A stretch of 33,775 bases of DNA from Acidobacteriota bacterium (GTDB lineage: Bacteria; Acidobacteriota; Aminicenantia; UBA2199), in assembly GCA_025456175.1 (NCBI GenBank), contig JALOLC010000027.1:1-33775 (forward strand), in the 5' to 3' direction. How positions within the stretch are numbered: position 1 is the first letter of the stretch; each line of letters begins with the position of its first letter. Positions 1 to 33,775 of this stretch are shown piece by piece. A program made the position numbers and the translations under genes. The notes under the pieces were generated by a model, which searched no databases, had not been told where the DNA came from, and saw nothing but the letters and a program-made list of their open reading frames with translations.

Positions 1-20
1 CCTTGTGCTACCACTAGCCC

Positions 21-770
21 ATGGAAAAGGTGCTCGGCAATGCGCTGCGCAAGGAGCGGGAAGCGCGCGGCGTCTCGCTGGCCGACATCGCCCGCGAGAC
101 GCGCATCGGCACCCGCTTTCTTCAGGCCCTGGAAGAGGAGGATTTCGCGGCCTTTCCCGGAAACTTCTATGTTCATTATTACCTGAAGAGCTATCTGCAT
201 GCCTGCGGCGCGGATGAGACGGCTTTCTTCAATACCTACCAGCCCTACTTGACTTCCGCCCTCAAGGACGGCCTTGAGATCCCGCCCGACCGGTACATGC
301 ACAAGATGTCCTATCTCAAGTTCCGCAAGAGCCAGAAGATCCTCATGGCGATCGTGCTGCTGGCGCTGCTCGCCTTGCTGGCCTTTTTGCTTTTCGGCCC
401 GCCGCGGCTGCTGCGCAGGCTGACCGCCGCCGGCGCGCAGCACGCGGTCGCCATTCCGCCCTTCTCGGCCCACCTGTTCAGAACCGGCGCGGACCATTGC
501 CTGGACAAGGCGCCGCTCGTGGCGACGCTCGCCTTTGATTCCTCCTGCTGGGTGCGGCTGCTGCGCGGGTCCGACAAGATCGTGGAAAAGGTCTTTCAAA
601 AAGGGGACACGGTCTCGCTGCCCGGCTACCAGCTGACCCTGATCATCGAGAAGCCACAGGCGGTGCGCCTGAGCCTCAACGGCCGCGATGTCCCCTCACT
701 CCGCCGGGAGCCCGAGGCCGTCAAGCTGGTCGTCGACCCCGGCAACCTCCAGGAAATCCTGCAGCGCTGA
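21..770 (+). CDS. RodZ-like helix-turn-helix membrane protein
   Basis: This 249-residue protein has the RodZ layout. An N-terminal Cro/C1-type helix-turn-helix of the HTH_25 class covers about residues 5-75 (KEREARGVSLADIARETRIG, then the family's LEEEDFAAFPG motif). A basic stretch follows, then one membrane segment at about 107-126 (a run of L/A/I/V), and a C-terminal region at about 165-245 resembling the DUF4115 beta domain (SCWVRLLRGSDKIVEKVFQKG). RodZ proteins link the MreB cytoskeleton to the cell wall in rods; here the HTH would be cytoplasmic and the beta domain periplasmic. The ATG at 21 is the first good start, but only 20 bases lie upstream, so its ribosome-binding site and promoter cannot be judged. 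The gene is followed after 6 bases by the next one, so the two are probably co-transcribed. The fold and role are family knowledge; the rod-shape function here is inferred. Confidence 0.8.
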   Translation: MEKVLGNALRKEREARGVSLADIARETRIGTRFLQALEEEDFAAFPGNFYVHYYLKSYLHACGADETAFFNTYQPYLTSALKDGLEIPPDRYMHKMSYLKFRKSQKILMAIVLLALLALLAFLLFGPPRLLRRLTAAGAQHAVAIPPFSAHLFRTGADHCLDKAPLVATLAFDSSCWVRLLRGSDKIVEKVFQKGDTVSLPGYQLTLIIEKPQAVRLSLNGRDVPSLRREPEAVKLVVDPGNLQEILQR

Positions 771-776
771 ACGGGC

Positions 777-1796
777 ATGGTCTCCAAGAATCCTTTGGTC
801 CAGAAGATCGCCGAGGGCGCCTCCAGCGAGGACCTGCTGCGCTACCTGCTCGACAAGCAGCTGGCCTTCACCGACGAGGAATACCTGGAGAGCCTGGTCT
901 TCGTCCTGACCGATCCCCGGGCCGCCACGCGCGCCCATGAGCTGCTGGGATTGATCCCGCAGCCGACCAAGGAGCAGTATGTCCAAAAGAAGGAAGCCGA
1001 TCTCAAGGTGGTCGACTTCATTCTCCAAGAAGCCTTGGACGGTGGGTATTTCGGCACCCTGACCCTGATCATCCAAAATCAGGGCTACCCCGCCGATTTC
1101 ATCCTGCGCATCGCCGCCCAGGGCCGGGCCGCGGTCCTGGAGTCCATGCTGGAGAACCAGGTGCGCCTGATCGCCTTCCCGGAAATCATGGAAAGGATGG
1201 AGGTCAATCCCGACTGCAACGCCTACATTCGCGGCCGCATCATGGAACTGCGCGATTTTTACCTCCGGCCGCAGGCCGCGGCCATCCCCGAGACCGAGGT
1301 GATCGAAAACCTGGCCGCGATCGTGGCCGAGGAGAAGAAAAAGGACCCGCAGCTGGACGCGGACCAGGTCAAGCAGGAGGCGCTGACCGCCCTGCAGCGC
1401 ATCAACCGCTTGGGTGTTTCGGATCGCGTGCGCCTGGCCCTGACCGGCAACAAGACCGAGCGCCTGGTGCTGATCAAGGACCCCAACAAGCTGGTGCAGG
1501 TGGCCGTGCTCGAAAGCCCCAAGATGGCCGACGACGAGGCGCTCATCCATGTCCGCAACCTGAGCCTGCCGGGGGAGATCATCGCCAAGATCGCCGCCAA
1601 CCGCGACTGGACGAAGAACTATACCATCATCCTCGCCCTGGTGGAGAACCCCAAGACGCCGGTCAGCCGCGCCATCAGCTTCGTCAAGCAGCTGCATGAC
1701 CGTGACCTCAAGCGGCTGGCCAAGGACCGCAACGTCAGCCCCGTGATCCGCACCCTGACCGAGAACCTGGTGAAGCAGAAGGAAAAGGTCAAGTAG
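777..1796 (+). CDS. hypothetical protein, helical-repeat type
   Basis: This 339-residue protein has no signal peptide or membrane segment. It is rich in Leu, Ala, Ile and charged residues. Its latter half reads as repeated helical pairs, for example around NKLVQVAVLESPKMADDEAL and IIAKIAANRDWTKNYTIILA, each ending in a short Asn/Asp-Pro turn (VENPKTPVS, KDPNKLV). This resembles HEAT/DUF2336-type solenoids, but I cannot assign a named family. It starts 6 bases after the RodZ-like gene and has no convincing Shine-Dalgarno of its own, so translational coupling is likely. Its stop overlaps the 3' end of the opposite-strand phosphatase gene by 8 bases. A scaffold or envelope role linked to the RodZ-like protein would be inference from position only. 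Confidence 0.75.
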   Translation: MVSKNPLVQKIAEGASSEDLLRYLLDKQLAFTDEEYLESLVFVLTDPRAATRAHELLGLIPQPTKEQYVQKKEADLKVVDFILQEALDGGYFGTLTLIIQNQGYPADFILRIAAQGRAAVLESMLENQVRLIAFPEIMERMEVNPDCNAYIRGRIMELRDFYLRPQAAAIPETEVIENLAAIVAEEKKKDPQLDADQVKQEALTALQRINRLGVSDRVRLALTGNKTERLVLIKDPNKLVQVAVLESPKMADDEALIHVRNLSLPGEIIAKIAANRDWTKNYTIILALVENPKTPVSRAISFVKQLHDRDLKRLAKDRNVSPVIRTLTENLVKQKEKVK

Positions 1797-3093
1797 CCAA
1801 CAGGCGGTAGATCAGTTTCTTGACGTCGAAAATAGTTGCGGTGCCGCCGAGCAGGTCAGGGCGGCTGCAGCCGATGAAGGCGTTGTCCTGGCGGTGCATG
1901 CCGGTGAAGTGGCTCGTGCCGCTTTGGCATTCCTTTTCCATTCCCCCCTTGAGGTCGATCCCGGGCGCCGAGAGCAGCACCAGGTCGGGGGCATGCGCGG
2001 CCTGGCTGCCGCTGTACAGCTCCTCCTTGAGGAACACCCGGCGCACGGCCTTGCTGGAGCCGACTTCGTAGCCCGCGAACAGCTGCCCAAGCTCGGAGCG
2101 GACCCTCTCGTAATCGCCTGCCGACACGCCCCCCCTGGGGTATTTCCCCTGCCGGTGGACGTAAAGCCGCGACGGGTCGAGGGCGAAGGCCTTGGCGCGC
2201 GGGCTGATGGCGGTCAGCCCCTTGGCGTCGGAGTTCTCGCGGACGAAGAAGCCGTTCTTGGCAAGGACCTGGTTCAGATAGACTTCGCTGCGGATGGGGC
2301 CGAAGCCGTGGTCGGAGAGGGCGATCACCTCGACGTTGCCCATGGCTTCGGCGCGCTCTAGGAGACTGGCGGCCGCCTGGTCGACCTCCTGGAAAAAGGC
2401 GGCGAACTCGCCGTGGAGCGCGTGGCCGGGGTCGGCATAGGCGTCGTAGAGAAAGTGCTGCAGGCGGTCGGTCCCGGTCACGGTGAACATGAAAACGTCC
2501 CACTGCTCCCTTTCCCAGAGCATGGCCGCGACCTGGCGGCGCACCTTCAGGGCGCAGTGCAGGTCGGCCAGGAACTCGGCCTGGCGCTCGCGGCCCTTGC
2601 CGGCGTCGACATCGATCTGGTAGCCTGCCTGCCTGAGCCAGGGCAGGTAGCGCGCCGGGTAGACCGCCTTTTCCAGGTCGAGGGCCACGAACCCGGAGAT
2701 CAGCACTCCGGGGATGGGCCGGGCCGGGTACGTGGCGGGCAGGTTGATGATCACCGAGCGCAGGCCGCGCGCCCCCAGCTCGTCAAAGAACGGCTCGGCC
2801 TTCAGGTCACGGAAGTCGGGGAAGCGGTACTGGTAGGAGCCGGGGACAAGGTCGACGAAGCCGTATATCCCGTGCTCGCCGGCCTGGGTGCCGGTCATGA
2901 AGCTGGACCAGGAGACGGCCGAAATCTCGGGTATGGATGCCGCCAGCGGCGCCAGCGCTTCCGCGGCGAAGAACTCCCGCAGGCGCGGCAGGAGCGAAGG
3001 CCGCTTGGCGCTGCCGGCGATCATCCCGTAGGAGACGCCGTCCAGTCCGATGATCAGGACTTTTTTCCCGCCCTGGCGGCTGCGGGTCCTCAC
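1789..3093 (-). CDS. alkaline phosphatase superfamily phosphodiesterase/nucleotide pyrophosphatase-like
   Basis: This 434-residue protein is of the type I phosphodiesterase/nucleotide pyrophosphatase class of the alkaline phosphatase superfamily. The N-terminal VLIIGLDGVSYGMI supplies a metal-ligand Asp. The segment AVSWSSFMTGTQAGEHGIYG carries the nucleophile region and the conserved HGI. TGTDRLQHFLYDAY and ALSDHGFGPIRSEVYLNQVL supply the later Asp and His metal ligands. No Cys sits at the nucleophile site, so it is not a formylglycine sulfatase. No signal peptide is visible, so the enzyme is probably cytoplasmic. The start is a GTG with the weak GGAAG upstream. It is the last gene of the operon with ATP sulfurylase, APS kinase and the NusG-like gene. 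Hydrolysing a nucleotide by-product such as PAP, or a sulfated/phosphorylated lipid or sugar intermediate, is possible but only inferred. Confidence 0.8.
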   Translation of the reverse strand: MRTRSRQGGKKVLIIGLDGVSYGMIAGSAKRPSLLPRLREFFAAEALAPLAASIPEISAVSWSSFMTGTQAGEHGIYGFVDLVPGSYQYRFPDFRDLKAEPFFDELGARGLRSVIINLPATYPARPIPGVLISGFVALDLEKAVYPARYLPWLRQAGYQIDVDAGKGRERQAEFLADLHCALKVRRQVAAMLWEREQWDVFMFTVTGTDRLQHFLYDAYADPGHALHGEFAAFFQEVDQAAASLLERAEAMGNVEVIALSDHGFGPIRSEVYLNQVLAKNGFFVRENSDAKGLTAISPRAKAFALDPSRLYVHRQGKYPRGGVSAGDYERVRSELGQLFAGYEVGSSKAVRRVFLKEELYSGSQAAHAPDLVLLSAPGIDLKGGMEKECQSGTSHFTGMHRQDNAFIGCSRPDLLGGTATIFDVKKLIYRLLAT

Positions 3094-3138
3094 TTCCGTC
3101 TGGCAACGGCCGGGAGCGGCCGTAACGCGGGCTCCGCC

Positions 3139-4287
3139 TTACTCCACGAAGGGATGGCCATGCTTGAGTATCTCATCGGCGACCTCGCGGCGCATCATCG
3201 ACTCGGGCGGGACCTGCTTGCTGACCAGCTTCTCGCGGATGATCTTGCCGGCGAAGTCGATGTGGTCGCTCTGGGGGTGGGGGCAGGTCTTGTCGTTGGC
3301 GATGGAGTTGCATTTCTTGCAGAAGAAGAAGCTCATGAAGAACATGGGGATGATGCCCAGGTCGGGGAAGCTGTCGAAGATCTTCTGGGCGGCGAAGGGG
3401 TGGTAGTAGCTGCCAACGCCGGCGTGGTCGCGGCCGATGATGAAGTGCGAGCAGCCGAAGTTCTTGCGCACGATGGCGTGGAAGATGGCCTCCTTGGGGC
3501 CGGCGTAACGCATCTCGAACTGCAGGATGGACATGACCGTGTGTTCCTTGACGTAATACTCGTCGATCAGCGCCTTGTAGGAGTCGAGGATCACCTCGTC
3601 GGTGAAGTCGCCCGGCTTCTTCCTGCCGATCACCGGGTGGATGAACAGGCCGTCGACGATCGACTGCGCCGACTTCTGGACGTACTCGTGGCCGAGGTGC
3701 GCGACGTTGCGCGTCTGGAAGCCGACCACGGTGTTCCACTTCTTCTCCTTGAACAGCACGCGGGTCTCGCGCGGGGTCAGGTAGTAGGCGGGGAAACGGG
3801 TGATGGGCTCGCACAGGAGGTTGATGCTGCCGCCGACGAAGAACTCGCCGCCGGCCTTGATCTGCTGCACGCCGGGATGCTTCTCGTCCGTGGTGCCGAA
3901 GATGTTGCGCGCGTACTCCTCGAAGTCCCAGGCATAGATGTCCTCGACCTGCATGGAGGCGATCACGGCCTGCCCGGTCCTGAGGATGATGGTGTCGTTC
4001 TTGGCAAACTTCCTGGCTGCCGCGCGGTCGACGGGCAGGACGATGGGCAGGGTCCAGGCGTAGCCGCTGGCCAGCCGGCTGTTGTGGACCACCTCGCGAA
4101 AGTCCTCCTGATTCATGAAGCCCCGCAGGGGGGAAAAAACCCCGGTGGCGATGTTCTGTACCTCGATGGCCTTCTCCTCGTCGATTTCCAGGTTGAAGAA
4201 CCTGTCGCCGAACGAGAGGATGGCCTCGCGTTCCTTGGCCGACAGGACACGGTCGATCAGCTCGCCGCCGTGGGGTTTGACGATCAT
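3139..4287 (-). CDS. sat: sulfate adenylyltransferase (ATP sulfurylase)
   Basis: The protein makes adenylylsulfate (APS) and pyrophosphate from ATP and sulfate. Its 382 residues match the single-domain bacterial/archaeal Sat form. The active-site motif is FQTRNVAHLGHE, a variant of QxRNxxHxxH, followed by FIIGRDHAGVGSYY, which contacts the nucleotide. A C-terminal CKKCN...TCPH cluster is the zinc site known in several prokaryotic Sat proteins. No APS kinase domain is fused; that enzyme is the separate upstream gene. The ATG has AAGGAG about 7 bases upstream. The gap from the APS kinase stop is 10 bases, so the two are one transcription unit. No aprAB, dsr or cysH gene lies nearby. Together with the kinase, this suggests APS is used to make PAPS rather than to feed dissimilation, though reductase genes could lie elsewhere. 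Confidence 0.95.
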   Translation of the reverse strand: MIVKPHGGELIDRVLSAKEREAILSFGDRFFNLEIDEEKAIEVQNIATGVFSPLRGFMNQEDFREVVHNSRLASGYAWTLPIVLPVDRAAARKFAKNDTIILRTGQAVIASMQVEDIYAWDFEEYARNIFGTTDEKHPGVQQIKAGGEFFVGGSINLLCEPITRFPAYYLTPRETRVLFKEKKWNTVVGFQTRNVAHLGHEYVQKSAQSIVDGLFIHPVIGRKKPGDFTDEVILDSYKALIDEYYVKEHTVMSILQFEMRYAGPKEAIFHAIVRKNFGCSHFIIGRDHAGVGSYYHPFAAQKIFDSFPDLGIIPMFFMSFFFCKKCNSIANDKTCPHPQSDHIDFAGKIIREKLVSKQVPPESMMRREVADEILKHGHPFVE

Positions 4288-4297
4288 GGTGCTCTCC

Positions 4298-5023
4298 TTA
4301 ACTGATGTAGCCGAGCTTTCTCAGCTTTTCGCGTACCGCGTCCTCCTCGGACTGGGACAGGTCGCCGGCGGCGCTGTTCTGGGCCGCGTACTGGCTGAGG
4401 ATGTGGGTGACGAAGGTCGGCAGGTCCGGAAAGCTCTGGCCGGCCATGATCCTGACCAGGTCCCGGCGCAGGTAGTCGGGGATGGCGATGTCCCGGCTGC
4501 CGCCCAGGTAGCCCAACTCCTCCAGCTTGCCCAGGATCTTTTTCAGGGACTCGGCCTCGGTCTCCTTGTCCGACTCCACCACCAGCTCCGGGTGCTCCGG
4601 CTCCTCGAAGGGGTCGGAGACTCCGGTGAAGTTCTTGATCTCGCCGGCCATGGCCTTGCGGTACATGCCCTTGACGTCGCGCTCCATGCATTTCTCCAGC
4701 GAGCACTTGACGTAGACCTCGACATAGTTGCCGATCAGCTTGCGGTTCTCCTCGCGGATGCTGCGGTAGGGCGAGACGAACGCCGCCGTCGTCACGGCCC
4801 CGTGCTTGGTCAGCAGGGAGCAGACGAAGCCCACGCGGCGGATATTTTCATCCCGGTCCTCCTTGGAAAAGCCCAGTCCCTTGCTCAGGTACTTGCGGGT
4901 GACGTCGCCATCCAAGTCCTCGCTGATGATGCCGCGCCTCTTCAGCTCGGCGCTCAGCTTCAGGGCCAGCGTGGTCTTTCCCGAGCAGGGAAGCCCGGTG
5001 AACCAAACCGTTACTCCTTTCAT
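4298..5023 (-). CDS. cysC: adenylylsulfate kinase with C-terminal extension
   Basis: This enzyme phosphorylates APS at the 3' position to make PAPS, the universal sulfate donor. The Walker A is GLPCSGKTT (residues 10-18). Family signatures follow: FSKEDRDENIRRVGFV, FVSPYRSIREENR and EIKNFTGVSDPFEEP. The kinase domain normally ends near residue 175-200. This protein has 241 residues, and its last 60 or so (from about GSRDIAIPDYLRRDLV) form an extra charged, helical segment not part of the core kinase. The start is supported by AGGAG 7 bases before the ATG. The gene lies between the NusG-like gene (34 bases upstream) and sat (10 bases downstream). The extension might dock the kinase to Sat or another partner; that is untested inference. 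Confidence 0.93.
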   Translation of the reverse strand: MKGVTVWFTGLPCSGKTTLALKLSAELKRRGIISEDLDGDVTRKYLSKGLGFSKEDRDENIRRVGFVCSLLTKHGAVTTAAFVSPYRSIREENRKLIGNYVEVYVKCSLEKCMERDVKGMYRKAMAGEIKNFTGVSDPFEEPEHPELVVESDKETEAESLKKILGKLEELGYLGGSRDIAIPDYLRRDLVRIMAGQSFPDLPTFVTHILSQYAAQNSAAGDLSQSEEDAVREKLRKLGYIS

Positions 5024-5057
5024 GTGTTGCTCCTTCTATATGAGATGGTACGAATGG

Positions 5058-5576
5058 CTAGCGCTGGACGACCAGGTACTTCTTGGGCAGGATGAGCTTG
5101 CTGGAGAAGCGGACGTTGGTCAGCAGGATCATGGCCCGCTCGCGGTCGGGCAGCTCCTCCTGGAATATCCCCTCCCAGCCCTCGAAGTCGCCTTCGTCGA
5201 TCAGGATGCGGTCGCCCTGGTGGAAATGGTCCTCGCGCCGGCGCAGCACGACCACGCCGCCGTTCTCGCGCGACTTGATGTCCTGGACCTTATCGTCGGC
5301 GAGGGTCCAGAGGTACTCGTTGCAGCCGAGGAGCGATTTCACCCCGCGGGTGTAGCGCACCTTCTGGTAGAACTCCTGGATGTCGAAGCGGGCGAACAGG
5401 TAGCCGCTGAACAGCGGGGCGATGCGGTCGACCCTGACCCTGTCCTTCTTGACCTTCTTGTTGTAGACCGGCAGGTACACGTCGATGCCCAGCGGGCGCA
5501 GGTTCTTTTCAGCGTCGAATTCCTGCTTGGGCTTGCTGTTGACGATGAACCAATCGCTGCCGGGAATGTCTTTCAT
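5058..5576 (-). CDS. NusG-like (RfaH/UpxY-type) transcription antiterminator
   Basis: This 172-residue protein begins with a NusG N-terminal domain. WFIVNSKPKQEFDAEKNLRP is the start of the RNA polymerase-binding fold, followed by IDVYLPVYNKKVKKDRVRVD and LFSGYLFARFD, which are typical of specialised NusG paralogs such as RfaH, LoaP and UpxY. The C-terminal part (about 110-165) has a KOW-like beta segment (GDRILIDEGDFEGWEGIFQE). Specialised NusG proteins let polymerase read through long surface-polysaccharide or secondary-metabolite operons. Here the gene leads the PAPS operon, suggesting the downstream genes supply sulfate for a surface polymer (inference). A textbook promoter places the -10 only 6 bases before the ATG and no Shine-Dalgarno is visible, so the mRNA is probably leaderless. 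Confidence 0.85.
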   Translation of the reverse strand: MKDIPGSDWFIVNSKPKQEFDAEKNLRPLGIDVYLPVYNKKVKKDRVRVDRIAPLFSGYLFARFDIQEFYQKVRYTRGVKSLLGCNEYLWTLADDKVQDIKSRENGGVVVLRRREDHFHQGDRILIDEGDFEGWEGIFQEELPDRERAMILLTNVRFSSKLILPKKYLVVQR

Positions 5577-5582
5577 CAGGAA

Positions 5583-5611
5583 ATTTTAGAACAGATCGCC
5601 CGTTTTGTCAA
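5583..5611 (-). promoter_or_regulatory. sigma-70 promoter of the NusG/PAPS operon, leaderless
   Basis: On the minus strand TTGACA (5606-5611) is followed by a 17-base spacer and TAAAAT (5583-5588). Only 6 bases separate the -10 from the ATG at 5576, so the predicted transcription start falls on or next to the start codon. The hexamers and spacing are seen directly; promoter activity is inferred. Confidence 0.7.
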
Positions 5612-5665
5612 TGACCGGCCGGCGCCCCGCCGTCCCGCGGCTCCGGGCATTTTCGCCGCCAGATA

Positions 5666-5674
5666 TGCTATAAT
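5666..5674 (+). promoter_or_regulatory. extended -10 promoter for the membrane protein gene
   Basis: TGC immediately precedes a perfect TATAAT (5669-5674), an extended -10 element; no good -35 is visible. The predicted start near 5681 leaves an 11-base leader consisting essentially of AAGGAAATAAA before the ATG at 5692. The transcript therefore carries a short leader with a Shine-Dalgarno. Confidence 0.6.
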
Positions 5675-5691
5675 GCCCTCAAGGAAATAAA

Positions 5692-6330
5692 ATGACCCAG
5701 AATGAGAAAAACGGACCCGCTGCATCGCTCAGCGGCGCCCCGCAGGGCGATGAGATCCTGGACGAATACATCAGACCGTGGTGGCAGAACTCGAAGATCT
5801 GGCTGGGCGTCACGGTGCTGGTGATCGCGGCGGTCTTTGCCGTGGTCTACAAGAAGACCGTGCTGAACAAGGCGATCACCCCCGCCGAATTGAAGGCGGC
5901 CATCCAGCTGTTCGACATCTCCAGCCAGTGGAAGGTCACCGAGAAGGTCAGCGACGAGGATTTCCAGGGGATCATCCTGGCCCCCGAGGTCTCCTTCCGC
6001 CTGCGCAACGTCTCAAAAAAGGATTTGAGCTATGTCTTTTTGCTGGGGGTGTTCCGCTTCATGGACAGCGGCAAGGTGATCGGCGAAGGCTACCAAATGA
6101 CCCTGCGCACGCCCCTGCCTCCGGGAGGCGAGAGCGAGCGCATCACGCTCAACGCCGGCTTCGGCTACCGCGCCACCTCGGCGGCGGCCTTCGACAAGCA
6201 CAAGCAGGACTGGCGCAACTCCTTCTGCGAGGTGTTCGCCAAGTCGCACAACTCGGGATTGACGATGATCCGGACCTTCTATGTCAGCCGCCGGATCGAA
6301 GGCCAGGACCTTGAGGTCGAGATCCGCTAG
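5692..6330 (+). CDS. hypothetical membrane-anchored protein
   Basis: This 212-residue protein has a polar N-terminal tail, a single membrane segment at about 36-56 (IWLGVTVLVIAAVFAVVYKK) and a C-terminal domain of about 150 residues, probably periplasmic. That domain looks beta-rich and contains phrases such as SFRLRNVSKKDLSYVFLLGVF and RTPLPPGGESERITL, which recall proteins measuring or modifying small extracellular domains (FxLyD-like beta sandwiches). I do not recognise a named family. The ATG has AAGGA 6 bases upstream and an extended -10 promoter directly before it. It is transcribed alone, divergently from the NusG/PAPS operon, and ends 8 bases from the convergent tlpA-like gene. The function is unknown. 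Confidence 0.75.
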   Translation: MTQNEKNGPAASLSGAPQGDEILDEYIRPWWQNSKIWLGVTVLVIAAVFAVVYKKTVLNKAITPAELKAAIQLFDISSQWKVTEKVSDEDFQGIILAPEVSFRLRNVSKKDLSYVFLLGVFRFMDSGKVIGEGYQMTLRTPLPPGGESERITLNAGFGYRATSAAAFDKHKQDWRNSFCEVFAKSHNSGLTMIRTFYVSRRIEGQDLEVEIR

Positions 6331-6338
6331 GGCGGGGC

Positions 6339-6824
6339 TTATTTCAGCAAGTCGGCGATCTTGTCCTTGAGAGCGCTTCCCCGCAGCTGCGTTGCCGCGA
6401 TCTTCCCCTGGCGGTCGATGACATAGGTCGAAGGAATGAACTCGACCTGGTACTTCTCGGCGAGCTCGCCTCCCGCCTGGCGGTCGATGACATGGACCCA
6501 GTCCATCCCCTTGTCGGCAACGAACTTGCGGGCGGCGTCGAGGTCGCGGTCGAGGCTGACGCTGAGCAGGACGAACTTCCGATTCTTGAAGCTCCTCTGG
6601 ATGTCGATCAAGTTCGGCACCTCGGCGCGGCAGGGGGGGCACCAGGTGGCCCAGAAATCGAGCAGCACGACCTTGCCTTTCAGGCCGGAGAGGGTCAGCT
6701 TTGCCCCTGAAATATCGGTCACGGTGAAGTCGGGCGGTGTGCCACCCGCCTCATGCCCGCGGCAGGAAATTGCCGCCGCCAGGAGGAACACGGCTATCAG
6801 GATTGATGATTTTGCTTGTTTCAT
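6339..6824 (-). CDS. TlpA/ResA-family thioredoxin-like lipoprotein
   Basis: This is an exported thiol-disulfide oxidoreductase of the TlpA/ResA class, 161 residues. The N-terminus is a lipoprotein signal (MKQAKSSILIAVFLLAAAIS followed by Cys). The thioredoxin fold contains LLDFWATWCPPCRAEVPNL with the CPPC redox motif, and later IPSTYVIDRQGKI with the cis-Pro. It probably works on the periplasmic side of a membrane, reducing disulfides of cytochrome c precursors or cell-envelope proteins; no partner gene is adjacent. I chose the ATG at 6824 because the ATG 18 bases further upstream lies inside the -10 box. The -10 ends 6 bases before the chosen start, so the transcript is probably leaderless. 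The gene converges on the preceding plus-strand gene with an 8-base gap. Confidence 0.88.
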   Translation of the reverse strand: MKQAKSSILIAVFLLAAAISCRGHEAGGTPPDFTVTDISGAKLTLSGLKGKVVLLDFWATWCPPCRAEVPNLIDIQRSFKNRKFVLLSVSLDRDLDAARKFVADKGMDWVHVIDRQAGGELAEKYQVEFIPSTYVIDRQGKIAATQLRGSALKDKIADLLK

Positions 6825-6830
6825 GTCAAT

Positions 6831-6839
6831 ATTATACCA
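6831..6839 (-). promoter_or_regulatory. extended -10 promoter of the tlpA-like gene, leaderless
   Basis: The minus strand reads TGG followed by TATAAT (6831-6836), then ATTGAC and the ATG at 6824. A T-run lies at the -35 distance with no consensus hexamer. Initiation 7 bases downstream of the -10 would fall on the A of the ATG. Confidence 0.65.
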
Positions 6840-7005
6840 CAAAAGGTATGTTTAAAAAACTGCAAGGCCCCGTGGAACTGGCGGACGGTCAGTTGAATGA
6901 ATCGATCAGCGAGTTGGGGTTCTGTCCTTTTTTTTGGCCGCGGATTTGCCTTCTCCGCAGCGTTGAGCTAGACTGCTGCCCAGGAGCTCGGCAGGGGAGG
7001 TGAAA

Positions 7006-7797
7006 ATGACCATCGGCATGATCACCGATTTCGGCGAGAACGATTATTTCGTGGGCACCTTGAAAGGCGTGATCAAGAAGATCAACCCCCAAGCCGGCGT
7101 CATTGACATCTGCCACGGCGTGCCCTCGTATTTCATCCCGGGCGGCTCTTACGTGCTGGAAAAAACCTATCGCTTTTTCCCTGCCGGCACGGTTTTCCTG
7201 GTGGTGGTCGATCCCGGGGTGGGCACCCAGCGCAAGCTGCTGCTGGCCACGGCCGCCGGCTTCAGTTTCGTCGCGCCCGACAACGGCATCCTGACCCCGA
7301 TCTTCGATCTGGGCCGGGACGTGCTTGTCCGCGAGATCAACCAGGACCGCTTCTTCCTGATCTCCGGTTCCTCCACTTTTGAGGCAAGGGACCGCATGGC
7401 CCCGATCGCCGCCCATCTCTCCCGCGGGGTTCCCGCCTCCGATATCGGCAGCGAGACGGCGGAATACGTTATCAACCTGGAATACCAACCGCAACTGCTG
7501 CCTCCCGACCGTATTGAGGGGCGGATCATCTGGGTGGACAAGTTCGGCAACATCATCACCAACGTGCCGGGGAAATGGCTCTTCGAGAAGCTGGGAAGCG
7601 GAGGCTTCACGCATTTCTCCTTGCGGCTCAACGATCGGGAGATCCGCGAGTACCGCCGGGATTATGCCTCGGCCAGCGGCCAGCCGTTCCTGCTGATCGG
7701 CAGCCACGGCAGCCTGGAGATCGCCATGAACCGCCGCCACGCCTTCCGGGAATTGCAGGCCGCGCTGTACCAGAAGTTCTTCATCGAATTTTCCTGA
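7006..7797 (+). CDS. SAM hydrolase (adenosine-forming), DUF62/SAM hydroxide adenosyltransferase family
   Basis: This enzyme of the chlorinase/fluorinase/DUF62 superfamily splits S-adenosylmethionine into adenosine and methionine using water. The 263 residues fit the family. The N-terminal ITDFGENDYFVG, VDPGVGTQRKLL, VAPDNGILTPI and the C-terminal IIWVDKFGNIITNV are family signatures. The Asp-Arg-His set known from archaeal DUF62 enzymes appears as D69, R76 and H137. A fluorinase-specific loop is not apparent, so water is the likely nucleophile. I chose the ATG at 7006 because AGGGGAGG lies just upstream, whereas the GTG at 7000 overlaps that ribosome-binding site. The gene precedes a rubrerythrin-like gene that has its own promoter. 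The cellular role of these hydrolases is not well settled. Confidence 0.9.
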   Translation: MTIGMITDFGENDYFVGTLKGVIKKINPQAGVIDICHGVPSYFIPGGSYVLEKTYRFFPAGTVFLVVVDPGVGTQRKLLLATAAGFSFVAPDNGILTPIFDLGRDVLVREINQDRFFLISGSSTFEARDRMAPIAAHLSRGVPASDIGSETAEYVINLEYQPQLLPPDRIEGRIIWVDKFGNIITNVPGKWLFEKLGSGGFTHFSLRLNDREIREYRRDYASASGQPFLLIGSHGSLEIAMNRRHAFRELQAALYQKFFIEFS

Positions 7798-7801
7798 GCG
7801 A

Positions 7802-7830
7802 TTGAATATTCTGGGGAATTGAACTATATT
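7802..7830 (+). promoter_or_regulatory. sigma-70 promoter of the rubrerythrin-like gene
   Basis: TTGAAT (7802-7807), a 17-base spacer and TATATT (7825-7830) lie between the DUF62 stop and the ferritin-like ATG at 7878. A leader of about 40 bases would result, carrying GAGGTGAG before the start. The hexamers are seen; activity is inferred. Confidence 0.55.
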
Positions 7831-7877
7831 GTTGGCACTTCGGGCTGGCAAGTGAAAAACAGTACAGAGGTGAGAAC

Positions 7878-8360
7878 ATGTCGTATCTGCTGGACGTGAA
7901 GGAAATACTGGGGTTCGCCGTGTATATTGAAGAACGGGGCTATGAATTCTATGTCGAGGCGATGAAGAAGTTCGGCGAGCCGCGCGCCACCGAGCTCTTC
8001 CAGTACCTGGCCGACGAGGAGTTCAAGCATGAAAAGCTCTTCAGGGAGCTGCAGGGCCAGGAGGGCGATGTGAAGAGGGGGGAGCCCGACGCCGAATACC
8101 AGGCCTACATGAGGGAGTTCGTCAAGGCCCACCAGCTGGGCGACAGGGAGGCGATCCACGCCAAGCTGGACCGGCTGTCGACCCTGGGGGAAATCCTGGA
8201 CCTGGCCATGGGCTTCGAGAAGGATTCGATCGTCTTCTTTTCCGAGCTGAAGGAGATGTTCGCCAGGGGCCATACCGCCGCGATCGAGAGGGTCGTCCGC
8301 GAGGAGATGGGCCATTTGCGCAGGATCTTCCAGATGAAGCAACAGCTGGGCAGAACCTGA
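7878..8360 (+). CDS. ferritin-like/rubrerythrin-family diiron protein
   Basis: This 160-residue all-helical protein has the paired diiron motifs of rubrerythrin/ferritin-like domains. They are EERGYEFY near residue 18, ADEEFKHEKLF near 45-54 (E-x3-H), GFEKDSIVFFSEL near 112-123 and EEMGHLRRI near 142-150 (E-x-x-H). There is no C-terminal rubredoxin Cys4 domain, so this is the erythrin-only form. Family members reduce peroxide or handle iron and are common in anaerobes and microaerophiles. The ATG is preceded by GAGGTGAG. It is followed after 29 bases by a nitroreductase-like gene, so a small redox-stress operon is likely. Confidence 0.85.
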   Translation: MSYLLDVKEILGFAVYIEERGYEFYVEAMKKFGEPRATELFQYLADEEFKHEKLFRELQGQEGDVKRGEPDAEYQAYMREFVKAHQLGDREAIHAKLDRLSTLGEILDLAMGFEKDSIVFFSELKEMFARGHTAAIERVVREEMGHLRRIFQMKQQLGRT

Positions 8361-8389
8361 AGCCTTTTCAAGCAAGGCAAGGAGGGAGC

Positions 8390-8941
8390 ATGGAGTTGAT
8401 GGACCTGTTGGCCAAGCGCCGCGCCTACCGTTCGCTGGCGCCGGCCGCAATCGGCGAGGAAACGGCCCGTGACCTGGCCGCCGCCGCCGCGCTTTCGGCC
8501 TCCTGCTTCAACAAGCAGCCCTGGCGCTTCGTCTTCGCCTATGAAAAAGAAGTTCTGGACAAGCTGCTGCAGGCCATGAACAAGGGCAACGAGTGGACGC
8601 GGGCTGCATCCATGATCGTCGCCGTCTGCAGCCGCAGGGACCTGGCCTGCGTGGTCAGGGAGCGGGAATACTACCTGTTTGACGCCGGCATGGCCACCGC
8701 CTTCCTGATCCTGAGGGCAACCGAGAAGGGGCTGGTGGCCCACCCCATCGCCGGCTATGACGAGGAGAAAGCCAAGGAAGCCCTGGGCGTCCCCGGCGAC
8801 ATGACGCTGATCACCCTGGTCGTCGTTGGCAGGCACCTGCTGCCGCCCAGCGCGCTCTTGAACGAGCAGCAGCGGGAAATCGAGAAGACCAGGCCGGAGC
8901 GTTTGCCGCTTGACGAGATCATGAGGCTGAACCGCTTTTAG
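8390..8941 (+). CDS. nitroreductase-family flavoprotein
   Basis: This 183-residue FMN-dependent oxidoreductase of the nitroreductase superfamily is compact. The N-terminal MDLLAKRRAYRSL is the FMN-phosphate-binding arginine segment. ASCFNKQPWRFVFAYE is the typical S-x-x-N-x-Q-P-W motif, and FLILRATEKGLVAHPIAGYDEEKAKEALGVP is the classic C-terminal signature. The substrate cannot be inferred, as the family reduces nitro compounds, quinones or flavins. A strong AAGGAGGGAGC precedes the ATG. It follows the rubrerythrin-like gene closely and converges on the RNase H gene with a 23-base gap. Confidence 0.88.
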   Translation: MELMDLLAKRRAYRSLAPAAIGEETARDLAAAAALSASCFNKQPWRFVFAYEKEVLDKLLQAMNKGNEWTRAASMIVAVCSRRDLACVVREREYYLFDAGMATAFLILRATEKGLVAHPIAGYDEEKAKEALGVPGDMTLITLVVVGRHLLPPSALLNEQQREIEKTRPERLPLDEIMRLNRF

Positions 8942-8964
8942 CCGCAAGGCGCCGGGGCCGGCCG

Positions 8965-9417
8965 CTACGTGAGTTTTTGCAAGGCTTCCCTGGCCAGCTC
9001 GTCGGCGCGGTCGTTCAGCGCAATGTGGCTGTGCCCGGCCACCTTGTGGAACGTGAGGCGGGAAAAACCATCCTTCAGGGCCAGGAGCCGCAGCCAGAGA
9101 TCCTTGTTCTCCACCGGCTTCTTGCTGGCGTTCAGCCAGCCGTTCCTCTGCCAGCGCAGGTACCATTTCTGCAGCAGGCAATTGGCCAGATAGGCGCTGT
9201 CGGTGAACACCGCCACGGCCAGGGCGCGGTTCTTCACCGCCTCCAGCGCCTTGATGCAGGCCAGCAGCTCCATGCGGTTGTTGCTGGTGTTCCTCTCGGC
9301 GCCCGAGATTTCCCTGGCCTTGCCTTTGTATTGCAGGACGGCCCCCCAGCCGCCGCGGTTTTGCCGCTGCTGGTTGTTGCTGCAGGCGCCGTCGCAATAG
9401 ATGACGATCGTGTCCAT
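8965..9417 (-). CDS. rnhA: ribonuclease HI
   Basis: This enzyme degrades the RNA strand of RNA-DNA hybrids, removing primers and R-loops. The 150 residues are the standard type 1 length. The four carboxylates are visible: D9 in CDGACSNN, E50 in NNRMELLA, D73 in FTDSAYL and D136 in LNDRADELA. The catalytic-loop His is in KVAGHS (H129). I took the ATG at 9417, which starts just before the first beta strand; a longer reading frame adds 15 residues that family members lack. A minus-strand promoter lies 28 bases upstream. The gene is divergent from the response regulator. Confidence 0.95.
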   Translation of the reverse strand: MDTIVIYCDGACSNNQQRQNRGGWGAVLQYKGKAREISGAERNTSNNRMELLACIKALEAVKNRALAVAVFTDSAYLANCLLQKWYLRWQRNGWLNASKKPVENKDLWLRLLALKDGFSRLTFHKVAGHSHIALNDRADELAREALQKLT

Positions 9418-9444
9418 TTTCAGTTCACCCCGAACTTGGGGGCC

Positions 9445-9473
9445 ATTATAGCCCGTCGGCAAGTGGAAAACAA
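9445..9473 (-). promoter_or_regulatory. sigma-70 promoter of rnhA
   Basis: TTGTTT (9468-9473), a 17-base spacer and TATAAT (9445-9450) on the minus strand predict initiation near 9438, giving a leader of about 20 bases. The element lies back to back with the response regulator promoter. Confidence 0.6.
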
Positions 9474-9498
9474 TGAGGGCGTTGCCGTTTTTCCCGAC

Positions 9499-9527
9499 TT
9501 GACTTTCATTTTGTTGTGCATTACAGT
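9499..9527 (+). promoter_or_regulatory. sigma-70 promoter of the response regulator
   Basis: TTGACT (9499-9504), 17 bases, then TACAGT (9522-9527). Initiation near 9534 gives a leader of about 24 bases before the ATG at 9558, with AGAGAGATGGAAG providing a weak Shine-Dalgarno. Confidence 0.5.
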
Positions 9528-9557
9528 TTTCCCATCCTCAAGAGAGATGGAAGTGCG

Positions 9558-10067
9558 ATGAGCAAGAAAATTGCCATCATTGATGACGATTGCATCATTC
9601 AGGAATCGCTTCAGGAGTTGTTCGGCGACGCGGGCTACCAGGTCTCCAGCGCCAGCGACGGCGCCAGCGGCCTGGAACTGATCGTTCGCGAGAAGCCCGA
9701 CCTGGTGGTGGTCGACATCCTCCTGCCGCGCATGCATGGCATCGCCCTCTGCGAGAAGCTCAAAGCCAGCGCCGATTTCAGCCACGTTCCGATCATTCTC
9801 ATGACGGGGGTGTACAAGGACGTGAACCTGCGCATGTACGTTCACAAGGGTCTGGCCGAGGATTTTATCGAGAAGCCTTTCCGCGAACGCGACCTGCTGG
9901 CGAAGATCGAAAAGCTCCTGGGCAAGGCCCCGGAAAAAGCCGAGGCCGAGCCCGCGGCGCTTCCCAATGCCGTACCTGAGCGCAGCCAGAAGGACCGGCC
10001 TGGCCGCTCGGTGGATCGCGATTTGGACGACCTGGTCAACTGGGCGCACAGCAAGGATATAAAGTAA
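9558..10067 (+). CDS. single-domain response regulator with charged C-terminal tail
   Basis: This CheY-like receiver protein has 169 residues. The acidic cluster is IIDDDC (residues 8-12), the phosphoacceptor is D53 in VVVDILLPRMHG, the switch Thr is T83 in ILMTGVY and the Lys is K106 in IEKPF. The receiver ends near 120. The remaining 50 or so residues are Ala/Pro/Glu-rich and then basic (QKDRPGRSVDRDLDDLVNW), with no DNA-binding or enzymatic domain, and so may be a docking tail. The ATG at 9558 was chosen over one 42 bases upstream because the receiver strand begins immediately after it. No histidine kinase lies nearby. A long palindrome follows the stop. Confidence 0.85.
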   Translation: MSKKIAIIDDDCIIQESLQELFGDAGYQVSSASDGASGLELIVREKPDLVVVDILLPRMHGIALCEKLKASADFSHVPIILMTGVYKDVNLRMYVHKGLAEDFIEKPFRERDLLAKIEKLLGKAPEKAEAEPAALPNAVPERSQKDRPGRSVDRDLDDLVNWAHSKDIK

Positions 10068-10084
10068 CAGGCTTCCAGGAGATC

Positions 10085-10293
10085 GAACTCGGTAAACGGT
10101 ACACGGTATACGGCGTACGGCAAGAGAAGGCAATAGTTAAGAAAAAAATTCCAAATAGCAAATAAATCCCAAGTTCCAAATCCCTATGACCCAAACGTAA
10201 GCCCTTTTCAGTTTCTTCTCCTAGTTTTGGTCATTGGTTCATTGGTGCTTTTCTTCACCGTCCACCGTTGACCCTAAACCGTAAACCAAGTTC
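10085..10293. repeat. 209-bp AT-rich imperfect palindrome between convergent genes
   Basis: Two 48-base arms (10085-10132 and 10246-10293) are inverted copies matching at 32 of 48 positions. Each arm holds about four copies of a heptamer of the form ACGGTNN. An inner pair, ATGACCCAAAC (10186-10196) against GTTTTGGTCAT (10224-10234), makes a second, nested stem. The left side also contains runs of the type TTCCAAAT. The element is clearly richer in A and T than the genes on either side and fills the gap between the response regulator and moaB, which converge. It could be a bidirectional terminator or a miniature dispersed element; no terminal duplication or transposase is visible. Confidence 0.75.
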
Positions 10294-10314
10294 AATTACC
10301 AGGAGACCTGTTGA

Positions 10315-10803
10315 TCACGTTTTTCCGTGGGCCGGATGGTCTCCGCCGTGAGCCATGGCGCGGCCGTGCTCCATGACGCCGGCCAGCAGCGTGGCGCAGA
10401 GCTCCGCGCCGGGCAGCGAACCAGGAAAATTGACGATCAGCGTGCGCCCCTTCATGCCGCTGTAGGCGCGGGAAAAAACGGCGTGCGGGGTCTCGCGCAG
10501 CGATTCGCGGCGCAGCCATTCGCTGAGCCCGGGAATCTCGCGGTCGCACAGGCGGGCGCAGGTCTCGGGGGTGATGTCGCGCGGCGAGAGGCCGGTGCCG
10601 CCGCAGGTCAGGATATAGTCGCGGTCCAGGCGTTCCGTGATCGCCGCGGTGATCGCCTGCGCCTCGTCGGCGACGACCGCCATGGCGATGTCGGCGTCGG
10701 GGAACTTCGCCGCGAGTATCTCCCGGATGCGCGGCCCCGACAGGTCGGCATAGGCGCCGGCCGCGGCCCTATCCGAGACGGTAATCACCGCTATCTTGAG
10801 CAT
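10315..10803 (-). CDS. moaB: MoaB/Mog-type molybdopterin adenylyltransferase
   Basis: This protein adenylylates molybdopterin before metal insertion by MoeA. The 162 residues carry the MoaB/MogA signature: ITVSDRAAAGAYADLSGP at the start, DYILTCGGTGLSPRDITPE as the molybdopterin-binding motif, and SGMKGRTLIVNFPGSLPGA near the end. The ATG at 10803 is preceded by GGGAGGGAGG. It is the last gene of the Moco operon, and its first 35 bases overlap the end of the MOSC gene in another frame. In many bacteria MOSC and MoaB/Mog are fused in one chain, and the overlap here reads like a split version of that fusion. Confidence 0.92.
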   Translation of the reverse strand: MLKIAVITVSDRAAAGAYADLSGPRIREILAAKFPDADIAMAVVADEAQAITAAITERLDRDYILTCGGTGLSPRDITPETCARLCDREIPGLSEWLRRESLRETPHAVFSRAYSGMKGRTLIVNFPGSLPGAELCATLLAGVMEHGRAMAHGGDHPAHGKT

Positions 10804-11206
10804 GGATCCTCCCTCCCTTGAGCACGCGGGCGAAGATGCCCTGCCGGGGCATGATGCAGTCGCCGACGGCGGCATAGATGGCGCAGCGGTCGTGGCACTC
10901 CTTGCCGATCTGGGTGATTTCCAGCTGAGCCTCGCCGATCACGATGGCCTCGCCCGCGTGCGCCTGCGTCCAGTCCACGCCGCGGGTGACGATGTTCTCG
11001 CCGAAGGCGCCGGGAGCCAGGGCCAGACCCTTGGCGCGCATGGTGTCAATGGCTTCACCGGCCAGGAGCGAGACCTGGCGGTGCCAGGGACCGGCGTGGG
11101 CGTCGCCCTCGACTCCATGTCCGGCGCGCAGGACGATCTCAGCGACCTCAATCTTCGCAACGCCCTTTTCCGCGGCGATGCAGACGGCTTCAACCGTGAA
11201 TCTCAT
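10769..11206 (-). CDS. MOSC domain protein of the Moco operon
   Basis: This 145-residue protein is a single MOSC domain (Moco sulfurase C-terminal type). Visible signatures include GVEGDAHAGPWHRQVSLLA, GAFGENIVTRGVDW and the conserved Cys-rich ITQIGKECHDRCAIY...GDCIMPRQGIFARVL. MOSC proteins bind sulfur or molybdopterin and often accompany or are fused to MogA/MoaB. The start overlaps the moaC 3' end by 17 bases and the stop overlaps moaB by 35 bases. The C-terminal tail after LKGGRIHAQD lies in the region where fused homologs run on into the MoaB domain. Confidence 0.88.
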   Translation of the reverse strand: MRFTVEAVCIAAEKGVAKIEVAEIVLRAGHGVEGDAHAGPWHRQVSLLAGEAIDTMRAKGLALAPGAFGENIVTRGVDWTQAHAGEAIVIGEAQLEITQIGKECHDRCAIYAAVGDCIMPRQGIFARVLKGGRIHAQDSGDYRLG

Positions 11207-11645
11207 CCTTGCTCTTCTCCAGCAGGGCGATGGCGCCGATGATCATGTTCTTGTCGACCGCCTTGCACATGTCGTACAGGGTCAGGGCCGCGACGCTGAC
11301 GGCGGTCAGCGCCTCCATTTCGACGCCGGTCCGGCCCTCGCAGACGGCCGTGGCCACGATCTCGACGCCGTCGGCCACGATGTGGAACTGGACGTCCAGC
11401 TGCTGGATGGCCAGCGGGTGGCAGAGGGGGATCAGCTCCGCCGTCTTCTTGCCGGCCTGGATGGCGGCGACGCGGGCCACCGCCAGGGCGTCGCCCTTCT
11501 GCAGGCGGTTCTCCTGCAGCAGCTCCAGGGTGGCCGGGGCCAGGATGATCTTGCCGCCGGCGACCGCCCGGCGCTGACTGTTCGGCTTGAGGCTGATATC
11601 GACCATGCGCGCTTTCCCCGAGTCGTCAAGGTGGGTCATTTTCAT
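11190..11645 (-). CDS. moaC: cyclic pyranopterin monophosphate synthase MoaC
   Basis: MoaC turns the MoaA product into cyclic pyranopterin monophosphate, completing step one of Moco synthesis. The 151 residues are standard. Signatures are DDSGKARMVDIS at the N-terminus, TAELIPLCHPL, and the catalytic GRTGVEMEALTAVSVAALTLYDMCKAVDK. AGGAGG lies 4 bases before the ATG at 11645 and 10 before a second ATG at 11639, so either start is possible. It abuts moaA and overlaps the MOSC gene by 17 bases. Confidence 0.95.
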   Translation of the reverse strand: MKMTHLDDSGKARMVDISLKPNSQRRAVAGGKIILAPATLELLQENRLQKGDALAVARVAAIQAGKKTAELIPLCHPLAIQQLDVQFHIVADGVEIVATAVCEGRTGVEMEALTAVSVAALTLYDMCKAVDKNMIIGAIALLEKSKDEIHG

Positions 11646-12461
11646 CTATCCTCCTATCTGCCAGTTGCCGCGATTGGCGCAGACGCTGCCGCGGGCGGGC
11701 TTGGCGGCCGCGGCCTGCATCAGGCTGGCGCGGATGTCGCTGAAGTCCACCGCGATCTCGCGGTCGGAAAACAGGCAGGGCTTGAGCTTGCCGTCCGCGG
11801 TGAGGCGCAGGCGGTTGCATACGCGGCAGGAAAGGGGCCTCTCGGCATCCAGCGCGCCCGGCGATGGTTGGGATGTCCTCAGTTCGTGCAGGCTGTAATG
11901 ATGGATGCGCTGCAGCCGCAGCCCGTTGCCACGGCAGAATTCCCTCAGTGCTTCGACCTCGCCGTCGTTGAAGCCGGGGATCAATACCATGTTGATCTTG
12001 GTCTGGGCGAAGCCGGCCGCGGTCGCGGCGCGGATGCCCGCCAGCACCTGGCCGATATCGCCGCCGCGGGTGACCTGCCGGTATTTCTCCGCGTCCAGGG
12101 TGTCCAGCGAGATGTTGAGGCGGTCCAGCCCCGCCCGCTTGAGCTCCCCGGCCAGTGGCGCCAGCAGCGTGCCGTTGCTGGTCAGGCTCACCTCGCCGAT
12201 CCCCGGCACGGCTTTGAGCTCGCGGACCAGGAAGGTGATGTTCAGGCGCAGCAGCGGCTCGCCGCCGGTCAGGCGCACCTTGCCTATCCCCAGCCCTACC
12301 GCCGCGGCGACCACGCGGGTGATCTGTTCGTAGGAGAGGATGTCGGCATGGTCCTTCAGGCGGATGCCCTCCGCCGGCATGCAGTAGGTGCAGCGCAGAT
12401 TGCAGCGGTCGGTCACCGAGACGCGCAGGTAGTCGATCTGGCGGTTAAAGGAGTCGAACAT
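11646..12461 (-). CDS. moaA: GTP 3',8-cyclase MoaA (short form)
   Basis: This radical SAM enzyme starts Moco synthesis from GTP. The N-terminal cluster is C20-x3-C24-x2-C27 (DRCNLRCTYC), followed by LTGGEPLL and SNGTLL. The second cluster is CRVCNRLRLTADGKLKPCLF, and the C-terminus ends in QIGG, the double-Gly tail that reaches the active site. At 271 residues it is about 50 shorter than usual (about 320-330). The shortfall lies between NMVLIPGFNDGEVEALREF and the second cluster, where the usual IEYMP-type segment and the helix before the second cluster are absent or replaced. All key residues remain, so the gene looks intact. I took the ATG at 12461, which overlaps the moeA stop by 17 bases; the codon before it is TTG. 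Confidence 0.9.
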   Translation of the reverse strand: MFDSFNRQIDYLRVSVTDRCNLRCTYCMPAEGIRLKDHADILSYEQITRVVAAAVGLGIGKVRLTGGEPLLRLNITFLVRELKAVPGIGEVSLTSNGTLLAPLAGELKRAGLDRLNISLDTLDAEKYRQVTRGGDIGQVLAGIRAATAAGFAQTKINMVLIPGFNDGEVEALREFCRGNGLRLQRIHHYSLHELRTSQPSPGALDAERPLSCRVCNRLRLTADGKLKPCLFSDREIAVDFSDIRASLMQAAAAKPARGSVCANRGNWQIGG

Positions 12462-13692
12462 CAACGCGGCTCCCGGCGGCGATCTCTTTCTGGCCCGTCG
12501 GCACCTGCAGCAGGCCGTTGGCCCGGGCCAGGGCGTGCAGGTGCGCCGAGCCGTGGTAGGAAACGAGTTCCGCCTTGCCGTGGCGCAGGATGACCGGGAT
12601 AAAAACCGTCCGCTCGCCGTTGCCGCGGCGGAAGGGGGAGGTCAGGGTCGCCTGCTGCCGGAGCGGCAGATCGTTGTTGCCCATCATCCGCTGCAGCAGG
12701 GGCTTGATCAAAACCTCGAAGATCACGAAGGTCGAGACGGGATTGCCGGGCAGGCCGAATGCGCACGGACCGGCAGCGGCCGTCCCCTCGTGGGACTGGC
12801 CGGCTGGGGCCGTCCCCTCGTGGGACTGGTCGGCCCGGGTGGAGAAAACCGTGGGCATGCCGGGCTGGACGGCGATCTTCTCGAAGTGCGGGGTAAAGCC
12901 CACGCTCCTCATCGCCGCCGGCACGTGGTCGAAATCCCCGGCCGAAACCCCGCCGGAAATGATCAGGATGTCGCATGCCTCCATGGCGGCGTTGATGGCC
13001 TCGGCCGTGGCCTCCGCGTCGTCCGCGACCCGCCCCAGCAGCACCGGCACCGCTCCCGCTTCCCGCGCCTGGGCCGAGAGCGAATGGGAGTTGCTATCGT
13101 AGATCCGTCCCGGCGCGAGCGGCGTGCCGGGATCGGCCAGCTCCGAGCCGGTGGTGATGATGCCCACCCGGGGGCGTCGGGCCACCGTGGCCTCGGCGCT
13201 GCCCAGCGAGGCCAGCAGCGCGACCTGGGCGGGCCGCAGGCGCACGCCCGCGGCTAGGACCAGCTTGCCCGCCGGCAGGTCCTCGCCCTGGCAACGGACG
13301 TTCACGTGGAGGTCCTGGGCCACGATCCTCATGAGGCCGTTCTCCTCGGCCGTGCATTCGCGCCGGACCACCCGGTCGGCGCCGGAAGGCATCATGGCCC
13401 CGGTCATGATCTTCGCGCATTGGCCAGGCGTAATAACGACCCGCGGCGGCGTGCCGGCGGCGATGGTCTCCACGACACGGAAAGCCGGGGAGGTGTCGCC
13501 GGAAATATAGGCGTAGCCGTCCATGGCCGACTTGTTGAATTCGGGGATGTCGCGGGGAGAAAACACGTCTTGGGCCAGGAAGCGGCCGGCAGCTTCCGCC
13601 AGCGGCACCATTTCGGGTGCAGGCGAGACCGGGAAGCTCATGATGGCCTTTTCCGCTTCCTCCAGGCTGATCATGGGTTTGGCCGTTATCAT
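12445..13692 (-). CDS. moeA: molybdopterin molybdenumtransferase MoeA
   Basis: MoeA inserts molybdate into adenylylated molybdopterin. Signatures: SPRDIPEFNKSAMDGYA, KIMTGAMMPSGADRVV, GIITTGSELADPG, ILIISGGVSAGDFD and FGLPGNPVSTF. Just before that last motif sits a roughly 20-residue insertion made of two copies of a QSHEGTAxAG unit, encoded by a 30-bp tandem repeat. The C-terminal domain (about 340-410) is complete. I prefer the ATG at 13692 because a 15-codon leader ORF with a strong Shine-Dalgarno ends there with an ATGA overlap. An ATG at 13707 would add 5 residues but has no ribosome-binding site. It is the first structural gene of the operon moeA-moaA-moaC-MOSC-moaB. Confidence 0.93.
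   Translation of the reverse strand: MITAKPMISLEEAEKAIMSFPVSPAPEMVPLAEAAGRFLAQDVFSPRDIPEFNKSAMDGYAYISGDTSPAFRVVETIAAGTPPRVVITPGQCAKIMTGAMMPSGADRVVRRECTAEENGLMRIVAQDLHVNVRCQGEDLPAGKLVLAAGVRLRPAQVALLASLGSAEATVARRPRVGIITTGSELADPGTPLAPGRIYDSNSHSLSAQAREAGAVPVLLGRVADDAEATAEAINAAMEACDILIISGGVSAGDFDHVPAAMRSVGFTPHFEKIAVQPGMPTVFSTRADQSHEGTAPAGQSHEGTAAAGPCAFGLPGNPVSTFVIFEVLIKPLLQRMMGNNDLPLRQQATLTSPFRRGNGERTVFIPVILRHGKAELVSYHGSAHLHALARANGLLQVPTGQKEIAAGSRVDVRLL
12778..12837. repeat. 30-bp palindromic tandem repeat inside moeA
   Basis: Two units (12778-12807 and 12808-12837) differ at only a few bases. Each contains GTCCC-CTCGT-GGGAC, a 5-bp stem with a 5-base loop, flanked by GGCC on the left and GGCC or GGTC on the right. 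The period of 30 keeps the moeA frame and gives two copies of a ten-residue peptide. This looks like in-frame insertion or expansion of a palindromic element, as known for Rickettsia palindromic elements; the resemblance is in architecture, not sequence. Confidence 0.8.
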
Positions 13693-13736
13693 AAGGTTCT
13701 CGGGCATCTATTGCAGTGAATGCTCTGTGTCTGCAT
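13689..13736 (-). CDS. possible 15-codon leader peptide of moeA
   Basis: AAAGGAGAAACG precedes an ATG that opens a 15-codon frame, MQTQSIHCNRCPRTL, whose TGA overlaps the moeA ATG at 13692 (ATGA). The peptide contains a Cys-x-x-Cys pair. The ribosome-binding site is better than that of either moeA start, so ribosomes probably reach moeA by coupling. It could be a true leader peptide or an accidental frame; conservation would tell. Confidence 0.4.
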   Translation of the reverse strand: MQTQSIHCNRCPRTL

Positions 13737-13893
13737 CGTTTCTCCTTTCCAATCGGGGAGGCTGGGCTGTTTCCGGCCCGGCCCTGGCGGTCCATACGCC
13801 TAGCCCGGTATGGGTTGCAGGCCTATGAACTCGGAGAAGCTGCATCGTAGCAAAAAGCAGGCCGAAAAGCAAGTGCCGACGCCGTTTCCCCAT
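13708..13893 (-). CDS. possible 61-codon small ORF in the moeA leader
   Basis: An ATG at 13893 opens a 61-codon frame starting MGKRRRHLLFGLLFATMQLL, which looks like a basic-then-hydrophobic N-terminus, but the rest is polar with no recognisable domain and only a weak AGG upstream. It ends next to moeA. It is listed as a possibility only and could be chance in GC-rich DNA. Confidence 0.15.
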   Translation of the reverse strand: MGKRRRHLLFGLLFATMQLLRVHRPATHTGLGVWTARAGPETAQPPRLERRNDADTEHSLQ

Positions 13894-13992
13894 CCTGATC
13901 CCGCCATGGCCCGCGCCGCCCATGCTGGGCAGGGCCAAGGCCTGAAAAAATTGATTTTCCGAATTCTCTAATCTTGTCGGTAATCTACACTG

Positions 13993-14020
13993 ATTATCGC
14001 GGTTGCGGGCATCTTGACAA
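13993..14020 (-). promoter_or_regulatory. candidate promoter of the Moco operon
   Basis: The minus strand has TTGTCA (14015-14020), a 16-base spacer and GATAAT (13993-13998). Its -35 overlaps the -35 of the opposite promoter by 5 bases, so the two are unlikely to fire at once. The predicted leader to moeA is about 290 bases. Confidence 0.4.
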
Positions 14021-14042
14021 TGCCGGCGCCTTGCGCTATATT
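14014..14042 (+). promoter_or_regulatory. sigma-70 promoter of the metallopeptidase-like gene
   Basis: Perfect TTGACA (14014-14019), exactly 17 bases, then TATATT (14037-14042). Initiation near 14049 gives a leader of about 80 bases that includes the perfect palindrome CTTGATCAAG (14056-14065), a possible operator. Confidence 0.7.
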
Positions 14043-14128
14043 CACCCCTCGCTCCCTTGATCAAGCAAGACTGCCGGTGACTTCCGCCCAATCCCTGAGT
14101 TTCAGGCTGACAAGGCTCGAGAGAAGCT

Positions 14129-15166
14129 ATGAGCGCCAAGACCATTCGTTCACTTGTGCAGAGCTGGGAAACCGTGCGTTTCGAGCTGCTGAACCGCCGC
14201 ATCTCCGAACTCAACCTGAATCTCTCCGGTTCGCCGGCAGAGGTTTTCGTCCGCCGCCTGCACCGGGAGATGGAGGCCAAGGGCTTCCGTTTCAAGCCCA
14301 CCGTGTATCTCACCGACAGCTGGGGCTGTCCCGACCGCTCCCCGGTCATCGGCATCCCGTTCTACCTGGCCGATGACCGCCTGGCCCGGATCGAGGAGGA
14401 GCAAACGGGGGAGATCGAGGACGACAAGCGCATCATGGCCCTGCTGCGCCATGAGGCCGGCCATGCGGTGAACTACGCCTACCGGCTCTGGCGCCGGCCG
14501 GGATGGGAGGGAGTCTTCGGGCGCTTTACCCGCCCCTACCGCGATTTTTTCCGTCCCGACCACCTGAGCCGCGAGTATGTCCGGCATATCTCGGTCCCCC
14601 CGCACGGACGCACCTACGCCCAAAAGCATCCCGACGAGGATTTCGCCGAGACGTTCGCCGTCTGGCTGACGCCGCGCTCCGGCTGGCGTTTACGCTACCG
14701 CAACTGGCCGGTGCTGGCAAAGCTGCTGTTCGTTGACAAGCTGATGAAGGAAATCCGCCGCCGCGCCCCTGAGAATTCCAGGCTGCGCCTGCAGCGGCCG
14801 GCGGCGGCCATGAACCTCCTGCTTGCCGACCATTACGGAAAGAAGGCGGAGCGCTTCCGGCGCGCCGCCCGCGGCTATGTCGATGACCGGCTCCGCGAGG
14901 TCTTTCCTCCGCCCCGCGGCGCCATGCTGCGGCCGGCCTCCGAGCTGTTCCGCAAGCTCCACGCGCGCCTGCTCGAGCGCGTCGTCCTCTGGTCGAAGCT
15001 GAGCGAGCCCGAGGCCGCGGCCATTCTGCGCAAGCTGGAATCGCGCTCCAAGGTCTTGAAACTGTCCTACCGTCCCGGTCAGGAGGGGGAAAGGACCATG
15101 GATGTCGTCTCGCTGGCCGTGGCGATGGCCCTGGACTACGCTTATACCGGGCGCTTGACCGGCTGA
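14129..15166 (+). CDS. putative zinc-dependent metallopeptidase
   Basis: This 345-residue soluble protein has an HExxH-type site, LLRHEAGHAVNYAYRLW (HEAGH at 108-112), and a downstream PDEDFAETFAVWL (170-180) whose Glu can be the third zinc ligand. This layout matches the 'putative zinc-binding metallo-peptidase' family (Peptidase_Mx-like). Family members are mostly uncharacterised; substrates are unknown. The C-terminal 130 residues are rich in Arg and Leu. The ATG is preceded by GAGAGAAG. The last 25 bases overlap the 3' end of the opposite-strand ATP-grasp gene. Peptide hydrolysis beside a peptide-bond-forming ATP-grasp enzyme suggests linked peptide metabolism, but this is inference. Confidence 0.75.
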   Translation: MSAKTIRSLVQSWETVRFELLNRRISELNLNLSGSPAEVFVRRLHREMEAKGFRFKPTVYLTDSWGCPDRSPVIGIPFYLADDRLARIEEEQTGEIEDDKRIMALLRHEAGHAVNYAYRLWRRPGWEGVFGRFTRPYRDFFRPDHLSREYVRHISVPPHGRTYAQKHPDEDFAETFAVWLTPRSGWRLRYRNWPVLAKLLFVDKLMKEIRRRAPENSRLRLQRPAAAMNLLLADHYGKKAERFRRAARGYVDDRLREVFPPPRGAMLRPASELFRKLHARLLERVVLWSKLSEPEAAAILRKLESRSKVLKLSYRPGQEGERTMDVVSLAVAMALDYAYTGRLTG

Positions 15167-16248
15167 CGCCGGGTCCGCCTGCGCCGCGGCGCCGCGTCGG
15201 GCTTCGTGGAGAAGATCGGCAGGTGCATGTCGTAGGGCGGTCCCTCGAAGGCGGCCCGAATCACCGCCTGCAGCAGCTCGGGATAGGATATCCCCGCCCG
15301 CTCGGCCGAGCGGGCCAGCCCGATCCCCTTGTCCAGGCAGGGATTGCAGTTGACTTCCAGCACCCGTGGCAGCCCGTCCTCGTCGAGGCGAACGTCCACG
15401 CGGCCGTAGCCCCAGCCCCCGATCACCCGGAAGGCCCTGGCCGCGGTGTCGCTGATCAGCGCCGCCAGGGAGGGCTCGACCCGGGCCGGGCAGATCACCC
15501 GCGTGCGCTTGAACTCCACCGAGGTCTCCACCCACTTGGCCGCGTAGGACATGATGGGCGGGATCCCCTGCGGCAGCCGGGTGTAGTCCACCTCGGCCAG
15601 GGGCATCACGCGCAGCTTGCGGCCGCCCAGGATGCCGACGTTGAATTCGCGGCCGGGCAGGAAACCCTGGACCAGGGCCGGCTGCTTGTAGGATCCGATC
15701 ACTTGGCGCACCTGGTCGCGAAGCGCCTTCTTCGTGTGCACCACCGAATCGCGCCCCATGCCGATGCCAGCGTGCTCCTGGCCCGGGTGGACGATGAGCG
15801 GGAAATGCCACTTGTGGCCGTCGACGGCGGAGACCCGCTCCAGGAGGGTGGTGTCGGAGGGAATGGGGATTCCCGCCCCCTTCATCAGGCTGAGGGCCAT
15901 GTACTTGTCGCGGCTCAGCCCGAGGGCGAGGGCGGGGGAGCCGGTGATGGGGTAGCCGAGCATGCGGATGAACGCCGCGAAGCGCATCTCATAGAGGGCG
16001 CCGTGGACCACATCGTCGTACTGGTTGAAGATGACATGGGGACGGAGGCGCTTCAGCTTGCGCTGGAGCTTGGACAGGTCCCCGGCCAGGTGGATGATGA
16101 CCACGTCGTGGCCCAGGCCGCGCAGCGTGCGCGCCATGCGGCGGATCATCAGCCGCAGGTGATGGCCCGAACTGCTGTCGCTTGAAGCGGCCTCGTGCTG
16201 GGCTTCCTCGTAGGAGTTGTAAGCGATCGCGACCCGGAGTCGCTTCAT
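15142..16248 (-). CDS. D-alanine-D-alanine ligase-like ATP-grasp protein
   Basis: This 368-residue ATP-grasp enzyme is related to D-Ala-D-Ala ligases. The N-terminal MKRLRVAIAYNSYEEAQHEA is a pre-ATP-grasp Rossmann start. VIFNQYDDVVHG replaces the usual Ddl segment, and the ATP-binding core ends with GRVDVRLDEDGLPRVLEVNCNPCLDKGIG, giving D285, E298, N300 and N302 as magnesium/phosphate ligands. It departs enough from Ddl that a different acid-amine ligation, for example on a peptide, is likely. The C-terminal 20 residues are Arg-rich (RRRRTRRQPVKR), and their codons overlap the neighbour. The ATG has GGAAAGACGGC upstream. No murein ligase genes are adjacent, which argues against a core cell-wall Ddl. 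Confidence 0.8.
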   Translation of the reverse strand: MKRLRVAIAYNSYEEAQHEAASSDSSSGHHLRLMIRRMARTLRGLGHDVVIIHLAGDLSKLQRKLKRLRPHVIFNQYDDVVHGALYEMRFAAFIRMLGYPITGSPALALGLSRDKYMALSLMKGAGIPIPSDTTLLERVSAVDGHKWHFPLIVHPGQEHAGIGMGRDSVVHTKKALRDQVRQVIGSYKQPALVQGFLPGREFNVGILGGRKLRVMPLAEVDYTRLPQGIPPIMSYAAKWVETSVEFKRTRVICPARVEPSLAALISDTAARAFRVIGGWGYGRVDVRLDEDGLPRVLEVNCNPCLDKGIGLARSAERAGISYPELLQAVIRAAFEGPPYDMHLPIFSTKPDAAPRRRRTRRQPVKRPV

Positions 16249-16404
16249 GCCGTCTTTCCGCTTTTCATGTTCCTATATCTTAAAACAAATCACGGCCGAC
16301 TGCAACCGTTGGCTAGGCGAATGCCTGGCAGGGGAGAGCGCGGAGGCGGCCGCCCTGTTCAGGGCGCTGCGGTCAAAAGCGGAACGGCGCGCTTGGGGCG
16401 GGTT

Positions 16405-17591
16405 TCACTCGTAGCGCAGGGCCTCGATGGGATTGAGCGCCGCGGCCTTGCGCGCCGGGTAGTAGCCGAAGAAGACGCCCACGGCGCCGGCGAAGCCGAA
16501 GGAGAGCAGGACGTTGGCCGGCACGATGACCATGTTCCAGTCGGTGGTAAGGTCGAGGATCCAGGTGGCCAGGAAACCCAGCAGCACGCCGATCAGGCCG
16601 CCGGAGAGGCTGAGGACGATGGCTTCAATGAGGAACTGCACCAGGATGTCGCGGCTGCGGGCGCCGATGGCCATGCGGATGCCGATCTCATGGGTGCGCT
16701 CGGTGACCGAGACCAGCATGATGTTCCGATGGAGGCCAGCAGCACGGTCAGCACGCTGGAGGTTTCCTGGGCCGTGGAGGCGATGTCGGTCTGGTTGCGC
16801 ACGGTGAAGTCGTCGTCGCCGCCCTCAAGGATCTTGTGCGCTTCGCGCAGGATCGCGGTGACCTCGGCCTGGGCCTGCTCCATCTGCTCGAGCGAGACGG
16901 CCCGGGCCAGGATCTGGTTGACGTGCACGTGGCCGGACCCGCTCAGGCGGGTCAGCACGGTGGAATAGGGGGCGATGATCAGGTCGTCCTGGTCCATGCC
17001 GAAGGAGCTCTGCCCGCGCTCTTTCAGCACGCCGATGATCTTGAAGGGGACGTTGCGCACGCGCAGCTGCTGGCCGACCGGATCCTCGTCGGGGAACAGG
17101 TTCTTGACGACGGTCAAGCCGATGACGCAGACCTTGTTCTGGGCGCGGACGTCGGTTGCGGAGAAGAAGTCGCCGGAGCTCAGCGCCCAGTCGCGGATCT
17201 CCAGGTACTGCTCCGACACGCCCCAGACGCTCGAGTTCCAGTTGCCGCTGCCGCCGATGAGCTGGGCGCCGGAGCGCACCATCGGCGAAACGGCCTGGAT
17301 CAGCGTGGCGTTCTTCTTCAGCCGCTCAACGTCATCGAGGGTCAGCTGCACTCCCGCGTCGGGCCCCATGCGCACGCCGCGCGACTGCATGGAGCCGGGG
17401 AAGATGGTGAGCAGGTTGGTGCCCATGCTGGCGATCTGGTCCTGGATGCGCTTCTCCGCCCCCTTGCCGATGGCCACCATGGCGATGACGGACGCCACGC
17501 CGATGATGATGCCCAGCATGGTCAGCAGGGTGCGCATCTTGTTCTTGACGATCGACTTGAATGCCACCTTGATCAGGTTCTTCCACTTCAT
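16405..17591 (-). pseudogene. macB: MacB-like ABC transporter permease, frameshifted
   Basis: This is a MacB/LolE-type permease with the FtsX domain at the C-terminus. Frame one covers residues 1-288: [20 protein letters not shown], the first membrane helix LTMLGIIIGVASVIAMVAIG, then a periplasmic MacB_PCD domain. It breaks inside the helix that usually reads like LLASIAAISLLVGGIGIMNI. After ATC (16728-16730) two bases (GG) are followed at once by AAC ATC ATG in frame +2, so about 37 bases seem to be missing. The second part (ending at 16405) holds the remaining signature [18 protein letters not shown] and the last two helices. It overlaps the ATPase stop by ATGA. It is either a recent pseudogene or an assembly/sequencing error. 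Confidence 0.85.
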
Positions 17592-18355
17592 GGGCGCTCT
17601 CCTTGGCTGGCGGCCTGCCAGCGGCTCGGCTCCAGGTCGCGGACGGCGTCGTGGGGCCGGGGCACCGCCTGGTCGCGGATGATCCGTCCGTCGCGGAACT
17701 CGATGACCCGCTTGCAATAGTCGGCGATGTCGTGCTCGTGCGTCACCATGATCAGGGTGATGCCCAGGCGGTTCAGCTCCTGGAAGGTGGCCATGATCTC
17801 GACGCTGGTGCGCGAGTCGAGGTTGCCGGTGGGCTCGTCGGCCAGCACGATGGCCGGCTGGTTGACCAGGGCGCGGGCGATGGCCACCCGCTGCTGCTGT
17901 CCGCCGGACAGCTGATTCGGGAAATGATGGGCCCGATCGGCCAAGCCCACCCGCTCCAGAGCCTGGCGGGTCAGCTTCTCCACGTCGCCGATGTCCTGCC
18001 GCCGGGAATAGAGCAGAGGCAGTTCGACATTCTCGAAGGCGGTCGTCCGCGCCAGGAGGTTGAAGCCCTGGAAGACGAAGCCGATCTTGCGGTTGCGGAT
18101 GTCGGCCAGCTGGTCGTTGTCCAGCTCGTTGACATGGATGCCGTCGAGGTAGTAGTCGCCGCGAGTGGGGTGGTCCAGGCAGCCGAGGATGTTCAGCATG
18201 GTCGATTTGCCCGAGCCCGAGGCGCCCATGATGGCCACCATCTCGCCGGGGGCGATGCGCAGGTCGATCCCTTTCAGGGCCTCGACCTGGACCTCGCCGC
18301 TGTCGTAGATCTTCGTGATACTTTGGGTACGGATGACGGCGCTGGCATCGTTCAT
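17588..18355 (-). CDS. ABC transporter ATP-binding protein, MacB/LolD type
   Basis: This ATPase of a MacB-type exporter has 255 residues. Walker A is GASGSGKST, the Q-loop region is FVFQGFNLL, the signature is [15 protein letters not shown], Walker B is [12 protein letters not shown] and the H-loop is MVTHEHD. Its length and the EPTGNLDS form are characteristic of the LolD/MacB/FtsE branch. Here the ATPase and permease are separate genes joined by ATGA, whereas E. coli MacB is one chain. The start has CAGGAG 6 bases upstream. It lies between the MacA-like adaptor (22 bases) and the frameshifted permease, so the exporter may be non-functional if the break is real. Confidence 0.93.
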
Positions 18356-18377
18356 GTGCCGCTCCTGCGGGGCCGCA

Positions 18378-19658
18378 TCACAGGATCCTCATGCGTGGCA
18401 TCGTTCTGGCGGCCTGCTCGGCGGCGGTCAGGTTGATGGCCTTGATGACCTGCATCCCTTCCTTGAGCTCGTCGGAGCGGATCTCGGTCATCTGGCCGTC
18501 GCTGATGCCGGTCCGCACGCGGACCGCCTTCAAGCCGCCGGACTCGTCGAGGAGCCAGATCAGCGCCACGTCGCGCGGCCGGCCGTTGCCGCCGCCACCC
18601 GGGAAGCCCCCCATGCCCATGGCCATGGGGAAGGATGGCCTGCCAGGCTGTCCGGGAGTCGCGCCGGAGGCGCCGGCGGTTCGGCTTTTCATCCGCTCGG
18701 CAAACTGCTTTTTCAGGACGGCGAGCATGTCCTCGCTGGGCTTGAGGCGCAGGGCGGCGTTGGCCACGCGCAGGACATGCTTGGCCTGGCCGACCAGGAA
18801 ATCGATGGTGGCGGTCATGCCGGGAAGGAGCACGCCGTCCTCGTTGGCCACGCTGACGACCACCGTATAGTTGACCACATTGTTCACCACGGCCGGCTCC
18901 AGGCGGATCTGGCTGACCTTCCCGGAGAATTTGCGGCTGGGCTGGGCCTGGACCGTGAAGCGCACGTCCTGCCCCTCCTGGATCTGGCCGATGTCGCTCT
19001 CGTCGACATTGGCCAGGATCTGCATCTTCTGTAGATCGTTGGCGATCAGAAACAGGGTGGGAGAGGAGAGGCTGGCGGCCACGGTCTGGCCGACGTCGAC
19101 GCTGCGCGAGATGACGATGCCGTCGATGGGGGCGGTGATGGAGGCGTAGCCGAGGTTGATGCGCGTACGCTCCAGGCTCGATTGGGCCGATTTCAATGTG
19201 GCCATGGCCAGCTCATGATTGACCTGGGCCTGCTCGAGATCGTTCTTGGTCTTGATGTTTTCCTTGAAGAGATACTGCATGCGCTCGAGGTCCTGCTTGG
19301 CCTGCTTCAGCTGGGCCCTGGCCTTTTCATAGGAGGATTCGGCCTCCGAGACCGCCATCTGCAGCGATGAGGTGTCGAGCATGGCGATCAGGTCGCCTTT
19401 CTTCACCATCCGGTTGAAGTCGGTGTAGATTTTGGCAATGCGTCCCGATACCTGGGTGCCGACCTGGACCGTGGTGACGGCGCCGAGGGTGCCGGTCGAG
19501 GAGACCACGGCCTCGAGGTCGCCGCGGTCAATCGGGGTCATGGTGTACCGGCTCTGGGTTTCATCACCTTTCCGGGTGAGAATCCAGGCTAGCGCAGCCA
19601 GCAGCAGTGCGGCCGCGATGATCATGACGGTCCTTCTTTTGCCCTTGAATATGCCCAC
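18378..19658 (-). CDS. macA: MacA-like periplasmic adaptor (HlyD/RND membrane-fusion family)
   Basis: This 426-residue membrane-fusion protein has an N-terminal anchor (VMIIAAALLLAALAWILTRK), then a lipoyl-like beta domain (STGTLGAVTTVQVGTQVSGRI), an alpha-hairpin at about 105-175 (coiled coil with EKARAQLKQAKQDLERMQYLF), the matching lipoyl half (YASITAPIDGIVISRSVDVGQTV) and a beta-barrel. A Gly/Met-rich loop (MGMGGFPGGGGNGRP) near residue 345 is unusual. The GTG start at 19658 is chosen because AGGAGG lies 5 bases upstream; a longer frame upstream adds about 90 residues of basic sequence without family match. It leads the exporter operon. Confidence 0.9.
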   Translation of the reverse strand: MGIFKGKRRTVMIIAAALLLAALAWILTRKGDETQSRYTMTPIDRGDLEAVVSSTGTLGAVTTVQVGTQVSGRIAKIYTDFNRMVKKGDLIAMLDTSSLQMAVSEAESSYEKARAQLKQAKQDLERMQYLFKENIKTKNDLEQAQVNHELAMATLKSAQSSLERTRINLGYASITAPIDGIVISRSVDVGQTVAASLSSPTLFLIANDLQKMQILANVDESDIGQIQEGQDVRFTVQAQPSRKFSGKVSQIRLEPAVVNNVVNYTVVVSVANEDGVLLPGMTATIDFLVGQAKHVLRVANAALRLKPSEDMLAVLKKQFAERMKSRTAGASGATPGQPGRPSFPMAMGMGGFPGGGGNGRPRDVALIWLLDESGGLKAVRVRTGISDGQMTEIRSDELKEGMQVIKAINLTAAEQAARTMPRMRIL

Positions 19659-19839
19659 AGTTTCCTCCTGGGTGTTGAAATCCTTATATGATGCACTACC
19701 CGCCTTGGCTTTCAGGACGGTAGTACGGCTCAGCGGCCCCAAAGGTTTTTTCCAGCCGGGAAACAATCGCCGCGGCGTTTTCTTGCAGGGGCGCTTGATT
19801 TTCTTCGTAGGTGCGGGTATCCTGTTCAAGGAGACAGTC

Positions 19840-21009
19840 ATGAAATGGCAGGAGTGGCGACGCATGGATCCCGGGCCCGTCTCCCGGGTGGAAGCCGTGG
19901 ACCTGTTCCGCTTCTTGGTCCTGTTTTTCATGATCCAGGGGCACCTGTTCCGCGCCTACCTGCTGCCGGCGATCCGCCAGCTGCCTTGGTACAAGGTCCA
20001 CGAGGTGTTCCACGGCTTCGTCGCCCCCGGCTTCCTGTTTGCCGCCGGCTTCGCCGCCTTTCTTTCCTTCCACAACAAGAGGCAGAATTACATCCGCCTG
20101 GACCCCTCCTTCTTCAAGCGCCTGCGCCGCATTCTCTTCGTCATCGCCATCGGCTACTGGATCCACCTGCCCTTCTTTTCGCTGGGCAAGACGGTGCAGG
20201 CCATCCGCCTGGGAACCGCCAATGCCGCTGAATTCCTGAGTGTCAATATCCTGCAGTGCATCGGAATCGGCCTCCTGCTCTTCACCCTGCTGGCCGTGCT
20301 GCTCAAGAGCGAAAAGGCGGTCGTGCTGGCCACCGCCCTGGCCGGGGCCCTGTTCTTTTTCCTGGCAGGCCCGATGCAGGGTGTTCACCTCCATCCGGCG
20401 CTCGACCCCTTTTTGAACTACAACGCCCTTTGGCAAGCTCCCGGGGGTGCCCGCACGGTTGCCTCCTTCTTCCCCATCTTTCCCTGGGTGGGTTACCTGT
20501 GCATCGGCATCGTGGCGGCGTATCTCTATACGCAGCTGAAAAAGGAGGTCTTCTTTCGGCTGCTCCTTGGCCTGGGCATCGTATTCTTTCCCTGGTTCTT
20601 CTTCCATTCCAGCACGTTCTATTTCAAGGCCGAGCTGACCCTGAGCGGCAACCTGAACAAGATCGGCGGCATTTTTCTCCTCTTGTGCTGCAGCGACTGG
20701 CTGCTGCGGCGTTTTGGCGGGCGCTTCCTGGACCTGCTGAAAAAGGCCGGGAGCGAGTCGCTTTTCGTCTATGTGCTGCACCTGTTCCTAATTTTCAATT
20801 CCTTTTTCCGGCGCGGCTTGATGCCGCTTTTCGAGAACCGGCTGGATGTGGCGCAAGCGCTGCTGCTTTTCCTGGTCCTGCAGCTGGTGGTCTTCGCCTT
20901 GTCGCTCGCCTATCATCACATCAAGGAAAAGCAGCCGCGGCTGTGGCGCTGGGGTTTTACTATCTTCTGGGCGGTTTTCCTGCTGCTGTTCGTCTTGCGC
21001 CCCCACTGA
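19840..21009 (+). CDS. polytopic membrane protein, DUF1624/HGSNAT-like acyltransferase
   Basis: This 389-residue protein has about ten hydrophobic helices. The N-terminal RVEAVDLFRFLVLFFMIQGH, then HGFVAPGFLFAAGFAAFLSF, matches the first two segments of the DUF1624/heparan-alpha-glucosaminide acetyltransferase group, whose His in helix one may accept the acyl group. Loops are short and basic, and the helix at 370-389 ends the chain. AAGGAG precedes the ATG. It stands divergent from the macA operon. Family members modify surface glycans or lipids; the substrate here is unknown. Confidence in the family is moderate because I rely on a short signature. Confidence 0.6.
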   Translation: MKWQEWRRMDPGPVSRVEAVDLFRFLVLFFMIQGHLFRAYLLPAIRQLPWYKVHEVFHGFVAPGFLFAAGFAAFLSFHNKRQNYIRLDPSFFKRLRRILFVIAIGYWIHLPFFSLGKTVQAIRLGTANAAEFLSVNILQCIGIGLLLFTLLAVLLKSEKAVVLATALAGALFFFLAGPMQGVHLHPALDPFLNYNALWQAPGGARTVASFFPIFPWVGYLCIGIVAAYLYTQLKKEVFFRLLLGLGIVFFPWFFFHSSTFYFKAELTLSGNLNKIGGIFLLLCCSDWLLRRFGGRFLDLLKKAGSESLFVYVLHLFLIFNSFFRRGLMPLFENRLDVAQALLLFLVLQLVVFALSLAYHHIKEKQPRLWRWGFTIFWAVFLLLFVLRPH

Positions 21010-21021
21010 GCGCGCCCGGCA

Positions 21022-21045
21022 AGAAAGTGAGACCCGGTACTTTCT
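21022..21045 (+). terminator. possible intrinsic terminator after the acyltransferase-like gene
   Basis: AGAAAGT (21022-21028) and ACTTTCT (21039-21045) form a 7-bp stem with a 10-base loop, followed by a T/C-rich tail that includes TTTTTC. The stem is AT-rich and the tail broken, so termination strength is uncertain. Confidence 0.35.
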
Positions 21046-21069
21046 CCTCTTTCATTTGCTTTTTCTTGA

Positions 21070-21078
21070 TGATATAAT
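21070..21078 (+). promoter_or_regulatory. extended -10 promoter of the DUF362 gene
   Basis: TGA immediately before perfect TATAAT (21073-21078). A weak -35-like TTTCAT lies 17 bases upstream. Initiation near 21085 gives a structured leader of about 150 bases. Confidence 0.6.
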
Positions 21079-21084
21079 CAGCGG

Positions 21085-21235
21085 GTCTGGAGGTATGGAT
21101 GAAGAGGATTTTATCGTGCCCTGGCGCGGTTTTCCGCCTCATCATGAGGTAGGTTCATCATCCACGGGAACGGATGATCCCCGAGTGAAGCATACCCTGC
21201 GTCGTTGGCACTGACCGCCTCCGGGACACGCGGAC
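21085..21235 (+). promoter_or_regulatory. structured leader of the DUF362 gene
   Basis: The leader contains GCGG-TTTT-CCGC, the palindrome CCTCAT-C-ATGAGG, and ATCATCC-acgggaac-GGATGAT. The outer pair GTGCC (about 21116-21120) and GGCAC (about 21207-21212) could close all three into a multibranch fold. Two overlapping small ORFs begin after GGAGG. One at 21095 has 39 codons and the same frame as the main gene; the other at 21099 has 17 codons and better Shine-Dalgarno spacing. I recognise no known riboswitch core. Confidence 0.4.
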
Positions 21236-22246
21236 ATGAAACGCAAAGAGATTGTCCTGATCAAGGAAACCAAGCAGAACGAGTTCGTCCGCAAGATCAT
21301 GGACTCCATCGCCCCCTTCCTGTCCATCCGCCCCGGCGACCGCGTCGCCATCAAGATCAACCTGTCGGGCGCCAAGGAGATCTACGCCAACACGCACTAC
21401 GAAACGGTCGACTCCCTGATCCAGTACCTGCGTGACAAACTGGCCATCCAGCGCATCGCCGTCGTTGAAGGCTCGGACGGTGCCTTCTTCTCCGCCAAGA
21501 CCACCTGGGACATCTTCTACAAGTTCAAATACAAGGAAGTAGAGCTGCAGGGGGCCACCCTGGGCGACCTGGATGAACTGCCCCATGAGCACAGCCTGCA
21601 GGTCGAGACCATCAGCGGGCCGCAACAGGTGCAGTTCTGCCGCTACCCGGCCGATTACCTGATCCTGGTAGTCCCGCCCAAAACACACAACATCTTCCCT
21701 GTCTCGCTCTCCATCCCCAACCTGATCGGCTTCGTCAAGCCCGAGCAGCGGGTGCTCATGTTCGGCGCCTCGGCCCAGGAGATGAAGCGCATCAACTTCT
21801 CCCAGAGCGAGAAGTATTTCCAGCTGGTGAGCTTCGCCAACCGCAACTTCGTCGCCCTGCTGAAGCAGATTCCGCCGTCGCTGGTGCTCATCGACGGCCT
21901 CTATGGCATGGAGGGCAAAGGCCCGATCAAGGGCAGCCCGGTTTTCCACGGCTTCGCCATCGCCTCCGAGGACCCCGTGGCCGCCGACGCCCTGGCCACC
22001 CATGTGATGGGCTTCAGTCCCGACGACGTTCCCTACCTCGACATGGCCTTCCGCGCGGGGCTGGGCAACAACCGCTGGCAGAACGTCATCGGCAGCGATC
22101 CCCAGCTGGTGAAGTTTCCCTATCGCCCCCACCCGCTGTTCCAGCGCCAGCGCAAGTACCGCGAGCGCGCCGCTGCGTCCGCGCCGGGAGAACCGCTTCC
22201 GTCCCCGGCGCCGCCCGCGGAGGAGGGGCCCGCCGCGATCAAGTAA
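21236..22246 (+). CDS. DUF362 domain protein
   Basis: This 336-residue protein consists of a DUF362 domain. Visible phrases are FLSIRPGDRVAIKINLSGAK near the N-terminus, IAVVEGSDGAFFS, LPHEHSLQVETI, PPKTHNIFPVSLSIPNLIGF, LVLIDGLYGMEGKGP and IASEDPVAADALATHVMGF. Many DUF362 proteins carry a ferredoxin-type iron-sulfur segment; no Cys cluster is visible here, so it is the plain form. The family is of unknown biochemical function. The ATG at 21236 has no strong Shine-Dalgarno, and an in-frame TGA (21212) separates it from an upstream small ORF. It ends 10 bases from the convergent Mut7-C gene. Confidence 0.85.
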   Translation: MKRKEIVLIKETKQNEFVRKIMDSIAPFLSIRPGDRVAIKINLSGAKEIYANTHYETVDSLIQYLRDKLAIQRIAVVEGSDGAFFSAKTTWDIFYKFKYKEVELQGATLGDLDELPHEHSLQVETISGPQQVQFCRYPADYLILVVPPKTHNIFPVSLSIPNLIGFVKPEQRVLMFGASAQEMKRINFSQSEKYFQLVSFANRNFVALLKQIPPSLVLIDGLYGMEGKGPIKGSPVFHGFAIASEDPVAADALATHVMGFSPDDVPYLDMAFRAGLGNNRWQNVIGSDPQLVKFPYRPHPLFQRQRKYRERAAASAPGEPLPSPAPPAEEGPAAIK

Positions 22247-22256
22247 GCCCCCCTGC

Positions 22257-22745
22257 TCAGCCGGGGCGCTCGCGTCGGGTGGCCGCCTTCCTGATCTCTC
22301 CGATCTTGCGGGCGATCGGGCGCAGGTGCGTCCCCGACCAGTATATTTTCGCGCAGCGGCCGCAGCGCTGGAAGGCGTTTTGGGTGCAGAAGACGTAGGG
22401 CGGAACGAGATCTCTCACCTTGTCTTTCTCGATTGGAGACAGTTCGCCGTTGCACAGCGAGCAGCGGGGCGGCAGCATGGTGCGGTCGAGGCCGTACGCC
22501 GCGACAAGCTCTTCCAGCTGCTGGCGCGGATGAACTCCATTCACCAGGCGGCTGGTGCCGGCGGGCATGAGCCCGTGCAGCTCCACGTCCTTGGTCAGCA
22601 GCACCCGGTTCTCCCCGAGGCACAGCTTTTTCAGATCGGCGTCGTCGGCCCCGTTGTCGTAGAAGGTGTCGATGCCCAGCAGGCGCAGCCACCTGGCCGT
22701 GCGCCCCAGCATGACGTCGCAGGCGAAGCGGGGCGGCAGGCGCAT
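22257..22745 (-). CDS. Mut7-C RNase domain protein
   Basis: This 162-residue protein has the Mut7-C (DUF82) layout. The N-terminal PIN-like part reads FACDVMLGRTARWLRLLGID (acidic residue D9 and a conserved RWLRLLG), then DADLKKLCLGENRVLLTKD. The C-terminal zinc ribbon has CSLCNGEL and CGRCAKIYWSGTHL, two Cys-x-x-Cys pairs. In the exoribonuclease Mut7 this domain lies at the C-terminus; as a free bacterial protein it is thought to bind or cut RNA. It follows a long R/Y-rich hairpin, so it may be transcribed separately from the upstream operon or by readthrough. The ATG has a GAGCTCATCTT leader without a strong Shine-Dalgarno. Confidence 0.85.
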   Translation of the reverse strand: MRLPPRFACDVMLGRTARWLRLLGIDTFYDNGADDADLKKLCLGENRVLLTKDVELHGLMPAGTSRLVNGVHPRQQLEELVAAYGLDRTMLPPRCSLCNGELSPIEKDKVRDLVPPYVFCTQNAFQRCGRCAKIYWSGTHLRPIARKIGEIRKAATRRERPG

Positions 22746-22759
22746 AAGATGAGCTCAGC

Positions 22760-22888
22760 GAAGAGAAGGGAAGAGAGAGGGAAGAACGAGGGAAGAGAGA
22801 GTGGGAAAAAGCGCTAAAAGTAACTCTGCCAGTGCTTTTTCACTCTGCCTTTCCCTCACTCTTCCCTCTGCCTTCCCTCTCTCCTCCC
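22760..22888. repeat. long purine/pyrimidine inverted repeat
   Basis: The left arm (about 22760-22815) is nearly all purine with repeated GGGAAGAGAGAG units; the right arm (about 22831-22888) is its near-complementary pyrimidine copy. The 15-base loop is 22816-22830. Matching is close next to the loop (AAAAAGCGCT against AGTGCTTTTT) and stays high over more than 50 bases with a few small bulges. On the minus strand it lies between the AAA+ gene stop and the Mut7-C start. It can form a long RNA hairpin (RNase III substrate or terminator) or a cruciform/triplex in DNA. Confidence 0.8.
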
Positions 22889-22897
22889 TTGGAACTG

Positions 22898-24385
22898 TTA
22901 GTATTCCTTGTCGCTGCTGGCGCGGGCGGCGCGGTTGTGGGCCCAGCTGCGTACTTTCTTGATCTGCTCCTCCATGGTGGTGGCCAGGGGCACCGAGGAG
23001 CCGAAGATGACGAAAAGGTCGTCCTCTTTCAGCTTGCGGCCTTCGGCGAAGGCTTCGTACATCCCCGAGATGATCACCTGCTCGATCTCCGAGCCCGACC
23101 AGTTCTTGGTGATCTGGGCCAATTGCGGGATGTTGAAGTCGCCGAGGTCGTTGCCGCGCTTGCTCAGGTGGATCCTGAAGATCTCCTCCCTTTCCTTGCG
23201 CGTGGGCAGGTCGATGAAGAAGATCTGGTCGAAGCGGCCGCGGCGCAGCAGCTCGGCCGGCAGCAGGTCGATGCGGTTGGCCGTGGCGGCGATGAAGATC
23301 TCCGAGGTGTGCTCCTGCATCCAGGTGAGGAAGTAGCCCAGGATGCGCGAGGAGGAACTGTCGGTGGTCTTGTCGCTGATGCCGCTCTCGATCTCGTCGA
23401 TCCAGAGGATGGCCGGGGCCACCGAGTCCATGGTCTTCAGCGAGCGGGCGAAGACGTCCTCGGGAGGACCGGCGATCCCGGAATAGACCAGGTTCATGTC
23501 CATGCGGAACAGGGGCAGATTCCAGAGGGTGGCGATGACCTTGGAGGCCAGGCTCTTGCCGCAGCCGGTGACTCCCATGGTCAGAATGCCCTTGGGCTTG
23601 TCCAGGCCGAATTCGCGGGCCTCCTTGGAAAAGGCCTTCTTGCGCTTCATGAGCCAGTCCTTCAGCTTGTCCAGGCCGCCCATGTCCTCCATGGTCAGGG
23701 CGTGGGTGAAATACTCCAGGACGTTCTCCTTGAGGATCAGCTGCTTCTTCTCCATGTGGATGGCCTCGATCAGGCCGATATGGATGCGCGGCTGCCCCTG
23801 GAAGGCCTTCATGTACGCCTTGGTCGCCTCGTCCAGGGTCAGACCCTGCACGGCGGTGACGAAGTGCCGCTGTTCCTCATCGCGGAGCTGCACCTGGGCC
23901 CCGGCCTTGGCCAGAGAGTCGAGGAACCTGGCGAAAAGCCCCTCCAGCTCCTCGTAGTCGGGCAGGTTGAAGTGAACGATGTCGATCTCCTTCCTCAGGC
24001 TCGCCGGCAGGTAATCGTCGGGAGAGACGAGGAAGAGGAACTTGCGGCTGCCCTTGAACTGCAGGTAGCATTCGCGGATTTGCCGCACCAGATCGAGCTC
24101 CTGGCGCAGCCGCGGGCTGAGGTCCTTGAAGATGTAGAACGCGGGCTCGCCGCCCTTCAGCGCCAGGTCCAGGGCGACGGCGGGATCCTTGCTGCCCGGG
24201 GCTGCAGCGTCGTTGCGGCTGAGGCCGTTGTGGCTGTCCCAGGAATAGACGTTCTGGTTCTTGAGGGTCTGCTGGCAGAGTTTCTTCAACAGGCCCTCGA
24301 CCCGCTTCTCCTCGAAGGAGACGACCTGCACGATCGGCTGCCCGGCGAGCAGGGAATCCTTGATGCGGCTGATGGATGGATTCAT
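22898..24385 (-). CDS. Ycf46-like AAA+ ATPase
   Basis: This 495-residue AAA+ protein is of the Ycf46/SpoVK class. An N-terminal region of about 230 residues (vWFA-like or helical, no known catalytic motif) precedes a C-terminal AAA+ module. Walker A is GVTGCGKS (271-278), Walker B is ILWIDEIE (326-333), sensor 1 is the Asn in ATANRIDLLP and arginine fingers lie in LRRGRFDQIFF. The N-terminal part includes LFLVSPDDYLP, typical of Ycf46. Homologs in cyanobacteria and plastids act in stress or carbon metabolism; the bacterial role is unclear. The start overlaps the preceding lipoprotein stop by ATGA. Confidence 0.85.
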   Translation of the reverse strand: MNPSISRIKDSLLAGQPIVQVVSFEEKRVEGLLKKLCQQTLKNQNVYSWDSHNGLSRNDAAAPGSKDPAVALDLALKGGEPAFYIFKDLSPRLRQELDLVRQIRECYLQFKGSRKFLFLVSPDDYLPASLRKEIDIVHFNLPDYEELEGLFARFLDSLAKAGAQVQLRDEEQRHFVTAVQGLTLDEATKAYMKAFQGQPRIHIGLIEAIHMEKKQLILKENVLEYFTHALTMEDMGGLDKLKDWLMKRKKAFSKEAREFGLDKPKGILTMGVTGCGKSLASKVIATLWNLPLFRMDMNLVYSGIAGPPEDVFARSLKTMDSVAPAILWIDEIESGISDKTTDSSSSRILGYFLTWMQEHTSEIFIAATANRIDLLPAELLRRGRFDQIFFIDLPTRKEREEIFRIHLSKRGNDLGDFNIPQLAQITKNWSGSEIEQVIISGMYEAFAEGRKLKEDDLFVIFGSSVPLATTMEEQIKKVRSWAHNRAARASSDKEY

Positions 24386-25953
24386 TCGACGACCTCCAGG
24401 CTGCCAAAGTCGAGGACCTCGCCATAGGTGAAGACCACGGTGCGAATGCGGCTGCGGATGGCGAAGAAGTTCGCGTTGTAGTACAGGGGGACATAGAGGG
24501 CCTCGCTTTCCAAGGCGGCGCTGATCTGGGCCAGCGACCGGGTCTCCTCCATGGTCTGCGAACTGGGCAGGGAGTCGATCCGGGAATTGAGCTCGGGGAG
24601 GGCGAAGCCAAAAACGTTGTAGTAGCCGTTGGGCTCCACCAGATGGGTCAGGAAATGGTAGGCGGCGGGATAGTCGGGGATGCCCCCCAGCATGACGCTG
24701 GTGCGCGTCCGGTAGATGCGGTTGGTGAAATAGTCGTACTGGTCGCTGACGGGGATGACCTGCGCCTCGATGTTGAATCGGGCCAGCGCCCGGGCGATGT
24801 GCTCGGCCACAAGCTGCCGTTCATCGGCCAGGGTGAGGATGGTGAAGCGGATCTTGCCCGGCGGCAGCTCGGCGCGGATCGTGGCCGCCAGCGAATAGTC
24901 CATGCGGTAGTACGGGTTGTGTCCCAGTTGTCCGAAGGGCATCATGGAATGGGCCGGCACGGCCTGGCGCCGGAAGACCTTTTCCACCAATTCCTCGCGG
25001 TCGATGCCGTAGTTGATCAGCTGGCGCACGCGGCGGTCGCGCGTCTGGGCGTTTTCGCCCGGGTTCAAGACCAGGAAATTGAGGATGTTGGGGGAGGAAT
25101 TGACCACCCGGAAGTCGGGCTTGGCGGCGAATTCGGGGATCTCGCCGTGGGTGATGAGCAGGATATCAAAGGCTTCCTTGCATGGGGAGGCGATGGCGGT
25201 ATTGGCCGAGTAGAAGTCGATCGCTGCCACGTTGCCGCTGGGGGCGAAATAGTCGGGATTGCGCTCCAGCCGGAAGACGTTGAACTTCTGGGCGCGCAGG
25301 GTACGGGTTTCCCGGCCGACCAGCCGGAATGACCCGGTGCCGACCGGCCGGTCGCGAAAGGTCGCTTCATCCAGGCCGGCGTAGTCCCGGGGCACGATCG
25401 CCGCGTATTCGGCGGCCAGGAATTGCAGGAAGAACTTGAAGTTCTTGCTGAGCCGGATGCGAACGGTCTGCGCGTCGAGCGGCTGCAGGCCGCTCACCCG
25501 GGGGGCGCGCCCGGACAGGAAGTCCCGGTAGCCTTCGATGCATTTGATCTCGGCGTACTTGTCGCTGGCCTTGAGGATCAGCTGCTCCAGGGTGAAGACC
25601 ACGTCGGCCGCGCTGAAGGCCCGGCCGTCGTGGAAGCGCACGCCGCGCCGGAGGCGGAAGGTGTACTCGCGGTGATCGGGGGAGATGGTCCAGCTCTCGG
25701 CCAGCTCCGGGGCCAGGCTGCCCAGGTAGTTCGCCTTGACCAGGTTGTTGAAGATGATCTCGGTGAACTGGCCGTCGACGAAGACCTGCCCTTCGCTGGG
25801 GATCAGTGACCGCGGCTGGGGCAGGATGAACGCCTGGATGCGCGCCGGCTTGTTTTTAGCCTGCGCCTTGGGGGCGCCGCCGGGAGAGCCGCAGCAGGAC
25901 AGGACGGCAATCAGCGCCGAGGAGAGGAGCAGGACTTTCTTCAGGCAGGCCAT
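24382..25953 (-). CDS. oligopeptide-type ABC substrate-binding lipoprotein (SBP_bac_5)
   Basis: This 523-residue solute-binding protein is of the OppA/DppA cluster C class. It has a lipoprotein signal (LLLSSALIAVLS-Cys), then the family's ELAESWTISPDHREYTFRLRRGVRFHDG signature, and typical phrases such as VRQLINYGIDREELV and FARL. The stop overlaps the AAA+ start and it sits 8 bases after the lipid kinase stop. No Opp/Dpp permease or ATPase genes are adjacent, so it is an orphan binding protein that must share a transporter or act as a sensor. The ATG is preceded by GAGGGGAACG. Confidence 0.88.
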   Translation of the reverse strand: MACLKKVLLLSSALIAVLSCCGSPGGAPKAQAKNKPARIQAFILPQPRSLIPSEGQVFVDGQFTEIIFNNLVKANYLGSLAPELAESWTISPDHREYTFRLRRGVRFHDGRAFSAADVVFTLEQLILKASDKYAEIKCIEGYRDFLSGRAPRVSGLQPLDAQTVRIRLSKNFKFFLQFLAAEYAAIVPRDYAGLDEATFRDRPVGTGSFRLVGRETRTLRAQKFNVFRLERNPDYFAPSGNVAAIDFYSANTAIASPCKEAFDILLITHGEIPEFAAKPDFRVVNSSPNILNFLVLNPGENAQTRDRRVRQLINYGIDREELVEKVFRRQAVPAHSMMPFGQLGHNPYYRMDYSLAATIRAELPPGKIRFTILTLADERQLVAEHIARALARFNIEAQVIPVSDQYDYFTNRIYRTRTSVMLGGIPDYPAAYHFLTHLVEPNGYYNVFGFALPELNSRIDSLPSSQTMEETRSLAQISAALESEALYVPLYYNANFFAIRSRIRTVVFTYGEVLDFGSLEVVE

Positions 25954-25961
25954 CGTTCCCC

Positions 25962-26894
25962 TCAGATCCTGAGGTTCAGGGCTTTGGCCACGACGGTGAA
26001 CTCGGCGGGAAGCGTTGCGCCGATCTCGCCGTCGTACTCGATGTGGACCTCGTCGGGAGACTCCACCCGGACCTGCCGGGCCTTCAGGATAAGGACCTTG
26101 GGATGGCGGTCGATGGCGCCGGAGTAGAGCAGGCGCGAATTGGCCAGGATCTCCAGCCTTTTCATGGGTTCGATGAGAACCAGGTCGAAAACGCCGTCGT
26201 CGGGCTCGGCCCGGGGAGCGATGACCATGCCGCCGCCGAAGATCCTGCCGTTGGCCACGGCGCCGATCATGTACTCCCCCTGCAGCCGCCGGCCGTCGTC
26301 GAGGGTCAGCTGCACCTTCTTGCTCCGGTAGCTCATCATGGTGGAGAGCAGGCCGCGGTAGTAGGTGAGAGGGCCGCGGCGCGTGGACTGGATGGCGGAG
26401 ATCCTGCGGATCACCTCCGCTCCCAGTCCGAAGTCGGCCACGTTGATGAAGTACTGCGTTTTCGGCTGGTTGGCGCCAACCGGGCCGTCGTAGCGGATGC
26501 ATCCCATGTCGATCCTGCGGTTCCCCGAGTTCTTGATGTGCGCGGCCGATTTTTCGAAGTCGCCGGGGACCTTCATGAAGCGGATGAAATCCGAGCCCGT
26601 CCCCGAGGGAATGATGCCCACGGCCGCCTCGCGGTTGATGGCCTGCCCGGTCACGGCGTGGAGGTAGCCGCTGCTGATCTCGTTCAGCGTGCCGTCGCCG
26701 CCGACGCCGATGAGCAGGTCGAAGCCGTCCCGCAGCAGGTCGCGGGTGATCTCGGTCGCCTGGCGGGGCTTCTCGGTGAAGATGTATTTGAATTCCCGGA
26801 AGTGCGAGCGAATGGCCGCCTTGATCGTTTCCCAGTGCTTTCCTGTACGGCCGCGGGCCGAGCAGGGATTGACGATGACGTGGACCTTGTTCAC
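25962..26894 (-). CDS. diacylglycerol kinase-like lipid kinase (YegS/BmrU family)
   Basis: This 310-residue protein has the diacylglycerol kinase catalytic domain. VIVNPCSARGRTGKHWETI at the start, GVGGDGTLNE (64-73) as the nucleotide-binding loop, and IIPSGTGSDFIRF. The C-terminal half is the beta-sandwich typical of YegS/DgkB (VANGRIFGGGMVIAPRAEPDDG). It phosphorylates diacylglycerol or a related lipid at the inner membrane. Its stop lies 8 bases before the lipoprotein start and its start overlaps the membrane protein stop by ATGA. Confidence 0.9.
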   Translation of the reverse strand: MNKVHVIVNPCSARGRTGKHWETIKAAIRSHFREFKYIFTEKPRQATEITRDLLRDGFDLLIGVGGDGTLNEISSGYLHAVTGQAINREAAVGIIPSGTGSDFIRFMKVPGDFEKSAAHIKNSGNRRIDMGCIRYDGPVGANQPKTQYFINVADFGLGAEVIRRISAIQSTRRGPLTYYRGLLSTMMSYRSKKVQLTLDDGRRLQGEYMIGAVANGRIFGGGMVIAPRAEPDDGVFDLVLIEPMKRLEILANSRLLYSGAIDRHPKVLILKARQVRVESPDEVHIEYDGEIGATLPAEFTVVAKALNLRI

Positions 26895-27379
26895 CGGCGT
26901 TCACTCCCGGCCGGGCGCAGGATGCGGCGGGCGGCCAGGCCGGCGATCGCCCCGGCGACAATGGCCAGCAGGAGGAACAGGCCGATGGCGATGACCATCA
27001 TCGCCTTGAACGGGCCGCTGGCCATGGCCTCGGCCTGGCCGTCGGCAAGGAACGGCGCCAGGGCCCGCGCCGACTCGACCATGGCGTCGAGCTTTTCCTG
27101 GGTCATGCCGATCATGGTCACGATGCCGACGAGAGAGAAGACCCCGCCTCCGGCGAGGCCGCTCAGGGCTCCGGCCAGCAGGGCGTCGCCGCGGCCCAGG
27201 GAGGGGTTCTGGCGGTAGAGCAGGTGCACGGTCAGCCCGGCGCCCAGGACGATCCAGGTCATGAAGAATAGGTTGAGCAGGTTCAGCCCGGGGAAGATGG
27301 ACAGAATCCCGGAGGCGCCGCCGCCGATCAGCACGCTCTTGCCGAGTCCTTGGATTGGCTTGGGGTTGGCTTCAGGCAA
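26891..27379 (-). CDS. hypothetical four-helix membrane protein
   Basis: This 162-residue protein has hydrophobic segments near 17-38, 40-55, 68-92 and 122-148, separated by short polar loops and an Ala/Glu-rich loop (about 94-115). The last helix is Gly/Ala-rich (IAGLAARRILRP). I recognise no family; the pattern resembles DUF4199-like or small uncharacterised membrane proteins. It starts 9 bases after the lytic transglycosylase stop and ends with an ATGA overlap into the lipid kinase. The role is unknown. Confidence 0.7.
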   Translation of the reverse strand: MPEANPKPIQGLGKSVLIGGGASGILSIFPGLNLLNLFFMTWIVLGAGLTVHLLYRQNPSLGRGDALLAGALSGLAGGGVFSLVGIVTMIGMTQEKLDAMVESARALAPFLADGQAEAMASGPFKAMMVIAIGLFLLLAIVAGAIAGLAARRILRPAGSERR

Positions 27380-27388
27380 AGGGCATCC

Positions 27389-28061
27389 CTAGTTGAGGAC
27401 TTCCAGGGTCCCGCCGATGTCGGAGGGCAGGGTGTCGGTGATGATGGTCTTTCCCGCCGTGGTCGTGTACTTGTAGATCTTGGTCCTGGTGCGGGAAGGC
27501 GGCGAGGAGAACGACTCGCTCATGCCCATCAGCGACAGAACGCGGCGGATGTAGTTCCGGGTCTCGCGATAGGGCGGGACGCCCTTGTGTTTGCTGACCG
27601 CTTCTTCGCCGGCATTGTACGCCGCCAGGGTCAGGGGGATGTTGCCGCTGTATTTTTCGTAGAGGTACTTCAGGTGCCGCACGCCGGCTTCGATGTTCTC
27701 GTGGGCGTTGTAGCGGTTGATCACGCCGTACTGCCGGGCCGTGTCACGCATCAACTGCATGATGCCCACCGCCCCCTTGGGGGAGACGGCGAACGGATTG
27801 AAGCTCGATTCGGCCTTGGCTACGGCGATGACCAAATCCTGACGCAGGTCGTGCTTCTGGGTCAGGGTCTGGATCTTCTGCTGGTAGGAGAGGGGCACCG
27901 CGTGGGAGCGGGGGGGACGGAGAACGGTGAGCCCGTCCCTGCCCCCGGAGGCGCGGTCCAGGGTATTGGAGAGGACGATGTGGCCGTTCTTGTCCTGGCG
28001 GACTACCAGGGCGGCGAAAAGGGAGCCGCCGATGAGCCAGGCGCCGCAGAAAACGATGATG

Positions 28062-28072
<11 letters not shown>
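27389..28072 (-). CDS. lytic transglycosylase (SLT domain) flanked by DUF4124-like segments
   Basis: This exported 227-residue murein lytic transglycosylase has a signal-like N-terminus (NIIVFCGAWLIGGSLFAAL). The SLT core contains VIAVAKAESSFNPFAVSPKG (catalytic E88), GIMQLMRDTARQYGV and TLAAYNAGEEAV. Short segments before (VVRQDKNGHIVLSNTLDR) and after (TKIYKYTTTAGKTIITDTLP) the core both resemble the 'tyrosine-lysine... plus Asp' pattern of DUF4124, an unusual bracket. It cleaves the glycan strand of peptidoglycan. Its start overlaps the alaS stop by 11 bases, so translation is coupled to alaS. No Shine-Dalgarno of consensus type is visible. Confidence 0.9.
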
Positions 28073-30676
<2,604 letters not shown>

Positions 30677-30677
<1 letters not shown>

Positions 30678-31864
30678 CAATCGATTTCCAGCAGGTTATG
30701 GTCGCGGGTGGTATCCTCGGGCATCTTTTCCGGGGCGCCGCCGCCGATCTCCGACATGCGCTTTTCCATCTCCTCCATGGACATGTCCTTGGCGCTCTGC
30801 ACGCCGATCTTCTTGAGTTTGAACTCGTCGGGGTTGCTGGCCCATTTCAGCGCCTCGTCGAAGGAGATGAAGTTCTTCTGGTAGAGGGAATAGAGCGACT
30901 GGTCGAAGGTCTGCATGCCGTACTGCGAGATGCCCTGGGAAATGGCCTCCTTGATCAGCTTGGTCTTTTCCTGGGTGACGATGCAGTCCTGGATGAATGG
31001 GGTGCTGATGAGGATCTCGACGGCCGGCACGCGGCCCTTGTCGTCGGAGCGCGGCAGCAGGCGCATCGAGATGATGGCTTTGAGAACGGCGGCCAGCTGG
31101 ATGCGGATTTGCTTCTGATGGTGGGGGGCGAACATGGAGATGATGCGGTTGACCGTCTCCGGCGCATCCAGGGTGTGCAGGGTGGAAAGGACGAGGTGGC
31201 CGGTCTCGGCCGCCAGCAGCGCCGTCTCGATGGTCTCCAGGTCGCGCATCTCGCCGACCAGGATCACGTCGGGGTCCTGGCGCAGGGCGCTGCGCAGGGC
31301 CTTGGCGAAGTCGTTGGTGTCGGAGCCCACCTCGCGCTGGTTGATGATGCTCTTCTTGTCACGGTGCAGGTACTCGATGGGGTCCTCGATGGTGACGATG
31401 TGCTCGATGCGATGGATGTTGATGTAATCGATCATCGCCGCCAGCGAAGTGGACTTGCCGCTGCCGGTGGTGCCGGTGACCAGGACCAGGCCGCGCATCT
31501 CCTGGGAGATCCGCTCCAGGACCAGGGGCAGGTTCAGGTCGGTGATGCTCTTGATCTGGGTGGGAATGACGCGCAGCACCATGCCCACCGCGCCCCGCTG
31601 GTAGAAGACGTTGCAGCGGAATCGGCCCAGGCCGGGGATGCTGTAGGCCATGTCGATCTCGTGGTCGCGCTTGAACTTGTCCTTCTGCTCGCTGTTCATC
31701 ATGGCGAAGGCCATGGCGATGGTGTCTTCGGGCATCAGGCGCTTCAGTTCCACCAGGGGGTGCAGCAAGCCGTTGATGCGCACCACCGGGTGGTTGCCGA
31801 CTTTCAGGTGCAGGTCGGAAGCCGACCGTTCCACGCTGATTTTCAACAGATCGTCGATGTTCAT
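30677..31864 (-). CDS. pilT: type IV pilus retraction ATPase PilT
   Basis: PilT powers pilus retraction for twitching. The 395 residues are near standard. Walker A is GTTGSGKST (131-139), Walker B is VILVGEMRDLETIE, the His box is AAETGHLVLSTLHTLDAPE and the C-terminal AIRS-like region reads LIKEAISQGISQYGM. The N-terminal PAS-like subdomain begins MNIDDLLKISVERSASDLHL. I took the ATG at 31864 because AGGAGG lies 11 bases upstream; the frame continues upstream without a ribosome-binding site. It is the first gene of the large minus-strand operon. No other pilus genes are in the window. Confidence 0.95.
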
Positions 31865-31889
31865 GTGCCGCTCCTCCTGAATGCAAAAT

Positions 31890-31895
31890 ATTATA
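31890..31895 (-). promoter_or_regulatory. -10 element of the pilT operon
   Basis: TATAAT on the minus strand at 31890-31895, with no clear -35. Initiation near 31883 gives a leader of about 20 bases carrying CAGGAGGAG. The element is back to back with the rlpA promoter. Confidence 0.45.
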
Positions 31896-31923
31896 CAACA
31901 CAATGCGGCAAACTGGAAGAAAA

Positions 31924-31932
31924 TGCTATAAT
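31924..31932 (+). promoter_or_regulatory. extended -10 promoter of rlpA, leaderless
   Basis: TGC precedes perfect TATAAT (31927-31932); 7 bases separate it from the ATG at 31940. An in-frame ATG at 31931 lies inside the -10 and cannot be the start. Confidence 0.65.
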
Positions 31933-31939
31933 GACGGAC

Positions 31940-32695
31940 ATGAAGGCCTCTGCCCCTGTGGCCGCCTGCGCGCTGCTGCTCCTGCTGCCCGCCTGCGCCC
32001 GCGTCCGCGTCCAGCGGCTGGAGGTCGCCCCTGTCGCCGCGCCCGCCTCCGCCGCCAGGGGAAGTGGCGAGGTGCTCCAGACCGGCGTCGCTTCCTGGTA
32101 TGGCGCCGATTTTCACGGCCGGACGACGGCCAACGGTGAAATCTACGATATGCACAAGCTGACCGCCGCCCACCCTGAACTCCCTTTCCATTCCATCGTG
32201 GAGGTGGAGAACCTGGAGAACGGCCGCTGCGTGCGGGTGCGCATCAACGATCGCGGCCCATTCATCAAGGACCGCATCATCGACCTATCCCTGGCGGCGG
32301 CGCGGAGGCTGGACATGGCCGACCAGGGCACGGCCCGGGTCAACCTGCGCCGGGTACGCGGGGGAACTTCGGGAAACGCCCCCAGTCCCAATGGCAAGCC
32401 GGGATCTGCGGCTGGGGCTCCAGCGCGGGAGGTCATGCCGGCCCCCTACGAGCCGGCGACAGCTTGTTATGTCCAGGCCGGGGCCTTTTCTTTGCGAGAG
32501 AACGCCGAGGAGCTGCTCCGGGTCCTGAACGGCATTTTTCCCGGCCTGGCCTTCCGCGTGGCCCGCGAGGAGGGCCTGTTCAAGGTGATCTCCCCCAGGC
32601 TGGAGGCGGATGCCTGCCGCGACGTGCTGCGCAGGCTCGCCGCCTGCCAGCTGCCGGGCTTCCTCCGCGAGTCCGATGCCCCCGCCGGTGATTGA
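31940..32695 (+). CDS. rlpA: RlpA-like lipoprotein with SPOR domain
   Basis: This 251-residue outer-membrane lipoprotein begins with a lipobox signal (ALLLLLPAC). The double-psi beta-barrel contains GVASWYGADFHGRTTANGE, RVRINDRGPFIKDRIIDLS (the catalytic Asp is in NDRGPF) and AARRLDM. The C-terminal SPOR domain starts near ATACYVQAGAFSLRENAEEL. RlpA is a lytic transglycosylase acting on denuded glycans at the septum; SPOR binds the same. The chosen ATG makes the lipoprotein signal directly. It is divergent from pilT. Confidence 0.92.
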   Translation: MKASAPVAACALLLLLPACARVRVQRLEVAPVAAPASAARGSGEVLQTGVASWYGADFHGRTTANGEIYDMHKLTAAHPELPFHSIVEVENLENGRCVRVRINDRGPFIKDRIIDLSLAAARRLDMADQGTARVNLRRVRGGTSGNAPSPNGKPGSAAGAPAREVMPAPYEPATACYVQAGAFSLRENAEELLRVLNGIFPGLAFRVAREEGLFKVISPRLEADACRDVLRRLAACQLPGFLRESDAPAGD

Positions 32696-32717
32696 ACCGC
32701 CTTGCGCGTTTTCCCTA

Positions 32718-32746
32718 TTGAAATGGCGTTTCACTTTTTTTACAAT
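32718..32746 (+). promoter_or_regulatory. sigma-70 promoter of the REC-GGDEF gene
   Basis: TTGAAA (32718-32723), a 17-base spacer and TACAAT (32741-32746). Initiation near 32753 coincides with an ATG that opens a 17-codon ORF. Confidence 0.7.
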
Positions 32747-32752
32747 CCGGAC

Positions 32753-32806
32753 ATGAGATGGAAGGCGCGCCGACGCGGTGGGCGGAGGAGTAACGGCCAT
32801 GGCTGA
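32753..32806 (+). CDS. possible leaderless 17-codon leader peptide
   Basis: The ATG lies 6 bases after the -10, at the predicted transcription start. It encodes MRWKARRRGGRRSNGHG, very Arg-rich, and its TGA (32804-32806) overlaps the start of the diguanylate cyclase in another frame. It could set translation of the downstream gene by coupling. Not proven. Confidence 0.35.
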   Translation: MRWKARRRGGRRSNGHG

Positions 32807-33775
32807 AGAGCACCGGGAATGCGATAGGGAAGCGCAGGCCGTATCGCAGCGCATCCTGGTCGTTGACGACGATGACACGGTGCGCGGGTCACTGGGAGAC
32901 TTGCTGGAGTTCCATGGCTTCACGGTGACCGCCGTAGCCAGCGCCGGCCAGGCCCTGGAGGCGGTGGCCGAAAGCGATTTCGACCTGGTGATCTCCGACC
33001 TGGTCATGCCGGGCATTAGCGGCATCGAGCTGATCCAGGCAATCCGCAAGGCGGGAAAAGACATGCCGTTGCTGGTCATGACCGGTTTCGCATCGATCGA
33101 ATACGCCGTGGAGTCGATGAAGGCCGGTGCCTGCGATTTCATCACCAAGCCCCTGAAGTTCGACCACGTCATGCTGGTCATCCGCCGCGTGCTGGAGACC
33201 ACCACCTTGCGCAAGCTGGCCGGAGAGCGCGAGTTTTACAAGGACCTGTCCAACAGCGACGGCCTGACCCAGGTGGGCAACTACCGCCACTTCAGTCAGG
33301 TGCTGCAGCAGGAGATCGACCGCCAGCGCCGCTTCCACCGGCCGTTGACGCTGCTGATGATCGACATCGACGACTTCAAGAAGGTCAACGACCGCCTGGG
33401 ACATCCGGTCGGGGACATGGTCCTGGTCAGGATCGCCTCGCTGCTGAAGGGCGAGGTACGCGGCTTTGATTTCGTGGCCCGCTACGGCGGCGACGAGTTC
33501 ACCGTCATCCTGCCCGAGGTGTCGGAAAGAGCCGCCCTGGCCGTGGGCCGCCGCATCCTGCGCGCCGTCGGCCAGGCCGAGTTTTTTCCGCCCGAACGTG
33601 CCGGCAGCGACGCCATCAGCGTGACCATCGGCATTGCCTCCTTTCCCAAGGACGCCCGCGACGCCTCCGAACTGGTGGCCATGGCCGACCGCGCCATGTA
33701 TGCCGGGAAGAACTCCGGCAAGAACTGCCTGTGCGTCTGCGGCGAGGAGCAGGATGTCATTCGCCTGCGCCCGCC
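32799..33775 (+). CDS. REC-GGDEF response regulator, diguanylate cyclase (partial at window end)
   Basis: This protein makes c-di-GMP under control of a receiver domain. The receiver (about 18-130) has VVDDDD, phosphoacceptor D67 in VISDLVMPGIS, VMTGF and the Lys in FITKPL. After a helical linker with the DGLTQVGNYRHF motif (a variant of D-x-LTGLxNRRxF), the GGDEF domain follows with MIDIDDFKKVND, RYGGDEF (active site intact at 230-234) and an inhibitory I-site RGFD (221-224) exactly five residues before it. About 325 residues are present; the frame is open at 33775 so the C-terminus is missing. The ATG has GGAGGAG 8 bases upstream. A c-di-GMP switch beside pilT and rlpA suggests control of motility or adhesion, by inference. 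Confidence 0.92.
   Translation, partial: MAEEHRECDREAQAVSQRILVVDDDDTVRGSLGDLLEFHGFTVTAVASAGQALEAVAESDFDLVISDLVMPGISGIELIQAIRKAGKDMPLLVMTGFASIEYAVESMKAGACDFITKPLKFDHVMLVIRRVLETTTLRKLAGEREFYKDLSNSDGLTQVGNYRHFSQVLQQEIDRQRRFHRPLTLLMIDIDDFKKVNDRLGHPVGDMVLVRIASLLKGEVRGFDFVARYGGDEFTVILPEVSERAALAVGRRILRAVGQAEFFPPERAGSDAISVTIGIASFPKDARDASELVAMADRAMYAGKNSGKNCLCVCGEEQDVIRLRP

Follow-up and report, generated by a model that had tools for sequence, protein, structure and literature searches.

The moeA gene of an Acidobacteriota bacterium contains a 60-bp insert of two tandem 30-bp units, which are probably copies of a dispersed, non-autonomous element of its genus that would be moved in trans and tolerated in frame. 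The insert lies in a stretch of 33,775 nucleotides, called the window here. Its parts are listed below, where model matches refer to a covariance model of the two-hairpin unit.

12448-13707, minus strand: moeA, the host gene of the insert, 420 aa (Pfam MoeA_N, MoCF_biosynth and MoeA_C; PDB MoeA chains; genus orthologs)
12766-12825, plus strand, the element's orientation (opposite to moeA): 60-bp insert of two 30-bp units, absent in orthologs read across the site
12766-12795, plus strand: unit 1, an imperfect first hairpin (CGGACCGGCAGCGGCC), then second hairpin GTCCC-CTCGT-GGGAC; model match 12767-12796, E=8.3e-5
12796-12825, plus strand: unit 2, CTGGCCGGCTGGGGCC, then second hairpin; model match 12797-12829, E=1.0e-8
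12826-12833, plus strand: CTGGTCGG, presumed host target adjoining the insert; agrees with the flank consensus CTGGNCGG from 32 sites

The unit boundaries in moeA were taken from empty-site comparisons of other copies, and the end points could be shifted by a few bases because both ends look alike. The plus-strand sequence of 12760-12836 is GCGCACGGACCGGCAGCGGCCGTCCCCTCGTGGGACTGGCCGGCTGGGGCCGTCCCCTCGTGGGACTGGTCGGCC, in which the hairpin cores, GTCCCCTCGTGGGAC, occupy 12782-12796 and 12812-12826. Tandem Repeats Finder reports a period of 30, 2.2 copies and a 91% match at 12770-12834, in agreement with the original prediction that moeA holds two 30-bp repeat units. The moeA frame stays open across both units and encodes QSHEGTAPAGQSHEGTAAAG directly before CAFGLPGNPVS; thus, the expected 20 or so extra residues ahead of FGLPGNPVS, with the frame kept, are present. 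Two details of that prediction need revision. The repeat had been placed at 12778-12837, which is rightly in moeA, but its true start is about 12 bp lower, at 12766. It had also been described as a GTCCC/GGGAC hairpin flanked by GGCC. The hairpin stands, but unit 2 is followed on its right by GGTC, and GGCC is one state of an additional, covarying hairpin.

Conservation of the rest of the protein, together with a Moco riboswitch just upstream, suggests that moeA is a working gene. The riboswitch (Rfam RF01055, 58.2 bits; window 13726-13848, minus strand) immediately precedes moeA, heads a moeA-moaA-moaC-like gene run and is the only Rfam match in the window at gathering score. Four loci carrying the element gave no Rfam match at the element up to E=5. 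When aligned to solved MoeA chains, the protein loses its match at the insert, which falls between the segments corresponding to QPGxP and GLPGNPVS. An AlphaFold2 model of the single MoeA sequence had a pLDDT of 35 and was set aside. Elsewhere in the window, the 11-bp tandem repeats GAAGAGAGAGG and TTCCCTCTCTC lie close together at 22760-22889 and are approximately complementary in composition.

A search for MoeA in 41 genomes found it in 34. The insert is missing in all 14 same-genus orthologs read across the site, where an MPTVF or MPTIF segment leads through a short turn into FGLPGNPVS, and the family- and class-level orthologs examined likewise contain none of the insert residues. The closest ortholog has MPTVFAGKAEK-CAFGLPGN where the window has MPTVFSTRADQSHEGTAPAGQSHEGTAAAGP-CAFGLPGN. 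At the site, the closest relative (G011, 73% identical) reads MPTVFAGKAEKCAFGLPGN, and the empty site of another relative, G002, is CTTGTCGG. Unrelated MoeA orthologs with these residues, which would mark an old loop, were sought and none was found, so the idea of an insertion holds. Most simply, these alignments mean that 60 bp, in two units, entered moeA of the window species after its split from the sequenced relatives.

The anticipated further copies were found, both in the bacterium's own genome and across the genus, where the same element lies in frame in unrelated genes. Besides moeA, the own genome has the following copies.

L004: in-frame copy in the gene for a VWA protein
L010: in-frame copies, three 36-bp units, in the gene for a beta-lactamase-fold protein
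L007: in-frame copy, a weaker match, in the gene for methionyl-tRNA synthetase
L003: intergenic-looking copy

The unit reads CT-GGNCG-n4-CGNCC-GTCCCC-TTG-KGGGA (30 bp) and is formed by two abutting hairpins, the first GGNCG-n4-CGNCC, in which base N covaries, and the second GTCCCC-TTG-KGGGAC. In a variant of 36 bp, the first hairpin is longer. Among 24 units, the covariation score is 0.152, compared with 0.082 for shuffles (0 of 500 reach the observed score) and at most 0.045 for slid partners. The signal stems mainly from one pair, which appears as G-C, C-G, A-U, U-A and G-U. In a larger set, 37 of 46 units pair at that position, compared with about 22 calculated from column compositions, although the units in these counts are not all independent events, as some sites are shared by descent. 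We also considered homogenisation of units within genomes, but similarity between units from the same genome did not significantly exceed that between genomes (a difference as large as the observed one arose in 151 of 2000 label shuffles).

The covariance model was applied, with a threshold of E<=1e-3, to 16 genomes of the genus and 126 others of the class. Eight of the 16 genus genomes have matches, up to about 30 each: 30 in G012, 20 in G005, 6 in G014, 4 each in the own genome, G001 and G011, and 2 each in G013 and G008. Outside the genus, one of the 126 class genomes gave a marginal match (G461, E=6e-4), which is about the chance yield of that many genomes and was left out of the count. 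Judged by this distribution, the 30-bp element is a genus-level family. Two loci, L106 (an RNase P-like region) and L107 (GTCCCAAAATGGGAC), were omitted because they look like other things. The hairpin GTCCCAAAATGGGAC and its variants occur in the genus as pairs or clusters spaced by about 70-150 bp (L107 1500-1661, G001:C56, G006:C334 and G012:C221).

The specific element exceeds chance, whereas the palindrome alone does not. The window has 2 GTCCC-n-GGGAC sites versus 0.66 expected, and at least 2 arise in 8 of 100 shuffles. Across the genome, GTCCC-n3-7-GGGAC is less frequent than its reversed control, and plain GTCCC-n-GGGAC counts in the genus reveal no clear excess over control. Therefore, the plain palindrome cannot define the family by itself. 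The exact sequence GTCCCCTYGTGGGAC, by comparison, occurs 10 times in the 16 genus genomes, versus 0 for the reversed control.

Tandem matches in a Levyibacteriota metagenome-assembled genome (MAG) and a Gallionellaceae MAG were rejected as family members, since only the 15-base core GTCCCACAAGGGGAC is common to them and the flanks differ. The Gallionellaceae MAG (G042; L095, L102 and L109) has 76 GTCCC-n5-GGGAC sites versus 3 for the reversed control, often within GTCCCACAAGGGGACAATGTA. One site lies within a trigger-factor-like gene or at its end, and the two Y1 genes of this MAG are not flanked by the repeat, which is a separate REP-like family with the same core. The Levyibacteriota MAG carries a 43-bp tandem array, TACGCTCAAAATTTCATTAAGAGAGGTCGTCCCACAAGGGGAC, that also includes this core (L094 3470-3640).

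In approximately 62 of 69 clusters of the element, the surrounding reading frame exceeds 120 codons and passes through the element uninterrupted, and codon use on either side is usually coding-like. The exceptions are L003, L128, L145, L176, L179, L185 and L194. This proportion of about 90% is close to the coding share of a bacterial genome; therefore, the element seems not to avoid genes. Pfam recognises 35 of 37 scanned host proteins, which include methionyl-tRNA synthetase, LexA, DapF, DNA polymerase III alpha, ATP synthase gamma (AtpG), HypD, a nickel insertion protein, an RNase R-like protein, PurL, saccharopine dehydrogenase, an OMP decarboxylase-family protein, secretin, a Y-family polymerase (DinB) and XdhC, among others.

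The element runs against the gene strand in 41 clusters and with it in 28. In one orientation its frames encode SPKGTG, VPQGD or PTGGR, and in the other RPLGGL, SPWGT or VPLWD. With both orientations and several frames in use, the sites have no shared peptide. Of 31 distinct units, 21 can be read through in all six frames and another 9 in five of them. Since the unit length is divisible by three and the majority of copies are free of stop codons, a copy that lands in a gene contributes 10 or 12 residues while the protein remains readable. The absence of stop codons was also considered as a special adaptation, but shuffled units perform nearly as well, and so it mostly reflects base composition.

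Gains were measured in codon alignments against orthologs without a copy. DinB of G012 has 10 more residues than in four species, and DnaE of G012 and G005 has four separate 10-residue gains. Gains of 30 bp are present in the genes for the RNase R-like protein (G014 and G013), an FAD-dependent protein (G014), AtpG (G001 and G008) and saccharopine dehydrogenase (G012), while HypD of G014 gained 66 bp, or 36 plus 30. A DAO-family gene holds 60 bp in G012, 30 bp in G005 and none in three others; these aligned orthologs show that orthologous arrays vary by whole units. The XdhC comparison is less clean, and its target match is poor.

The host junctions read GCG|CTGGCCGG (RNase R-like), TTC|CTGGCTGA (FAD-dependent) and CGG|CTGGGGGG (DAO-family). 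At 32 sites the right flank follows C T(25) G(26) G(20) N C(24) G(26) G(20), which resembles the element's left end. As aligned, these sites show that the element is gained as a precise 30-bp unit beside a host CTGGNCGG-like sequence that resembles its own left end. The junction can be placed either 5' or 3' of CT. As read from sequence only, the left end is CT or CA, and C is followed by T in 25 of the 32 right flanks. In a multicopper-oxidoreductase-like gene (L253 versus L254), a clean unit in G005 stands opposite an equally long sequence in G012 with the look of a decayed unit, which suggests that old copies remain and drift.

Copies are concentrated in genes related to error-prone replication. 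In six species (G001, G005, G008, G012, G014 and G015), they are found in lexA, in a Y-family polymerase gene or in a dnaE-type gene. These three genes are adjacent in G001, G008 and G015 and are on two contigs in G012. Of the 19 clusters of G012 with E<1e-3, 5 are in these genes, which span about 5.5 kb of the 2.4 Mb and would be expected to receive about 0.04. The hot spot could result from weak constraint on lexA, dinB and dnaE genes or from a real insertion preference.

Dispersal by insertion is well supported. We presume that the unit would move in single-stranded form, that its two hairpins would serve for recognition, and that cutting would occur at the CT (or CA) dinucleotides that bound it. 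The enzyme would be supplied in trans and is probably of the HUH/Y1 kind that processes REPs. The precise ends, fixed length, CT/CA ends and paired hairpins fit Y1/HUH processing of single-stranded DNA. TnpA_REP cuts REPs at CT, and a Marinomonas enzyme cuts at CT or CA (PMC8266576). In moeA, the insert would confer no benefit, and the turn that links the QPGMP and GLPGNPVS segments would tolerate it.

When GTCCCC..GGGAC was sought at 30 Y1 transposase loci of the genus, no element copies flanked the genes, although the MAGs are incomplete (the own genome is 73.5% complete) and a linked transposase could be missing. Moreover, copy number does not follow the number of Y1 matches: G007 combines 8 matches with few elements, and G012 has 1 match but the most elements. 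A Y1 gene of the own genome is bounded by inverted ends of the GGTGTCAGGTCTTACATTATT type (L067, about 1070-2150 and 2800-2920), and a fragment of the bounding sequence lies further downstream; this is a different mobile element.

Because of the findings at Y1 loci, copying by host repair remains a rival. Spread might need no transposase if slippage during replication, or a switch of template, occurred at short stretches of CTGGNCGG-like homology and, aided by the hairpins, both seeded new sites and lengthened arrays. The resemblance of the target to the element's end, the growth of tandem arrays by whole units and the failure to find a linked transposase all favour this account. However, precise ends and a constant gained length at unrelated loci are more expected of an enzyme, and several target matches, such as that of XdhC, are poor. 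We regard slippage or template switching as rather unlikely.

Another explanation is that host genes have repeatedly recruited a selected coding or regulatory module, such as a peptide linker or an RNA or DNA hairpin signal. This might account for a structure that is kept while its bases change, and for recurrence in LexA and DnaE genes of several species. It is made improbable by the two orientations (41 and 28) and differing frames, which leave no common peptide, and by host genes that share no theme beyond one cassette and sites that are mostly restricted to one or a few species. Finally, although a GTCCC-n-GGGAC pair is not rare in a window of such composition, it is hardly credible that the insert is an old MoeA loop lost in relatives, combined with a chance palindrome, because none of the 34 genomes with MoeA has the loop and the 30-bp element recurs in other genes.

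Beyond movement of a dispersed element in trans, we tentatively suggest a wider reading, which may well prove too strong. The family might represent a novel minimal mobile DNA, a two-hairpin unit of 30 bp that is moved in trans as a single strand into CTGGNCGG-like sites, colonises genes by virtue of its whole-codon length and is concentrated in the lexA-dinB-dnaE error-prone polymerase cassette. The pairs of empty and filled sites, defined unit length, target consensus and covarying structure make both movement and protein tolerance directly testable.

No earlier description of the 30-bp element was found in openly licensed literature, and known repeats resemble it in part. MITEs likewise are small, non-autonomous and dispersed. 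However, they measure 70-300 bp and resemble degenerated insertion sequences (PMC3733652), whereas the gains here are 30 or 36 bp, and no terminal inverted repeats joining the unit ends were seen.

GTAG REPs, which are associated with RAYT (TnpA_REP), are likewise hairpin elements of 20-40 bp with CT, sometimes CA, ends. Some reside within genes, including DnaE2 and repair genes, a pattern in other bacteria that was judged unlikely to be fortuitous (PMC3733652). The present family supplies another case of palindromic inserts within error-prone polymerase genes. More than half of the intragenic REP inserts described there are dimers or groups, coding for 20-30 residues (PMC3733652). The GTAG tetranucleotide was not found at the hairpin foot of our unit, and no RAYT gene is flanked by copies as in a REPtron. 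REPs are also predominantly extragenic (PMC3733652), whereas about 90% of sites here are inside genes.

In-frame palindromic repeats were first observed in Rickettsia and later among some REPs, and the Rickettsia tag class has no known transposase (PMC3733652). Rickettsia palindromic elements, RPE-4 and RPE-6 included, are likewise palindromic, dispersed and in frame in unrelated, functional-looking genes. The original prediction had likened the moeA repeat to them. The likeness extends to behaviour, as the element is present in frame inside many unrelated open reading frames, but not to membership, because tag and structure differ. RPE-4 and RPE-6 are CGTC repeats, with an unpaired CGTC tag and an 8-9-bp stem beginning with AT (PMC3733652). 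In contrast, the present unit has two GC-rich hairpins, no unpaired tag (CGTC, TGTC or CCTC) and no AT start; the letters CGTC do occur in it, but within a paired region. Because a CGTC or GTAG tag, a flanked RAYT gene and an extragenic bias are all missing, we place the element outside both families. On these features, it is a variant akin to Rickettsia palindromic elements and intragenic REPs, and a member of neither.
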